Assembly (NCBI RefSeq): GCF_000725385.1
Contig: NZ_CP008884.1
Location: 558,001-622,000, forward strand
Reading direction: 5' to 3'
Length of the DNA: 64,000 nucleotides
Origin: Dyella japonica A8
GTDB lineage: Bacteria; Pseudomonadota; Gammaproteobacteria; Xanthomonadales; Rhodanobacteraceae
In this document: positions 1-64,000 of the stretch, one piece after another
Layout of the letters: the number at the start of each line of letters is the position of its first letter
Numbering within the stretch: position 1 is the first letter of the stretch
Program-made: the position numbers and the translations under genes
The notes under the pieces: model-generated
Told to the model about the DNA's origin: nothing
Seen by the model: only the letters and a program-made list of their open reading frames with translations
Databases searched by the model: none

Positions 1-1
1 G

Positions 2-490
2 CGCAGCCTGATCCAGGCCTTCGAGCGCTACTACATCACCATCGCCGCGCTGGTGAAGAACGGCCCGCACACGCTGACCTCGGCCGAGCTGGAGAATGCT
101 TGCACGCTCACCGCGCAGCGCCTGAGCCTGCTCAACGAGCTTTCCGCGCCGGAGTTCTTCGACAAGGCGCTGTTCCGCGGCTTCATCCAGAAGCTGCGCG
201 AGAACCGCATCGTGTGGACCGACGACGCCGGCAAGCTCGACTACGACAAGGGCCTGGAAGACATGGTGCGCGACGCGCGCGTCATCCTCGCCCGCGACGT
301 GCGCCACTCCATCCTCAAGATCACCCCTGGCGGTGATGGCGAGAAGGAAACGCCGGAAAAGCCCCTGCCGGCCGACGCCACCAGCGAAGCGCTGCATGAG
401 CGGCATGTGGCGACCGAGCATCATGAGCATGCGCCGGTGGAAGCCATTGTGGTGGAAGAAAGCGGCAGCGAGGCTCGGGACAAGAACTAA
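2..490 (+). CDS. plsB: Glycerol-3-phosphate acyltransferase PlsB, C-terminal part (5' truncated)
   Basis: The reading frame is open from the window edge and encodes about 162 residues. The segment around YYITIAALVKNGPHTL followed by APEFFDKALFRGFIQKLRE matches the C-terminal region of membrane-associated PlsB, which acylates glycerol-3-phosphate at sn-1 in phospholipid synthesis. The acyltransferase catalytic motifs (HX4D and others) lie upstream, outside the window. The last ~55 residues are a low-complexity tail rich in Glu, His and Ala, as is common at the variable PlsB C terminus. The family call rests on the conserved C-terminal block only; the true start cannot be seen. Confidence 0.85.
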   Translation, partial: RSLIQAFERYYITIAALVKNGPHTLTSAELENACTLTAQRLSLLNELSAPEFFDKALFRGFIQKLRENRIVWTDDAGKLDYDKGLEDMVRDARVILARDVRHSILKITPGGDGEKETPEKPLPADATSEALHERHVATEHHEHAPVEAIVVEESGSEARDKN

Positions 491-520
491 CCCCCGGGGC
501 GTCCCTCGAACTTCCAAGCC

Positions 521-650
521 CGTCATCCCGGCGCAGGCCGGGATCCAGTGACTGTATCGCTCGGTTTTGGCCGCAGCGCAGAGCGTCTGCATGCTTTCGC
601 GAGAACCGTACAGCTTCGCCACTGGATCCCGGCCTGCGCCGGGATGACGG
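521..650. repeat. Palindromic intergenic repeat, family A (full element)
   Basis: A left arm at 521-552 (core GTCATCCCGGCGCAGGCCGG, then GATCCAG) is mirrored by a right arm at 620-650. The ~68 bases between them are unrelated. The same arm pair recurs at 32504, 41126 and 62441, and partly at 2255 and 36618. The element follows plsB and may act as a 3' end for its transcript. No coding capacity is evident. Confidence 0.8.
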
Positions 651-776
651 CTCTTTTGCAGCGCACGGACATCGGGACAAGGCGGTTCCGAGCCAACGTC
701 GCCCCATAGGCAGTTCGTCATGGCCCCACCCGTGCCTACTGACCCTATGATGACCCCTTCACCCGGGGAGCTCATC

Positions 777-2132
777 ATGACCAAACGCCTTGCCTTCGCC
801 ATCGCCGCCGCCCTTGCGCTGCCTGACGCCATAGCGGCCGAACCCACCCAGACCGCGCCAGACGTGACCGTGCTGCAGTGCGCGCGCATGGTCGACACGG
901 CGGCGGGCAGGCTGCTCGGCGAGACCACGCTGGTCATCGAAGGCAAGCGGGTGAAGGAGATCAAGGCCGGCGACGTCGACCCGACGCCATACGCCAATGC
1001 CGCCAAGGCGGCGGGCGCCAACTTCAGCGTCCACAAGATCAGCGACGGCACCTGCCTGCCCGGCCTGATCGATTCGCACACCCACCTCACCGGCGAAACC
1101 AGCCCCACCGGCTACACCGACCAGTTCCGCTGGAACATCGCCGACTACGCCATCCGCTCCACCGTGTATGCAAGGCGCACGCTGATGGCCGGCTTCACCA
1201 CCGTGCGCAACGTGGGCGATTCGGCCAATGAATCCGTCGCCCTGCGCAACGCCATCAACGCCGGCATCGTGCCCGGCCCGCGCATCTTCACCGCGGGCAA
1301 GGCCATCGGCACCACCGGCGGCCACGCCGACCCCACCGACGGCTACCGACAAGACCTGGCCGGCGACCCGGGCCCGAAGGACGGCATCATCAACAGCGTC
1401 GACGATGCCTACAAAACCATCCGCCAGCACTACAAGGACGGTGTCGACGTCATCAAGATCATGCCCTCGGGTGGCGTGCTCGACGAAAGCAACAGCGTCG
1501 ACAACGCACAGATGACCATCGAAGAGATCAAGGCCATTACCAGCGCCGCGCACGACTACGGCTTCACCGTGGCCGCACACGCGCATGGCGCCGAAGCCAT
1601 TCGCCGCGCCGTGCTGGGCGGCGTCGATTCCATCGAGCACGGCACCTTCATGAGCGACGAGGACATGAAGCTGATGAAGGAACACGGCACCTGGTACGTG
1701 CCCACCATCATCGCCGGCAAGTACGTGCAGGAAATGGCCGCCAAGCCGGGCTACTACCCGCCGCAGGTCGCCGCCAAGGCCCTGCAGGTCGGCCCCATCA
1801 TCCAGGCCACCGCCGGCAAGGCGTACAAGGCCGGCGTGAAGATTGCCTTCGGCACCGATGCAGCGGTTTATCCGCACGGCCAGAACGCCAAGGAGTTCGA
1901 ATACATGGTGCAGGCCGGCATGCCGGCGATGTTCGTGCTGCAGGCCGCCACCACGCATGCGGCCGAGTTGCTGCACAAGCAGAACGAACTGGGACAGATC
2001 GCGGTGGGGCGCGTGGCGGATGTGGTGGCGGTGCCGGGGAATCCGCTGGATGACATCACGGTGATGCAGAAGATGGAGTTCGTGATGAAGGATGGGGTGG
2101 TTTACAAGGAAGGTGGGAAGCCGGTGATGTGA
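777..2132 (+). CDS. Exported amidohydrolase-family metal-dependent hydrolase
   Basis: The product is about 451 residues. It starts with a Sec-type signal peptide (basic MTKR, a hydrophobic Ala/Leu stretch and a likely cleavage site near residue 20), so it should act in the periplasm. The amidohydrolase fold is supported by DSHTH (His101 and His103), a metal-ligand Lys region in VIKIMPSGG, HAHG, SIEHG and GTDAA (Asp361). This matches the imidazolonepropionase/prolidase-like branch that cleaves C-N bonds in cyclic amides or dipeptides. I chose the ATG at 777 because GGGGAG lies about 7 bases upstream; an in-frame ATG at 720 would bury the signal peptide. The substrate is unknown. The gene appears monocistronic. 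Confidence 0.85.
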   Translation: MTKRLAFAIAAALALPDAIAAEPTQTAPDVTVLQCARMVDTAAGRLLGETTLVIEGKRVKEIKAGDVDPTPYANAAKAAGANFSVHKISDGTCLPGLIDSHTHLTGETSPTGYTDQFRWNIADYAIRSTVYARRTLMAGFTTVRNVGDSANESVALRNAINAGIVPGPRIFTAGKAIGTTGGHADPTDGYRQDLAGDPGPKDGIINSVDDAYKTIRQHYKDGVDVIKIMPSGGVLDESNSVDNAQMTIEEIKAITSAAHDYGFTVAAHAHGAEAIRRAVLGGVDSIEHGTFMSDEDMKLMKEHGTWYVPTIIAGKYVQEMAAKPGYYPPQVAAKALQVGPIIQATAGKAYKAGVKIAFGTDAAVYPHGQNAKEFEYMVQAGMPAMFVLQAATTHAAELLHKQNELGQIAVGRVADVVAVPGNPLDDITVMQKMEFVMKDGVVYKEGGKPVM

Positions 2133-2254
2133 CGCTGCGCTTGGACTCCTCTTCCCTGCGGGGCACGCGGGGAGCAGCCATGGATGGCTGCGGTTTTGAG
2201 GAATGAGGAGAGGGTTGGCGTGAGGGGCAACCTCGCCTCGCCCTCTCATCAGAG

Positions 2255-2283
2255 CCGTCATTCCGGCGCAGGCCGGGATCCAG
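2255..2283. repeat. Palindromic repeat family A, solitary half element
   Basis: A single arm (GTCATTCCGGCGCAGGCCGG followed by GATCCAG) is present without its mirror arm within the next 150 bases. It looks like a decayed or half copy of the 521-650 element. Confidence 0.65.
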
Positions 2284-2373
2284 TTTCTGTAATGGTCGGT
2301 TGTCGCCTCGTGCGCTCCCGCGACCTGGCCGCTTACGCAGCGGGCGTTTCGACCTTCTGCCGAAGGCCGAGTC

Positions 2374-2403
2374 ACTTTTCTTTTGCTGGCCCAAAAGAAA
2401 AGT
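2374..2403. repeat. Long-stem hairpin repeat, copy 1
   Basis: ACTTTTCTTTTG (2374-2385) and CAAAAGAAAAGT (2392-2403) form a perfect 12-bp stem around a 6-base loop. The right arm runs on into AACCC, as does copy 2 at 3002-3037. It could terminate transcription, but it is more likely part of a dispersed repeat. Confidence 0.7.
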
Positions 2404-2619
2404 AACCCAAAGAAAATGGCCTAAAGAGCCAGAGCTGGCAGCATTCCGATGGGATAAACCCGAACGCTTGAGGCAAGTCGTTGCTTGGCCACCTTCGCCT
2501 CAGCACAGCGGGCAGCTCCAAGCGCTTCGCAACGCGCCATGGCGATGAGGACTTAAAGCAGCGCCTCGCTTCGCTTCGGCGGGGACATGACCCGCACGGT
2601 CGCCCGCTTTTCTCTTTTC

Positions 2620-2703
2620 TGTGGGAGCGCACCCTGTGCGCGACAACCTAACGGAGCGGTGACTACGAGGCGCCGCTGTCGCGCACAGGGTGCGCTCCCA
2701 CAG
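2620..2703. repeat. REP pair, GTGG head (bimime-like)
   Basis: The left arm is TGTGGGAGCGCACCCTGTGC (2620-2639, continuing CGCGACA), and the inverted right arm is at 2677-2703. Each arm is itself an imperfect palindrome (GCGCACCCTGTGCGC). The GTGG/GTAG head and paired layout match the REP elements mobilised by REP-associated tyrosine transposases and the SMAG elements of Stenotrophomonas, from memory of the family. Confidence 0.75.
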
Positions 2704-2749
2704 GGGACTCGCCTCTTTAGATGCTCCGCCAGTGTGGGCGGTTCTTGCT

Positions 2750-2818
2750 TCGGCTTTTGGCTTTTGGCTTTTGGCTTTTGGTTTTTGGCTCTCGCTCTGG
2801 CTTTTGGCTCTGGCTCTT
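2750..2818. repeat. GGCTTTT tandem microsatellite
   Basis: About ten imperfect tandem copies of a 6-7 base unit (GGCTTTT, decaying to GGCTCT) lie in a strand-asymmetric T/G-rich tract. The bias is strong against the GC-rich background. Slippage would make its length variable between strains. Confidence 0.75.
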
Positions 2819-3001
2819 GATCTCCCGGGTCCCCGTATGACGCGGCGGGCGGGTGGAGATCAGGCCCCGCAGGGGTACCAGGGATGGATCCCTGGCACTT
2901 TTCGACGGGGCAGGATGCCCCGCCGAAAAGCCCGGAACCCGCCCGCGAACCTTCCGGGCCGTAGGCCCGGAAGGCGCGTCATCCGGGGGGCCCTTCTCTT
3001 T

Positions 3002-3037
3002 GGTTACTTTCTCTTGGGCAAGCAAGAGAAAGTAACC
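3002..3037. repeat. Long-stem hairpin repeat, copy 2
   Basis: GGTTACTTTCTCTTG (3002-3016) and CAAGAGAAAGTAACC (3023-3037) pair perfectly over 15 bp with a 6-base loop. Stem sequence and loop size resemble copy 1 at 2374-2403, which suggests a dispersed family rather than two unrelated terminators. Confidence 0.75.
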
Positions 3038-3216
3038 CGCCCTCCGGCAGGAGGGCGGAAGCCCGCGGCAGGCGAGCCAGGTCGCCGCATCGCGACAACT
3101 AAACACCGAGGCTCTGTATGACCAGCCATACGGCTGTTGCAAAGCCCCTCCAGCCTGCGACGCGAACCCGCGCCCCAACCAAGAAGCCCACGCCCCCAAT
3201 CCGCTACCATTAGCCC

Positions 3217-3975
3217 ATGAGCGACCAGCCCCCATCCCAAACCACCCACTTCGGCTTCCGCGACGTCCCCGTCGCCGACAAGCAAAAGCTCGTCGGCCAG
3301 GTGTTCACCTCCGTCGCCAGCAGCTACGACCTGATGAACGACCTCATGTCGTTCGGCATCCATCGCCTCTGGAAGCGCCATTTCGTGGCGATCAGCGGCG
3401 TGCGCCGGGGTGACCGGGTGCTGGACCTGGCCGGCGGTACCGGCGACATCGCCGCGCTGCTCAAGCCCGTGGTGGGCGAGTCGGGCGAGATCATCGTGGG
3501 CGACATCAACGCCGCGATGCTCGGCGTGGGTCGCGACCGCCTGACCGATCGCGGCCTGGTATCCGGCCTGCGCTGGACGCAGCTCAACGCCGAAAGCCTG
3601 CCGTTCCCGGACAACAGCTTCGACGCCGTCACCATGGCCTTCGGCCTGCGCAACGTCACCGACAAGGACAAGGCGCTGGCGGACATCTGCCGCGTGCTCA
3701 AGCCGGGTGGTCGCGCGCTGGTGCTGGAGTTCTCGCGCGTGCAGAGCGAACTTTTCAGCAAGCTCTACGACTTCCACTCGTTCAAGGTGCTGCCCAAGCT
3801 GGGCCAGCTGTTCGCCGGCGACGCCGACAGCTACCAGTACCTCGCCGAGTCGATCCGCAAGCACCCGGATCAGCAGACGCTCAAGGGCATGATGGAACGC
3901 GCCGGTTTTGGCCGCGTGGACGTGCGCAACCTGTCCAACGGCATCGTCGCCATCCATCGCGGGTACAAGTTCTGA
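3217..3975 (+). CDS. ubiE: Ubiquinone/menaquinone biosynthesis C-methyltransferase UbiE
   Basis: The 252-residue SAM-dependent methyltransferase has the usual family length. The SAM-binding motif [12 protein letters not shown] is at residues 69-79. The UbiE signatures [21 protein letters not shown] near residue 30 (shown in part here as [19 protein letters not shown]) and FGLRNVTDK near 145 are clear. It methylates C2 of the 2-polyprenyl-6-methoxybenzoquinol intermediate in ubiquinone synthesis (and demethylmenaquinone where present). No strong Shine-Dalgarno precedes the ATG. A small lipoprotein gene follows after 8 bases and may be cotranscribed. Confidence 0.97.
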
Positions 3976-3983
3976 ACCAGCCT

Positions 3984-4457
3984 ATGCCAGGACATGTTCT
4001 TCTCGCCCTGGCATTCGTCTCGCTCACGGCCTGCTCGACGCCTTCCGTCAGCACGGCGGACTACGCCCTGATGCCCCAGTCGATGGCAGGAGCACTGCTC
4101 AAACAGTGCTCGCGCGGGGTCCCACATGCCAGCAACGCGTGGACACCGTCACGCGATCAACTGAGCGATCTCGAAAGTCACCTTCCGCAATTGTCGGAAC
4201 TGGCAGCGCGCCAGCGCTTGCCCCAGAGCATCGGCGACCCCAAGGCTTCTTTCCGCCAGTACGTTGGCATCGTCGTTGACCACCATCGCTACATCTATAT
4301 CAATGCGATAGCGGCAAGCGACGTTACCTCGCCGCACGCACCCGATCCGCATGTGACACCCATGATCGTCTGCGACGGCGGTAGCGCGTTCTGGGGCGCG
4401 CTATATGATCCCGAATCAAAGACGTTCTCGCAGCTGGATGCCAATGGCGCGATCTAG
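3984..4457 (+). CDS. Putative small lipoprotein
   Basis: The 157-residue product starts with a short signal sequence ending in the lipobox LTAC (Cys near residue 17), so it is predicted to be lipid-anchored in the envelope. I do not recognise the mature domain. It has a mixed alpha/beta-like composition, and the C-terminal part (VCDGGSAFWGALYDPESKTF) resembles a small secreted scaffold. It starts 8 bases after ubiE, so the two may share a transcript. Confidence 0.65.
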   Translation: MPGHVLLALAFVSLTACSTPSVSTADYALMPQSMAGALLKQCSRGVPHASNAWTPSRDQLSDLESHLPQLSELAARQRLPQSIGDPKASFRQYVGIVVDHHRYIYINAIAASDVTSPHAPDPHVTPMIVCDGGSAFWGALYDPESKTFSQLDANGAI

Positions 4458-4558
4458 CCTGTAGCTGACCGCTTTGGCTCCAGGCGATTTCTTGCGTTGC
4501 GCCGCCCGTCACCGGCGGGTGGCATAGTGTCGTTCCCGCTTCATCGACGCTTTCGCCC

Positions 4559-5218
4559 ATGCCATATCGCTACCGTCCGCTGGCCCAGTTCTCCGCCCTG
4601 CTCGGCTGGTTCGGGCTGGCCTTGCAGCTGTGGTTCTCCGTACGGCTGAAGCTGGACCACGGCGGCACCACCATCGACGGGGTGTGGTTGTACCTGGGCT
4701 ATTTCACCATCCTCACCAACCTGCTGGTGGCCAGCGTGCTGACCGCGGCGGCGTTCGACACGCGCGCCGCGCTGCCGCGCTTCCTGCAGCGCCCCGGTGT
4801 GCAGACGGCGGCGGCGATGAGCATCGTGATCGTCAGCGCGGTCTACAACCTGATGCTGCGCCAGCTGTGGAGCCCCTCGGGCTGGTTGCTGGTGGCCGAC
4901 ATGATCGTGCACGACTTCATGCCGCCGCTCTACCTGCTCTACTGGTGGCTGGCGGTACCCAAGGGCAGCCTGCGCTGGTCGCAGGCCCTCGCCTGGCAGA
5001 GTTACCCCGCCGGGTATTTCACCTATGTATTGCTGCGGGGTGCCGCGAACGGCTGGTATCCTTATCCGTTCCTGGACGTGAAGTCGCTGGGTTATGGGCA
5101 GGTGGTGGTCGATGCCCTGGCCGTGCTGGTCGCCTTCATTGCCGTGGCGCTGCTACTCGTCGCGCTGGGCCGGTGGCAGGCGCGACGGCGAAATGGCGCG
5201 GTGGCGGAAGCCGCCTGA
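4559..5218 (+). CDS. Pr6Pr-family integral membrane protein
   Basis: The 219-residue protein has about six hydrophobic segments. It shows the family-typical FTILTNLLVA motif near residue 57, and an Asp/His pair in the VHDFMPPLYLLYWW segment, as in Pr6Pr proteins. The molecular function of the family is not established. It ends immediately before the convergent GST gene (stop codons abut at 5218/5219), so the two transcripts must end within each other. Confidence 0.75.
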   Translation: MPYRYRPLAQFSALLGWFGLALQLWFSVRLKLDHGGTTIDGVWLYLGYFTILTNLLVASVLTAAAFDTRAALPRFLQRPGVQTAAAMSIVIVSAVYNLMLRQLWSPSGWLLVADMIVHDFMPPLYLLYWWLAVPKGSLRWSQALAWQSYPAGYFTYVLLRGAANGWYPYPFLDVKSLGYGQVVVDALAVLVAFIAVALLLVALGRWQARRRNGAVAEAA

Positions 5219-5902
5219 TCAGGCGAGGCGCAGATCCTCGGTGACCTCGCCATACCGGAGAGTCTCCGCTTCGTGCGCATGGTCCCGCCACGGTTCAGCC
5301 AGCGCCGCCGTATACCACTCGCGCATCGCGGGCAGCGCCAGGATGCGTTGTACATAGGCCGACGCCGCGCCGTCCAAGGGCAAGCCGTAGGTCTGGATAC
5401 GGAACACCACCGGTGCATAGAACGCATCGACGGCGGTGAACGTGCTGCCCGCGAGGTAGGGGCCACCGAAGCGCGACAGGCCTTCGTTCCACAGTTCGTT
5501 GATACGGGCCACGTCGGCCTTCAGCGCCGGGCCGATGGCATGCAGGCGCACGCGGATGCCGCAATTCATGCCGCATTCGTTGCGCAGCGTGCCGAAGCCC
5601 GAGTGCATTTCGGCGGCGGAGCAACGCGCCCAGGCGCGCGCGTCACGATCGGACGGCCAAACGCCCACATGGCTTTCGGCGAGATATTCGGCAATGGCCA
5701 GCGAATCCCACACGACGGTGTCGCCATCACGCAGGCACGGCACGCGGCCGCTCGGTGAAAACTGGCGGAAGGCCTCCCAGTTGGAACCTTCGCCGAACAC
5801 CATGAGCTTCTCGTCGAACGGCAAGCCCAGGTGTTTCATCAACACCCACGGACGCAGCGACCAGGACGAGTAATTCTTGTTGGCGATGTAAAGCGCTGGC
5901 AC
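5219..5902 (-). CDS. Glutathione S-transferase family protein
   Basis: The 227-residue product has an N-terminal thioredoxin-like domain starting ALYIANKNYSSWSLRPW, with the Ser/Tyr-rich active-site region near residues 8-12. SGRVPCLRDGD (cis-Pro loop) and DSLAIAEYLAE (glutathione binding) follow, then an all-alpha C-terminal domain containing FTAVDAFYAP. The GTG at 5902 is preferred because AGGAG lies about 7 bases upstream; the longer open frame overlaps the cupin gene. It is the last gene of an EamA-cupin-GST cluster. Confidence 0.88.
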   Translation of the reverse strand: MPALYIANKNYSSWSLRPWVLMKHLGLPFDEKLMVFGEGSNWEAFRQFSPSGRVPCLRDGDTVVWDSLAIAEYLAESHVGVWPSDRDARAWARCSAAEMHSGFGTLRNECGMNCGIRVRLHAIGPALKADVARINELWNEGLSRFGGPYLAGSTFTAVDAFYAPVVFRIQTYGLPLDGAASAYVQRILALPAMREWYTAALAEPWRDHAHEAETLRYGEVTEDLRLA

Positions 5903-5922
5903 GGACGGGCTCCTGGGGTGCG

Positions 5923-6219
5923 TCAGGTGTCGAGGATCAGCAGCGTACCGCGGCTGCCCGCCTCCACGCTGTGCGGCGTGCCCGCGGGAATGACGCAAAG
6001 CTCGCCGGCACGCACGTGCACGGTGTCGCCATGGACGCGAAGCACCATGACGCCGTCGAGCACGAGCAGGCCCTCGTCGTCGTTATGGACTTCCTCCGGA
6101 TACGCGGTGTCGTCCATGCGCACCAGCTTGAGGCGCGCCCCGCCGAACCGGGCGAACACGCGCGAGGACCAGGCTTCGGGCAATTGCGCGGCGGCGTCGA
6201 GCAGGGGGATCGGCGTCAT
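5923..6219 (-). CDS. Small cupin-domain protein
   Basis: The 98-residue single-domain cupin has PEEVHNDDEGLLVLDG (cupin motif 1, His and Glu metal ligands) and CVIPAGTPHSVEAG (motif 2, His). Such small cupins bind a metal or act as sugar or ligand sensors; the role here is not evident. The start at 6219 lies 4 bases beyond the EamA transporter stop, which implies translational coupling in a three-gene operon with the GST. Confidence 0.8.
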   Translation of the reverse strand: MTPIPLLDAAAQLPEAWSSRVFARFGGARLKLVRMDDTAYPEEVHNDDEGLLVLDGVMVLRVHGDTVHVRAGELCVIPAGTPHSVEAGSRGTLLILDT

Positions 6220-6223
6220 GCGC

Positions 6224-7144
6224 TCAGCTCTGCTTGGCTGGCGTGGCGACGACGGATGCGGGCGCCGGTGCACGACGGCGCGCGTTGGCCAGCACCACGC
6301 CGCCCACGGTGATCACGCCACCGACCAGCGTCAACAAGGTCGGCCGCTCACCCAGCCACACCCAGCCGATCAGCACGGCGATGGGCGGGGAGAAATAGAT
6401 GAAGCTGCTCACCTGCGAGGCCGGGGCGCGATGCAGGGCGGCGTTCCACGCGATATAGCCGATGAAGGTCGGCGCGATCCCCAGCCACAGCAAGGCGGCG
6501 ATGTGCGGGAACGGCGCCTCCACCAGCGCCTGTGGCAGGCCCAGGCCAAACGGCAGCGCGCCCAGCGTGCCGGCGAAGAAGGTGATGCCGGTAACGCCCA
6601 GCATGGTGTTGCGCGCGAACAGCGGCTTCTGGCCCACGAAGAAGATGGAGCACGCCACCACGCTCACCAGCACCAGCGCGGCCATGGGCTCCACCTTCAC
6701 GTCCTTGCCGCTGGTCAGCACCACCAGCACCACGCCGAGCAGGGCCACGGTGAGCCCGGTCAGGGTGCGCGGGGACAGCCGCTCGCGCAGCCAGATGGCC
6801 GACAGCGCCGCGGTGGTCGCCGGCACCAGCGAGATCAGGATGGCTGCGGTACCGCTGGCCACGCGGGTTTCGGCCGTATTGAGGCACAAGTGGTACACAG
6901 TGAGGCCAATCACGCCAAGCAGCGTCAGCAGCGGCCAGTCGCGGCGCGCCGGCAGGGGCACGCGCTTGACCAGCATCAGCACGGCAAAACAGAGCGAACC
7001 AATGGCCAGGCGGGCCAGCGCCACCTCGCCCGGGGTGAACGAGGTCAGCGCGTAGGCGATCGCGGCATAGGCCGACGACCAGGTAAGCAGGGCGATGCCG
7101 ATATAGGCGAGGGCACGCCCGTCGAGGCGTTCCGGGGTCTGCAT
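6224..7144 (-). CDS. EamA/DMT-family transporter
   Basis: The 306-residue protein has about ten membrane segments in two EamA repeats, the first beginning YIGIALLTWSSAYAAIAYAL. It is probably an exporter or permease for a small metabolite in the cytoplasmic membrane. It is transcribed divergently from an Lrp/AsnC regulator 102 bases away, a layout typical of an amino-acid exporter controlled by its neighbour. The substrate is inferred only from this context. Confidence 0.87.
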   Translation of the reverse strand: MQTPERLDGRALAYIGIALLTWSSAYAAIAYALTSFTPGEVALARLAIGSLCFAVLMLVKRVPLPARRDWPLLTLLGVIGLTVYHLCLNTAETRVASGTAAILISLVPATTAALSAIWLRERLSPRTLTGLTVALLGVVLVVLTSGKDVKVEPMAALVLVSVVACSIFFVGQKPLFARNTMLGVTGITFFAGTLGALPFGLGLPQALVEAPFPHIAALLWLGIAPTFIGYIAWNAALHRAPASQVSSFIYFSPPIAVLIGWVWLGERPTLLTLVGGVITVGGVVLANARRRAPAPASVVATPAKQS

Positions 7145-7246
7145 GGGACGGTTTCCGGGTGGGGAATGCTGCGCATCGTATCTGCCGCGGCGGTGCGCTT
7201 GAATGATGAATCAGCGTAGGATGGCGTTGTTTCGCCAACGAACGAA

Positions 7247-7762
7247 ATGTCCATGAACGCAGTCACCTTTGAATCGAAACCGATCTGGGACGCTACGGAT
7301 TGGCAGCTGCTGGAAGCCCTGCAGCAGGATGCCCGCCTGGGTTACGCCGAGCTGGGACGCAAGGTGAAGCTCTCCGCGCCGGCCGTGGCCGAGCGGGTGA
7401 GGCGGCTGGAGGAAGCCGGCGTCATCGCCGGTTACCGCGCCGTGCTCAACCCTCGCAAGCTCGGCTACGAGATCGACGCGATGATCCGCCTGCGCTGCGA
7501 CGGCGGCATCTGCGCCCGCGTGGGCGCGCTGGTGGCGGATATCCCGGAGGTGCTGGACTGCCGCCGCCTGGCAGGCGAGGACTCCGCCCTGCTGCGCGTG
7601 GTGGCCATGTCCATCCCCCATCTGGAAACCGTGCTGGACCGGCTGCTGAAGATCCACGCCAGCATCAGCACGACCACCCTGGTGGTGCTGCAGACGCCGC
7701 ATGAGAACCGCCCGCTCTCCCGCGCCATGTGGAACGCGGCGCGCAGCCTGCTCGACGAATAG
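7247..7762 (+). CDS. Lrp/AsnC-family transcriptional regulator
   Basis: The 171-residue product has an N-terminal winged HTH (residues ~18-65; DWQLLEALQQDARLGYAELG, then SAPAVAERVRRLEEAGVI) and a C-terminal RAM effector-binding domain to about residue 155. It likely binds an amino acid and controls the divergent EamA operon. The intergenic region contains CGTTG-N6-CAACG at 7225-7240, a possible but weak operator. The diguanylate cyclase gene starts 26 bases after its stop. Confidence 0.9.
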   Translation: MSMNAVTFESKPIWDATDWQLLEALQQDARLGYAELGRKVKLSAPAVAERVRRLEEAGVIAGYRAVLNPRKLGYEIDAMIRLRCDGGICARVGALVADIPEVLDCRRLAGEDSALLRVVAMSIPHLETVLDRLLKIHASISTTTLVVLQTPHENRPLSRAMWNAARSLLDE

Positions 7763-7788
7763 CCGCCTAGACGCCCACCGCGCCCGCC

Positions 7789-9282
7789 ATGACCGCACCA
7801 CGGCATCCAGACAGCGAAGGGCACGACGGCACACATCTTGCTCCGGTGCTGGGAACCAATCCTACCGAGCCCGCTGCCCTCCCGCCGTTTCGCATGGAAA
7901 CCGTCCAGCTCAACAAGATCATGGATCTCCTGTGGGACGCCATCTGCGTGGTGGACACGGAGGGGCGCTACGTCTTCGTCAGCGCCGCCTACGAGCGCAT
8001 CTTCGGCTACAAGCCGGAGGAGGTCATCGGCCGGCGGATGATCGAGCTGGTGCACCCGGACGACCGGGAAGTCACCCTGGAAGTGGCCGCCGCCATCATG
8101 GCCGGCAGCCCGCAGCCGCATTTCCAGAACCGCTACATCCGCAAGGACGGCACCACCGTACACATCATGTGGTCGGCCCGCTGGTCGGAAACCGACCAGG
8201 TACGCATCGCCGTGGCGCGCGACATCACCGCGCTCAAGCGCGCCGAGTCGATGACAGCGGCACTGCACGCGATTTCCGAGGCGGCCCACACCGTGGCCAG
8301 CCTGCCGGCCCTCTACGAAGAGATCCACCGCATCATCGGCACGCTGATCCCGGCCAGCAACTTCTTCGTCGCGCTGTACGACCCGCTGCACGCGGAGCTG
8401 AGCTTTCCTTACTTCGTTGACGAGCGCGACGATGTCCCGCCCGCCCAGCGCCTGGATGGCGGCTCGTTAACGGCCCAGCTGATCCGCACCGGGCAGGCCT
8501 TGCTGGTCACGCCTGGCGTGCCGTCCGACCCTGAGCTGCCCATCATCGGCACCGACGCGCTGCACTGGCTTGGCGTGCCCCTGTGCTCGCAGGGCACCAC
8601 CCTGGGCGCCCTGGTGGTGCAAAGCTATTCCGACGCCACGCGCTACACCGAGGCCGACAAGGAACTGCTGCAATTCGTCTCCACCCAGGTGGCGGCCGCC
8701 ATCGAGCGCAAACAGGCCGAGGCGCGCCTGCACCACATCGCGCGGCACGACCCGTTGACCGACCTCGCCAACCGCGACCTATTCCACCAGCAATTCGAAG
8801 CCGCGCTGGACAGCGTCTCGCGCTTCGGCGGCAACCTTGCGCTGCTCTACATCGACCTGGACAAGTTCAAGCAGGTGAACGACCGCTTCGGCCACCACAC
8901 CGGCGACCTGCTGCTGTGCGAAGTGGCCCAACGCATCCGCAGCCATCTGCGCGAAGGCGACGTGGTCGGCCGCATGGGCGGCGACGAATTCGTCGTGCTG
9001 CTGTGCCGCCTGCAGGCCATGGCCGACAGCATCACCATTGCCGAAAAACTGCGGGCCGCCATCCATGCGCCGTTCCAGCTGGCTGAACGCACCTTGCGTG
9101 CATCCACCAGCATTGGCGTCGCCACTTATCCCCTGCACGGACACAGCTCGCGCGAGCTGATGCGCGCCGCCGACGCTGCCATGTACCGCGTCAAGGAAGA
9201 AGGCGGCAACCGCGTGCGCGTGGCCATGCCCTCCGACCTGCCAGACAACGGTGGCCTTGCGGGGCCGCACTCGGCGCTCTGA
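7789..9282 (+). CDS. PAS-GAF-GGDEF diguanylate cyclase
   Basis: The 497-residue soluble sensor has a PAS domain (~residues 40-150, INxLWDAICVVDTEGRYVFV-like), a GAF domain (~165-310) and a GGDEF domain (~325-485). The catalytic GGDEF motif is intact at residues 397-401. An RxxD inhibitory site (REGD, 388-391) lies exactly five residues upstream, so it should make c-di-GMP and be product-inhibited. No membrane segment is seen. Ligands of the PAS and GAF domains are unknown. It follows the Lrp gene closely and ends at a REP pair. Confidence 0.92.
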   Translation: MTAPRHPDSEGHDGTHLAPVLGTNPTEPAALPPFRMETVQLNKIMDLLWDAICVVDTEGRYVFVSAAYERIFGYKPEEVIGRRMIELVHPDDREVTLEVAAAIMAGSPQPHFQNRYIRKDGTTVHIMWSARWSETDQVRIAVARDITALKRAESMTAALHAISEAAHTVASLPALYEEIHRIIGTLIPASNFFVALYDPLHAELSFPYFVDERDDVPPAQRLDGGSLTAQLIRTGQALLVTPGVPSDPELPIIGTDALHWLGVPLCSQGTTLGALVVQSYSDATRYTEADKELLQFVSTQVAAAIERKQAEARLHHIARHDPLTDLANRDLFHQQFEAALDSVSRFGGNLALLYIDLDKFKQVNDRFGHHTGDLLLCEVAQRIRSHLREGDVVGRMGGDEFVVLLCRLQAMADSITIAEKLRAAIHAPFQLAERTLRASTSIGVATYPLHGHSSRELMRAADAAMYRVKEEGGNRVRVAMPSDLPDNGGLAGPHSAL

Positions 9283-9692
9283 ACCCGATGCAGCGCGGAT
9301 GAAGCCGCTGGCGGATTCCGAATCCGTCCGTTTACACCAGTAGGTTCATGCTCCCTTGTAGGAGCGCACTGGTGCGCGACCGTAACGCTCAGCCGCTTTC
9401 GCCACCTGCGAGCGCGCGGTCGCGCACCAGTGCGCTCCTTCAAGACGCAACGCATCTGCATCGCCGACAGATCGCCGAGCCGCGCGGCGTGCGCCGACAG
9501 ATGCGCGACTCGCCTACAGCCTATCCCATGCCGGCCACTTCCCGTCGAAACCGTGGTCAGAGTGCACATTCAATCTCCATGACTAACGGCGCAGAGATTG
9601 AGAACTTCATTCTGACTACTGCTTTACACGACCGACACTCACTTTCGCACCCGCCGCGCAGCCGCGTGGTACATCACGACAATGCGCTGCGC
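9283..9692. other. 410-base convergent intergenic region with a REP pair
   Basis: It lies between convergent cyclase and hexosaminidase genes. Apart from the REP pair at 9357-9443 I see only a loose duplication of a CGCCGACAGAT motif near 9460 and 9488. No gene is supported. Confidence 0.6.
9357..9443. repeat. REP pair, GTAG head
   Basis: The left arm TGTAGGAGCGCACTGGTGCG (9357-9376, then CGACC) and inverted right arm at 9418-9443 match the pairs at 2620 and 37027. It sits between convergent genes, the usual REP location, and may contribute to ending both transcripts. Confidence 0.8.
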
Positions 9693-11993
9693 TCAAGGCG
9701 CCGCATCTCCCGGCAACAGCGTCACGGCGCCCACACCCCAGATCGGCCCGGTGATCGGTGAGGTGAACACCAGGCACAGGTCGTGCGTACCCGCCTGCTT
9801 CGCCAACGCTCCTTGCAAAGTGAACGTAGCAGGCGCATCGGCTGGCAGCGGTAGCGAGGCAATTTCCTTGCCCTTGCAGTTGTCCAGGTGCACGACCAGC
9901 TCGCCCTGCGGCGTGCTGGCCTTGTGGTTGACCACCAGCTTGGCGTCGTGCGCCAGCGCGTAGTTGCGCGGCAGCGTGGCTGTCTCCACGCGGATGCTGG
10001 CGATGCCGTCGAGCTTCGCCGCGCGATACACGCGGCAATTGTCGAATACATTGATGAGGTAGGTCGGTGCCATGCTGGTGGCGTCGGGCGTGGGCTGAAC
10101 ACGCAGGCGGAAATCGCTGCCGGCGCAGTTCTCCAGCTCACCGGTGCTGCGCGTGCGCAGCGACGGCAGATCAAGCAGGCGTGTGCGCGTGGCGGCCAGC
10201 GGCGTGCCGTCGTCGGCCAGTGCAATGGCCTTGACGGTGGTGGGCAGGTTCACGTTGAACGGGCGCACGTACAGGGGGGAGGAGGCGCCCGGCTCGCTGC
10301 CATCCGTGGTGTAGTGCACGTTGCCGAACCTGGCCTGGTTGGACAGCTTCACGCTGGCGTGGCCACTGGTGATGGCGGCGTTGCGGTCCACGTCGACGGT
10401 GGGCGCGAAGGCGCTATCGGCATAGGCGATATCCTGCGTGCGATAGCGTGCAAGCTGGGCCGGCATGCGCTCAAGAAAGCCGTGCCATTCGCGTACCTTC
10501 GATGGCGTCCACGCCGCCTCGGACAAGGCGTCCATGCGCGGGAAGGCGGCGTGCTCCACATGACGCAGCGTGGGCATGTGTTCGGTGAATGCCGTGGCCT
10601 GCAGGCCAAGCACGTGCTTGGCCTGTGCGGCGCTCAACTCCTTGGGCACCGCTTCGAACAGGTAGTAGCTCTGCAGCGACATGGACGGCAGGCGGCCGGT
10701 GGTTTCGTCCGGTAGATCGCTCTGCATCGAGTCGAGGTACAACTGCGGCGCGGGCGCCAGCACCACATCATGGCCAAGCCTGGCGGCATCGATGGCGCCC
10801 TTCGTGCCGCGCCACGACATCACCGTGGCACTGGGCGGCACGCCGCCTTCGAGGATCTCGTCCCAGCCGATCAGGCGGCGGTTATGCGCGGCGAGGTACT
10901 GGCCCATCTGTTCGATGAACCAGCTTTGCATGGCGTCTTCGGTCTTGATGCCCAGCGCGCGCATGCGTGCCTGCACCACGGGCGAGGCCTTCCATTGATC
11001 CTTTACCGCCTCGTCGCCACCCACATGGATGTAGGTGGACGGGAACAGTGCCATCACTTCGTCCAGCACGTTCTGCAGGAAGTGGAGCGTGTTGTCGTCG
11101 ACGTTGTAGAGATACGGGTTCACGCCCCAGTCCGGCGATACCGCCGGACGCGTGCCGGTGACGCCCAGCTCAGGGTACGAGGCCACGGCGGCCTGTGCGT
11201 GGCCGGGCATGTCGAGCTCCGGCAGCACGGTGATGTGGCGCTCGGCGGCATAGGCGACGATGGAACGGATCTCATCCTGTGTATAGAAGCCGCCGTACGG
11301 CTTGGGTGCTGCCGCCTGCTTGCCGACCGTGGGCGGCGTGCGCCACGCACCGATGCGGGTGAGCTCGGGATAGCGCTTGATCTCGATGCGCCAACCCTGG
11401 TCGTCGGTGAGGTGCCAGTGCAGCACGTTGAGCTTGTGCTGCGCCATCTGGTCGATGACGGTGCGCACGTCGTCGGGTGCCTGGAAATGACGCGCGGAGT
11501 CGAGCATGAAACCGCGCCAGGCGAAGCGCGGTTCATCGCGGATGTGCACCGGCGCCACGTGTACGTCGCCCACACCCGGCTCTGGCGTCAACAGCTGCCA
11601 TGCGGTGATGGCACCGTAGAACAGGCCGGCCCCGTCGCGGGCGACGATGCGGATGCCTTGCGGGGTGACGTCCAGCGTATAGCCTTCGGCGTTGGCGACG
11701 GGCGCTTGCGGATCGCGCTTGAGGACAATGGCACCGCTTTCCGGCGCACCGGTCTTCACCAGCATCGGCAGATGGCGCGTGTGGGCCGTGAGCGAGGCAA
11801 GATATTCGGCGGTACGGCGTGCTTCCGCGTCACTGGCATCGACCACGATGGGCGTCTGCGCGGTGACGGTGAAACCTTCGCCCGACTGGCTCAGCTGCGC
11901 CGGCAGCGGGATCAGGTTCGGCACGGCAGCGTGGGCGAAGGTGGTCAGGCCGCACAGGGCGAGGGCCAGCACATAAGGTGTCTTCTTCATCAT
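9693..11993 (-). CDS. Beta-N-acetylhexosaminidase (GH20), exported
   Basis: The product is about 766 residues and starts MMKKTPYVLALALCGLTTF with a clear signal peptide. An N-terminal GH20b domain precedes the TIM barrel, which contains HWHLTDDQGWRIEIKRYPEL and the catalytic Asp-Glu pair in HVGGDEAV (D327-E328). The C-terminal ~200 residues hold a chitobiase-like Fn3/galactose-binding region. It removes terminal GlcNAc from chitooligosaccharides in the periplasm or outside. ATG 11993 has GTGAGAACC just upstream. It follows the GH9 gene by 18 bases, so the two form an operon feeding the nag genes at 26-32 kb. Confidence 0.93.
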   Translation of the reverse strand: MMKKTPYVLALALCGLTTFAHAAVPNLIPLPAQLSQSGEGFTVTAQTPIVVDASDAEARRTAEYLASLTAHTRHLPMLVKTGAPESGAIVLKRDPQAPVANAEGYTLDVTPQGIRIVARDGAGLFYGAITAWQLLTPEPGVGDVHVAPVHIRDEPRFAWRGFMLDSARHFQAPDDVRTVIDQMAQHKLNVLHWHLTDDQGWRIEIKRYPELTRIGAWRTPPTVGKQAAAPKPYGGFYTQDEIRSIVAYAAERHITVLPELDMPGHAQAAVASYPELGVTGTRPAVSPDWGVNPYLYNVDDNTLHFLQNVLDEVMALFPSTYIHVGGDEAVKDQWKASPVVQARMRALGIKTEDAMQSWFIEQMGQYLAAHNRRLIGWDEILEGGVPPSATVMSWRGTKGAIDAARLGHDVVLAPAPQLYLDSMQSDLPDETTGRLPSMSLQSYYLFEAVPKELSAAQAKHVLGLQATAFTEHMPTLRHVEHAAFPRMDALSEAAWTPSKVREWHGFLERMPAQLARYRTQDIAYADSAFAPTVDVDRNAAITSGHASVKLSNQARFGNVHYTTDGSEPGASSPLYVRPFNVNLPTTVKAIALADDGTPLAATRTRLLDLPSLRTRSTGELENCAGSDFRLRVQPTPDATSMAPTYLINVFDNCRVYRAAKLDGIASIRVETATLPRNYALAHDAKLVVNHKASTPQGELVVHLDNCKGKEIASLPLPADAPATFTLQGALAKQAGTHDLCLVFTSPITGPIWGVGAVTLLPGDAAP

Positions 11994-12011
11994 GGTTCTC
12001 ACGATGGAACG

Positions 12012-13844
12012 TCAGTCATGGGGAAGGCTGATGGCGAACAGGTACCACGCATCATGCGGCAGCCACTGTTCGGTCCAGCGCCAGTCGTCGTCCTTGCCCG
12101 TCTGGGCGTAGCCGAGGTCGAAGGCGATGCCCTCGTCGTCGGTCAGGCCGGAGGTGATGCCGTTGATGATCGCACCCGGCGCGTTGGTGTACGCGTAGGA
12201 GTCGAAGAACATGTACGGCGCGTTGTGATGGCCGCTGCCCATCAGCATGCTGCTGTCGAAGGGGTTGCGGCCGAGTATCCAGTGCAGCTGGTCCCACGCG
12301 TAGACCTGCAGCTGCTCCTGGAAGGCGGTGTCGCCTGCATAGAGCGGCGCGGCCAGGCGCGCGGCGGCCGCAAGCGAAGCAAGACGCGCGTTCTCGCCCT
12401 GCCACCAGGGCGCGGCTTCGGTGTCATGGGGAAAGAAGAACGCCGTGCGCACGCGCCCATCGCCACCGCGCACGAGCTGGCGCGCATAGCCGAACGGATT
12501 GTTGACCTCGCGGGTAACCGCCAGCTCGGCCTGCAGCGAGCGCTTTACTGTGTCACGCACTTTCGCCTGCCGCCTGGCATCGGCGATGCCTGCGTACTCC
12601 ACCAGCGCCAACACGGGCAGCCCCGCATCGGCGGGATGGAAGAAGGGACGCGTGCCGTCGTCGGCGCGCCAGTAGTCGCGGTGTCCACCATGCGTCACCA
12701 GGCGCGCCATCAGGCTGTCGGCGCGTGCGTCGGCCGCCTTGCGCCAGCCTTCGTCGTGCGTGGCGCGGTACAGCTCCACGGCGGCGAGCAGCGCGCAGTA
12801 ATCGTCGACGATGTTTTCCTTGCCGTCGTTGATCAGCTCGCGGTTGTGCGCGTCAAGGAAGCGATATGCATCGATGGCGGCCTTGAGGTAGTCGCTGGAA
12901 TGAAAGTCGCCATCCACGCCCGTGCCTGCCGCCCGCGCCAGCGCGGCGATGGCGATGCCGCCGCCACCGCGGAAGCTTGCTTCATAGGCGTGCGGCCCGT
13001 GCGCCGGCTGCTCGACGTGCTCGGTATGGTCGCCGGGCGTGAGCTTGATCTGCGTGCGCCAGTTCGGATCGCCAACGATGCGGTCCTGCGGCAGCTTGCC
13101 GGGGCCTGGGCCTTCGATGGACTGGTAGAACGAGCCATCCGGCCGCTTGTCGCGCACGAGGAAGTCGGCACCGAACAGGCCTTCGTCGAGCAGGCGGCGG
13201 TTGTACTCGCGGAAGTTCTTGTCGTTGCGTGCTTCCAGTTGCTGCCAGGTGCGCAGCAGGCTCCACGCGGCCAGCGGCACCTGCTGCGGGTTGAAATAGC
13301 TGGTGAGGTTCTGGTGCGACAGATGGATGCCGTAGTCACCGGTGGCGTCGTACCAGCCACCGTGCAGGTCGAGCGTGCCGGGCGTTCCATCGGGATGCGC
13401 CAGGTGCGTATCGGCCTTGTCCAGCAGGCCGCTGGAACGCTGGCCCTTGAAGTAATAGATGACGTTGGAAAGCGTGTGCCGCTCGAGCACGTTGTCCTGC
13501 ACCTCGAAGGTCCAGGAGCGCACGTCGTGGCCGTCCATCGGCCATTCAACGTAGTAATGGCCGGGGGTGCGCACGCTGCTGAAATCGGCGACGGCGTAGT
13601 CACCGCCCCAATGCGCCACCTTGCCGGTCTCCGACAGCGTGCCCTGCAGGGTCACTTTGCCGGTGTCGGCGTTCACGACGCGGAACGCGCGCGAAGCCGC
13701 CACCGCGTCGCCACTCACGATCGCCTGCTTGACCGCGCCGGTGTCGTAGCCGACCTGGTCGACCAACACCTTTGCTTCGGACGCCATTGCGACCTGGGCA
13801 GCGAGCAACCATGGAAAGACCGCGAGACGGCGACAGGACTTCAT
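12012..13844 (-). CDS. Glycoside hydrolase family 9 enzyme, exported
   Basis: The 610-residue product has a signal peptide, an N-terminal Ig-like CelD_N domain (KVLVDQVGYDTG onward) and a GH9 alpha/alpha barrel. The catalytic Asp region is HGGWYDATGDYG near residue 160, and the acid Glu is in WTEQWLPHDAW near residue 588. Most GH9 enzymes are cellulases, but a clade acts as exo-beta-glucosaminidase on chitosan oligosaccharides in chitin operons. The partnership with GH20 and the nag genes favours amino-sugar oligosaccharides here, by inference. It is the first gene of the GH9-GH20 unit. Confidence 0.85.
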   Translation of the reverse strand: MKSCRRLAVFPWLLAAQVAMASEAKVLVDQVGYDTGAVKQAIVSGDAVAASRAFRVVNADTGKVTLQGTLSETGKVAHWGGDYAVADFSSVRTPGHYYVEWPMDGHDVRSWTFEVQDNVLERHTLSNVIYYFKGQRSSGLLDKADTHLAHPDGTPGTLDLHGGWYDATGDYGIHLSHQNLTSYFNPQQVPLAAWSLLRTWQQLEARNDKNFREYNRRLLDEGLFGADFLVRDKRPDGSFYQSIEGPGPGKLPQDRIVGDPNWRTQIKLTPGDHTEHVEQPAHGPHAYEASFRGGGGIAIAALARAAGTGVDGDFHSSDYLKAAIDAYRFLDAHNRELINDGKENIVDDYCALLAAVELYRATHDEGWRKAADARADSLMARLVTHGGHRDYWRADDGTRPFFHPADAGLPVLALVEYAGIADARRQAKVRDTVKRSLQAELAVTREVNNPFGYARQLVRGGDGRVRTAFFFPHDTEAAPWWQGENARLASLAAAARLAAPLYAGDTAFQEQLQVYAWDQLHWILGRNPFDSSMLMGSGHHNAPYMFFDSYAYTNAPGAIINGITSGLTDDEGIAFDLGYAQTGKDDDWRWTEQWLPHDAWYLFAISLPHD

Positions 13845-13893
13845 ACCATCGACTCCAGCAGGTTTTTGGAACAGGTTGTACCGAACCCCGAAG

Positions 13894-13925
13894 AAAAAGC
13901 GGGCCCGGCAAGCGCGCCGGGCCCG
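13894..13925 (-). terminator. Intrinsic terminator of the first TonB-receptor gene
   Basis: CGGGCCCGGC (13900-13909) pairs perfectly with GCCGGGCCCG (13916-13925). On the minus strand the stem is followed by a U run (plus-strand AAAAA, 13894-13898). It lies between the receptor stop (13954) and the GH9 start (13844), which separates the two transcripts. Confidence 0.85.
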
Positions 13926-13953
13926 TTTCGGGGAGAAAAAGTACTACACGGGA

Positions 13954-16719
13954 TCAGAACTTGAAGTTGGCCTTCAGCATGTACTGGCGGCCGGTCACAT
14001 ATTCCGAGGACATCTGCGTCTTGCTGCCCAGGTACGCGTAGTACTTGGAGTTCAGCAGGTTGAGCATGTTCAGGGTCACCGAGAAGTTCTTATTGATCTC
14101 GTAACCCAGGGTGGCGTCCAGTTCCTTGAAGCCGTCGATATAGGTCGACGGTGCACCGGCCACGTAACCACCGGCGAGGTAGCTCGAACGGTAGGTGTAG
14201 GCCAGGCTGGCGCTGTACGGACCCTGCTCGTAGTACGGGGCGACCGTGTACGAGTTCTTGGAGTTGTACGGCAGCGCGCCACCGGTCTTGGTCGAGGCGT
14301 CGGAGTACGTGTAGTTGGCACGCAGGCCGAAGCCGTAACCGTAGGCCTGCTGGTAGCTGATGGTGCCGCCCTTGACCTTGGCGCTGCCGCCGTCGACCGG
14401 TGCGGTGACGTCGTAGGCGCACATGCCGGTGGTCGTGCACTTGCCCGAAGCGACCAGCGCTGCCGCGTTGTTGGCAAAACCCGCCTGGGACCACGAACCG
14501 TTCTGGCGCTCTTCCGTGGTGGCTGCGTTAACGATGTAGTTCAGCACGTGCTTGTAGAAGAACGACACGGCGACCATCGACTCCGGATTGAAGTACCACT
14601 CCGCCGAGCCGTCGAAGTTCACCGAACGATACGGCTTGATGTTCGGGTTGCCCGCGGCGGCCGTGAGCACCGTGTCGTTGGCGGCGAAGTACGGCGCCAT
14701 CTGGTTGTACGGGGCATAGGCCAGCGTTTCCGACGCGGCACCGCGCAGGATCACGTCGGGCGTGACGTTCCAGGCGATGTTGAACGACGGCAGCCAGTTG
14801 TTGTGCGTGCTGTCCTGCGTGACGTAACCGAAGCCGGCCGGGAAGTCGCAAACCCAGTCGTTCGCCGCGGCGCAGGGCTGCGGGATCACCCAGCCGCTGC
14901 TGACGTTCTTGGTGTGCACGTAGCGCACGCCCAGGTTGCCGTGCACGGTGTCGGTGCCGTAGTTGGCCTGCAGGTAGGCCGCCTCGTTCTCCTGGGTGGT
15001 GGCCCAGGTGTTGTCCCAGTACGAGTTGGCGTCCTGCGCCACGCCGAAGCCCGGCGTGCTGGTGATCGCGTTGAAGATGGCGTTGGCGCCGGCGGTCTGC
15101 ACGTGCTGGATCGCCGTCTGGCTCAGGCCCAGGCTCTTGCCGCCGTTGAGGTCGGTCAGGCCGCCAAAGCCGATCTGCTCGAGCGTGAGCGCCTGCGGAC
15201 CGGTGTAGACGTTGAGCGTCTGGCTTTCCCAGTGCTTGGCATAACGCACGCCAGCCTGGATGTTGTTGAGGAAGCCGTCGAAGTCCTTGGTGAAGTCGAG
15301 CTGGCCGTAGGTGTCCTTGGCCTTGTAGAGCTCCTTGCCAAGGTTGCCGCCCCAGCCGTTGTCGGCCCAGTAGCTCGGGTCGTTGGCGGTGGTCGGATCG
15401 GTGTACTGCGGGCCCTGGTTGATGGACCAGTTGAAGCCGCCGCCGTAGTAGATCTCCTTCACGGCCGCCTGCATCGGGTTGCGCGAGGTGCTCACGCCAG
15501 CCTGGCCGTCCAGGCGCCAGCCGTCACCCTTGTACTCGCCCGACAGGTCCACGCCCTTGGTGGTGATGACGGACTTGCGGGCGTTGTTGTCGGCGTAGGT
15601 GTCGGCCGTGCTGACGCAGTTGAGGTTGTTCTGGCACGGCGTACCGACCTGGCTGCCGCTGGTGATGATGCCGTTGGGGCCTTCATTCAGCGAGGTGATG
15701 CCGGCCGGGTTGTGCAGCGCCCACGGGTACAGCGACTGGTTGAGGTTGCTCAGGTTGTCCCGGGCATACATCAGGCCGAGGTTGAAGCTCAGGTTGTCCA
15801 CCGGCTTCCACTGCACGTTCGAGGTGACGCTGTCGCGCTTCTCGGTCTGCTGGAAGTTGGAAACGCTGATCTGATTCGGGATCTGGTCGGTCAGCTTGAT
15901 CTTGCCGGCCGCCACTTCAGCCGCCGCCACCGGGCTCTTGCTGACGATGTCGGACACCGAGGAGTAGCCGTAGTTTTCCAGGCCCTGGCGGTTCTGGAAC
16001 TGCTCGTAGTGCTGGTACGACACGTCGACGCCGAAGGTCTTGTCGTCGTTGCGCCAGCTGTAGAACAGCGAGCCGGACGGACGGCTGTCCTTGACCATGT
16101 CGTTGTAGTTCACGCCGAACGAACCGCTGAGCGTATTGGCCGGTACGTCAAGCGGCTTGACCGTGTGCATGATGATGGTGCCGCCGAGGGCACCTTCCGG
16201 CAGACGGGCTTCTGGGCTCTTGTAGATCTCGAGGCGGCCGATCACTTCCGGCGCGAGCAGCGAGTAGTTGAAGCCGCGGTTCGGCGCGTCATCGTACAGC
16301 CACACGGCCTGGGCCACCGGGTGGCCGTCGAGCAGGGTCAGGTTGAGGCTGGGATCCATGCCGTTGATGCTGACGCGCTGCGTCGCACCCAGCTGGCGAT
16401 CGAGCGTGACGCCCGGAATCTGCGCCAGCGCTTCGGCCACATTGCTGGCCGGGAACTTGCCAATGTCCTCGGCCGTGATGGCGTCGACGATGGCGTCCGC
16501 GTTGCGCTTGGTGTCCATCGACGCCTGCAGGCTGGCGCGGATACCGGTGACGGTGACGGTTTCCAGCTGCTTGGCCTTGGACTGGTCAGGTGCCTGATCC
16601 GACGACTGCGACTGCGGCGCCGGGCCGGAGGCCGGAGCGGCGGTCTGCGCGTAAAGCGAACCGGACAAACAGAGTCCGGCAACGATGCTGGCGGCTAGCA
16701 GAGTCTTGCGATGTGACAT
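13954..16719 (-). CDS. TonB-dependent receptor (Xanthomonas/Caulobacter type), copy A
   Basis: The 921-residue outer-membrane receptor starts MSHRKTLLAASIVAGL (signal peptide) behind GGGAGG. The KQLETVTVTGIRASLQAS region marks the plug start, with RNADAIVDAITAEDIGKFP and LDGHPVAQAVWLYDDAPNRG following. A 22-strand barrel ends in the outer-membrane signature Phe (ANFKF). It likely imports GlcNAc or chitooligosaccharides, since it lies downstream of a NagR-type operator with a GlcNAc-kinase candidate. Its paralogue at 23367-26144 is clearly homologous but diverged along the whole length. Confidence 0.92.
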   Translation of the reverse strand: MSHRKTLLAASIVAGLCLSGSLYAQTAAPASGPAPQSQSSDQAPDQSKAKQLETVTVTGIRASLQASMDTKRNADAIVDAITAEDIGKFPASNVAEALAQIPGVTLDRQLGATQRVSINGMDPSLNLTLLDGHPVAQAVWLYDDAPNRGFNYSLLAPEVIGRLEIYKSPEARLPEGALGGTIIMHTVKPLDVPANTLSGSFGVNYNDMVKDSRPSGSLFYSWRNDDKTFGVDVSYQHYEQFQNRQGLENYGYSSVSDIVSKSPVAAAEVAAGKIKLTDQIPNQISVSNFQQTEKRDSVTSNVQWKPVDNLSFNLGLMYARDNLSNLNQSLYPWALHNPAGITSLNEGPNGIITSGSQVGTPCQNNLNCVSTADTYADNNARKSVITTKGVDLSGEYKGDGWRLDGQAGVSTSRNPMQAAVKEIYYGGGFNWSINQGPQYTDPTTANDPSYWADNGWGGNLGKELYKAKDTYGQLDFTKDFDGFLNNIQAGVRYAKHWESQTLNVYTGPQALTLEQIGFGGLTDLNGGKSLGLSQTAIQHVQTAGANAIFNAITSTPGFGVAQDANSYWDNTWATTQENEAAYLQANYGTDTVHGNLGVRYVHTKNVSSGWVIPQPCAAANDWVCDFPAGFGYVTQDSTHNNWLPSFNIAWNVTPDVILRGAASETLAYAPYNQMAPYFAANDTVLTAAAGNPNIKPYRSVNFDGSAEWYFNPESMVAVSFFYKHVLNYIVNAATTEERQNGSWSQAGFANNAAALVASGKCTTTGMCAYDVTAPVDGGSAKVKGGTISYQQAYGYGFGLRANYTYSDASTKTGGALPYNSKNSYTVAPYYEQGPYSASLAYTYRSSYLAGGYVAGAPSTYIDGFKELDATLGYEINKNFSVTLNMLNLLNSKYYAYLGSKTQMSSEYVTGRQYMLKANFKF

Positions 16720-16851
16720 GGTTTCCTCCCCTCGAAGGCGTTTCTGCAGCGGAAGTTGTGGGTCGTCCGACTGCTTGCGTGGTGTCTGGGCTCGCGCCCG
16801 GTTCAATGCAACGGTGTGGTGCTGACTCGGTACTGCGTTCTCCCCTGGGTC

Positions 16852-17874
16852 TTACGTTCGCCCGTCCAGGTACAGGCCGGCTGCACCGATCACACCGTGC
16901 TGGCCGTGCTCCATCAGTCGTACGGGAACCTGCTGCAGAAAGGCGCGCATGACGCCCTTGTTGAAAAAGCGCTGGCGGAAGCTGCTGGCCAGCAGCACCT
17001 CGCGGATCTGCGGAAGAATGCCGCCGGCCAGGAACACGCCGCCGCGTGCGCCATACAGCAGGCACAGGTCGCCGACGAAGCTGCCCAGCAGGCCGCAGAA
17101 CACCTCCAGCGCTTCCACGGCCGCCTCGTCGCTACGCTCCAGGGCTGCCTGCGTGACCTGCGCGGGCAGGGTCAGCACCGGCGGCTGGTGGCGCAGGGCG
17201 CACAGCGCGCGATACAGGTTGAGCAGGCCGGGGCCGGACAAGGCATGTTCGAAGGAAACGTAAGCACGGCCACGGGCGAGGTGGCGCAGGATTTCGATTT
17301 CACGTTCGTTGCCCGGTGCCAGCGCGATCTGGCCCGCTTCGGTGGCCAGCACGGTGGCGTGCGGGTGACCCGGCAGCAGTACGGCCGAGCCCAGGCCGGT
17401 GCCCGGGCCCATCACCAGCACCGGACCTTCGGCCGGCGGCGCCTCGCTGTCGATCACGGCGGTGGTGTCGGCGGTGCTCAGGAACTGGGTGGCGTAGGCC
17501 ACGGCTTCGAAGTCGTTGACGACGGCGAGCTGCTCGATGCCCAGGCTGTCGCGGATGTCGCGGATGGAGACCGGCCACGGCAGGTTGTCGTTGACGATGG
17601 CGTCGCCCAGCACGTAGCCGGCGCTGGCCACCGCGCAGCGGTTCACGTGCACGGCGTGGTCCAGCTGGCCGACGAAGTCCTGCAGCACCGCCGTCAGGCT
17701 CGGCCAGTCCGCGCAGGCGTAGCGGTGGTATTGCAGCACCGTCACCGGACGCACGCCGTCCGGCTCGCGGCTCACCAGCCCGATGCGGGCATGTGTGCCT
17801 CCGACGTCCGCAGCGAGAAACATGGCTTCTTGCGCCAAGAACTCGCGTGCGTTGTGGCTGACCCCTTCGACCAC
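16852..17874 (-). CDS. Glucokinase-family kinase (candidate GlcNAc kinase NagK-II), copy A
   Basis: The 340-residue Glk-type sugar kinase (ASKHA fold) has the N-terminal phosphate loop FLAADVGGTHARIG, the ATP-site loop GPGTGLGSA near residue 145 and FEHALSGPGLLNLY. The xanthomonad GlcNAc pathway uses glucokinase-like kinases (nagK-IIA/IIB, from memory), so GlcNAc is the likely substrate. The GTG start at 17874 has GAGGGG 7 bases upstream. It precedes TonB receptor A in one operon, with TGACAACGTTGTCA 73 bases upstream. The core is nearly identical to the copy at 26240-27325; the C-terminal ends differ (here YLDGRT). Confidence 0.88.
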   Translation of the reverse strand: MVEGVSHNAREFLAQEAMFLAADVGGTHARIGLVSREPDGVRPVTVLQYHRYACADWPSLTAVLQDFVGQLDHAVHVNRCAVASAGYVLGDAIVNDNLPWPVSIRDIRDSLGIEQLAVVNDFEAVAYATQFLSTADTTAVIDSEAPPAEGPVLVMGPGTGLGSAVLLPGHPHATVLATEAGQIALAPGNEREIEILRHLARGRAYVSFEHALSGPGLLNLYRALCALRHQPPVLTLPAQVTQAALERSDEAAVEALEVFCGLLGSFVGDLCLLYGARGGVFLAGGILPQIREVLLASSFRQRFFNKGVMRAFLQQVPVRLMEHGQHGVIGAAGLYLDGRT

Positions 17875-18481
17875 TGCGATCCCCTCGTCATGCTCGTGTC
17901 ACGTTCCTGTGAACGCGATCCCATGCCGCCGGAGTCTGGTTAAAGGCTGACAACGTTGTCAACAATTCCTGGACGGCCTAGGAAAAAGACCTATGTGGCA
18001 TAGCAACAAGAGGCCACGACACCGCTGGACAATGTCCACAGGACAAAAAATTCAATTCATTGTTTTAGCGATATTTTCAAGCTAATAAAGCACGGCCAGA
18101 CGGCCATTTCGCATTGCGCCACGACAACGAAATCTCTCCATGACCCAAGGCGGTCATTTTCTACCTCCAAAGGGGGGATTTCCGGCCTTTCATACATGGC
18201 CGGATGACCAGGAACCCCCAACGGCCAGGCCCCGTTGCACCCACAGCTTGCCGCGGGAGTCCGCGACGCAACTCCACGTCCCGTGTACGCACGCCCGCAG
18301 GCAGGCGAGGCGGCATGCATCACGAATGGCCGCGATGGCGGGCCGCGCGGATCGGCAAAGCACCCCGCTTCTGCAACACTTCCCGAGTGACTTATTGCCG
18401 CCCGCGAATCACCTGCATGCCGATGATGTTGATGTGCGCCATGGACGCCACCGTTGCCCGCCACCCACGGGCGCCGCAGAC
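17875..18481. other. 607-base divergent intergenic region (kinase A / pxp operon)
   Basis: No gene is supported. It contains the LacI-type operator at 17948-17961 serving the minus-strand kinase operon. It also has a near-perfect palindrome TGGACAATGTCCA at 18026-18038 and, just after it, an AT-rich stretch (~18038-18090) that contrasts with its surroundings and could hold the pxp promoter. No strong Shine-Dalgarno precedes pxpB. Confidence 0.55.
17948..17961. promoter_or_regulatory. LacI-family (NagR-type) operator upstream of kinase A
   Basis: TGACAACGTTGTCA is a perfect 14-bp palindrome. On the minus strand it overlaps a TTGACA -35-like hexamer 5' of kinase A. The identical sequence occurs at 27393-27406 at the same distance from the paralogous kinase. 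It closely resembles the NagR box described for xanthomonads and alteromonads (recalled, not searched). Confidence 0.82.
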
Positions 18482-19195
18482 ATGACGAACCCACGGTCGG
18501 ACGTGCAGTGGGAGGCGCTTGCGGAGGACGCGTGGCTCCTGCGTTTCGGCGACACCATCGACATGGCGGTCAATGCCCGGGTGCACGATGCGGCCACGCT
18601 GCTGCAGGCCCTTCTGCCCGAGGTCGAGTGTGTGCCGGCCTATGCCAGCCTGCTGCTGCGCTTCGATCCGATGCACTGGCTGGATGACCGGGGCACTTTC
18701 GACGGCCACCGCCTGCGCAGCGCCATCGAGGCGGCATTGCGAAGCGCGCCGGCTCACCGGGCCGCGCCTCGCGAAATGACCCTGCCCGTCTGCTACGACG
18801 GTGCCGACCTGCACGAGGTGGCCGCGCACACGCAGCTGACGACCGGGGAGGTGATCGCCCGCCATGCAGCCGCCACGTATCGCGTGGCCATGCTCGGATT
18901 CGCGCCGGGTTTCCCGTATCTGCTGGGACTGGATCCCGCGCTGGCCATGCCGCGCCGCAGCCAGCCGCGCCTCAGCGTGCCGGCGGGCAGCGTCGCTATC
19001 GGTGGTTCGCAGACTGGCATCTATCCGCAGGCGCTGCCGGGTGGATGGCAGTTGATCGGGCGCACGCCGGTATGCCTGTTCGATCTGGCCGCTGCATCGC
19101 CATCGCTGCTCCAGCCGGGCGACCAGGTGCGCTTTCGCGCCATCGACGAGCATGAGTATCAGCAGCTCGCCGCGAGCACCGGACGGTCGGCATGA
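18482..19195 (+). CDS. pxpB: 5-oxoprolinase subunit PxpB
   Basis: The 237-residue product of the KipI / allophanate hydrolase subunit 1 family has MLGFAPGFPYLLGLDP near residue 137 and LSVPAGSVAIGGSQTGIYP near 161. With PxpA and PxpC it forms the ATP-dependent prokaryotic 5-oxoprolinase that opens pyroglutamate to glutamate. ATG 18482 was chosen over an upstream in-frame start (18140) because the family begins here. It is the first of six tightly packed genes; its stop overlaps the pxpC start (ATGA). Confidence 0.92.
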   Translation: MTNPRSDVQWEALAEDAWLLRFGDTIDMAVNARVHDAATLLQALLPEVECVPAYASLLLRFDPMHWLDDRGTFDGHRLRSAIEAALRSAPAHRAAPREMTLPVCYDGADLHEVAAHTQLTTGEVIARHAAATYRVAMLGFAPGFPYLLGLDPALAMPRRSQPRLSVPAGSVAIGGSQTGIYPQALPGGWQLIGRTPVCLFDLAAASPSLLQPGDQVRFRAIDEHEYQQLAASTGRSA

Positions 19196-20175
19196 GCATC
19201 GAGGTCATCAAACCCGGCCTGCTCAGCAGCCTGCAGGACGCCGGCCGTCGCGGCCTTGCCAGCCTGGGCCTGGGCCGCGCCGGCGTCATGGACGAGCCGG
19301 CCTGGCGCCTGGCCAATGCGCTGGTCGGCAACCGCGCCGACGAGGCGGCGCTGGAGATCACGCTCGCTGGCCCGACGCTGCGCTTCGCCGGCGATGCGGT
19401 GATCGCCCTCACCGGCGGCATCATCGAAGCGCGCGCGGACGGTCAGCCGCTGCCACCCTGGACCACCTGTTTCCTGCCCGCCGGCACCCTGCTTCGGCTG
19501 GGTGGCATGCGGCACGGCTGCCGCAGCTATCTCGCCGTGCGTGGCGGCTTTGATGCCGCGCCCGTGCTCGGCAGCCGCAGCACGGACCTGCACGCGCATA
19601 TCGGTCCATTCGACGGAAGAGCGCTGCAGGCCGGCGACACCCTGACTATCGGCGGGCACGACGCGGCGCCCTGGTTTGCTTCCGCACGCGGCGCGCAGGC
19701 ACTGCGCTGGGGCCTCGACCCGCAGCCGTGGCACGACTACGCCCACGCACCGCTTGGCTTGTTGCGCGGGCGTCACTACGACGCGCTGGACGGGGCATCG
19801 AAGCGCGCGCTGACGGCGCAGCGCTTCGTGGTCAGCAAGGACAGCAACCGCACGGGCAGCCGCTTGGATGGCCAGCCGTTGCGACTGGATCACCCACTCG
19901 AATTGGTGTCCGAAGCCACCCTGCCCGGCACCCTCCAACTGCCACCCTCGGGACAACCCATCCTGCTGCTCACCGAGGCACCGGTGACGGGCGGCTATCC
20001 GCGCATCGGCCAGCTGGCGGCCGTGGACCTGCCGCGGCTTGCGCAGCGCCGGCCCGGCGATACCGTATGCTTCCGCGACATGACTATGGATGACGCGCTG
20101 CAGCGCCTGCGCGCACGGAACGACGCACTGCAAACACTGATCCAACGCATCGCACAACGGCTGGAATCCGCATGA
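19192..20175 (+). CDS. pxpC: 5-oxoprolinase subunit PxpC
   Basis: The 327-residue biotin-dependent-carboxyltransferase-like protein (KipA / allophanate hydrolase subunit 2 family) starts IEVIKPGLLSSLQDAGRRGL. It contains GRAGVMDEPAWRLANALVGN and the late-family motif LLLTEAPVTGGYPRIGQLA. It partners PxpB and PxpA in ATP-dependent pyroglutamate hydrolysis. ATGA overlaps join it to pxpB and pxpA, which indicates translational coupling and matched subunit output. Confidence 0.93.
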   Translation: MSIEVIKPGLLSSLQDAGRRGLASLGLGRAGVMDEPAWRLANALVGNRADEAALEITLAGPTLRFAGDAVIALTGGIIEARADGQPLPPWTTCFLPAGTLLRLGGMRHGCRSYLAVRGGFDAAPVLGSRSTDLHAHIGPFDGRALQAGDTLTIGGHDAAPWFASARGAQALRWGLDPQPWHDYAHAPLGLLRGRHYDALDGASKRALTAQRFVVSKDSNRTGSRLDGQPLRLDHPLELVSEATLPGTLQLPPSGQPILLLTEAPVTGGYPRIGQLAAVDLPRLAQRRPGDTVCFRDMTMDDALQRLRARNDALQTLIQRIAQRLESA

Positions 20176-20963
20176 AAAGCCCCATGGCCAAGACCATCGA
20201 CATCAACAGCGACCTGGGCGAGTCCTTCGGCGCATGGCGCATGGGCGACGACGCCGCGCTGCTCGCCATCGTCAGCTCGGCCAACATCGCCTGCGGTTTC
20301 CACGGCGGCGACCCGGACATCATGCGCGGCACCGTGGCGCTGGCCGTGCAGCACGACGTGGCCATCGGCGCCCACGTTTCGCTGCCGGACCTGCAAGGTT
20401 TCGGGCGGCGCGAAATGGCGGTGACGCCGAACGAGGCCTATGCCCTGACGCTCTACCAGATCGGCGCGCTGCACGGCTTCGCGCAGGCCGCAGGCACGCG
20501 CCTGCGCCATGTAAAGCCGCATGGCGCGCTGTACAACATGGCCGCCCGCGATGCGGCGCTGGCATCCGCCATTGCATGTGCCGTTCGCGATTTCGACCCG
20601 TCGCTGCGCCTGTTCGGGCTGGCCAACTCGGCGCTGATCGACGCCGGCATCGCTATCGGCATCCCGGTGGCCGCCGAAGCCTTCGCCGATCGCCGCTATC
20701 GGGCGGATGGCTCGCTGCAGCCACGCCGCGAACCCGATGCCGTGATCCAGGAGAGCGACGAAGCGATAGCGCAGGCGATGGCGATGGCCCGCGAAGGGCA
20801 GGTATGCGCCGTGGATGGCAGCGTCATCACCCTTCAGGCCGACACCCTGTGCGTGCATGGCGACGGCTCGCATGCGGTCGCCTTTGCGCGCCAGCTGCGC
20901 GCCGCGCTGGAGGCGGCCGACATCGGCATCGCACCACCGCACGCCACGGGCAAGCGCGCATGA
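20172..20963 (+). CDS. pxpA: 5-oxoprolinase subunit PxpA (LamB/YcsF family)
   Basis: The 263-residue product shows the YcsF signatures IDINSDLGESFGAWRMGDD near residue 8, SSANIACGFHGGDP and VKPHGALYN. It is the ring-opening subunit of the PxpABC complex in the cytoplasm. The start at 20172 overlaps the pxpC stop; a second in-frame ATG (20184) is possible. Its stop overlaps the start of the DUF969 gene. Confidence 0.94.
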   Translation: MKSPMAKTIDINSDLGESFGAWRMGDDAALLAIVSSANIACGFHGGDPDIMRGTVALAVQHDVAIGAHVSLPDLQGFGRREMAVTPNEAYALTLYQIGALHGFAQAAGTRLRHVKPHGALYNMAARDAALASAIACAVRDFDPSLRLFGLANSALIDAGIAIGIPVAAEAFADRRYRADGSLQPRREPDAVIQESDEAIAQAMAMAREGQVCAVDGSVITLQADTLCVHGDGSHAVAFARQLRAALEAADIGIAPPHATGKRA

Positions 20964-21655
20964 ACTATTGGCCGCTGCTGGGCGTTGCGGTCATCGTCAT
21001 CGGCTTTGCGCTGCGCTTCAATCCCGTACCGGTAGTGGTGTGTGCCGCGCTGCTGAGCGGTGTGCTGGCGGGCATGCCGATACCTGCGCTGCTGGCGCTG
21101 CTGGGCAAGAGTTTCGTGTCCTCGCGCATGCTGCTGATGTTCGTGCTCACCCTGCCCGCCATCGGCCTGCTCGAACACGCCGGTCTGCGCGAGCACGCAC
21201 AGCAATGGATGGGGCGCTTGCGTGGCATGACGCTGGCACGCCTGCTGATCGGCTATCTGCTGGTGCGCGAACTGCTGGCGATGCTGGGGCTGACCGGCGT
21301 GGCCGGCCATCCGCAGACGGTGCGCCCGCTGCTGGCACCGATGGGTGAAGCCGCGGCGGAGAAGATCCATCCGGGACTCACCGACGGGGATCGCGAGGAG
21401 GTACGCGCCGTCGCCGCCGCCACCGACAACATCGGCCGCTTCTTCGGCGAGGACGTGTTCATCGCGCTGGGCGCCGTGCTGCTGATCCAGGGTTTCTACG
21501 CCCAGCACGGCATCGAGCTGACGCCGCTTGCCATTGCGCTCTGGGCGCTGCCCACCGCCATCGCCGCGTTCGTGATCCAGTCCGTCCGCATCTGGCTGTT
21601 TCAGCGCCGCTTGAAGCGTCGTGCTTCGCCCTTCCCCACCGGGCAGGAAACCTGA
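20960..21655 (+). CDS. DUF969 membrane protein, putative pyroglutamate transport component
   Basis: The 231-residue protein has about six hydrophobic segments, beginning MNYWPLLGVAVIVIGFALRF, with a conserved AATDNIGRFFGEDVFIA region. DUF969 and DUF979 proteins occur as a pair, often beside pxp genes, and are thought to form a permease. Transport of 5-oxoproline is inferred from that linkage. It overlaps pxpA by 4 bases, and the DUF979 gene starts 2 bases after its stop. Confidence 0.85.
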   Translation: MNYWPLLGVAVIVIGFALRFNPVPVVVCAALLSGVLAGMPIPALLALLGKSFVSSRMLLMFVLTLPAIGLLEHAGLREHAQQWMGRLRGMTLARLLIGYLLVRELLAMLGLTGVAGHPQTVRPLLAPMGEAAAEKIHPGLTDGDREEVRAVAAATDNIGRFFGEDVFIALGAVLLIQGFYAQHGIELTPLAIALWALPTAIAAFVIQSVRIWLFQRRLKRRASPFPTGQET

Positions 21656-21657
21656 GC

Positions 21658-22626
21658 ATGCTGCGCATCGAATACGCCTACTGGCTGATCGCGGCATTCC
21701 TGCTCTACACGTCCTGGCGCAAAGCGCGCGAACGACAGGTTTACTGCGCGGCATTCTGGGGTCTGCTGGGCCTGCTGTTCGCCACTGGCGACGCGGTACT
21801 CGCCGCCCAGCAGGCAGGCCATGAACTGCCCGCGCAGCTCGCGGGTTGCGCGGTGATTGCGCTGGCCTTGATTGCGCCACGCATGCGGCGGAAGGCGCAC
21901 CCGGAAACGGCGAGCGCATCGGCACGGCTGGCATCCGCACTTCGGCTTGGTCACAAACTGTTCGTGCCCGCCTTGATGATCCCCTTGGTGACGCTGGTGG
22001 TCGCGCTGATCGGCGAACACCTCTCCATCGGCGGGTATGCGCTGTTCGCCAAGCCGCAGATGACACTGACGGGCCTGATGCTGGCCTGCGTCATCGCCCT
22101 GGTGGCGGCGGCCCGCGTCGCACACGCCCCCCTGCTTCAAGGGCTGTCGGAAGGCCACCGCCTGCTTGACGCCATCGGCTGGGCAGCACTGCTGCCACTG
22201 CTTCTTGCCGCGCTGGGCCAGGTGTTCACGCAAAGCGGCGTCGGCGCCGCCATCGCCGCCCTGGCCGGGATGATCCTGCCCGAAGGCAACGCCTTCCTCT
22301 GCCTGCTGGTGTTCTCGCTGGGCATGGTGCTGTTCACCGTGATCATGGGCAACGCGTTCGCCGCCTTCCCGGTGATGATGGCGGGCATCGGCCTGCCGCT
22401 GCTGGTACAGCGCTATGGCGCGAACCCCGCCATCCTCGGCTCCATGGGCATGCTGTGCGGTTATTGCGGCACGCTGCTGACGCCGATGGCCGCCGACTAC
22501 AACCTGGTGCCGGCCGCCCTGCTGGAGCTGCGCAACCCTTACGGCGTAATCCGCGCGCAGGCATGGAGTGCGGCGGGCATTTTCATCGCCACCTTCGTCG
22601 CCATGTCGCTGCTGGTGTTCCGTTGA
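21658..22626 (+). CDS. DUF979 membrane protein, putative pyroglutamate transport component
   Basis: The 322-residue protein has about nine hydrophobic segments. Conserved stretches include GVGAAIAALAGMILPEGNAF, VIMGNAFAAFPVM and GYCGTLLTPMAADYNLVPAA, which mark DUF979. It likely forms a two-part inner-membrane transporter with the upstream DUF969 protein. Position inside the pxp-pcp operon supports pyroglutamate or pyroglutamyl-peptide uptake; direct evidence is absent. Confidence 0.85.
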   Translation: MLRIEYAYWLIAAFLLYTSWRKARERQVYCAAFWGLLGLLFATGDAVLAAQQAGHELPAQLAGCAVIALALIAPRMRRKAHPETASASARLASALRLGHKLFVPALMIPLVTLVVALIGEHLSIGGYALFAKPQMTLTGLMLACVIALVAAARVAHAPLLQGLSEGHRLLDAIGWAALLPLLLAALGQVFTQSGVGAAIAALAGMILPEGNAFLCLLVFSLGMVLFTVIMGNAFAAFPVMMAGIGLPLLVQRYGANPAILGSMGMLCGYCGTLLTPMAADYNLVPAALLELRNPYGVIRAQAWSAAGIFIATFVAMSLLVFR

Positions 22627-22654
22627 ACACCGGCGGCGTCACGAGGTACCACGC

Positions 22655-23308
22655 ATGAGCAAACATCCCCGCATCCTGCTGACCGGCTTCACGCCATTCG
22701 GCCATGAGGACATCAACCCCTCGTGGGAGGCCGTCCGCGAACTGGATGGCCAGCTGATCGGCGGTCATCGCGTGGTGGCGCGCCTGCTTCCCACGGTCTT
22801 CGCCGATTCGCAACGCGAACTGGAACGGGCAGTCAACGACGTCGAGCCCGCGATCGCGCTGGGGGTCGGGCAGGCCGGCGGGCGCAGTCGCCTTTCCATC
22901 GAACGGGTGGCGATCAACGTGCAGGATGCGCGCATCGCCGACAACGCCGGCGCGCAGCCCATCGACGAAGCCATCGTCGCGGATGGGCCCGCCGCGTACT
23001 TCAGCAACCTGCCGATCAAGGCGATGCTCAAGGCCTTGCTTGCCGAGGGCCTTCCGGCGGAGGTCTCGAACACGGCCGGCACCTTCGTGTGCAACCACGT
23101 GGCCTACCTGATGCTCCACCTGGCCCAGACGTACCCCGGCCTGCGCGCGGGCTTCATCCACATCCCCTATCTGCCATCGCAGGCGGCACGCTTCCCTGAC
23201 ACGCCGAGCATGGCCAAGGACGACGTGGTGCGCGCACTGGCCATCGCACTGGAAGTGGCGGCAACCCGGCACGCCGATGTCCGGCTCGGCGCCGGCACGC
23301 TCGACTGA
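22655..23308 (+). CDS. pcp: Pyrrolidone-carboxylate peptidase (pyroglutamyl peptidase I)
   Basis: The 217-residue C15 cysteine peptidase has ILLTGFTPFGHEDINPSWEA at the N terminus, the Glu-bearing RLSIERVAINVQDARI, and the catalytic Cys146 in NTAGTFVCNHVAYL. A His follows in the GFIHIPYLP segment. It removes N-terminal pyroglutamate from peptides, giving the substrate for PxpABC encoded just upstream. A GAGG ribosome-binding site precedes the ATG. It is the last gene of the operon and faces the terminator of receptor B. Confidence 0.95.
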   Translation: MSKHPRILLTGFTPFGHEDINPSWEAVRELDGQLIGGHRVVARLLPTVFADSQRELERAVNDVEPAIALGVGQAGGRSRLSIERVAINVQDARIADNAGAQPIDEAIVADGPAAYFSNLPIKAMLKALLAEGLPAEVSNTAGTFVCNHVAYLMLHLAQTYPGLRAGFIHIPYLPSQAARFPDTPSMAKDDVVRALAIALEVAATRHADVRLGAGTLD

Positions 23309-23315
23309 CGCGCAG

Positions 23316-23345
23316 AAAAAAGGGGCCTGGCAAAACGCCAGGCCC
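23316..23345 (-). terminator. Intrinsic terminator of TonB receptor B
   Basis: GGGCCTGGC (23323-23331) pairs perfectly with GCCAGGCCC (23337-23345). A U6 run follows on the minus strand (plus-strand A6, 23316-23321). It lies between convergent pcp and receptor B; polarity favours the receptor transcript. Confidence 0.87.
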
Positions 23346-23366
23346 ATACCGGGGAGTTGCGGGTAA

Positions 23367-26144
23367 TCAAAGCTTGAAGTGGGCCTCGAGGATGTACTCG
23401 CGGCCCTGCTTGTACTCGTTGGCCAGCTCCGTCATCTCCGCACCGTAGAACTGCTTGTAGGTCGAGTTGAGCAGGTTCAGCGCGTCGAAGGTGAGCGAGA
23501 AGTGCTGGTTGAACTTGTAACCCACTGACGCATCCAGCTCCTTGTAGCTGTCGGTGTAGGAGTCCGGGGCACCGGCCACGTAGCCGCCGGCGAGATACTT
23601 GCTGCGGTAGTTGTACGACATGCTCGCGGTGTACGGCCCCTTCTCGTAGTACGGGGCGAGGGTGTACGAATCCTTGGAGTTGTACGGCAGCGGTCCGCCG
23701 GCAGCGGTGCGGGAGTCGGAGTAGGTAAAGTTGGCGCGCACGCCGAAACCCGTGTCGCCAAACGCTTCCTGGTAGCTGATCGCCGCACCCTTGACCTTGG
23801 CGCGACCGCCGTTGATCGGCGCGGACACGCTGTACTGGCAGTAGCCCGCCAGCGTGCAGAAGCCGTTGGCGACCAGCATCTGGCCGGTGGAGCCCTGGAT
23901 CAGCTGCGCCCACGAACCGTTCTGGCGCCCCTGCGTGGTGGCGGCGTTGACCACGTAGTTGAGCACGTTCTTGTAGAAGCCCGACACCGCCACCATCGAC
24001 TCATTGTTGAAATACCACTCGCCCGACAGGTCGAAGTTCACTGAGCGATACGGCTTGAGGTTCGGGTTGCCGGCCGTGGCGGTAAGCACGGTGTCGTTGG
24101 CTTCGAAGTACGGCGCGTACTGGTTGTACGGCGCGTAGGCTTCGGTTTCCGAGGCGGCGCCGCGCAGGATCACGTCAGGCGTGACGTTCCAGGCGATGTT
24201 GAAGGCCGGCAGCCACTGGTTGTTGGTACTGCTGGAGCCCACGTAGCCGAAGCCCGGCGGGAAGGCGCAATCCCAGGTGCTGCAGGTGCTGGGTACGTTG
24301 TAGCCCCACGAGTTGATCTTGGTGCGCACCCAGCGCACGCCCAGGTTGCCGTGCACGACGTCGTTGCCGTAGTTCAACTGCGCGTAGGCCGCAGTGTTCT
24401 CCTGCTTCACGTTGAAGGTGTTGTCCCAGTAGTCCACCGGGTCGTTGGCGATCAACGTGTTGCCATTCAGCACAGCGTTGTAGATGGACTGGAAGCCCAG
24501 CGTCTGCACGTGGCGAACGGAGCTGCCGGACAAGCCGATGTCCGAGGAGCCCTGCAGGTTGGTCAGGCCACCGTAGCCGATCTGGTTGAGGGTGACATTG
24601 GGCACGCCCACGTTGTAGATCAGCAGCGACTGGCTTTCCCAGTGCGTGGCCCAGCGCGCGCCAACCGTCACGTTGTTGAGGAAGCCGTCGAAGTCCTTGG
24701 TGAAATCGAGCTGGCCGTACTCGTCGCGCGCCTTGTACGGCTTGTAACCGATGTTGCCGCCGAAGTTGTTGTCGGCCCAGTACTGCGGATTGTTCGCCGA
24801 GGCGAGATCGGTGTAGTTGAAGCCCTTGTTCATGCTCCAGTCGAAGCCGCCACCGTAGAACAGCTCCTTGAACGCCTGGCTGATGTCGTTGTTGGACGTG
24901 CTCACGCCCAGCTGCCCGGATACGCGCCAGCCATCACCCTTGTAGGTGCCGCGCCAATCCGCGCCCTTGGTGCGGATAAACGACTTGCGCGCGTCGTTAT
25001 CCATGAAGGTTTCCGCCGTGCTGGTGCACGAGGTCGTGTTGAAGCACGGCGTGCCGACCTGCGTACCGGACGCGATAAGGCCGTTGCTGCCGGCGTTGAG
25101 ATGCGAGATGCCGGCGAAGTTGAAGCCGGCAATCGGGTACATCGAGACGTTGAGGTTGTCGAGGCGGTCGGTCATGTACAGCAGGCTGAGCGTGCTGTCG
25201 AAATGTTCGTTCGGCCGGTACTGCAGGTTCACCAGCACGCTGTTGCGCTTTTCGGTCTGCTGGAAGTTGGCCGAGTTGATCTCGGTCGGCATCAGGTCCG
25301 AGGAGTGGATCTGGCCTGCCGCGACCTGCGCGGCGATGGCGGGATTGACTGCAGCGATCGCCGACACCGGGGTGTAGCTGAAAATTTCCTGGCCCTGGCG
25401 GTCCGTGCGCTGCTCGTAGTGCTGGATGGACACGTCCGCGCCGAAGGTCTTGTCCGCGTTGCGCCAGCTATAGAACACCGAGGCATTCGGTCGCGTCTTG
25501 TCGATCATGTCGTTGTAGTTCACGCCCACCGAACCGCTGAGCGTGTTCGCTGGCACGTCGAGCGGCTGGATGGTGTGCATGATCACGGTGCCGCCCAGGC
25601 TGCCTTCGGGCAGGCGCGCCTCCGGGCTCTTGAAGATCTCCAGCGAGCCAAGGATTTCCGGCGGCAGCAGCGAATAGTTGAAGCCGCGATTGGGGCTGTC
25701 GCCGTACAGCCACATGGCCTGGGCCACCGGGTGGCCATCGAGGAAGGCCAGGTTGAGGCTGGGATCGATGCCGTCAATGCTCACGCGCTGCGTGGCGCCG
25801 AACGCGCGGTCCAGGGTGACGCCCGGAATCTGCGCCAGCGCCTCCGCCACATTGGTGGCGGGGAATTTGCCGATGTCCTCCGCCGTGATGGCGTCGACGA
25901 TGGCGTCGGCGTTGCGCTTGGTATCCAGCGACGCCTGCAGGCTGGCGCGGATGCCGGTGACCGTCACCGTCTCCAGCTGCTTGGCCTGGGACTTGTCCGG
26001 GGCGTTCTGCGGCGTGGCGGTGCCCGTGGTGGTCGATGGCGTGGGGTTGGTGCCGGTCTGCGGTGCGTCCTGCGCCTGGAGCGAGATGGATATACACAAT
26101 CCGGCAACGATGCTTGCGGCTAGCAGAGTCTTTCGGTGTGACAT
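23367..26144 (-). CDS. TonB-dependent receptor (Xanthomonas/Caulobacter type), copy B
   Basis: The 925-residue receptor starts MSHRKTLLAASIVAGLCISI behind GGGAGG. It shares with copy A the plug motifs (KQLETVTVTGIRASLQAS, RNADAIVDAITAEDIGKFP) and a barrel ending in HFKL. Substitutions and small indels against copy A are spread throughout, mostly in predicted extracellular loops, so the two may prefer different chitooligosaccharide lengths. It is transcribed with kinase B upstream under a NagR-type operator. Confidence 0.92.
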   Translation of the reverse strand: MSHRKTLLAASIVAGLCISISLQAQDAPQTGTNPTPSTTTGTATPQNAPDKSQAKQLETVTVTGIRASLQASLDTKRNADAIVDAITAEDIGKFPATNVAEALAQIPGVTLDRAFGATQRVSIDGIDPSLNLAFLDGHPVAQAMWLYGDSPNRGFNYSLLPPEILGSLEIFKSPEARLPEGSLGGTVIMHTIQPLDVPANTLSGSVGVNYNDMIDKTRPNASVFYSWRNADKTFGADVSIQHYEQRTDRQGQEIFSYTPVSAIAAVNPAIAAQVAAGQIHSSDLMPTEINSANFQQTEKRNSVLVNLQYRPNEHFDSTLSLLYMTDRLDNLNVSMYPIAGFNFAGISHLNAGSNGLIASGTQVGTPCFNTTSCTSTAETFMDNDARKSFIRTKGADWRGTYKGDGWRVSGQLGVSTSNNDISQAFKELFYGGGFDWSMNKGFNYTDLASANNPQYWADNNFGGNIGYKPYKARDEYGQLDFTKDFDGFLNNVTVGARWATHWESQSLLIYNVGVPNVTLNQIGYGGLTNLQGSSDIGLSGSSVRHVQTLGFQSIYNAVLNGNTLIANDPVDYWDNTFNVKQENTAAYAQLNYGNDVVHGNLGVRWVRTKINSWGYNVPSTCSTWDCAFPPGFGYVGSSSTNNQWLPAFNIAWNVTPDVILRGAASETEAYAPYNQYAPYFEANDTVLTATAGNPNLKPYRSVNFDLSGEWYFNNESMVAVSGFYKNVLNYVVNAATTQGRQNGSWAQLIQGSTGQMLVANGFCTLAGYCQYSVSAPINGGRAKVKGAAISYQEAFGDTGFGVRANFTYSDSRTAAGGPLPYNSKDSYTLAPYYEKGPYTASMSYNYRSKYLAGGYVAGAPDSYTDSYKELDASVGYKFNQHFSLTFDALNLLNSTYKQFYGAEMTELANEYKQGREYILEAHFKL

Positions 26145-26239
26145 GACGTCCTCCCCTCGAAGGCTTCACTGCAGGAGATGCCGTGCGACATCGGCTGCGG
26201 CGTGTCGATCGGGCGTGGGCCCGGTTGGATGGATGGGAA

Positions 26240-27325
26240 CTACCTGGGTACCTTGTTCTCCCCGGCGCGAGGGCTTTGGGGCCCGCCCTCTCGGTCTTGC
26301 TGCTCGAGAAATAGCCCGGCGGCGCCGATGACGCCGTGCTGGCCGTGCTCCATCAGTCGTACGGGAACCTGCTGCAGAAAGGCGCGCATGACGCCCTTGT
26401 TGAAAAAGCGCTGGCGGAAGCTGCTGGCCAGCAGCACCTCGCGGATCTGCGGAAGAATGCCGCCAGCCAGGAACACGCCGCCGCGTGCGCCATACAGCAG
26501 GCACAGGTCGCCGACGAAGCTGCCCAGCAGGCCGCAGAACACCTCCAGCGCTTCCACGGCCGCCTCGTCGCTGCGCTCCAGGGCTGCCTGCGTGACCTGC
26601 GCGGGCAGGGTCAGCACCGGCGGCTGGTGGCGCAGGGCACACAGCGCGCGATACAGGTTGAGCAGGCCGGGGCCGGACAAGGCATGTTCGAAGGAAACGT
26701 AAGCGCGGCCACGGGCGAGGTGGCGCAGGATTTCGATTTCACGTTCGTTGCCCGGTGCCAGCGCGATCTGGCCCGCTTCGGTGGCCAGCACGGTGGCGTG
26801 CGGGTGACCCGGCAGCAATACGGCCGAGCCCAGGCCGGTGCCCGGGCCCATCACCAGCACCGGACCTTCGGCCGGCGGCGCCTCGCTGTCGATCACGGCG
26901 GTGGTGTCGGCGGTGCTCAGGAACTGGGTGGCGTAGGCCACGGCTTCGAAGTCGTTGACGACGGCGAGCTGCTCGATGCCCAGGCTGTCGCGGATGTCGC
27001 GGATGGAGACGGGCCACGGCAGGTTGTCGTTGACGATGGCGTCGCCCAGCACGTAGCCGGCGCTGGCCACCGCGCAGCGGTTCACGTGCACGGCGTGGTC
27101 CAGCTGGCCGACGAAGTCCTGCAGCACCGCCGTCAGGCTCGGCCAGTCCGCGCAGGCGTAGCGGTGGTATTGCAGCACCGTCACCGGACGCACGCCGTCC
27201 GGCTCGCGGCTCACCAGCCCGATGCGGGCATGCGTGCCTCCGACGTCCGCAGCGAGAAACGCCCCCTGCAGCCGCGGAAGCTGGCGCGATGTCAGGTTGT
27301 GGTTGCCGCTTTGCGCCACCGACAT
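26240..27325 (-). CDS. Glucokinase-family kinase (candidate GlcNAc kinase NagK-II), copy B
   Basis: The 361-residue kinase has the same motifs as copy A (AADVGGTHARIG, GPGTGLGSA, FEHALSGPG). Between about 26335 and 27259 the DNA matches 16896-17820 without indels and with about seven synonymous differences. The N terminus (MSVAQSGNHN) and a 25-residue C-terminal tail (after GLFLEQQD) are unique. Start 27325 is preferred over 27349 because GGGGAGGGG immediately precedes it. It leads the kinase B-receptor B operon. The substrate is inferred to be GlcNAc. Confidence 0.87.
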   Translation of the reverse strand: MSVAQSGNHNLTSRQLPRLQGAFLAADVGGTHARIGLVSREPDGVRPVTVLQYHRYACADWPSLTAVLQDFVGQLDHAVHVNRCAVASAGYVLGDAIVNDNLPWPVSIRDIRDSLGIEQLAVVNDFEAVAYATQFLSTADTTAVIDSEAPPAEGPVLVMGPGTGLGSAVLLPGHPHATVLATEAGQIALAPGNEREIEILRHLARGRAYVSFEHALSGPGLLNLYRALCALRHQPPVLTLPAQVTQAALERSDEAAVEALEVFCGLLGSFVGDLCLLYGARGGVFLAGGILPQIREVLLASSFRQRFFNKGVMRAFLQQVPVRLMEHGQHGVIGAAGLFLEQQDREGGPQSPRAGENKVPR

Positions 27326-27392
27326 CCCCTCCCCACGCTGGGGCCGCACCCACCCTGGGCGACCCTGCCATGGGCCGAGTCTCGTCCCGTTA

Positions 27393-27406
27393 TGACAACG
27401 TTGTCA
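27393..27406. promoter_or_regulatory. LacI-family (NagR-type) operator upstream of kinase B
   Basis: TGACAACGTTGTCA is identical to the site at 17948-17961 and lies 68 bases before the kinase B start. A minus-strand TTGACA (-35-like) overlaps its edge, so binding would block the polymerase. Confidence 0.83.
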
Positions 27407-27637
27407 ACACAGCGTTTTATCATGCGAAACAAGGATTTGGCGCGGCCCAGCAATCGCAGCAAATAACGCCGTTCGCGCAGGATCGTGATGCATCGCAACA
27501 TGCTGTATCAGCAACGATTTTTGCCTGTCGAACCGGTCAAGGCTGCTGACAAAACGGGGCTACCGCGCCGCAACATGAGGGCGGCGGCATGGGGGTCTTC
27601 GGGGCCAACCAGGGATGGGGACGCGATGGCTTGTCCG

Positions 27638-27675
27638 TGTCAAAATTTGACAACGTTACGCTTAGCGTCGATAAA
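27638..27675 (+). promoter_or_regulatory. nagP promoter with overlapping operators
   Basis: TTGACA (27647-27652) and GATAAA (27670-27675) are separated by 17 bases, a good sigma70-type promoter. The -35 is embedded in the palindrome TGTCAAAATTTGACA (27638-27652) and in a degenerate NagR half site TGACAACGTTAC (27648-27659). Repression by the nearby LacI regulator is inferred. Confidence 0.72.
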
Positions 27676-27747
27676 AGCTCTTTCGGGGAATCAGGACCGG
27701 CTTCGGTCCGTCGTTCAGCGGCAATCCGCGGGGAGTAAAGTCCATCC

Positions 27748-29034
27748 ATGTCTGCCACTACGCTTGCCGCCGGCGAGTCACGCTCTTCCAGCGTGGTGCC
27801 GATGCTTATCATCGGCGTGCTGTTCTTCATCTTCGGTTTCGTCACCTGGCTCAACGGCCCGCTGATCACCTTCGTGAAGCTTGCCTTCAACGTGGATGAC
27901 GTCTCGGCGTTCCTCGTGCCACTGGTGTTCTACTTTTCGTACTTCTTCCTGGCCATTCCTTCCTCCAGCGTACTTCGCCGCACCGGCATGAAGAAAGGCA
28001 TGGGCCTGGGCCTGTTCGTGATGGCGATCGGCGCGGTGGTGTTCGGCCAGTTCGTCAGCATGCGCGTCTTCTATCCAGCGCTTTTCGGCCTGTTCGTGAT
28101 CGGCGCGGGCCTCGCGTTGCTGCAGACCGCGTCCAATCCGTACATCAGCATCCTCGGCCCCATCGACAGCGCCGCGCAGCGCATCGCCTTCATGGGCATC
28201 TGCAACAAGGTGGCCGGCGCGCTGGCGCCGTTCGTGTTCGGCGCGCTGGTGCTCAGCGGCATCGACACGTTCGATACCCAGGTGAAGGCAGCCGCGACGC
28301 CGGAAGCGAAGGAGGCCCTGCTCAACGCCTTCGCCGCCAAGATCCACATGCCGTACATGATCATGGCGGGCCTGCTGGTGCTGCTGGCGATCTGGGTGGT
28401 CCGTTCGCCGCTGCCGGAAATCAAGCCGGCCGGCGCCAACGCCGAGTCGGACATCGGCCACGCCAAGGGCGGCATCTTCAGCTTCCCGCACCTGTGGCTG
28501 GGCGTGCTGTGCCTGTTCCTCTACGTGGGCGTGGAAGTGATGGCGGGCGACGCCATCGGCACCTACGGCCAGGGCTTTGGCCTGCCGCTGGATGAAACGA
28601 AGCATTTCACCTCGTACACGCTGATCGCCATGCTCGCGGGTTACCTCGCCGGCCTGGTGCTGATCCCCCGCTTCATCTCGCAGCAGAGCTACCTCGCGGT
28701 ATCGGCGGTGATGGGCGTGCTGTTCACGCTGGGGGCGTACTTCACCACCGGCCATGCCTCGGTGGGTTTTGTCGCGGCGCTGGGCTTCGCCAACGCCATG
28801 ATGTGGCCGGCGATCTTCCCGCTGGCCATCCACGGCCTGGGGCGCCTGACCGAACGCGGCTCGGCCCTGCTCATCATGGCGATCGTGGGTGGTGCGCTGG
28901 TGCCGCAGCTGTTCGTGCACCTGAAACAGCATTTCAACTTCCAGCTGGTATTCATGGCGCTGATGGTGCCCTGCTACCTGTACATCCTGTACTACGGCCT
29001 CAAGGGGCACCGCGTCGGCCAGCACGCGCGCTGA
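27748..29034 (+). CDS. nagP: MFS sugar permease, FHS family, probable GlcNAc transporter NagP
   Basis: The 428-residue protein has 12 membrane segments. It begins its first helix with SVVPMLIIGVLFFIFGFVTW, followed by NGPLITFVKLAF, a start typical of the fucose/GlcNAc permease (FHS) branch, and later has QTASNPYISILGP. It should take up GlcNAc by proton symport across the inner membrane. Adjacent LacI, SIS-deaminase and nagA genes make GlcNAc by far the likeliest substrate. Confidence 0.88.
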   Translation: MSATTLAAGESRSSSVVPMLIIGVLFFIFGFVTWLNGPLITFVKLAFNVDDVSAFLVPLVFYFSYFFLAIPSSSVLRRTGMKKGMGLGLFVMAIGAVVFGQFVSMRVFYPALFGLFVIGAGLALLQTASNPYISILGPIDSAAQRIAFMGICNKVAGALAPFVFGALVLSGIDTFDTQVKAAATPEAKEALLNAFAAKIHMPYMIMAGLLVLLAIWVVRSPLPEIKPAGANAESDIGHAKGGIFSFPHLWLGVLCLFLYVGVEVMAGDAIGTYGQGFGLPLDETKHFTSYTLIAMLAGYLAGLVLIPRFISQQSYLAVSAVMGVLFTLGAYFTTGHASVGFVAALGFANAMMWPAIFPLAIHGLGRLTERGSALLIMAIVGGALVPQLFVHLKQHFNFQLVFMALMVPCYLYILYYGLKGHRVGQHAR

Positions 29035-29040
29035 GCTTAG

Positions 29041-29065
29041 GGACGGCGCGCCGGACGCGCCGTCC
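29041..29065 (+). terminator. Strong GC hairpin after nagP
   Basis: GGACGGCGCG (29041-29050) and CGCGCCGTCC (29056-29065) form a perfect 10-bp stem 6 bases after the nagP stop. No U run follows, so it may only attenuate or protect the nagP message before the regulator gene. Confidence 0.45.
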
Positions 29066-29128
29066 GCAGGCACAGCTGCGCTGGGCTACGATGCCACCAC
29101 TTCATCCCGTATTGCCGGAGTTTTCACG

Positions 29129-30181
29129 TTGCGCAACCCCACCATCAAGGACGTCGCCAAACGTTCGGGCGTTTCGCTCAAGACCGTCTCGCGCGTGATC
29201 AATCACGAGGCATCGGTGCGCGCCGATACGCGCGAGAAGGTCGAGCGCGCGATCGAGGCATTGGGCTACCAGCCCAACCCCTCCGCACGCGGCCTGCGCA
29301 GCACGCATGCCTACGCCATCGGGCTGGTCTACGACAACCCGAACGCGCACTACGTGATCAGCATGCAGGACGGCGTGCTGTCCGCCTGCCGCGAGCGCGG
29401 CTTCGGCCTGCTGATCCATCCCTGCGATTCGTCCTCGCCGGAACTCGCGGCGGAACTGTGCGCGCTGGTCGAACGTAATCGCCTGGCCGGCCTGGTGCTG
29501 GCGCCGCCGATGTCCGAACAGGCCGAGCTGATCAACACGCTGACCGAGAATGACGTTAGCTTCGTGCGTATCATTTCCTCGCGCGAAGACCCCCATGACG
29601 GCGCGCCCTGCGTCTACATCGACGACCGCAGCGCGGCCTACGCGATCACCGAACACCTGATCCAGATGGGTCACCAGCGCATCGGCTTCCTGTGGGGCGA
29701 ACCGCATCACCGGTCCAGCCCGGAGCGTTACCAGGGCTATGCCGACGCGCTGCGCGACTACGGCCTGCCGCTGGACAAGAAGCTGGTGCTGCCCGGCCGC
29801 TATGCGTTCGACGACGGTTTCCGCGGCGCGCGCAAGCTGCTCGCGCTGAAGGAACCGCCGACCGCCATCTTCGGCAGCAACGACGAGATCGCCGCGGGCG
29901 TACTCGCCGCCGCGCGCTCCAGCGGGCTGGACGTACCGTGGAACCTTTCCATCGCCGGCTTCGAGGACAGCCCGTTCTCCAAGCAGGCCTGGCCCGCGCT
30001 CACCACCGCCCGCCAGTCCACCAGCGACATCGGCCGCCACGCAGCGCTACAGCTGATGGCCGAGCTGCAACGCAAGGCTGGCGCGACGGTAGAGCTGCCG
30101 CACAGCGAATGTTTCGTACCCGAACTGGTCGTGCGCGGCTCCACCGCGCCGCCGCAAACCCCGACGCCACGCAAGGGCTGA
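29129..30181 (+). CDS. nagR: LacI-family transcriptional regulator, NagR-like
   Basis: The 350-residue product has an N-terminal LacI HTH (residues ~3-50: TIKDVAKRSGVSLKTVSRVI, then the hinge NPSARGLRS) and a periplasmic-binding-type effector domain. The TTG start is preceded by CCGGAG at good spacing, and the HTH begins at residue 4, so no earlier start is needed. It lies between nagP and the deaminase gene, as nagR does in xanthomonads. It likely binds the TGACAACGTTGTCA sites at 17948 and 27393. Confidence 0.87.
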   Translation: MRNPTIKDVAKRSGVSLKTVSRVINHEASVRADTREKVERAIEALGYQPNPSARGLRSTHAYAIGLVYDNPNAHYVISMQDGVLSACRERGFGLLIHPCDSSSPELAAELCALVERNRLAGLVLAPPMSEQAELINTLTENDVSFVRIISSREDPHDGAPCVYIDDRSAAYAITEHLIQMGHQRIGFLWGEPHHRSSPERYQGYADALRDYGLPLDKKLVLPGRYAFDDGFRGARKLLALKEPPTAIFGSNDEIAAGVLAAARSSGLDVPWNLSIAGFEDSPFSKQAWPALTTARQSTSDIGRHAALQLMAELQRKAGATVELPHSECFVPELVVRGSTAPPQTPTPRKG

Positions 30182-30235
30182 GGCCACGCCTCGATCCGAG
30201 CGGCGTGCGTCCACACGCATGCCAAGAGATAGACG

Positions 30236-31270
30236 ATGAAGCAAGCCAGCGACACCCTGATGTACCGCGAGGCCCACGAGGCGGCCGCCGTGGTCGAGCG
30301 CCAGCTGCGCGAGAACGCGCCGATCCTGAAGAAGCTCGGCGAACAGCTGCGGACCCAGCCGCCCCGCTTCATCGTCACCTGTGCGCGCGGCAGTTCCGAC
30401 CACGCCGCCGCCTATGCGAAGTACGTGTTCGAAACCCGGCTTGGCCTGATCACCGCGTCGGCGTCGCCGTCCATCTCCTCGATCTACGACGCCGACCTGC
30501 ATCTGGACGGCGCGCTGTTCATCGCCATCTCGCAGTCGGGCAAGAGTCCCGACCTGCTGCGTAGCGCGCAGGCCGCCAAGGACGCCGGCGCGCACGTGGT
30601 GGCGCTGGTGAACGTGGAAGACTCTCCGCTCGCGCAGATGGCGGACACCTTCGTGCCGCTGCGCGCCGGCCCGGAACTCAGCGTGGCCGCGACCAAGAGC
30701 TACCTCGCCACGCTCGCCGCCGTGCTGCAGCTCACCGCGCATTGGGGCAACGACGCCGAACTGTACGGCATCGTCGAACGCCTGCCGGAGGATCTGCGCC
30801 GCGGCTGGGACTGCGACTGGAGCCCGATGGTCGAAGGCCTCACCAAGGCGAGCAGCCTGTTCGTGGTCGGCCGCGGCTTTGGTTTCGGCGCCGCGCTGGA
30901 GGCCGCGCTCAAGCTCAAGGAAACCTGCGGCCTGCATGCCGAAGCCTTCAGCGCAGCCGAAGTGAAGCATGGCCCGATGGCCATCGTGGGCGAAGGCTTT
31001 CCCGTGCTGTTCTTCGCCCAGGGCGACGGCACGCAGGACAACACCATCGCCGTGGCGAACGAATTCCGTGCACGCGGCGCGCGCGTGTTCATTGCCGCAC
31101 CGGGCAACCACGATCCGGACAAGCTGCCGCTGCCCGATGGCGTGTCGCCGATGGTGACCCCACTGCTCGCCGTGCAGAGTTTCTATCGCGCGGCCAGTGC
31201 ACTGTCGCTGGCGCGCGGTTTCGATCCCGACGTGCCGCCGCATCTACGCAAGGTGACGGAGACGATGTAA
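30236..31270 (+). CDS. nagB-II: SIS-domain glucosamine-6-phosphate deaminase, NagB-II type
   Basis: The 344-residue product has two SIS domains (FIVTCARGSSDHAAAYAKYV near residue 42; ISQSGKSPDLL near 98; VGRGFGFGAALEAALKLKET near 209). It resembles the isomerase half of GlmS without the glutaminase domain. It converts GlcN-6-P to fructose-6-P plus ammonia. Its stop shares one base with the nagA start (TAATG), so the last two steps are translationally coupled. Confidence 0.9.
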   Translation: MKQASDTLMYREAHEAAAVVERQLRENAPILKKLGEQLRTQPPRFIVTCARGSSDHAAAYAKYVFETRLGLITASASPSISSIYDADLHLDGALFIAISQSGKSPDLLRSAQAAKDAGAHVVALVNVEDSPLAQMADTFVPLRAGPELSVAATKSYLATLAAVLQLTAHWGNDAELYGIVERLPEDLRRGWDCDWSPMVEGLTKASSLFVVGRGFGFGAALEAALKLKETCGLHAEAFSAAEVKHGPMAIVGEGFPVLFFAQGDGTQDNTIAVANEFRARGARVFIAAPGNHDPDKLPLPDGVSPMVTPLLAVQSFYRAASALSLARGFDPDVPPHLRKVTETM

Positions 31271-32424
31271 TGACCACGCCCCTTACCGCACTCGTCAACG
31301 GTCGCGTGCTCACCGACCACGGCCCGCGCAACGGATGGGTGGTGCTGGTGCGCGGCGAGCGCATCGAAGCCATCGTCCCTGCCGACGATGCGCGCATCAC
31401 CGGCGCGCAGCAGCACGACCTGAAGGGCCGGCTGTTGCTGCCGGGCTTTATCGACGTGCAGGTCAACGGCGGCGGCGGCGTGCTGTTCAACGCCGAGGCC
31501 ACCGTGGAAGCGCTGGCCACCATCGGCGCGGCGCACCGCAAGTACGGCACCACCGGCTTCCTGCCCACGCTGATCACCGACACCGCCGACGTGATGCGCA
31601 AGGCGCTCGATGCGGTGGACACGGCCATCGAGCAGGGCGTGCCGGGCGTGCTGGGCATCCACCTGGAAGGCCCGTTCCTCGCCACCGCGCGCAAGGGTAT
31701 CCACGACGCCAGCCTGTTCCGCCTGCCCGATGCCGAGGACATCGCCGCCATCACGCGCAACCGTCGCGGTGTGGTGATGCTGACGCTGGCCGTGGAAGAA
31801 GTGCCGCTCGACACCATCCGCCAGCTCAGCGAAGCCGGCGTGCTGGTGGTGGCCGGCCACACCGCGGCCACCTACACCCGCACGCGCGCCGCGCTCGACG
31901 CGGGCGTGTGCGGCTTCACCCATCTCTACAACGCGATGACCCCACTGGGCAGCCGCGAGCCTGGCGTGGTCGGCGCGGCACTGGACGATCCGCACAGCTG
32001 GTGCGGGCTGATCGTCGACGGCCACCACGTGCACCCGGTCGCGCTGCGCATCGCCATCGCGGCGAAGGCCAAGGGCAAGAGCGTGCTGGTTACCGACGCC
32101 ATGCCGCCGGTGGGTTCGGACAGCCCCGAGTACGTGCTCAACGGCCAGACCATCATCGCGCGCGACGGCATCTGCCAGAGCGATGCAGGCGTGCTCGCGG
32201 GTTCGGCGCTGGACATGGCGACCGGCGTGCGCAACCTGGTGGAGATGGTCGGCCTGCCGCTGGCCGAAGCCTCGCGCATGGCCAGTGCCTATCCCGCCGC
32301 GTGGCTTGGCCTGGATCGCACACACGGCCGCCTGGTCGCCGGGCAGCACGCGGATTTCGCCGTGCTGGACGACGGGCTGGTGGTGAAGGAAACCTGGATC
32401 TCGGGCGTTCGCTACGACGTTTGA
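31270..32424 (+). CDS. nagA: N-acetylglucosamine-6-phosphate deacetylase
   Basis: The 384-residue amidohydrolase has LPGFIDVQVNGGGGVLFN near residue 57, HLEGPFLA near 131, VVAGHTAATY, FTHLYNAMTP, DGHHVHP and VTDAMPP with the catalytic Asp. It removes acetate from GlcNAc-6-P, the step between the kinase and the NagB-II deaminase. It is the last gene of the nagP-nagR-nagB-nagA stretch and faces the convergent sulfatase-domain gene across a palindromic repeat. Confidence 0.96.
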   Translation: MTTPLTALVNGRVLTDHGPRNGWVVLVRGERIEAIVPADDARITGAQQHDLKGRLLLPGFIDVQVNGGGGVLFNAEATVEALATIGAAHRKYGTTGFLPTLITDTADVMRKALDAVDTAIEQGVPGVLGIHLEGPFLATARKGIHDASLFRLPDAEDIAAITRNRRGVVMLTLAVEEVPLDTIRQLSEAGVLVVAGHTAATYTRTRAALDAGVCGFTHLYNAMTPLGSREPGVVGAALDDPHSWCGLIVDGHHVHPVALRIAIAAKAKGKSVLVTDAMPPVGSDSPEYVLNGQTIIARDGICQSDAGVLAGSALDMATGVRNLVEMVGLPLAEASRMASAYPAAWLGLDRTHGRLVAGQHADFAVLDDGLVVKETWISGVRYDV

Positions 32425-32503
32425 GTGGCACCAGTTTTCATTTCAGCGAAGCCGTAATGAAAAACGGTTCGCGCCTCCCCAGCGTTTCCGCAAGCAACCA
32501 TGT

Positions 32504-32607
32504 CCCTCACCGTCATTCCCGCGAAAGCGGGAATCCAGCGTCTTTAATACCTCGGTGCCGCGAGAAAAGGCACTGGATTCCCGCTTTCGCGGGAATGACG
32601 GTGAGGG
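32504..32607. repeat. Palindromic repeat family A (full element)
   Basis: Left arm CCCTCACCGTCATTCCCGCG (32504-32523, continuing to CCAG) is mirrored by the right arm ending GACGGTGAGGG at 32607. It sits between convergent nagA and the LTA-synthase-like gene and could form a bidirectional 3' structure. Confidence 0.85.
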
Positions 32608-32645
32608 ATAGGTGGCTTTGAGCAAGTGCCTCTCAGTGCTCTCGC

Positions 32646-34370
32646 TTATTCGTACACGTGCAGCCGGTTGAAGATCCACGCGTGGTACGACTTCACCAGA
32701 CCCGGCTGCGCGCAATCGGTGTAGAGGCCATTGCAACGGGTCCGCAGCGAGATGGCCGCCGAGAAGTACGGGTCGGTCGGCAGGTCCGCCGCCTGCAGCA
32801 CCATGCTCGGCAACAAGGCGATGTCGAGCATGGGGTACTTCGGCAGCTCGGCACCCTGGAAGTTGCTCTTGATCATGTAATAGGTGAGGTAGTCCTTGTA
32901 CGAGGACAGCCCATCCGGCCACGTGCGTGGCATGCCCCTGATCAGACCGCTGAACGACGGCTGGTGGTCGCCGAAGTGCACGATCACCGTGGGCTGCGCG
33001 CGATCGAGGAAGTCGTGCTCCAGCCCGTGCATCGCCACGTCGGAGTTGTGCAGGTTCGACAGATAGGTGTTGAAGTTGATCGACTCGCGCGTCGGCAGGC
33101 CCTTCAGTACGCCCTTGTTGAACGGCGGCGGCAGCACGGACAGCGGGTCGGTATCGTGCGGGCCGTGCTGCGCCAGCGTCAGGATCATCACGAACACCGG
33201 CTGGCCCGGCTTCTTCACCTTGTCGTAGACGCGCTTGGCGGCGTCGAACATCTGCTTGTCGGTTTCCTCCCACTCTTCCAGGCCCAGCTGGCTGGCGTCG
33301 TAGAACTGGTCGAAGCCATACGCCTTATAGGCGTTGCGGCCGTTGAGGAAGGAGCCGTTGGTCGGATAGATGGCCACGGTGAGGTAGCCCAGGCGCTGCA
33401 GCTGGCGCGGCAGGCTGTCCTGCACGTGCGGGGCGAGCACATACGGCGCGTACATGCCGCCGGGGCCGAAGATGTCCTGCGGCATGCCGGTGAGCGTGGC
33501 GAACTCGCTCACCCAGGTGCCGCCACCAAAGGTGTGCACGCGCATCGGGCCGGTGGCACGCGTGCGTCCGTCGTACTTGAACAACGACACGCGGCATTCA
33601 GGGACGTTGCACTCGGTGAAGTTGGACGGGTTGAAGGTGCTTTCTTCCAGCACCTGCACGATGTCCGGGTACGACGCGGGGGAGCGCGGGGTGGCGGCCG
33701 GCTCGCCCGAGGCGGTGGCGCCCCAGTCTTCCTCGGCCTTCGCATCGTCAGCCATGTCGGGCAGGTGGATGTCCGAGTCGCTGAAGTTGACGAAGAAGTT
33801 GGTGATCTGCGCGTCGTCGGAGAGCTTCTCCCACACGTTCCTCGCATGCACCTCGGCGAATGGGCCGTTGGGCAGCAGGCACAGCCAGAACGCAAAGCCC
33901 CACACCAGCACGCCGCTGGCGCGCATGGTCCACGCGCGGCGGGGGCTGAGGTGGGCCAGCAAGCGGCGGTCGAGGCGCCACACCGCCCACAGGGCCAGCG
34001 GCGTCAGCACGCACACGCCCAGCGAAAGCAGCCACAGGTGCGGGTAATGGCGCAGGGTTTCGAGCAGGCTGCTGCGCGCGTAGTAGATGAAGTCCGCCGG
34101 CATCAGCGGCGAATCGAGGTAACGCAGCTTCATCACGGACAGGAAGTTCAGCCCGAGGAACAGGCCGCCGCTCACCACAAGCGCGGTGGCCGGGCGCGCG
34201 AACGCCGACAGCAGCATGCCGAACGCACACACCATCAGGGCGATCACGAACGCCTGCTGCAGCAGGGCCGGCTCGCGCAGCGCGGTCATATTGACGCAGA
34301 ACAGGAAGAAGGCGATGGCGAGCAGCCAGGGCCCACTCTTTCGCAGGAAGCGAAGCGGTTGTTGCGGCAT
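32646..34370 (-). CDS. LTA-synthase/OpgB-like membrane phosphotransferase (sulfatase fold)
   Basis: The 574-residue protein has about five N-terminal membrane helices (to ~residue 170) and a periplasmic alkaline-phosphatase-superfamily domain. The domain begins PDIVQVLEESTFNPSNF (nucleophile Ser/Thr region), continues with TFGGGTWVSEFATLTGMP, and ends with metal-ligand motifs FVMILTLAQHGPHD and VIVHFGDHQPS. Related enzymes transfer phosphoglycerol from phosphatidylglycerol to envelope glycans. In a Gram-negative the acceptor may be a periplasmic glucan; the substrate is not shown. Confidence 0.85.
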   Translation of the reverse strand: MPQQPLRFLRKSGPWLLAIAFFLFCVNMTALREPALLQQAFVIALMVCAFGMLLSAFARPATALVVSGGLFLGLNFLSVMKLRYLDSPLMPADFIYYARSSLLETLRHYPHLWLLSLGVCVLTPLALWAVWRLDRRLLAHLSPRRAWTMRASGVLVWGFAFWLCLLPNGPFAEVHARNVWEKLSDDAQITNFFVNFSDSDIHLPDMADDAKAEEDWGATASGEPAATPRSPASYPDIVQVLEESTFNPSNFTECNVPECRVSLFKYDGRTRATGPMRVHTFGGGTWVSEFATLTGMPQDIFGPGGMYAPYVLAPHVQDSLPRQLQRLGYLTVAIYPTNGSFLNGRNAYKAYGFDQFYDASQLGLEEWEETDKQMFDAAKRVYDKVKKPGQPVFVMILTLAQHGPHDTDPLSVLPPPFNKGVLKGLPTRESINFNTYLSNLHNSDVAMHGLEHDFLDRAQPTVIVHFGDHQPSFSGLIRGMPRTWPDGLSSYKDYLTYYMIKSNFQGAELPKYPMLDIALLPSMVLQAADLPTDPYFSAAISLRTRCNGLYTDCAQPGLVKSYHAWIFNRLHVYE

Positions 34371-34552
34371 ATAAGGCGAGGCCCCCTGTTCGGCCCGGTG
34401 TCATCTGGGCGCAATTCTACGGTCTTGTCGCTGTCACATGCACAACGGCCGGCAACGGACAAACGGCGCCACCATGCGGTTCAGCGGCCGTTGAGCGGGC
34501 GGATCGTCACGCCGATCTGCTAGGTTTCCCGCTTTGACTCCCTTGCTTCCCC

Positions 34553-36583
34553 ATGGACCGGACCATGCGCCTTCGCCTCCTCCCCCTCGCCGCCCTGGCC
34601 GCCGCCGTGCTGGCCGGCTGCGCCAGCCAGTCGACCCGGCATCCCGCCGCCCTGCCCGATGGCAGCCGCGCCCGGGTGGCGATCCTGGAAACCACGGACG
34701 TCCACTCCAACGTGCTCAGCTACGACTATTACAAGCAGCGCGAGGACGATTCGGTGGGCTACGAGCGGGTGGCCACGCTGATCCGCCGCGCCCGCGCCCA
34801 GTACCCGGACAACTTCCTGTTCGACAGCGGCGACACCATCCAGGGCAGCGTGCTGGCCGATTACCAGGCGCTGGTGAAGCCGGTCGGCTGCGACCAGGAG
34901 CTGGGCATCTATCAGGCCATGGACGCCATGGGCTACGACGGCGGCACCGCCGGCAACCACGAGTTCAACTACGGCCTGGGTTTCCTGTCGCAGGTCACCG
35001 GCACGCCGATGAACGTGGACGGCGGCCACAGCGACCGCTGCGTCGGCCCGCGTTTCCCGTTGGTGCTCTCCAATGTGTTCAGCGCCCGCGACGGCGCACC
35101 GATCTTCAAGCCGTGGACGGTGGTACAGAAGGACATCACCGTCACCGCGCCGGACGGCAGCACGCGCAAGCTGCCGCTGAAGGTCGGCATTATCGGTTTC
35201 ACGCCGCCGCCGATCCTGGAGTGGGACAAGCAGAACCTGGCCGGCAAGGTCACCGTGACGGGCGTGGTGGAAGCGGCGCAGAAGTACCTGCCGGCGCTGG
35301 AAGCCCAGCATCCGGACCTCGTCGTCGCCGTGCTGCACGGCGGCCTCGATACCGCGCCTTACACCCCCGCCATGGAGAACGGCGGCTGGTATCTCGCCGG
35401 CATCCCCGGCATCGACGTGGTGCTGCTCGGCCACTCGCATACCGAGTTCCCCGGCCCACACTACAAGGGCATGAAGGACGTGGACGCCGAGCGCGGCTTC
35501 GTGCGCGGCAAGCCCGCCGTGATGGGCGGCTTCTTCGGCAAGGACCTGGGCGTGATCGACCTTGCCTTGCAGCGCAAGGACGGCCACTGGGTGATCGACG
35601 ACAGCCAGACGCACAGCGAAGTGCGCCCCATCTGTGACAAGCCAGGCGGCCCGAACAAGTCGGGTCCGCAAAAGATGGCGTGCGTCCCCGCCGACCCGGC
35701 CATCGCCCCGCTGGTGCAGCAGGCACATGAGGCGGCCATCGCCTACGTGAATACGCCGATCGGCGAGACCCGCGTGCACCTGAGCAGCTACTTCGCCGAC
35801 GAAGGCAACATGACCGCGCTCGCGCCGATCAATGCCGCCATGCGTGACTACGTACAGAGCGAACTGCCCAAGACGCATCCGGAGCTGGCCAGCCTGCCGG
35901 TGCTCTCGGCGGCGGCCGCGTTCCGCACCGGCTTCGGCGGCCCGGACGACTACACCGACGTCGCGGTCGGCCCGCTCACCCTGCGCAGCGCGGCGGACCT
36001 GTACTTCTATCCGAACACGCTTGCGGCGGTGAAGGTGGATGGCGCCGGCCTCAAGGCATGGCTGGAGAAATCCGCCGAACGCTTCAACCGCATCGACCCG
36101 ACAAAGGAAGGCGAGCAACCCCTGATCGGCGACCGTCTGCCCGGCTTCAACTTCGACCAGATCCAGGGCGAGCTGAGCTACCAGATCGATGTGACCCGAC
36201 CCGAAGGCGAGCGCATCGTCAAGCTCACCTACAAGGGCAAGCCAGTGAAGCCGGCGCAGGCCTTCATCGTCGCCACCAACAACTACCGCGCCAGCGGTGG
36301 CGGCAGCTTCCCCGGGCTGGACGGCAGCAACATCGTGCTGGCCGCGCCGGACGGTGCACGCGAAATCCTGGCCAGGTGGCTGCAGAAGAAGCAGACGCTC
36401 ACCGCCAAGGACCTTCCCGCCGCCTCCTGGCACTTCGTACCGGTGAAGACGCGTGGCGAGGTGGTGCTCAAGGCGGCCTCGGGCAAGCAGGACGTGGCGC
36501 GCGAGGCAGGCCTGAAGAACATCCGCCAGGTGAAAGACAACGGTGACGGCACGGCGGTGTACGCCATCGACCTCTCTCACTGA
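34553..36583 (+). CDS. CpdB-like 2',3'-cyclic-nucleotide phosphodiesterase/3'-nucleotidase lipoprotein
   Basis: The 676-residue product has a lipobox (LAGC, Cys near residue 23), so it is predicted to be a lipoprotein rather than the soluble periplasmic form known from enterics. The metallophosphatase domain shows ILETTDVHSNVLSYDYYK, DSGDTIQGS, GNHEFNYG, HGGLDT and GHSHTEFPG. The C-terminal nucleotidase domain has TNNYRASGGGSFPGL. It salvages nucleotides by dephosphorylating 2',3'-cyclic and 3'-nucleotides. It appears monocistronic. An internal ATG at 34565 is an alternative start. Confidence 0.9.
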   Translation: MDRTMRLRLLPLAALAAAVLAGCASQSTRHPAALPDGSRARVAILETTDVHSNVLSYDYYKQREDDSVGYERVATLIRRARAQYPDNFLFDSGDTIQGSVLADYQALVKPVGCDQELGIYQAMDAMGYDGGTAGNHEFNYGLGFLSQVTGTPMNVDGGHSDRCVGPRFPLVLSNVFSARDGAPIFKPWTVVQKDITVTAPDGSTRKLPLKVGIIGFTPPPILEWDKQNLAGKVTVTGVVEAAQKYLPALEAQHPDLVVAVLHGGLDTAPYTPAMENGGWYLAGIPGIDVVLLGHSHTEFPGPHYKGMKDVDAERGFVRGKPAVMGGFFGKDLGVIDLALQRKDGHWVIDDSQTHSEVRPICDKPGGPNKSGPQKMACVPADPAIAPLVQQAHEAAIAYVNTPIGETRVHLSSYFADEGNMTALAPINAAMRDYVQSELPKTHPELASLPVLSAAAAFRTGFGGPDDYTDVAVGPLTLRSAADLYFYPNTLAAVKVDGAGLKAWLEKSAERFNRIDPTKEGEQPLIGDRLPGFNFDQIQGELSYQIDVTRPEGERIVKLTYKGKPVKPAQAFIVATNNYRASGGGSFPGLDGSNIVLAAPDGAREILARWLQKKQTLTAKDLPAASWHFVPVKTRGEVVLKAASGKQDVAREAGLKNIRQVKDNGDGTAVYAIDLSH

Positions 36584-36617
36584 AGGCCTGCTCAAAACGC
36601 CCAATAAGCGTCCATGT

Positions 36618-36670
36618 TCCTCACCGTCATTCCGGCGCACCCCGAAAAGGGGCAAGGGCCGGAATGACGA
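36618..36670. repeat. Palindromic repeat family A, shortened copy
   Basis: The outer arms (CCTCACCGTCATTCCGGC near 36619-36636 and GCCGGAATGACGA at 36658-36670) are intact, but the centre is replaced by a short CCCCGAAAAGGGG hairpin. It is the smallest member of the family here. Confidence 0.65.
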
Positions 36671-36753
36671 GTGAAACGCCTAGGTCTTCTCACCGACCCG
36701 CAACGGCGTAGACTCCGCCGCGCACACTACCGTGGCATGCCAGGAAGCAACCC

Positions 36754-37005
36754 ATGCAAGGTGAAAAGAAATACTGGTTCCCCGCCAAGCGTTATGGCTG
36801 GGGCTGGGGTTTCCCCACTACCTGGCAGGGGTTGCTGGTGCTGGGTGCCTACATCGCCCTGCTCGCCGGCGGCACGACCTGGCTGAAGCCCGCCGATTCG
36901 CATGCCGCGTTCCTGCTTTATGCCTTCGGCCTGACGGCATGTCTGCTGCTCGTGTGCTGGCTCAAGGGCGAACCGCCGCGCTGGCGCTCGGGCAAGCAGG
37001 ACTGA
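36754..37005 (+). CDS. Small two-helix membrane protein of unknown function
   Basis: The 83-residue protein starts MQGEKKYWFPAKRYGWGWGF and has two hydrophobic helices (~residues 24-40 and 50-67) flanked by aromatic and basic residues (KGEPPRWRSGKQD at the end). Similar tiny proteins with an N-terminal YWFPxKRYGWGWG-like motif occur in many proteobacteria as conserved hypotheticals. No function is known to me. It is a lone gene between a family-A repeat and REP pairs. Confidence 0.7.
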   Translation: MQGEKKYWFPAKRYGWGWGFPTTWQGLLVLGAYIALLAGGTTWLKPADSHAAFLLYAFGLTACLLLVCWLKGEPPRWRSGKQD

Positions 37006-37026
37006 CCAAAGCCTCCGGGCTTGAAC

Positions 37027-37110
37027 CTGTAGGAGCGCACGGGTGCGCGACCGCGGTGCGATGCCGATGCCGCTTCGTCAGGTGGTCGCGCACCAGTGCG
37101 CTCCTACAGG
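37027..37110. repeat. REP pair, GTAG head
   Basis: The left arm CTGTAGGAGCGCACGGGTGC (37027-37046, then GCGACC) and right arm 37084-37110 form the same paired palindrome as at 9357-9443. A second, partly decayed pair follows at 37146-37239. Confidence 0.8.
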
Positions 37111-37145
37111 AAAAGCAGCAAGCCGGCTCGTGCTGACTGTGGAAG

Positions 37146-37239
37146 CTCACCCTGTGGGCGACTGCAGCTGTGGGCCACTGCAACGCCACCGCATCGCCGC
37201 TTCGTCAGGCTGTCGCGCACAGGGTGCGCTCCCACAGGG
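37146..37239. repeat. Decayed REP pair, GTGG-type
   Basis: The right arm (TGTCGCGCACAGGGTGCGCT, 37211-37230, then CCCACAG) is intact, while the left arm (ACCCTGTGGGCGACTGCAG region) is degenerate. It forms a tandem with the pair at 37027-37110, upstream of the thr promoter. Confidence 0.65.
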
Positions 37240-37308
37240 GGGCGGTGCCCGATTCAACTGTGCGGGAACCCAACGGCTTGGGACCAAACCCTCCCGGACG
37301 TCCAAAAG

Positions 37309-37361
37309 TTTCAAAAGCACCTGTTGACTGCACTGCAGCATTCCCCCTAAGGTCGGGACCA
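37309..37361 (+). promoter_or_regulatory. thr operon promoter, predicted start on the leader ATG
   Basis: TTGACT (37324-37329) and TAAGGT (37348-37353) with an 18-base spacer are followed, 7 bases later, by the leader-peptide ATG at 37361. Transcription should therefore start at or within a base or two of the ATG. The block TTTCAAAAGCACCTGTTGAC (37309-37328) matches 18 of 20 bases at 56400-56419 in front of the leu leader. Confidence 0.65.
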
Positions 37362-37510
37362 TGTCGCCGCTTATCGCGCCAGCTCGCATGTTCCATAGCC
37401 CGGTTTCCACCGGATGCGCGTTGCTGTCCGGCGCCATGACCATCGCCACCCTGACCACCACCACGACCACTATTACCACCGGGTCGGGGTGGGTTTCCGT
37501 GCGCGAATAA
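37361..37510 (+). CDS. thrL: Threonine operon leader peptide
   Basis: The 49-codon frame ends in a run that reads TIATLTTTTTTITTGSG before WVSVRE. Its many Thr codons with Ile closely resemble enteric ThrL, and homoserine dehydrogenase, thrB and thrC follow directly. The run would stall ribosomes when threonyl- or isoleucyl-tRNA is scarce. ATG 37361 is chosen because it coincides with the predicted transcription start; in-frame ATGs at 37388 and 37436 would give shorter peptides that keep the Thr run. The gene is too short for usual ORF calling. Confidence 0.88.
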   Translation: MSPLIAPARMFHSPVSTGCALLSGAMTIATLTTTTTTITTGSGWVSVRE

Positions 37511-37604
37511 GTTCCTGACGCAAACGGCCCCGCCCTCGATGAGGCGGGCCGGCGTACACTCCGACTCCCCTCGACGAGCACGGGCCACCACCTTGGAGGC
37601 CACC
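37511..37604 (+). promoter_or_regulatory. thr leader RNA, candidate attenuator hairpin without U tract
   Basis: A GC-rich hairpin (CGGCCC(C)GCC at about 37524-37533 with GGCGGGCCG at about 37541-37550) lies between the leader stop and the homoserine dehydrogenase ribosome-binding site GGAGG (37595-37599). No U run follows it, unlike the leu attenuator. Read-through could be limited by Rho or by masking of the initiation region. Confidence 0.45.
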
Positions 37605-38753
37605 GTGAACGCTGTCGCATCACCCTCGCTCGAACAACCGTCGCTACCGCCACATGCCATGGCGCTGCCGACGACCACCGCGCGCCAGCGCGTCCTCGCC
37701 GTGGGCCTGGTCGGCCCCGGCCGTGTCGGCAGCGCCCTGCTGGACCAGCTGCGAACCGCGCAACCGCGCCTGGCGCGCGCCGGCCTGGATCTGCGCCTGT
37801 GCGGCGTGGCGTCCAGCCGCCGCATGTGGCTGGACGTGGACGATCCCGAGTTGAATGGCCGCCACGACAGCGCGCAGACCTGGCGCCCGAGCAACCTCGA
37901 CGAGTTCGCCGCCCATCTTCGCGGCGACGGCGGCCGCCATGCCTTGCTGATCGACTGCAGCGCCAGCGATGCCGTCGCCTCGCGCTATGCCGAGTGGCTC
38001 GCCAGCGGCGTCCATGTGGTGACGCCGAACAAACTCGCCAGCAGCGGACCGTTGTGGCGTTTGCAAGCGATTCGCGCTGCGTGCGGCAGTGGCGCGCGAT
38101 TCCGCTATGAGGCCACGGTGTGCGCTGGTCTCCCCGTGGTGCAGACGCTGCGCGACCTGCTCGATACCGGCGATGAATTGCTTGCCGTCGAAGGCATGTT
38201 CTCCGGCACGCTGGCGTGGCTTTGCAATCGCCACGACGGCAGCCGCCCGTTCTCTGCGCTGGTGCGCGAGGCGCATGCGCTGGGCTATACGGAACCCGAT
38301 CCGCGCGACGATCTGTCCGGCCTCGACGTGGCCCGCAAGCTGGTCATCCTGGCGCGCGAAGCGGGCTGGTCCTTGTCGCTGGACGATGTCGACGTGCAGA
38401 GCCTGGTGCCAAGCGAACTGGCCGGGCTTCCCGTCGAAGAGGCCATGGAAGCGCTGCATCTGCTCGATGCGCCGATGGCGCGCCAGGTCGCACACGCGCA
38501 GACGCATGGCGGCGTGCTGCGCCACGTGGCCAGCCTGGACGCCAAGGGCCACGCCAGCGTGCGGCTGGCCGTATTGCCGCAGTCGCATCCGTTCGCGCAC
38601 ACGCGCCTCACCGACAACGTCGTACAGTTCACCACGCACCGCTATCGCGAAAACCCGATGCTGGTGCAAGGACCCGGCGCCGGGCCGGAAGTCACGGCGG
38701 CGGGTATATTTGCCGACCTTCTTCGCATCGCTGAATCGCTGGAGGTGCGTTGA
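37605..38753 (+). CDS. hom: Homoserine dehydrogenase (monofunctional)
   Basis: The 382-residue protein has a Rossmann motif [14 protein letters not shown] near residue 28, the catalytic Lys in [30 protein letters not shown], and the active-site block [20 protein letters not shown]. It aligns with the dehydrogenase half of ThrA/MetL but has no aspartokinase domain and no ACT domain. It reduces aspartate semialdehyde to homoserine. GTG 37605 is chosen for its GGAGG six bases upstream; the longer frame from 37539 starts inside the leader hairpin. thrB overlaps its stop. Confidence 0.9.
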
Positions 38754-39730
38754 TGAGCGCCCAACTGATGGAACCCCTGATATCCCCGCACCGCGCGCTG
38801 AGCGCCCAAGCCATGGCCTATGCCAGCGTCGGCAACGTCGCCGTCGGCTTCGACATCCTCGGTCACAGCGTGGCCGGTGCCGGCGATCGCGCCGTCGTAC
38901 GGCGCATCGATGAGCCCGTGGTGCGCATCGCGGCCATCCACGGCCGCGTCACCAACCTGCCGCTGGACGCCGCGAGCAACACCGCCGGGGCAGCGCTGAT
39001 GTCGCTGCGTCGTGCGCTGGGCCTGCGCCATGGCTTTGAAGTGGAACTGCACAAGGGCATCGCGCTCGGCTCGGGCATGGGCGGTTCGGCCGCCTCGTGC
39101 GTGGCCGCGCTGGTGGCCGCCAACGCCCTGCTCGAACGCCCGCTGCCGCGCGAGGCGCTCTATGGCTTCGCGCTCGACGGCGAACAGGTGGCCAGCGGCA
39201 GCCGCCACGGCGACAACCTGGGGCCGATGCTGCTCGGCGGCCTGGTGCTGTCCACGCGTGACCGCCTGCTGCGCCTGTCCGTGCCGGAGGCCTGGCATTG
39301 CGCGCTGGTGCATCCGCACGTAGTGCTGGAGACGCGCCAGGCGCGCGCGGTGCTGGCCCAGGGATTCGACCTGCACGACGTCGTCGCGCAACACGCCAAC
39401 CTCGCCCTCTTCCTCACCGGTTGCCAGCGCGGCGATGCGGAACTGGTGCGCGAAGGGCTGAAGGATGTTCTGGTGGAACCAAGGCGCTCGCCGCTGGTCC
39501 CAGGGTTCGCGCGCGTGAAGCAGGCTGCTTTGGATCACGGCGCGCTCGGCGCCAGCATTTCCGGCGCCGGCCCCAGCATGTTCGGCTGGTACGAGCGACG
39601 TGAGGACGCCGAGCGCGCGGCCGCAGCGATGGCTGCGGCGTTCGCGTCGGAAGGCCTGGCGAGCGATGTACTCGTTTCACCCATCAACGGACCGGCTGCA
39701 GCGCTGGTCGACGAGGAACAGGCCGCATGA
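38753..39730 (+). CDS. thrB: Homoserine kinase
   Basis: The 325-residue GHMP kinase has [20 protein letters not shown] near the N terminus, the ATP-binding loop [14 protein letters not shown] near residue 102, and the C-terminal [18 protein letters not shown]. It phosphorylates homoserine for threonine synthase. The ATG at 38753 shares its A with the hom stop codon, and GGAGG is well placed upstream. Its stop overlaps the thrC start (ATGA). Confidence 0.95.
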
Positions 39731-41060
39731 GCGAGCCGTTGCATTACCGCAGTACGCGTGGCGCAAGCCACGCTGCCCGCATCGAGGAGGTGATTGCCGC
39801 CGGCCTCGCACCCGATGGCGGTTTGTACGTGCCTGAAGCGTTGCCGCAACGCGACCCTGCCGAGTTCGATCCCAACGGCTCGCTGGCCGATACCGCCACG
39901 ACGCTGCTGGATCCGTTCTTCCGCGGCTCGTCGCTGGCGGGCGAACTGCCCGCGATCTGCCGCGAAGCGCTGGATTTTGACGTGCCGCTGCGGCCGCTGT
40001 CCTATCGTCAGGATGCCTCGCTGCTGGAGCTGTTCCACGGCCCGAGCGCCGCGTTCAAGGACGTCGGCGCCCGCTTCCTGGCCGCCTGCTTCCGTCGCCT
40101 GCGCCGCAACAGCGATGTGCCGCTGACCATCCTGGTCGCCACCTCCGGCGATACCGGTGCTGCGGTGGCGGCGGCGTTCCATCGCCAGCCCGGCGTGCGT
40201 GTGGTCATCCTTTATCCCGATGGGCGCGTGTCGCCGCGCCAGGCCCATCAGCTGGGTAGCTTCGACGACAACGTGCAGGCGCTGCGCGTGGACGGCACGT
40301 TCGACGACTGCCAGCGCATGGTGAAGGCAGCGCTTCACGATGCGGAGCTGCAACTGCGCGTGCCCTTGTCCTCCGCCAACAGCATCAGCCTCGGCCGCCT
40401 GCTGCCGCAGATGAGTTACTACGCGCACGCAGCCCTGGCGTGGTGGCGCGAACATGGCGCACCGCTCAACTTCATCGTGCCGACCGGCAACCTCGGCAAC
40501 GCGCTGGCCTGCATCTGGGTGCGCGAAATGGGCCTGCCGGTGGGCGAGATCCACCTGGCCTGCAACGCCAACGCCACGCTCAGCGACTACTTCGACGGCT
40601 CGCCCTACGCCCCCGCCCCGCCGTGGCCACGCTGGCCAATGCCATGGACGTGGGCTCGCCCAGCAATTTCGAGCGCCTGCGCTGGACCTTCCCCCGCGAC
40701 CATGAGCTGCGCCTGCAACTGCATGCCCGCAGCGTGGATGACGAAACCATTTGCGAAACCATCGTGCGCCACGCGCGCGACCACGACGAAGTGTTCTGTC
40801 CGCATACGGCGACGGCCGTGCACCTGCTCGACCACATGGGCGTCACCAGCCTGCCGTGGGCGGTGGTGTCGACGGCCCATCCGGCGAAATTCGACAGCGT
40901 GGTCGAGCCCTTGATCGGCGAGCACCTGGAGGTGCCGCCGGCGCTTGCTGCCATGCTGCAGCGTCCAGCGCATGCGGAGCCGATGTCTGCGAGTGATTCA
41001 GCGCTCAAGGCATGGCTGGATCAACGATTGAAGGTGGAACGCACCGTCGTCGCGAAGTGA
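39727..41060 (+). pseudogene. thrC: Threonine synthase with a -1 frameshift
   Basis: The first frame encodes normal ThrC to about residue 295: STRGASHAARIEEVIAAGLA, PLP Lys in HGPSAAFKDVGARFLA, and TSGDTGAAVAAAF. After CDGSPYA-like sequence near 40610 it turns into nonsense. The correct continuation (VATLANAMDVGSPSNFERLR to the C terminus) is in the next frame and ends at 41060. One missing C in the C run at about 40608-40613 would explain it. The encoded enzyme converts O-phosphohomoserine to threonine. It may be a genuine mutation or a sequencing error; if genuine, the strain should need threonine. Confidence 0.85.
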
Positions 41061-41125
41061 GCGGGCCGGCAATACCGGCTGCAGCGGAATGGGACATAGC
41101 TCGATGTCGACGGATGTTTCGCTTC

Positions 41126-41218
41126 CTCACCGTCATCCCGGCGAAGGCCGGGATCCAGTGACTTTTCTTGGCCTGGTCAAAGACGCTGGATCCCGGCCTT
41201 CGCCGGGATGACGACGAG
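41126..41218. repeat. Palindromic repeat family A (full element)
   Basis: Left arm CTCACCGTCATCCCGGCGAA (41126-41145, to CCAG at 41158) mirrors the right arm 41186-41218. It lies between convergent thrC and the GH1 gene. Confidence 0.85.
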
Positions 41219-41254
41219 GTAACGTGCAGGCCAGGTGATAACCCAACCTGCAGC

Positions 41255-42607
41255 TCAACCGTCCAGCACGGCGCCGTTACTCTTGATCACCTCGGCATAG
41301 AACTTCGCCGTCGCCTTGGGCGTGCGCTTCTGCGTGGCGAAATCCACGTGGTACAGGCCGAAGCGCTTGGCAAAGCCCAGCGACCATTCAAGGTTATCCA
41401 GCAATGACCACGCGTAATAGCCCCTGAGGTTCACGCCCTGCTGGATGGCGTGGTGCATCGCCTTGAGGTGTTTGCGCAGGTAGCTGGTGCGCAGCGGGTC
41501 TTCCACCACGTCGCCATCGGCTACAGGCGCGTCATAGAACGCCGAGCCGTTCTCAGTGACGTACAGCGGAATATCGCCGTAGCGGTCCCTGAACCAGGTG
41601 AGTGTGTCGGTGAAGCCTTGTTCGTACACTTCCCAGCCGGTTTCGGTGTGGGTGACGTTGGGTTGGCGCACCGGCGACGCCTTCAGCGGATAGGCCTGCG
41701 GGTCGTTCTTCACCACGGCGCGGGTGTAGTAGTTGAGGCCAACGAAATCCACCGGCTGTTTCGTCAGCTTGAAATCGTCTTGCGGAAAATCCGGCCAGGC
41801 CGGCCCGAAGATTTCCTTGAGTTCCGGTGGATAGCTGCCCAGCAACGCGGGGTCGGCGAACTGCTCGTTCATGTACGCGTGGGCGCGCCGCGTGGCGGCA
41901 ATGTCTTCCGGGCTGTGGCTCGCGGGGTACTTCGGCTCGATATTGAACACCACGCCGATCTCGTGCCTGCCCAGCGCACGATAGGCCTGGATGCCCGCGC
42001 CGCTGGCACGCATCAGGTTATGCGTGGCAATGGGTGCCTCGTACTTGCTGCGATGCCCCGGCGCCAGCTTGCCGTGCAGATAGCCGCCATCCGTGACCAC
42101 CCAGGGCTCGTTGAGCGTGGACCAACGCTTTACGCGGTCGTCCAGCGCCTTGAACATCACGCCTGCATACTCGGCAAACCAGTGCGCGCTGTCGCGATTA
42201 AGCCAGCCACCGCGATCGTCCAGCGCCGCCGGAAGATCCCAGTGGAACAACGTGGCGTTCGGCTCGATGCCGTTCTCCAGCAGCTCATCGACCAACCGCG
42301 AATAGAAGTCCAAACCCTTCTGGTTGATGCGTCCCGTGCCTTCCGGCAGCACCCGCGCCCACGCAATGCTGAAGCGGTAGCCCTGCAGGCCCAGCGCACG
42401 CATCAACTGCACGTCGCCCTTGTAGCGGCGGTAGTGGTCGCAGGCGATGTCGCCGTTGTCGTCGTTCGCCATCATGCCCGGCGTGTGGGCAAAGCGTTCC
42501 CAGATGCTGGGACCGGCGCCATCGGCGAGCGGCGAACCTTCGATCTGGTAGGCCGACGTCGCGGCGCCCCAATGGAAGTCCGGCGGAAAGACATAGCTCT
42601 GGGTCAT
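41255..42607 (-). CDS. Beta-glucosidase (GH1)
   Basis: The 450-residue enzyme starts with FPPDFHWGAATSAYQIEG, the GH1 N-terminal signature. It has the acid/base Glu in TLNEPWV and the nucleophile Glu in VTENGSAF. No signal peptide is seen, so it acts in the cytoplasm on imported glucosides. ATG 42607 is preceded by GAGGGG. It is divergent from the ABC ATPase gene, and an operator ATGTAAACGCTTACAT lies 34 bases upstream, linking it to the LacI gene at 52.9 kb by motif. Confidence 0.95.
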   Translation of the reverse strand: MTQSYVFPPDFHWGAATSAYQIEGSPLADGAGPSIWERFAHTPGMMANDDNGDIACDHYRRYKGDVQLMRALGLQGYRFSIAWARVLPEGTGRINQKGLDFYSRLVDELLENGIEPNATLFHWDLPAALDDRGGWLNRDSAHWFAEYAGVMFKALDDRVKRWSTLNEPWVVTDGGYLHGKLAPGHRSKYEAPIATHNLMRASGAGIQAYRALGRHEIGVVFNIEPKYPASHSPEDIAATRRAHAYMNEQFADPALLGSYPPELKEIFGPAWPDFPQDDFKLTKQPVDFVGLNYYTRAVVKNDPQAYPLKASPVRQPNVTHTETGWEVYEQGFTDTLTWFRDRYGDIPLYVTENGSAFYDAPVADGDVVEDPLRTSYLRKHLKAMHHAIQQGVNLRGYYAWSLLDNLEWSLGFAKRFGLYHVDFATQKRTPKATAKFYAEVIKSNGAVLDG

Positions 42608-42640
42608 GTGGACGGTCCCCTCTTGCCGCGGCACGGCTTG

Positions 42641-42656
42641 ATGTAAACGCTTACAT
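42641..42656. promoter_or_regulatory. LacI-family operator between GH1 and ABC ATPase genes
   Basis: ATGTAAACGCTTACAT is a near-perfect palindrome with the GTAAACG-type core typical of LacI/GalR operators. It is positioned to control both divergent genes. Related sites occur at 52788 and 53959. Confidence 0.78.
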
Positions 42657-42757
42657 GGAGAGAATAGCCGAGTACAGCCCCGATGTGCACCGGCCTAAGG
42701 TCACATTCGGCTACGGTGGGCCATGCAGCCGCCGGAACGACAAAGCGAGAGGCGTTG

Positions 42758-43849
<1,092 letters not shown>

Positions 43850-44161
43850 ACGCCTATAGCGAAGCTACCTGGACTCTCGACAACTGCGCATCCAATCGTC
43901 ATCCCTGTGTAAGCGGAAAGCACTTTCAACAGCCGGAGGCTGATCATCCTGCGCCTTGACTTTCAACGAGTGCAAAGTCGCTGGATGACCAGCCTCGCTG
44001 TTGCAAAGCACCTCCCACGTTCGCGGGAATGACCGCTGCCGAGGCTTAACGAGTTTTGGTGCAACAGCAAAGACCGCAGGAATCAGAGGGATAAGCTTTA
44101 TTCTGGTCTCTGTTAATCCAAATCGCGGTCGATCATAGGTGGACTGGATGTCCATCGGAGA
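43850..44161. other. 312-base intergenic region with repeat remnants
   Basis: Only a degenerate family-A arm (TTCGCGGGAATGACC near 44014-44029) is recognisable. Base composition falls towards the low-GC neighbouring gene. No gene or promoter is clear. Confidence 0.45.
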
Positions 44162-45049
44162 TCAATGCAAAGCGTCAATAGCAGGAGGGGAGGCCGTTGC
44201 CCTGCCGACACAGTACGACGCCGTCAGTTGGTTCTGCCCAAAGGCCACAGGTTTGCTCATCGACTTTGTGCCCTCACTGCATTCCTTTGCTACGTCATGG
44301 GGACGGCAATCGCCCCGACGGCAATTCCATGCTGCCCCGCCCGTGTATTGCAGTGAAATGCTCAGGACGGTGCGGTCGTTCTGGATCAAGTGGTTCGACA
44401 AGCTATTGTCGCCTGCATTGAAGTCGGAATGACCTAAACCCGTCAGAAGAAAGAGCGTCGCTTCTCTATCAAGATGATTACGCGTCAGGTAGTCACGGAT
44501 CCAAGCAGCCGATTCTGGCCCAAACGCTTCTTTCCCTGTTACTCGGATGTCGAATCCAAAAATTCGGTATTCAGGAACTCCTGAACGAAGAAGCGATGAA
44601 ATAAGTCTTAGGTTCGCCAGACTTGCACGCCCATCTTTGGCATGAAGCCAAAACGCCGATCGCTCCAGCGCCCCCCTGTCACCTGTCTTGGCATAGACAA
44701 TCGCCTGTCGCACTGCTTCATCAGGCAGTTCTAGGCCGATGACAACGTCCCTTCGCTCACCAGCGCCTTTGCAGACCAATGAAAACAACACCGAGCTCGC
44801 TTCATTGGTTCCGTGCAACTCACCAAGCACGAACACCTTCCGGTTCCCGCCGACGCGATCCAAATATGACCCGACATTAGGGGAAGATGAGCATCGATAC
44901 GGATCCGGAACAAATGCAGAGCCGGGTTGGAAGTTAGTCCCAGCATTGAGTGACATTGCCAGCGACGATGAAAAAATCAATGCAGATAGTGCGATACGCT
45001 TCGCGTCCAGCACTTCCTGTCTGAACAATCGCCTCTCTACCACCGTCAT
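44162..45049 (-). CDS. ChaN/Tiki-like putative exported protein, low GC
   Basis: The ~295-residue product has a hydrophobic N-terminal stretch (IALSALIFSSSLAMSLNAGT) compatible with a signal peptide. The mature part begins with KVFVLGELHGTNEASS and ends the domain with LLTGLGHSDFNAG, the Glu-His...Gly-His layout of the ChaN / TraB-Tiki / erythromycin-esterase-like superfamily. Function is unknown; ChaN binds haem and Tiki proteins are proteases. Codon use and GC content are visibly lower than in all neighbours, suggesting recent acquisition. The start is uncertain (TTG 45076, ATG 45067 or 45049). It splits the sugar-transport genes. Confidence 0.6.
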   Translation of the reverse strand: MTVVERRLFRQEVLDAKRIALSALIFSSSLAMSLNAGTNFQPGSAFVPDPYRCSSSPNVGSYLDRVGGNRKVFVLGELHGTNEASSVLFSLVCKGAGERRDVVIGLELPDEAVRQAIVYAKTGDRGALERSAFWLHAKDGRASLANLRLISSLLRSGVPEYRIFGFDIRVTGKEAFGPESAAWIRDYLTRNHLDREATLFLLTGLGHSDFNAGDNSLSNHLIQNDRTVLSISLQYTGGAAWNCRRGDCRPHDVAKECSEGTKSMSKPVAFGQNQLTASYCVGRATASPPAIDALH

Positions 45050-45193
45050 ATCCCTGACAGCCTCCATGGCAGGCAATTAATCACATCGCAAGCTATTGCG
45101 TCAATCGAAAGAAATGATTCAAAAAGCGTCGGATGCTGCCTGCGCGTAGTGGATATTCGCCTACACGTGCGTCGAGCGCGCTCAAGTATCGAG

Positions 45194-46015
45194 CTAACCC
45201 TTCACGCTGCCCAGCAACAACCCCTCGATGTAATAGCGCTGCATGGCGAGGAACAGTGCCAGTACGGGGATCACCGTGACCACCGAGCCCGCCATCATCA
45301 GCTCGCTGTCGGTGGCGTGTTCGCGTGCCAGCGATGCTAGGCCTAGCGGCAGGGTGTAGTGCTCCTGCCCGGTCAGTGCGATCAATGGCCACATAAAGTC
45401 GTTCCACGCGGTGAGGAAGGTGAAGATGGCCAGCGTCACCATGACGGGCTTGAGCAGCGGCAGCACGATCTGGCCGAAGATGCGCCACTCGCTTGCGCCA
45501 TCGATGCGTGCGGCTTCCAGCAATTCGTCCGGGATGCCGCGTGCGTACTGGCGCACCAGAAAGATGCCGAAGGCGGTGGCCGCCGCCGGCAACACCACGG
45601 CGGCATAGCTGTTCACCAGCCCCGCATATTTCAGCATCAGGAACAGCGGCAGCATGGCGACCTGTGCCGGTATCACCAGCATGCCGAGCAGCAGGCGGAA
45701 CAGGCGCTCTCGCCCGGCGAAGCGCAGCTTGGCGAACGCGTAGCCCGCCATCAGGTTGAAGGCCAGCGAGAGCACGGTGATAGCGGTGGAAATGGCAAAG
45801 CTGTTGAACAGGTAACGGCCGACGCCCGCGCGCAGGAACAGCACGTCGTAGTTGTGCCAGCTGGCATGCGCGGGCCACAGCGGTGGCGGCAGGCTGCTCG
45901 CCTCGCCCGGACGCATGAAGGAGACGGCGACCATCCATAGCAACGGAAACACGGCCACCAGCGTGCCGCCGATCAACAAGCCATGGATCACCGCCCTGGC
46001 AACGCGCGGACTCAT
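45194..46015 (-). CDS. Carbohydrate ABC transporter permease, MalG type
   Basis: The 273-residue protein has six membrane helices and the EAA motif (ELLEAARIDGASEWRIFGQIVLPLLKP region, residues ~160-185) that contacts the ATPase. It is the last gene of the solute-binding protein-permease-permease unit, overlapping the upstream permease by 4 bases. With MalF-type and UgpC-type partners it would import an oligosaccharide, probably a beta-glucan fragment. Confidence 0.92.
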   Translation of the reverse strand: MSPRVARAVIHGLLIGGTLVAVFPLLWMVAVSFMRPGEASSLPPPLWPAHASWHNYDVLFLRAGVGRYLFNSFAISTAITVLSLAFNLMAGYAFAKLRFAGRERLFRLLLGMLVIPAQVAMLPLFLMLKYAGLVNSYAAVVLPAAATAFGIFLVRQYARGIPDELLEAARIDGASEWRIFGQIVLPLLKPVMVTLAIFTFLTAWNDFMWPLIALTGQEHYTLPLGLASLAREHATDSELMMAGSVVTVIPVLALFLAMQRYYIEGLLLGSVKG

Positions 46016-46890
46016 GCGGCCTCCCCGCGACGCCCCACGCGCAGCATGAGCCCGGTGACGGCGAACATGATCACGAACAGCAGGAACGCCACTGCCGAGG
46101 CGGTGCCGAAGTTCCACCATTTGAAGCCTTCGTTGTACATCAGGTAGAGCACGCTGGTGGTGCTCTGCAGCGGGCCGCCTTCGGTCATCACGTAGGGTTC
46201 GGCGAACAGCTGGAAATAGCCCGACACGGTGAGGATGGCCACCATCAGCAGCGTGGGACGGAGCATGGGCAGGGTGATGTGCCGGAACTGCTGCACCACC
46301 GACGCGCCATCGATGCGCGCGGCCTCGTACAAATCACCCGGAATGGCCTGCAACCCGGCCAGCAGGATGATCATGTTGTAGCCGAAGTTTTTCCACACCG
46401 CGAACAGGATGATCGCCGGCATGGCCCAGTGGGGATCACCCAGCCAGTCCACTGGATGGATCCCCACCAGGCCGAGCACGTAGTTCAACAGCCCGTACTT
46501 GGTGTTGAAGATGTAACGCCACACCACCGCCACGGCGACCACCGTGGTGACCACGGGCGCGAACAGCGCGGTGCGGAAAAAGGTTTTGCCTCGCACCCAT
46601 GGCGAGTTGAGCAGCAGCGCGGCGCCCAGCGACACCAGGATGGACAGCGGCACGCCCACCACCACGAAGTAGAACGTGTGTCCTAATGCAGACCAGAATT
46701 TCGGCTGATGCAGCAGATCCCAGTAATTGTGGAGCGCGACAAAACGCAGGTGACGAATATCCGCCAGCGCATAGAGGTCGTAGTCGGTCAGGCTGAGGCC
46801 GAACGCCGCGATCACCGGCAGCAGGAAGAAGATGCCCAGCACCAGCAGCGCAGGCGCGAGGAACCCCCAGGCGGCGTGTTGGCGGTTCAT
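46012..46890 (-). CDS. Carbohydrate ABC transporter permease, MalF type
   Basis: The 292-residue protein has six membrane helices, LAPALLVLGIFFLLPVIAAF in the first, and the EAA loop DLYEAARIDGASVVQQFRHI near residue 190. Its start overlaps the binding-protein stop and its stop overlaps the MalG-type gene, so the three are translationally coupled. Confidence 0.93.
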   Translation of the reverse strand: MNRQHAAWGFLAPALLVLGIFFLLPVIAAFGLSLTDYDLYALADIRHLRFVALHNYWDLLHQPKFWSALGHTFYFVVVGVPLSILVSLGAALLLNSPWVRGKTFFRTALFAPVVTTVVAVAVVWRYIFNTKYGLLNYVLGLVGIHPVDWLGDPHWAMPAIILFAVWKNFGYNMIILLAGLQAIPGDLYEAARIDGASVVQQFRHITLPMLRPTLLMVAILTVSGYFQLFAEPYVMTEGGPLQSTTSVLYLMYNEGFKWWNFGTASAVAFLLFVIMFAVTGLMLRVGRRGEAA

Positions 46891-48197
46891 GGCGATGCCT
46901 GCGCAATATGGGAATGATCGAGTATCCAGCGCCGCTTCTCCAGGATGCGGTCGGCGCGGCGATCCATTTCTGCGGCCGCTTCATCCACGGTCAGCTCGCC
47001 GGCCACCGCCTGCGCGGCGACCAGCTGCATCTCATTGGCGATGCGCTCCCACTCCGGCACGGCCGGCGAGGGCTTCAGGTGTTCCAGCTGCTCGCGGAAG
47101 GCCTGCACTTTGGGATCATCGCGCAGGCTTCCGCCATCCCAAGCGCTACGGCGCGCAGGCATGTTGCCGAGCAGGTCGTAGAAGCGCTGCTGCACGTCGG
47201 GCCGCGAGAGGTACTCGATCAAGGCCCATGCTTCGTCCTTGTGCACGGAACGCCGGAACACCACGAGGCTGGAGCCACCCGCCGCGCCCACGCCGGGGCC
47301 GTCGGGCCCGGGAAGCGGCGCGGTCGCCCATAGGCCCTCTCGATCGGCAGGCAGGCGCTGGCGGAATTCGCCGATGTTCCACGGGCCGGAGAAATAGAAC
47401 GCATAAACGCCGCGACCGAATTCCTCCCACGGATTACCCGCCTCCACATTGGTGATGGCCGGCGCCTGCCGCAGGCGGAAGGTATCCACGTAGAAGGTCA
47501 GTGCGCGCTTGAATCCCGCGCTGCGAAAATTGCCGTAGCGTCCACCGTCGCGCAGCATGGTCTCGGGTTGCTGCAGCGCCAGCGACATCAGCTGTTCGTA
47601 CTCGTTGGTGGGCAACAGGATGCCGTAGGTACCCTGCCCAGGATGGCTGAGCGCCGCCAGCATGCTCCGCCATTGCGCCCAGGTCCGCGGTGGCTGGTCG
47701 AAGCCAGCGGCCTTGAGCAGGTCGCGGCGATAAAACAGCAAGCGCGTGTCGACGTACCACGGCACGCCGTAGAACACGCCGTCGATCCGGTTGATCGACC
47801 AAATGGACGCGAAATAGTCGTCGGGCTTGATCACCGCCGACCGGTCCACGCGTGACTGCAAGGGTTCCAGCGCATTCAGCGCCGCGAACTCCGGCAGCCA
47901 GGTGTTGCCGAGCTGGGTAAGGTCCGGCGTGGAGTCACCGGCGAAGGCGGTGAGCAGCTTCTGGTGCGCCGCGGAGAGCGGCATCTGCTGCACTTTCACC
48001 TTAATGTCCGGGTGCTCGCGCTCGAACTCTGGCAGGAGCTTTACCACCGCCTCGCCTTCGCGGCCGATGGTCCAGAAGGTCAAGGTGTGCGCATCACGCG
48101 ACGACGAGCACCCCGCCAGCAACAGTGCCGCCACGGCCAGCAGGCGAAGCGCCCACGGGCCCATGGCGACACGGATGCGGGGTGAAGGCTCAGGCAT
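46887..48197 (-). CDS. ABC transporter sugar-binding lipoprotein
   Basis: The 436-residue extracellular solute-binding protein (family 1) has lipobox LLAGC near residue 30. Mature motifs include LTFWTIGREGEAVVKLLPEF, VPWYVDTRLLFYRRDLLKAA and YAFYFSGPWNIGEF. It captures an oligosaccharide in the periplasm and hands it to the two permeases. It starts 3 bases beyond the stop of the GH144-type gene, so glucanase and transporter are one operon. Confidence 0.92.
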   Translation of the reverse strand: MPEPSPRIRVAMGPWALRLLAVAALLLAGCSSSRDAHTLTFWTIGREGEAVVKLLPEFEREHPDIKVKVQQMPLSAAHQKLLTAFAGDSTPDLTQLGNTWLPEFAALNALEPLQSRVDRSAVIKPDDYFASIWSINRIDGVFYGVPWYVDTRLLFYRRDLLKAAGFDQPPRTWAQWRSMLAALSHPGQGTYGILLPTNEYEQLMSLALQQPETMLRDGGRYGNFRSAGFKRALTFYVDTFRLRQAPAITNVEAGNPWEEFGRGVYAFYFSGPWNIGEFRQRLPADREGLWATAPLPGPDGPGVGAAGGSSLVVFRRSVHKDEAWALIEYLSRPDVQQRFYDLLGNMPARRSAWDGGSLRDDPKVQAFREQLEHLKPSPAVPEWERIANEMQLVAAQAVAGELTVDEAAAEMDRRADRILEKRRWILDHSHIAQASP

Positions 48198-48200
48198 CGC

Positions 48201-49658
48201 TCACTGCTTCTTGTCGTCCAGCCAGCCACCGGTGAAACCGGCGCGCTGAAGGCCTTTGACGATGTACGGGTTCGAGCGCATCACCTTCCACACGAAGCCG
48301 CTGCGCCAGTTTTCGATCATCAGCACGATGGGGCCCTGGTCGATGCCGATCTGCTTGTCGTCGGCCCAGCCCATGCCCTTCACCACGCGCCCCTCCTTCG
48401 GTACGGTGCCCGTGCCGTAGCTGGGGTTGAAGGCATCGACGAAACCGTATTTGCCATAGATGGCGCTACCGTAGCGCTTCTTCATCTCCAGCAGCGCGGG
48501 CACCACGATTTCCGGCGCGAACGCGATGGAGCCGCCGGCGGCGGTCGGGGCGATGGTACCGTCATCGGAGATGTAGTCGAGGCCCGCGCCGCGTGCGGTG
48601 TAGCCGTAGAAGGCACGCGTGCTGCCGTCGTCGCGCTTCACCACGGCATCGCCGGGGCCGTTGCAGGCAGTAAGGCCCCAGACGTTTTCGCCATAGCCTT
48701 CCCAATGGTTGGGGTTGGCGATGGCATAGGAACGCTGGGCGTAGGTGGCCTCGCGGCTGTTCTGGAAGTAATCGGTGTGGTGGTCGCGGCTCCAGGCATC
48801 CTGGATGCCGCGGAAGTCGATCCAGGTCTGGCTGTACTGGTGTCCGAACAGCGGCGCGAAGTTGAGGAAGGTGCGGCCTTGGAACTCGCCCCACTGCTTC
48901 GGATAGGTGCTGGCCCACGCCTGCCACGCATCATCGCTCACCGGATGCGTGGGCGAGCCCATGGCCAGTACATACACCAGCATGCCTTCGTCGTAACCGG
49001 CCCAGTTGGCGGGAATGAACTGACCACCCGGCGTCCAGCCCATGCTGATCAACGGCGCCTTCGGCTGCATCCAGGTCCAGTCGACGCGGCGATAGATGGC
49101 GTCAGCCAGGGTGCGAATCTGCTTTTCCTTCGCGTTGTGGCGATCGAAATAGCTCTGCGAGAACAGCACGCCGCCGAGCAGCAGCGTGGTGTCCACGCTG
49201 GATAGCTCGATGGAACGCTGGTAGCGCTTGCCGGTCTTCATGTCGAGGAAGTGATAGAAGAAACCGTGGTAACCGGTGGCGCCGTCTTCGCTGTCATCCT
49301 GCGCGGCATCGTTGAAAAAACGCAGCGTGGCCAGGGTGCGGTCCACCGCCTGCTCGCGCGTCACGTAGCCACGCTCCACGCCCACGCCGTAGGCGGTGAG
49401 CGCGAAACCCACTGAGGCGATGCTGGAGAACGACTCGCCGGGCCAGTGATCCGGCACCAGGCCGGTGGCCGGGTCCGCGCTGTCCCAGAACCACTGGAAG
49501 GTGCGCTGCTCCAGTTCGTCGATGGCGGCGCGCTGGTCCTTGGGCAGGGCCGCGTACTTCAGCGACGGCGCTGCATCGGTGGCCGGTGCCGCGATCGCGA
49601 TGCCGGTCGCCAGCGTCATGGCACCCGCAAGCAAGGCACGAAGGATTTGTTTGCGCAT
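48201..49658 (-). CDS. Exported glucoamylase-like protein, GH144 endo-beta-1,2-glucanase candidate
   Basis: The 485-residue product has a signal peptide and one (alpha/alpha)6-type domain of the Glycoamylase family. Signatures are FQWFWDSADPATGLVPDHWP, SIASVGFALTAYGVGVERGY, YHGFFYHFLDMKTG, SSVDTTLLLGGVLFSQSYF and VYVLAMGSPTHP. Characterised members form GH144, endo-beta-1,2-glucanases; others may act on different glucans. AAGGAGA sits ideally before ATG 49658. The adjacent importer, TonB receptor and GH1 enzyme fit glucan breakdown and uptake. Confidence 0.85.
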   Translation of the reverse strand: MRKQILRALLAGAMTLATGIAIAAPATDAAPSLKYAALPKDQRAAIDELEQRTFQWFWDSADPATGLVPDHWPGESFSSIASVGFALTAYGVGVERGYVTREQAVDRTLATLRFFNDAAQDDSEDGATGYHGFFYHFLDMKTGKRYQRSIELSSVDTTLLLGGVLFSQSYFDRHNAKEKQIRTLADAIYRRVDWTWMQPKAPLISMGWTPGGQFIPANWAGYDEGMLVYVLAMGSPTHPVSDDAWQAWASTYPKQWGEFQGRTFLNFAPLFGHQYSQTWIDFRGIQDAWSRDHHTDYFQNSREATYAQRSYAIANPNHWEGYGENVWGLTACNGPGDAVVKRDDGSTRAFYGYTARGAGLDYISDDGTIAPTAAGGSIAFAPEIVVPALLEMKKRYGSAIYGKYGFVDAFNPSYGTGTVPKEGRVVKGMGWADDKQIGIDQGPIVLMIENWRSGFVWKVMRSNPYIVKGLQRAGFTGGWLDDKKQ

Positions 49659-49724
49659 GATCAAGTCTCCTTTGAACCCGCCCAATATCTCAACGTGGAT
49701 AGCGTGGAGGCGTTGGGCAAGCTC

Positions 49725-49754
49725 TCAAAGAGAGGCCCGCAACACGCGGGCCTC
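49725..49754 (-). terminator. Intrinsic terminator after the third TonB-receptor gene
   Basis: GAGGCCCGC (49732-49740) pairs with GCGGGCCTC (49746-49754). On the minus strand the stem is followed by the U-rich TCTCTTT. It separates the receptor transcript from the glucanase-transporter operon, though read-through is possible. Confidence 0.78.
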
Positions 49755-49795
49755 GTGAAATGCCATCGTCCTGACGGCTTGGGGGGGGGTGCCAC

Positions 49796-52700
49796 TTAGA
49801 AATTGATGCCCGCGGTGACCTTGAGGGTACGCGGGTAACCCGTGATGTCGCCCACCGGGTTGTAGATGACGGCGCGACTGTTCAGCACGCCGTTGCTACC
49901 CCAGTTCTCGACATATTCCTTGTAGTTGTTCCAATTGAACGCATTGAGCAGGTCGATGCGCACGTAACCGTTGAAATTGCCCCAGATCTTGAAGTTCTTG
50001 GTGGCCTGCAGGTCCAGGTCGCGGTAACCGAACACCTTGCCACCCACCAGGAAACGGCCCTCGCCCGGCGGGCGGATCGACACGGACTGACAGCCCGCGC
50101 CGTTGACGCTGCCGTTTTCCACACCCGTGGCAGGCAGACCGTAGCAGGCCAGGTTGAGGTCGGGGATCGGCGTGGCGAGCGTCAGCTTGGCGCCGAAGAC
50201 GAAGCCCCACGGACCATCCAGCGAACCGGTCGCGACCAGTCGATGCTTGGCCACGCCCGCATTGGTGAATGGGTAGCTGCCGATCTTCGAGAAGTCGAAC
50301 GCGTACTGGTCGGTGGGATCGTTGTTGTCGTTGTTCTGCACGGCGTTCGTGTAGGTATACGCGAACGATGCGCTCCAGTGCGAATCCACCGTGTACGGCT
50401 TCTCGGCCGAGATCAGGAACTGGTTGGTCTTGGTCTTCAGGCCGCTGTTGCCGATGATCAGGCTGCCGTAGCCAGGGATGCCATAGCTCCACGGCTGGCT
50501 GCCGTTCTTCCAGAAGCTGCCGTCCGGATAGCGGTTGCCGAGCGTATACACGATGCCGTCGTGGCTCTTGATGTTCACAAAGGCCACGCTGGTGTTCCAC
50601 TCGCCGATCTTGTTGCGCATGCCGATGCTCAGCTGATCGGAGTACGGCGCCTTCAGGTTGTTGTTGACCATGTCCACTTCCTTGCCCGCGTTGCTGTTGG
50701 CAACCAGCGCCTGCAGGGCAGGAATACTCAGATAGGCCGGATTCCAGGCCAGGCAGGTGGGACCCGCCGCGCACGGCACCAGCGGCGTGTTGAAGAACAG
50801 CGTGGGCTGCGACAACACCGACTTGGTCTGCTCCACCTGCAGCGATTCGTACAGGTTGCGGTCGTAGGACCGGCCCCAGCCGCCGAAGATCACGTGTTCT
50901 TCGTCACCGAACAGGTCGTTGGAGAAACCGATGCGTGGCTGGATCTCGTTCTTCTTTGCCTTGCGATTGTTGCCGGTGCTGATGTAGTCGTTGATGTTCA
51001 CGCCGCCCTTGGCGAGCGTCTGCGCATAGGTCTGGCCGGCGGGCGCGTTCGGATCCTGCGAGTTGAACGCGGCGACGACACCGGCCGGCGTTACATAGTT
51101 GAGGTACGAAGGCGTTTCCTCGTAATCCCAGCGCACGCCCAGGTTGAACGTCCAGTGGTCGTCCACCTGCCAGTCGTCCTGGATGTAGGTGCCGAACTGT
51201 TTGTCGCGGCTGGTCGCCACCGGGCTCTGGCCCGGCGTCGGGTTGCCGAATTGCACCTTGTACGGCATGGACTCGGTGCCATTCGGACCTACCGCGTAGG
51301 TATACAGCGCGTTGGTGTCGCCCGCGTCCTGCGCGGTGAGCTTCACCGACTTGAACTTCACGCCCATCTTGATGACGTGGTCGCCGTGCCACTGCACGTC
51401 GTTGAGGGTGAAGTCGTCGGAGATCGCCGGACCCTTCTGGCCCTTGTTCTGGAACGACAGCGGCGAGGAGCCATCGTTGATGATCAACTGATTCTGGTTG
51501 TTGTACTGCGCGTAGGCCGCGCCATAACCGGTTTCGATGGGCGAGGGGTTGTAGACCGCATCCTCGTAGGTGGCCTGCAGGCGGTTGAACCAGCTATCGG
51601 TGCTGTGATCCCAGCGGATGTCGAAGCGCTTGTCGGTATTGTGCGTATTGAGCGCCGAGTTGGCCGTGCTGTTGCTGCCGATGCCGCTGATTGCGTTTTC
51701 GTTGCGGTACTTGCCGCTCACTTCGATGCGATCGCGATCAGTCGGCTCCCAGTCCACCTTGCCGAACCAGTTGTTTTCCTTGAACGGCAGGTTGGCCGGG
51801 CCAAACTCGTTCTGCACGCTCTGCGGCAGCTTGGGCCACAAGGTGGAATCGCCCTGCGGCGACACAGCGATGGGGCTGTTGAATTCCTTGCCTTCATAGG
51901 CGATGTAGAAGTGCGCCTGATCCTTGAGGATGGGGCCGCCGAAATCGAAGCCGTAATCCTTCTCGTGCGAGGCGGCCTTCTTGGCGTCGGCGACTTCCGA
52001 TGGCGTCTTCGCGCGCATCGCGGTGTTGGTGAAGCTGCCGAACACATCGCCGTGGAACTCGTTGGTGCCCGACTTGGTTTCGGCCGTCACCGCCGCGCTG
52101 GAAAGCTGGTCGTACTCCGCCTTGTAGTTGGAGGTGATGACCTTGTACTCGGCGATGGCCAGCTGCGGGAACGGGTTGCCCTGGCTGTTGTTCTGGCCGG
52201 TGACGCCGCCGGGCAGCACGTAGTTCTTCTGGCCCACGCCGTCGATGTAGACGTTGATGTTGGAACTGGCCTGCGCACCCGAGCGCAGGCTGGTGTTGCC
52301 GTTGGAGTCACGCGTGAACACCATGCCGGGCACGGTGTCGGCGAACTCCAGGAAGTTGCGCGACGCGGCCGGCGTGGTTTCGATCTGGCGCAGGGACACC
52401 AGCGAGCCCACTTCGGAGGTCTTCACCTCCTGCAGCGTGGTGGCCGATACGGAAATGGTGCCCAGCTCCTTCGCGTTGGCTTCGGCCGGCGTGGCGGCGG
52501 CGGCCTGCTGCGGCGTCAGGTTCAGCGTGAACACCGAGGCCACCGTCACGGTGACCGTGCGCTCCGTGCCCGGACCAGCATTCACTTGATAGGTGCCCGG
52601 CGGCAGCCCCACCAGCGCGTAGCTGCCGCCCTTGTCGGTATGGGTGCGACGGGTGGCACCGGTGGCCGTGTTCTTGGCGACCACATCCACATCCGCAGGG

Positions 52701-52822
52701 CCCTGGCCGCGAATGGTCGCGTCTGAGGATTGCGCCCACGTGATCGCCGGTACCGAAGAAGCCATGGCGAGGCCGATGGCGACAGCTAGTAAACGTTTAC
52801 TTTTCTGGCGTTGAATAGTCAT
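49796..52822 (-). CDS. TonB-dependent receptor with N-terminal carboxypeptidase-regulatory-like domain (Oar type)
   Basis: The 1008-residue protein has a signal peptide (residues 1-30, ending ITWAQ), a CarboxypepD_reg-like beta domain (~35-105, with GSYALVGLPPGTYQVNAG), then the plug and a long barrel ending TAGINF. It likely imports the glucan fragment released by the GH144-type enzyme. ATG 52822 has GGGAGGGGAGA upstream; the longer open frame to 53026 is not coding. A LacI operator lies within codons 8-12. Confidence 0.9.
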   Translation of the reverse strand: MTIQRQKSKRLLAVAIGLAMASSVPAITWAQSSDATIRGQGPADVDVVAKNTATGATRRTHTDKGGSYALVGLPPGTYQVNAGPGTERTVTVTVASVFTLNLTPQQAAAATPAEANAKELGTISVSATTLQEVKTSEVGSLVSLRQIETTPAASRNFLEFADTVPGMVFTRDSNGNTSLRSGAQASSNINVYIDGVGQKNYVLPGGVTGQNNSQGNPFPQLAIAEYKVITSNYKAEYDQLSSAAVTAETKSGTNEFHGDVFGSFTNTAMRAKTPSEVADAKKAASHEKDYGFDFGGPILKDQAHFYIAYEGKEFNSPIAVSPQGDSTLWPKLPQSVQNEFGPANLPFKENNWFGKVDWEPTDRDRIEVSGKYRNENAISGIGSNSTANSALNTHNTDKRFDIRWDHSTDSWFNRLQATYEDAVYNPSPIETGYGAAYAQYNNQNQLIINDGSSPLSFQNKGQKGPAISDDFTLNDVQWHGDHVIKMGVKFKSVKLTAQDAGDTNALYTYAVGPNGTESMPYKVQFGNPTPGQSPVATSRDKQFGTYIQDDWQVDDHWTFNLGVRWDYEETPSYLNYVTPAGVVAAFNSQDPNAPAGQTYAQTLAKGGVNINDYISTGNNRKAKKNEIQPRIGFSNDLFGDEEHVIFGGWGRSYDRNLYESLQVEQTKSVLSQPTLFFNTPLVPCAAGPTCLAWNPAYLSIPALQALVANSNAGKEVDMVNNNLKAPYSDQLSIGMRNKIGEWNTSVAFVNIKSHDGIVYTLGNRYPDGSFWKNGSQPWSYGIPGYGSLIIGNSGLKTKTNQFLISAEKPYTVDSHWSASFAYTYTNAVQNNDNNDPTDQYAFDFSKIGSYPFTNAGVAKHRLVATGSLDGPWGFVFGAKLTLATPIPDLNLACYGLPATGVENGSVNGAGCQSVSIRPPGEGRFLVGGKVFGYRDLDLQATKNFKIWGNFNGYVRIDLLNAFNWNNYKEYVENWGSNGVLNSRAVIYNPVGDITGYPRTLKVTAGINF
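52788..52801. promoter_or_regulatory. LacI-family operator inside the start of the TonB-receptor gene
   Basis: AGTAAACGTTTACT is a perfect 14-bp palindrome overlapping codons 8-12 of the receptor gene. It shares its core with sites at 42641 and 53959. A repressor here would act as a roadblock or loop partner rather than occlude the promoter. Confidence 0.78.
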
Positions 52823-52856
52823 ATGGATCTCCCCTCCCTCCCACAAAGGCCGCCGC

Positions 52857-53906
52857 TCAGACGAGCGCCGGAGGATGTTTCGTTGCAACGTTGGTGTGCT
52901 GGGCGCCACACGACTCGCGTGCGACCACGTCGCAACGGAGGGTGCGGGTATGCGGGCCGTCGATGTGGCCCTTGCCTTCCATGAGCTCGGTGAGCAGGAG
53001 CAAGGCGCTCCTGCCCAGGTCCGCAATGCTGACGCTCACGGTACTGAGCGAAGGCGTGACGTACCGTGCGATGAGAATGTCGTCGAAGCCCGCCAGGGCG
53101 ATGTCTTCCGGCACGCGGATGCCGGCTTCCTTGAAGGCGTAGAGGCAGCCCACCGCCATCATGTCGTTGGCGGCGAACACGGCGCGCGGCCGGTGCGCCT
53201 GCGCGAGCAGTTCGCGGCCGGCGCGGTAACCCGATTCCTCGGTGAATTCGCCGGCCACGATGTTGAGCGGCACCGTCGGCGCGTGCTCACCCATGGCCGC
53301 GCGGTAACCCTTTTCGCGCTCCTGCGCGTCGTAGTTGCCGGCCGGGCCGTTGATGAAGGCCACCGACGCATGGCCGGCATCCAGCAGGTGCTTCACCATC
53401 GCCTGGGCGCCAGCGACGTTGTCGATGTTGATCGACGGGTAGCGCGGGTTGTCGACCGGGCTGTCCAGCAGCACCGCCGGCAGATCCGTCGGCATGTTGT
53501 GCTCGAGAAACGCGCCGTCGACGAACTGGGAAAGAATGATCATGCCGTCCACGCGGCCGCGCATGGTGCGCACGGCCGCGGCGGCGTCTTCCACGCCGTC
53601 GTGCGAGCTGGACACCAGCAGGTGCAGGCCACGGGCACGCGCGGCCAGGTCGATGCCGCGGATCAGCTCCGAGAAGAACTCGCCGTAAAGATCGGGCAGC
53701 ACCGCGCCGATGGTGTGGGTGCGGCCAGTGATGAGGCTGCGCGCCGCGCTGTCGGGTACGTAGTGCAGGCGGGCCGCCGCCTTGCGCACGGCGGCCTGGG
53801 TTTCAGCCGTGACACCGCCCAGTCCGTTGAGCACACGCGACACCGAGGCGATCGAGACCTTCGCCTCGCGCGCCACATCCTTGATGGTGGCCTTCTTGGT
53901 GGTCAC
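52857..53906 (-). CDS. LacI-family transcriptional regulator of the glucan locus
   Basis: The 349-residue regulator has an HTH at residues 6-30 (ATIKDVAREAKVSIASVSRV), hinge YVPDSAARSLITGRTHTIG, and a sugar-binding domain. It lies directly upstream of the TonB-receptor gene. The operators GTAAACG(T/C)TTAC before its own gene, in the receptor gene and before GH1 define a likely regulon with autoregulation. The effector is probably a gluco-oligosaccharide; this is inference. Confidence 0.9.
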   Translation of the reverse strand: MTTKKATIKDVAREAKVSIASVSRVLNGLGGVTAETQAAVRKAAARLHYVPDSAARSLITGRTHTIGAVLPDLYGEFFSELIRGIDLAARARGLHLLVSSSHDGVEDAAAAVRTMRGRVDGMIILSQFVDGAFLEHNMPTDLPAVLLDSPVDNPRYPSINIDNVAGAQAMVKHLLDAGHASVAFINGPAGNYDAQEREKGYRAAMGEHAPTVPLNIVAGEFTEESGYRAGRELLAQAHRPRAVFAANDMMAVGCLYAFKEAGIRVPEDIALAGFDDILIARYVTPSLSTVSVSIADLGRSALLLLTELMEGKGHIDGPHTRTLRCDVVARESCGAQHTNVATKHPPALV

Positions 53907-53958
53907 ATCGTCTCCCCGGACACGGCAGTAGAGGGTTCCCTCCGCGCGTTGCGGCGGA

Positions 53959-53974
53959 ACGTAAACGTTTTCAT
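53959..53974. promoter_or_regulatory. LacI-family operator, autoregulatory
   Basis: ACGTAAACGTTTTCAT, a slightly imperfect palindrome around AACGTT, lies 53 bases upstream of the LacI gene start. It matches the sites at 42641 and 52788. Confidence 0.72.
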
Positions 53975-54151
53975 CGAAACTTGTAAAGTCACGATATCAG
54001 ACGTTTTCCGCTGCAACGCAAAAGTTCCAGCCCAGGAAAACCCGGGATAGGGGCACCAACCCGCGCCGCTATGGCGCAGCCGGCGATACGGCATCGCAAC
54101 ATCGATCGCTAAATTTCCGGTAGGGAACCAGACATGCTTGTGAAGCGGGTG

Positions 54152-54940
54152 TCAGCCGGCAGCACCTGTGCGGTGCGAAAACACCCAAGGCCACAATTCG
54201 GATGTGTCATACGCAGGCACCCACGAGCCATGGCCGACGCCGGGGAACTCGGTATAGCGGACCGGATCGCCCACCTTGAGCAGCGCCTTGTTCATGCCCC
54301 GCGATTCGTCGGGCGGCACCTGGTCGTCGATGGCGCCGTGGAAGATCCACGTCGGCATCGGCTTCACCCGGTTGGCGACCCATGCAAACGGGTCGACACC
54401 GTCGGGGACGCCGTACACCTTCAGTTCCGGCATGTCGTCCAGCGAGCGGATGCCGCCGCAGATCACCACGGCGGCGGCGAACAGGCCCGGGTGATCCACC
54501 GCCAGCTGCCACGCGCCGTATCCGCCCATGGAAAGTCCGGTGACGTAAAGCCGCGTGCGATCGCCGTGATAGGCCTCGATGCTCTGCTTCAGCGCGGCCA
54601 TGGCGGCGCGCTCCACCTCGCCGCTCCACACGGTGTTCTCGGGCGCCTGCGGGGCCACCACCACGGCGGGGAAATCGTCGCCGTGTGCCTTCAGCCACGG
54701 CGGCAGGCCCTGCCGCAGCTGGGCCTGGTTGTCATGGCCGCGTTCGCCGCTGCCGTGCAGGAACAGCACCACCGGCCATGCGCGATCCGCCGACCAGCCG
54801 TGCGGCACGAACACCTGGAAAGCATAGCGATGGCCATCCACCGTCACCTCGCTGGCGACGAAGTGCGCCTCGCCGGCATGGGCCGTCGATGCGCCGGCCA
54901 TCCACAGGGCCGCAGCCCACCCGAGGTGTTTCGTCGCCAT
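54152..54940 (-). CDS. Exported alpha/beta-hydrolase (LpqC/PHB-depolymerase-like esterase)
   Basis: The 262-residue product has a signal peptide (to ~residue 22). It carries the oxyanion region FLHGSGERG, nucleophile Ser in GLSMGGYGAWQ, Asp in HGAIDDQVPPDESRGM and His in GVGHGSW, a complete catalytic triad. Family members are polysaccharide-ester or polyester esterases. It lies 50 bases downstream of the isochorismatase-like gene on the same strand, possibly cotranscribed. Confidence 0.85.
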   Translation of the reverse strand: MATKHLGWAAALWMAGASTAHAGEAHFVASEVTVDGHRYAFQVFVPHGWSADRAWPVVLFLHGSGERGHDNQAQLRQGLPPWLKAHGDDFPAVVVAPQAPENTVWSGEVERAAMAALKQSIEAYHGDRTRLYVTGLSMGGYGAWQLAVDHPGLFAAAVVICGGIRSLDDMPELKVYGVPDGVDPFAWVANRVKPMPTWIFHGAIDDQVPPDESRGMNKALLKVGDPVRYTEFPGVGHGSWVPAYDTSELWPWVFSHRTGAAG

Positions 54941-54990
54941 GCCACTCTCCCGCGTGTTGGTTGGCGGGAGAGTAGCGAGCCGGCGCCGGG

Positions 54991-55560
54991 TCAGGCCAGC
55001 GCCGCCAATACCTGTTCGGTGGAACGCACCCGCCCAAGGCGGGGAAAGATGTTCTGCACGGCGAAGCGGTGATGGTCGGCGTGGGTGGAGCTCATGGCGT
55101 CCTCGACCAGCACCTGGTGGAAGCCCAGCTCCAGGGCCTGCCGAGCGGTGGATTCCACGCCGATGTTGGTGGACACGCCGCCCAGCACAATGTGGGTGAT
55201 GCCACGGCGACGCAGCTGCAGCTCCAGTTCGGTGCCGTAGAACGCACCCCACTGGCGCTTGGTGATGTGAATGTCGCCGTCGGCCGCGCTCAGTTCGTCG
55301 GCGTATTCCCACCAGTTGGCCGGAAGGGTCATGTTGCGCGGGGCCTCGTCGGCCTGCGGGCGCAGCATGTCGGCGCCATCGGCGGACCAGCCCACGCGGA
55401 CCAGCGCCACGGGTGCGCCCAGTTCGCGGAACCGAGCGGCGAGGCGACCAGCGCGTGCATTGACCTCGCCACTGGTATGGGGGCCGCCGGCAAACGCGGC
55501 GATGCCTTTCTGCAGATCGATAAGGACCAGGGCGGTCGTACGGGGATCCAACTTTTCCAT
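54991..55560 (-). CDS. Isochorismatase-fold hydrolase lacking the catalytic Cys
   Basis: The 189-residue product has the Asp in [11 protein letters not shown] and the Lys in [11 protein letters not shown]. At the position where cysteine hydrolases have Cys it has Gly ([14 protein letters not shown]). This matches the true isochorismatase-like or YcaC-like branch rather than nicotinamidases. The substrate is unknown. ATG 55560 follows GGAG. The divergent TetR gene and two operators in the shared region imply control by that regulator. Confidence 0.86.
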
Positions 55561-55655
55561 CGTAAACTCCAGGGATATGCCGTGATCGAGTAGGCAACAG
55601 CGTAGAATCGGCGACATTCATGCAGCGCCGAAAGGCCTGCCGGAAAAACCTTTAT

Positions 55656-55696
55656 GTGAGGATAGCCTCACATTGGAGTTTATGAGGATGTCCTCA
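55656..55696. promoter_or_regulatory. Tandem TetR operators in the divergent promoter
   Basis: GTGAGGATAGCCTCAC (55656-55671) and TGAGGATGTCCTCA (55683-55696) are two palindromes sharing TGAGGAT...CCTCA. Their centres are 26 bp apart. The second covers the tetR start codon region, indicating autorepression, and both flank the isochorismatase-like gene promoter. Confidence 0.8.
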
Positions 55697-56308
55697 CAAA
55701 ATACAAGCCAGGGGGGACGTGCGCCCAGCCGTCGCCGTGGCCATGAGCGCGTGGCGGCCCTGCTTTCGGCGGCGTCGGACTGTTTCGTCGAAAAGGGTTT
55801 CGACGCCACCACCATGACCGAGATCGCCGCCCGCGCCGGCGCCTCCATCGGCTCGCTCTACCAGTTCTTCCCCACCAAGGAGGCCCTGGCCGAGGCGCTG
55901 ATCACCAGCCACGCCAACGGCCTGAACGAGCACATGGAGCAGCTGGTCGCGCAGACCGCCGGCTGGACCACCGAGGAACTGGCGGCGCGCCTGCTGCGCA
56001 CCTTCGCCGACTACCGCAAGCAGCACCCGTCCTTCGTTGCCCTGGTTGAAGTGGCCGGCCCTCTGCCCTCCATGCTGGGTCGCACCATTCGCCAGCGCAT
56101 GCGGGATTACCTGAGCCAGATCCTTGCGATTCATGCGCCCGGCATTCCCGCGGGCGAGCTGCGCCCCGCCGCGATGGTGGTACAGCAGTTGATGAAGGCC
56201 GCCGTTGCACTGGACGGCGAGCAACCTGCCAGCCTGCGAAAAGCCGCGCAAAACCAGCTGCAGCAAGCCCTTTCGCTGTATCTGAAAGACCTCGCATCGC
56301 AGCGTTGA
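55682..56308 (+). CDS. TetR/AcrR-family transcriptional regulator
   Basis: The ~208-residue product has a TetR HTH near residues 15-60 (ALLSAASDCFVEKGFDATTM, then ASIGSLYQFFPTKEALAEAL) and a C-terminal ligand-binding domain. The start may be ATG 55682 or ATG 55688; GGAG at 55675 suits the second better. It is divergent from the isochorismatase-like and esterase genes, whose regulator it probably is. Confidence 0.9.
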   Translation: MRMSSQNTSQGGRAPSRRRGHERVAALLSAASDCFVEKGFDATTMTEIAARAGASIGSLYQFFPTKEALAEALITSHANGLNEHMEQLVAQTAGWTTEELAARLLRTFADYRKQHPSFVALVEVAGPLPSMLGRTIRQRMRDYLSQILAIHAPGIPAGELRPAAMVVQQLMKAAVALDGEQPASLRKAAQNQLQQALSLYLKDLASQR

Positions 56309-56399
56309 TCGCCGCGCCCCTCGCGCGCGTGCCATGCACGCGCGAGCTGTTCGGCCATCTGGACGTCCGAATGTGCCGGGCGACACGCGACTGTAAAAT

Positions 56400-56452
56400 T
56401 TTCAAAAGAAACTGTTGACAACCCCTCGGACCGGCCGTTAGGGTCGGTTGCA
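56400..56452 (+). promoter_or_regulatory. leu operon promoter, predicted start on the leader ATG
   Basis: TTGACA (56415-56420) and TAGGGT (56439-56444), 18 bases apart, are followed after 7 bases by the leader ATG at 56452. The upstream block TTTCAAAAGAAACTGTTGAC (56400-56419) and the downstream pattern TAGGGTCGG...ATGTCGC both recur at the thr promoter. Confidence 0.65.
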
Positions 56453-56589
56453 TGTCGCAGCGCAACAGCCACGAACGCATAGCCGAACCGATTGGTCCCC
56501 CGACCATCGACGGCGCGCTGCGCCTTCGCAACAACCTCCTTCTTGCCCTTGTACTCGTACTCCTTATTACCAACGGAGGTGCGGGCTGA
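56452..56589 (+). CDS. leuL: Leucine/branched-chain operon leader peptide
   Basis: The 45-codon frame contains the run NNLLLALVLVLLITNGGAG at its end, rich in Leu, Val and Ile codons. It lies just before a classical terminator and leuA, so it senses charged branched-chain tRNAs. No Shine-Dalgarno precedes the ATG, which coincides with the predicted +1. The gene is too short for standard calling. Confidence 0.9.
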   Translation: MSQRNSHERIAEPIGPPTIDGALRLRNNLLLALVLVLLITNGGAG

Positions 56590-56634
56590 GGGCGTGTGTC
56601 CAGGTAAAGCAGAACTAACCTAGATACCACCAAC

Positions 56635-56669
56635 AAACCCCGCACCCGGTAACGGATGCGGGGTTTTTT
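56635..56669 (+). terminator. leu attenuator terminator
   Basis: CCCCGCACCCG (56638-56648) pairs with CGGATGCGGGG (56653-56663) and is followed by a T6 tract. It lies 46 bases after the leader stop and 35 bases before leuA. It is the attenuator element; ribosome stalling on the Leu/Val run should favour an antiterminator. Confidence 0.9.
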
Positions 56670-56703
56670 GTTGCCCAACGGCGCGTGCCAGCGGAGCCAA
56701 GCA

Positions 56704-58296
<1,593 letters not shown>

Positions 58297-58312
58297 TCGA
58301 AGGAGCCATGTA

Positions 58313-59317
58313 ATGACCACGCCATTCCTCTGGCACAACGGCCAGATCAAACCCTGGACCGAGGCCACGGTCCACGTCAGCACCCACGCCCTGCACTACG
58401 GCTCCTCGGTATTCGAAGGCGAGCGCGTGTATGCCACGCCGCAGGGCCCTGCCTACTTCCGCCTCGCCGACCACACGCGCCGCCTGTTCGAGTCGGCCAA
58501 GGTGTACGAGATCGAGATCGGCTACAGCGAAGACGAGATCAACGCCGCCTGTCACGAAGTGATCCGCGCGAACCGCATGAAGTCGGCCTACGTGCGCCCC
58601 ATCGTGTTCCGCGGCGCGGGTAGCCTGGGCGTGCTGCCCAAGGGCGATGCGCCGGTGGACGTGGCGATCATGGCGCTGGAATGGGGTGCGTACCTGGGTG
58701 ACGCCATCGAGCACGGCGCGGATGTCTGCGTGTCCTCGTGGAATCGCCCCGCCCCGAACACCTTCCCGAGCTGGGCCAAGGCCGGCGGCAATTACCTGAG
58801 CAGCCAGCTGATCGCGCTCGAAGCGCGGCGCGGCGGCTACGCCGAAGGCATCGCGCTGGGCCACAACGGCCTGCTGAGCGAAGGAGCGGGCGAGAACCTG
58901 TTCCTGGTGAAGAACGGCAAGCTGCTCACGCCGCCGACCAGCGCGGGCATCCTGGCCGGCATTACCCGCGAGTCGGTGATGACGCTGGCCGGCGAACTGG
59001 GCATCACCGTGGAAGAACGCGACCTGCCGCGCGAAGCGCTGTACACCGCCGACGAGATCTTCATGACCGGCACCGCCGCCGAAATCACGCCGGTGCGTTC
59101 GGTGGATCGCAAGCAGGTCGGCGCCGGTCGCCCGGGTGATGTGACGCGCGCGCTGCAGAAAGCGTTCTTCGGCTTGTTCGACGGCACCACCGAAGACAAG
59201 TGGGGCTGGCTCACGCCGGTATCTGATGTGGTCGTCCCTGACCACGAAGATCAAAAAGCGGCCATCCATGGCCGCACTCCTCAACAACAGCCCGCTTCGA
59301 TGGGGGCAGTCGCATGA
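58313..59317 (+). CDS. ilvE: Branched-chain amino-acid aminotransferase
   Basis: The 334-residue class IV PLP enzyme has [15 protein letters not shown], the PLP Lys in [17 protein letters not shown], and [15 protein letters not shown] with [14 protein letters not shown] near the end. It performs the last transamination for Leu, Ile and Val. AGGAG precedes ATG 58313. Its position between leuA and leuC puts the final step under the leucine attenuator. Its stop overlaps leuC (ATGA). Confidence 0.95.
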
Positions 59318-60741
59318 CCGCGAAGACCTTGTTCGAAAAAGTGTGGGAAGCCCACGTCGTCGCCGCTGAATCCAGCGACACGCCGGCCATCCTCTACATC
59401 GACCTGCATCTGGTGCACGAAGTCACCTCGCCGCAGGCCTTCAGCGAACTGCGCGAGCGCGGCCTGAAGCTGCGCCGCCCGGATCGCATGCTGGCCACGC
59501 TGGATCACTCCACCCCCACCCTGCCCGCGGGTGCGGATGGCGAGCGCCCGTATGCGAACGCCGAAGCCAAGGCGCAGGTGTCGCAGCTGGAGACGAACTG
59601 CCGCGAGTTCGGTGTGGAACTGCATGGCTGGGACAGCAGCGATCGCGGCATCGTGCACGTATTCGGTCCCGAGTTGGGTGCGACGCAGCCGGGCATGACC
59701 ATCGTCTGCGGCGACAGCCACACCTCCACCCACGGTGCGTTCGGCGCGCTGGCGTTCGGCATCGGCACCACTGAAGTGGGCCACGTGATGGCGACGCAGT
59801 GCCTGCTCCAGCGTAAGGCCAAGACCCTGGCGATCCACGTGGATGGCGACCTGCCTGCCGGCGTCGGCGCGAAGGACCTGATCCTGCACATCATTGGCGA
59901 GATCGGCGTGGACGGCGGCACGGGCTACGTCATCGAGTATCGCGGCAAGGCCATCGAAAAGCTGTCGATGGAAGAGCGCATGACCGTGTGCAATATGTCG
60001 ATCGAGGCGGGCGCACGCGCCGGCCTGATCGCACCGGACGAAACAACGTTCGCCTGGCTCAAGGGCCGCCCGCGTGCACCGCAAGGCGATGCGTGGGATG
60101 CCGCCGTGGCACGCTGGAAGGCGCTGCGCACCGACGAAGGTGCCGAGTTCGACCGCGAAGTGCGCATCGATGCCAGCACGGTCCGGCCCACGGTGACCTA
60201 CGGCACGCATCCGGGCATGGCGATTGCCATGGACAAGCCGGTGCCGACCGCGAGTAATCCGCAGGAAAAGCGCGCGCTCGACTACATGAAGAGCGAAGCG
60301 GGCAAGCCCATGCAAGGCACGCCGGTGGACGTGGTGTTCGTCGGCAGCTGCACCAACTCGCGCCTGTCGGACCTGCGCGAAGCCGCCCATGTGCTGCGTG
60401 GCCGTCGCGTGGCCGATGGCGTGCGCATGCTGGTGGTGCCGGGCTCCGAAGCGGTTCGCCGCGACGCGGAGAGCGAAGGCCTGCACCACGTGTTCACCGC
60501 CGCGGGCGCCGAGTGGCGCGAGCCGGGTTGTTCGATGTGCATCGCCATGAACGGTGACTTCGCGCAGCCGGGCCAATTGGTGGTGAGCACCTCCAACCGC
60601 AATTTCGAAGGCCGCCAGGGCAAGGGTGCGCGCACGGTATTGGCGAGCCCCGCCACCGCCGCCGCCTCCGCCGTCGCGGGCCGCATCGCCGATCCGCGCG
60701 AATACATGACGGGACGCGTCAACGAGGAGCAGGCCGCATGA
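59314..60741 (+). CDS. leuC: 3-isopropylmalate dehydratase large subunit
   Basis: The 475-residue aconitase-family protein has [37 protein letters not shown] (first cluster Cys) and [13 protein letters not shown] (the other two Cys of the 4Fe-4S cluster). It isomerises 2- to 3-isopropylmalate with LeuD. ATGA overlaps join it to ilvE and leuD. Confidence 0.97.
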
Positions 60742-61322
60742 AGCCGATCACCCGCCTCCACTCGCGCACCGCCGTGTTGCCGGACGAGAACATCGACACC
60801 GATCGCATCATTCCGGCGCGCTTTCTCACCACCACCGAGCGCGCCGGCCTGGGCAAGCTGTGCTTCAACGACTGGCGCTACCAGGCAGACGGCAGCGACA
60901 ACCCGGCCTTCCCGCTGAACCAGCCGCAGGCGAAGGGTTGTTCCATCCTCGTCGCCGGCCGCAATTTCGGCTGCGGTTCCTCGCGTGAGCACGCACCGTG
61001 GGCGCTGCTGGATTACGGCATCCACGCCGTGCTGTGCAGCGAGATCGCGGACATCTTCCGCAACAACGCGCTGAAGAACGGCCTGCTCGCCATCGTGCTG
61101 GACGAAGCCGAGCACCGCTGGCTGCTCGCCAACCCCGGCATCGAACTGACCATCGACGTGCGCGAGCAGGTCATCGCCCTGCCGGATGGTGGCCATATCC
61201 GCTTCCAGCTCGAACCCTTCGCACGCCACTGCCTGCTCAACGGCGTGGATCAGCTGGGCTATCTGCGCCAGCACGAAGACGCCATCACCGCCTACGAACA
61301 ACGCACGGAGAAAGCTGCATGA
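60738..61322 (+). CDS. leuD: 3-isopropylmalate dehydratase small subunit
   Basis: The 194-residue swivel-domain subunit has [20 protein letters not shown] near the N terminus and [20 protein letters not shown] near residue 75. It completes the isomerase with LeuC. It overlaps leuC and leuB by ATGA junctions. Confidence 0.97.
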
Positions 61323-62416
61323 GAGCGCACATCGTCACCCTGCCCGGCGACGGCGTCGGCCCCGAAGTCACTGCAGCGGCCGTGGCCGTGCTCGACGCGG
61401 TTGCCGCGCACTACGACCATCATTTCCATTTCGAGGAACATCAGATCGGCGGCTGCGCCATCGACGCCACCGGCGAACCGCTGCCGGCCGCATCACTGGA
61501 AGCCTGCAAGGCCGCCGACGCCGTGTTGCTCGGCGCGGTCGGTGGCCCCAAGTGGTCCGACCCGAATGCGCCGGTGCGCCCGGAGCAGGGCCTGCTCGCA
61601 CTGCGCGCTGCGCTGGGCGTGTACGCCAACCTGCGTCCGCTGCAGGTGCATCCGGCGCTGGCTGAACTGTCGCCGCTGAAGAACGAGAAGCTGAAGAACG
61701 TCGACGTGCTGTTCGTGCGCGAACTCACCGGCGGCGCCTACTTCGGCGCCAAGACGCGCACCATCGACACCGCCACCGACGAGTGCAAGTACACCGTCGC
61801 GGAGGTGGAACGAGTAACGCGCCGCGCCTTCGAGCTGGCGCGCGAACGCCACAAGCACGTCACCTCGGTGGACAAGGCCAACGTGCTGGAAACCTCGCGC
61901 CTGTGGCGCAGCACCGTGCAGCGCGTTGCCGCCGAATTCCCGGACGTGAAGCTGGAACACCAGCTGGTCGACTCGATGGCCATGCTGCTGCTGACGCAGC
62001 CGGGCAAGTACGACGTGGTCGTCACCGAGAACCTGTTCGGCGACATCCTCACCGACGAAGCCGCCGCACTGGCCGGTTCGCTGGGCCTGCTGCCTTCCGC
62101 GTCGCTGGGTGAAGGCAAGGGTGGCCTGTACGAACCCATCCACGGCTCCGCGCCGGATATCGCTGGCAAGGGCGTGGCCAACCCCACCGGCGCGATCCTG
62201 TCCGCCGCCATGCTGCTGCGTCACTCGCTGGGGTTGGAAGAAGAAGCGAGCACGGTGGAAGCCGCCGTGGCCGACGTGCTGGAACGTGGTCCGCATACGC
62301 GCGATATCGGTGGCAGCGCCGGCACGAAGGACGTGCTGGAGGCGGTGCTTGCCGCCATCGACGAACACGCGTGCAACGCGGCGGCGTTCCTGCGCTGGGG
62401 GCGGGCATGCGGTTGA
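61319..62416 (+). CDS. leuB: 3-isopropylmalate dehydrogenase
   Basis: The 365-residue NAD-dependent beta-decarboxylating dehydrogenase has [20 protein letters not shown] at the N terminus, [45 protein letters not shown] and [19 protein letters not shown]. It oxidises 3-isopropylmalate towards 2-ketoisocaproate. The start at 61319 overlaps the leuD stop. It is the last gene of the leu block before a family-A repeat. Confidence 0.97.
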
Positions 62417-62440
62417 TTCCTGCCATCCCGCAAAAACCTT

Positions 62441-62531
62441 CCTCACCGTCATCCCCGCGGAGGCGGGGATCCAGCGTCTTTCGTGGCGGGCAAAGGCACT
62501 GGATTCCCGCCTTCGCGGGAATGACGGTGAC
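62441..62531. repeat. Palindromic repeat family A (full element)
   Basis: The left arm (CCTCACCGTCATCCCCGCGG from 62441, ending CCAG) mirrors 62499-62531. It lies between leuB and ilvD. The left half is more GC-rich than the right, so the stem has mismatches. Confidence 0.83.
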
Positions 62532-62581
62532 TTTGGCGGCAACCACCAGTCCTGCAAACATCTATCCACCGGAACCCCCGC

Positions 62582-64000
62582 ATGCGCAGTGACCTGATCA
62601 AAACCGGCCCCGACCGCGCACCGGCGCGCGCCATGCTGCGCGCCACCGGCCTGGACGATGCAGCTATCGCCAAGCCGCTGGTGGCCGTGGTGCACACCTG
62701 GTCCAACGTGAGCCCGTGCAACCTCAACCTGCGCGAGCTCGCCGAGCACGTCGCAGAGGGCATTCATGCCGCCGGCGGCACGCCCATCGAGTTCAACACC
62801 ATCGCAGTGACCGATGGCATCGCCATGGGCACGCCGGGCATGCGCGCCTCGCTGATCAGCCGCGAGGTGATCACCGATTCCATCGAGCTGGCCGTCGACG
62901 GCCACTGCCTGGACGCGATGGTGGTGCTGTGCGGCTGCGACAAGACCATCCCCGCCGCGGCGATGGCGATGGCTCGCCTGAACATCCCCAGCGTCGCGCT
63001 GTACGGTGGCACCATTGCGCACGGCACGCACGACAACCATCCCATCACCATCCAGCAGGTGTTCGAAGCGGTCGGCGCGCACGGCGCGGGCAAGATCGAC
63101 GACGCCGAACTGACCTCGGTGGAACGCGATGCCTGCCCGGGCGCGGGCGCCTGCGGTGGCCAGTTCACCGCCAACACCATGGCGATGGTGCTGACCACAC
63201 TCGGCCTGTCGCCGATGGGCTTCAACGATATTCCCGCCACGCACCCGGCCAAGGCGGCTGCCGCGCGCCGCTGTGGCGAGCTGGTGATGGATTGCCTGAG
63301 GGAGAACCGCACGCCGCGCGAATTCCTTAGCGAAACGGCGTTCCGCAATGCCACGCGCATGGTCGCCGCCACGGCCGGCTCCACCAATGCCGTACTGCAT
63401 CTCCTCGCCATTGCGCGCGAGGCGGGCACGCGCTGGACGCTGGAAGATTTCGAGCCGGCATCGAAGCACACGCCAGTGATTGCCGACCTGTTGCCGGGCG
63501 GTCGTTACACCGCCGTCGAGATGTTCGGCGCGGGTGGTAGCGCGCGTGTGGCGCAGGAATTGATCGCTGCCGGCATGCTGGACGATGCGCCCACCGTCAC
63601 GGGTCGCAGCCTTTTCGTCGAAGCCGCCGCCGCACCGCGCGCCGACACGCAGGACGTGGTGCATCCGGTCACGCAGCCGCTGAAGCCGCGTGGCGGCTAC
63701 TCCATTCTCTACGGCAACCTCGCGCCGGAAGGCTGCATCCTCAAGCTCGCCGGCAAGGGCGCGAATCATTTCGAAGGTCGCGCACGCGTCTTCGAGAGTG
63801 AGGAACAAGCCTTCGCTGCCGTGCAGGGCGGCACCATCGAAAAGGGTGACGTCATCGTCATCCGCAACGAAGGCCCCGCGGGTGGCCCCGGCATGCGTGA
63901 AATGCTGGGCGTTACCGCCGCGCTGATCGGCCGTGGCCTGGGCGACGACGTCGCGCTGATTACCGATGGCCGCTTCTCCGGCGCCACGCACGGCTACATG
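62582..64000 (+). CDS. ilvD: Dihydroxy-acid dehydratase, 3' end cut by the window
   Basis: The 473 visible residues of a ~560-570 residue family show VVHTWSNVSPCNLNL, CGCDKTIPAAAMAMARLNIP (cluster Cys), DACPGAGACGGQFTANTM (cluster Cys), and GPAGGPGMREML ending in ITDGRFSGATHG. It dehydrates dihydroxyisovalerate to 2-ketoisovalerate, the LeuA and IlvE substrate. It follows leuB by 165 bases containing a family-A repeat, so it may be cotranscribed only in part. The frame is open at the window end. Confidence 0.96.
   Translation, partial: MRSDLIKTGPDRAPARAMLRATGLDDAAIAKPLVAVVHTWSNVSPCNLNLRELAEHVAEGIHAAGGTPIEFNTIAVTDGIAMGTPGMRASLISREVITDSIELAVDGHCLDAMVVLCGCDKTIPAAAMAMARLNIPSVALYGGTIAHGTHDNHPITIQQVFEAVGAHGAGKIDDAELTSVERDACPGAGACGGQFTANTMAMVLTTLGLSPMGFNDIPATHPAKAAAARRCGELVMDCLRENRTPREFLSETAFRNATRMVAATAGSTNAVLHLLAIAREAGTRWTLEDFEPASKHTPVIADLLPGGRYTAVEMFGAGGSARVAQELIAAGMLDDAPTVTGRSLFVEAAAAPRADTQDVVHPVTQPLKPRGGYSILYGNLAPEGCILKLAGKGANHFEGRARVFESEEQAFAAVQGGTIEKGDVIVIRNEGPAGGPGMREMLGVTAALIGRGLGDDVALITDGRFSGATHGYM

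Follow-up and report, generated by a model that had tools for sequence, protein, structure and literature searches.

The DNA analysed here, a 64-kb stretch of the 4.83 Mb genome of Dyella japonica A8 (hereafter the window), contains two amino acid biosynthesis operons, each with a short open reading frame (ORF) rich in codons for the amino acids of the operon located 5' of the biosynthesis genes (Table 1). The thr leader is followed by the genes for homoserine dehydrogenase, thrB and thrC, and the leu leader by leuA, ilvE, leuC and leuD; ilvC starts about 330 bases past the window edge. Judged by LeuA, the nearest named relatives belong to the genus Dyella (82–94% identity for the first five).

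Table 1. Observed and predicted features of the thr and leu leader regions in the window
Feature	Position	Strand	Basis
A/T-rich, UP-element-like block upstream of thr −35	37309..37323	+	Block match; AT peak of 56–66% at the same place in 28 thr loci
Predicted thr leader promoter −35, TTGACT	37324..37329	+	Sequence and relatives
Predicted thr leader promoter −10, TAAGGT	37348..37353	+	TAnnnT at best promoter in 24/24 codon-content thr leaders
thr leader peptide ORF, 49 aa, Thr-rich	37361..37510	+	ATG at predicted RNA 5' end
thr leader Thr/Ile control codons	37439..37480	+	Translation; aligned leaders
Predicted hairpin, thr control codons and leader end (1:2 position)	37443..37506	+	Fold
Conserved G+C-rich hairpin after thr leader, without U tract	37525..37552	+	Fold; alignment of 25 loci, the window's own copy plus 24 relatives
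Homoserine dehydrogenase, GTG start behind GGAGG	37605..38753	+	NCBIfam matches
A/T-rich, UP-element-like block upstream of leu −35	56400..56414	+	Block match; AT 72–76% in 21 leu loci
Predicted leu leader promoter −35, TTGACA	56415..56420	+	Sequence and relatives
Predicted leu leader promoter −10, TAGGGT	56439..56444	+	TAnnnT at best promoter in 21/21 codon-content leu leaders
leu leader peptide ORF, 45 aa, Leu/Val/Ile-rich	56452..56589	+	ATG at predicted RNA 5' end
leu leader Leu/Val/Ile control codons, LLLALVLVLLI	56536..56568	+	Translation; aligned leaders
Predicted 1:2 hairpin, leu attenuator	56545..56593	+	Fold
Predicted leu attenuator intrinsic terminator, 9 bp outer stem	56636..56669	+	Fold, −21.9 kcal/mol; kept in relatives
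leuA, 2-isopropylmalate synthase	56704..58296	+	NCBIfam match

The thr, leu, ilv and his leaders of enterobacteria combine an antiterminator with a terminator, and the two leaders resemble those of Escherichia coli K-12 in that the same operons are preceded by a peptide containing control codons, although the ORFs are longer than leuL (28 codons plus stop) and thrL (21 plus stop) in their annotated form. Both an intrinsic terminator and an alternative antiterminator are predicted for the leu leader. The U run of the terminator consists of six U, two of them paired in the predicted fold, and GGTGCGGG at the end of the leader is predicted to pair strongly with the 5' arm of the terminator, which would make it the competing antiterminator. 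The thr leader is followed by the highly conserved hairpin without a U tract, and termination there may be Rho-dependent or not intrinsic. We detected no extra unpairedness of the leader 5' ends compared with shuffled sequence. At the gathering threshold, no Rfam family matched in the 64-kb window; the matches at the E-value threshold (Thr_leader, Leu_leader and P9) were all sub-threshold, with RF00506 (Thr_leader) reaching 21 bits in the thr region and 22.8 bits in the leu region, where 55 bits are needed, and RF00512 (Leu_leader) reaching 15.6 of the required 50 bits in the leu region.

The first parts of the leader peptides appear to be under little constraint. Over the first 25 alignment columns pN/pS was 0.96 in 19 thr leaders and 0.73 in 13 leu leaders, yet the leader frames are open in 27/28 thr and 21/21 leu loci (48 of 49 in total), which would fit filler that is translated. 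In L094, a close relative, the thr leader frame behind an intact promoter is disrupted, which may be an assembly error or a real loss of attenuation.

Upstream of both leaders we found a nearly identical 20-base block, TTTCAAAAGCACCTGTTGAC for thr (37309–37328) and TTTCAAAAGAAACTGTTGAC for leu (56400–56419), with 18 of 20 bases in common. The thr leader has the layout TTGACT-18-TAAGGT-7-ATG (37324–37363, with the ATG at 37361–37363) and the leu leader TTGACA-18-TAGGGT-7-ATG (56415–56454, with the ATG at 56452–56454). The shared block and the common spacing had been proposed in the initial annotation and both were confirmed, the spacer of 18 bases being counted from the sixth base of the −35 hexamer, which corresponds to 19 bases after TTGAC. 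The A/T-rich part of the block is located at about −55 to −40, where the UP element of an RNA polymerase promoter would sit. The spacer of the thr promoter carries TGCACTGCAGCA at 37329–37340, and TGCASTGCAGC is kept in most of the aligned thr loci of the same genus; it is missing from the leu loci and is a possible regulator site.

A search for the shared block with up to three mismatches gave two matches in the window against 0.01 expected from shuffling. In the whole genome the same search returned both leader blocks (0 mismatches) and one site with two mismatches ending in TTGCG, and the reversed control likewise gave three matches, that is, no excess of genome copies over the control. The exact layout TTGAC-N19-TARGGT-N7-ATG occurs solely at the thr and leu leaders in 4,827,500 bases. 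Allowing two mismatches gave 7 sites in the genome versus 10 for the reversed control, and a looser pattern (TTGAC, 17–20 bases, TANNNT, up to 30 bases, ATG) matched 30 sites versus 37. When 24 of these 30 matches were re-parsed, a gap of 6–8 bases between −10 and ATG was found only for the two leaders, for L124, with a one-codon ORF, and for L131, with an ORF of 271 aa.

The conservation of this spacing was followed in 50 leader loci from Rhodanobacteraceae, 29 thr and 21 leu. The thr loci derive from 61 genomes searched, 60 of them with a match, from which 30 loci were fetched. The leu loci derive from 80 leuA loci, of which 24 were scanned first and 28 lie outside the scans; the 21 leu loci are the 20 of these 24 with the promoter, chosen because they match, together with the window's own. 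No such leader was found at the Lysobacter leuA loci L029, L042, L048 and L072. The scan pattern was TTGACN, 16–19 bases, TAnnnT, 5–9 bases and ATG, so that the constancy of TAnnnT is built in. The initial annotation made its reading depend on the spacing being kept in close relatives, and we found it in 49 of the 50 loci, which as orthologs are not independent samples, with a gap of 6 bases in 9 loci, 7 in 35 and 8 in 5. The fiftieth (L116) has AATGAT, a poor −10, at a gap of 6. In the leu loci the letters of the spacer and the discriminator largely differ and the lengths are kept; L015 has a spacer of 17 bases, and the gap is still 7. Of the 49 matching loci, 47 have a C and 2 a T directly before the ATG, and a pyrimidine before an A is the usual YR transcription start.

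So as not to presuppose the promoter, we also picked leader ORFs purely by their codon content and only afterwards searched 190 bases for the best promoter. This promoter had a gap of 6–8 in 21/21 leu and 22/24 thr leaders (43/45), and TAnnnT was present in all 45. In the two exceptions, L101 and L111, a further in-frame ATG lies upstream, and an ATG at 6–7 bases is also present. The codon-content rule recognised no leader in 5 of the 29 thr loci. Dinucleotide-preserving shuffles placed the best promoter at 6–8 in 13/840 (leu) and 12/960 (thr) cases. When this promoter finder was applied to six E. coli K-12 attenuator leaders, the gaps were 88, 34, 82, −29, 33 and 25 (0/6 at 6–8); the finder probably missed some real promoters there, and this control shows only that it has no bias to 6–8.

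Five further thr loci from Rhodanobacteraceae, outside the 50, are less uniform. L155 fits, with TAGGTT at a gap of 6. L152, L153, L154 and L156 have TTGACA, 17–18 bases, a poor −10 (TCCACT or TCAACT), 6–8 bases and ATG, the fitting ATG of L156 being the second in-frame one. What stays constant across the wider group is thus how far the ATG lies from a strong −35, and a −10 of the form TAnnnT is characteristic of Dyella and its closer relatives.

Similar layouts were found at leaders of other families. Among 40 genomes of a second family, codon content identified a Thr leader in 21 of 26 loci and an Ilv leader in 8 of 25 loci. The best promoter lies at 6–8 in 13/21 thr and 6/8 ilv leader ORFs, and in no fitting leader of either kind is the −10 a TAnnnT; the distance from TTGAC to ATG is the same as in Rhodanobacteraceae, with poor −10 sequences. 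Eight of the 21 thr leaders fall outside 6–8, two of these at 9. L264 was counted as fitting on a doubtful, implausible ORF, and L233 on the wrong ATG; when the ATG nearest to the promoter is taken, the ilv leaders L226, L228, L233 and L222 have gaps of 7, 7, 7 (6 with another hexamer) and 6. A third family, represented by two genomes, has an Ilv leader with TTGACA-17-GATAGT-7-ATG (2/2 at gap 7). In a fourth family, 24 hisG loci were examined and 10 have an ORF with a His run. All seven such ORFs with a TTGACN/TAnnnT promoter have an in-frame ATG 6–7 bases after the −10; in five of the seven this ATG is not the first in frame, the earlier one overlapping or preceding the promoter.

Four loci with hisG (L301, L302, L303 and L314) encode two tandem His-rich leader ORFs ahead of the gene, at about 1030 and 1180–1195. 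The first would be leaderless by the position of its promoter, and the second lies behind a U tract resembling that of a terminator, and no promoter was found for it. The pair may form a double attenuator or a leader-peptide relay.

The layout has its limits. By the rules used, the Dyella loci contain no His leader within 1500 bases upstream of hisG and no separate leader upstream of ilvC, and no thr leader was accepted at L157–L166 and L149, which are loci from other families of the order. In more distant bacteria, only two candidate leader ORFs were found upstream of leuA in 28 loci. One (L034) has a weak TTGCTG-17-TAGCTT at a gap of 7 when the last 60 bases are considered, and a better-scoring promoter at a gap of 79 over a wider range. 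The other (L063) does not fit the layout.

We propose, with a probability of about 0.85, that the thr and leu leaders are ribosome-mediated attenuators whose leader mRNA is leaderless or carries at most about 3 untranslated bases. The gaps place the predicted +1 at the start codon or no more than about 3 bases from it, and the near-leaderless start is well supported, as the spacing is held across genera and recurs at unrelated leader genes. The sequence itself shows the promoters, their conserved spacing, the ORFs and the leu terminator with its competing pairing; from these the exact +1, initiation at the 5' terminus and a response to amino acids are inferred.

The near identity of the two blocks could alternatively mean that the TTTCAAAAG block is the site of a common amino acid regulator, the likeness between the two promoters being unrelated to translation. 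Blocks containing TTTCA are also present at both operons in Dyella relatives, and the conserved TGCASTGCAGC of the thr spacer would suit a regulator as well. This explanation is unlikely, since the block shows no excess over its reversed control in the genome, outside Dyella it drifts to other A/T-rich sequence with the AT peak at the UP-element position, and a common operator leaves the fixed gap between −10 and ATG unexplained.

Start choice commonly wobbles over a few bases, and the thr leader has in-frame internal ATGs at codons 10 and 26. Transcription could accordingly begin a few bases up- or downstream, giving a 5' UTR of 3–10 bases or initiation at an internal AUG, and the message would be short-leadered. 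A gap of 6–8 hardly allows an untranslated stretch longer than 3 bases, however, and some relatives lack the internal ATGs whereas the first ATG is conserved, which makes this improbable.

That TARGGT is a Shine-Dalgarno sequence, and the leaders ordinary leadered mRNAs transcribed from further upstream, is very improbable: UAAGG does match part of the anti-Shine-Dalgarno complement, with duplex energies of −6.7 (thr) and −6.8 kcal/mol (leu) at the window loci, similar to the −5.8 of leuA, but these energies range from −9.6 to −0.6 kcal/mol across 49 loci, the inner letters become CG, GT, TG or TC in leaders found by codon content, those of the second family have TTATCT, TTCTCT or TCCTCT at the same place without a purine core, and the alignment, which reaches 45 bases upstream of the −35, shows no second conserved promoter. 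As the TAnnnT frame recurs while the inner GG varies, and as TARGGT keeps 17–18 bases to TTGACN, which a ribosome site would not need to do, comparison leads us to reject the Shine-Dalgarno role and to read the hexamer as the −10. The initial annotation had predicted leaderless initiation with no room for a Shine-Dalgarno. The conserved spacing supports this claim; by comparison a Shine-Dalgarno serving the leader start is absent, and the claim has to be qualified by the weak match at the two window loci alone.

The near-leaderless reading of the two leaders can be set against ordinary genes of the genome, for which we sampled 464 kb (20 stretches and the window, 2 kb overlapping) containing 314 genes according to a crude G+C-position caller. 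TANNNT is present 5–8 bases before a candidate ATG at 18 starts (4, 9, 2 and 3) in 17 of the 314 genes. The baseline at positions 13–59 is about 2.6 each, so that about 10 would be expected and the excess is modest. None of the 18 starts has GGAG, GAGG or AGGA 4–11 bases upstream, compared with 137 of the 314 genes at some candidate start. When a −35 matching at 4 of 6 positions is also required, no called gene in the 464-kb sample has the layout. Leaderless starts are thus possibly a minor mode for ordinary genes in this genome, and of such predicted sites the thr and leu leaders are those with a full-strength promoter. The leaderless candidates include a gene that by eye resembles cytochrome oxidase subunit I (MSTNHKDIGTLYLVF). 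L131, mentioned above, is located at 1021627–1021664 on the minus strand, with TTGACN-16-TAGACT-7-ATG before its ORF, and is a possible leaderless gene.

Leaderless attenuator leaders are known from other bacteria. The trpL RNA of Sinorhizobium meliloti begins with ATG, and an added Shine-Dalgarno left the accumulation of a leader-peptide fusion unchanged (PMC7298713), a mild argument that being leaderless has no special role in that case. That leader belongs to an alphaproteobacterium, responds to Trp, encodes a 14-aa peptide and precedes one operon, whereas those described here have 45–49 codons, involve several amino acids and belong to Gammaproteobacteria. In Streptomyces lividans, leuL, ilvL, trpL, thrL and metL lack a 5' leader, as do 17% of transcripts, and leaderless genes have TTGACn/TAnnnT promoters (PMC8079986). 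The likeness lies in several leaderless attenuator leaders in one organism and in the type of promoter. The differences are that this is an Actinobacterium, that its peptides are mostly 12–18 aa and that its thrL precedes thrS and not a thr operon. For the ilvBNC operon of Corynebacterium glutamicum, a published account describes a start one nucleotide from the leader start codon, a three-hairpin attenuator and, as earlier work reported in the introduction, a change of the ATG that cut expression by 80% (PMC11857589). The leader there has 15 aa, and initiation is proposed to be blocked by a hairpin that shields the 5' end, whereas we detected nothing special in the structure of the 5' end here. 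A 2026 paper refers to leaderless cysteine attenuators in mycobacteria.

The claim of the initial annotation that leader peptides read in this way would be an unusual attenuation design is correct only in part, given the precedents in Actinobacteria and S. meliloti and the hints of leaderless starts at some ordinary genes of this genome. The kind is known; within the literature searched, what appear to be new are the lineage, the spread over four pathways of a single gammaproteobacterial order and the length of the leaders. The titles and abstract beginnings of the open literature searched mention no leaderless attenuator leaders in Xanthomonas or relatives, and one Xanthomonas paper has the word "leaderless" in its reference list only. 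The start-site maps of Xanthomonas reportedly published by Schmidtke in 2012 and Alkhateeb in 2016 may contain earlier cases.

If leaderless, the two leaders would work as follows. A sigma-70-type promoter, made up of the UP-like A/T stretch, TTGACN, a spacer of 18 bp and TANNNT, would begin the RNA at or next to the A of the AUG, the exact +1 being a prediction. A ribosome would start on the 5'-terminal AUG without a Shine-Dalgarno and traverse some 25–28 little-constrained codons before it reaches the Thr or the Leu/Val/Ile codons. With charged tRNA it would presumably continue as far as the stop codon and mask the antiterminator strand, the downstream hairpin would form and transcription would end. 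A stalled ribosome would leave the antiterminator free.

The classical picture of attenuation comes from enterobacterial leaders, which are leadered. An order with leaderless-looking leaders in four pathways and four families offers a natural test of how attenuation relates to the mode of initiation, and a −10 six to eight bases before an ATG gives a simple rule to find leader peptides missed by annotation or to assign their correct start. The dependence of the leaders on 70S initiation and initiation-factor balance, raised in the initial annotation, is a speculation. Broader still, and improbable, is the idea that leaderless initiation is the rule for Thr, Leu, Ilv and His leaders in this order, where ordinary genes often have a Shine-Dalgarno, and gives the switch a second input. 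If true, translation of the leader and hence read-through would depend on how many 70S ribosomes are available and on the balance of IF2 and IF3, the 25–28 little-constrained codons before the control codons could serve as a runway that gives slow 5'-terminal initiation time before the decision point, and amino acid sensing would be coupled to the translational state of the cell.
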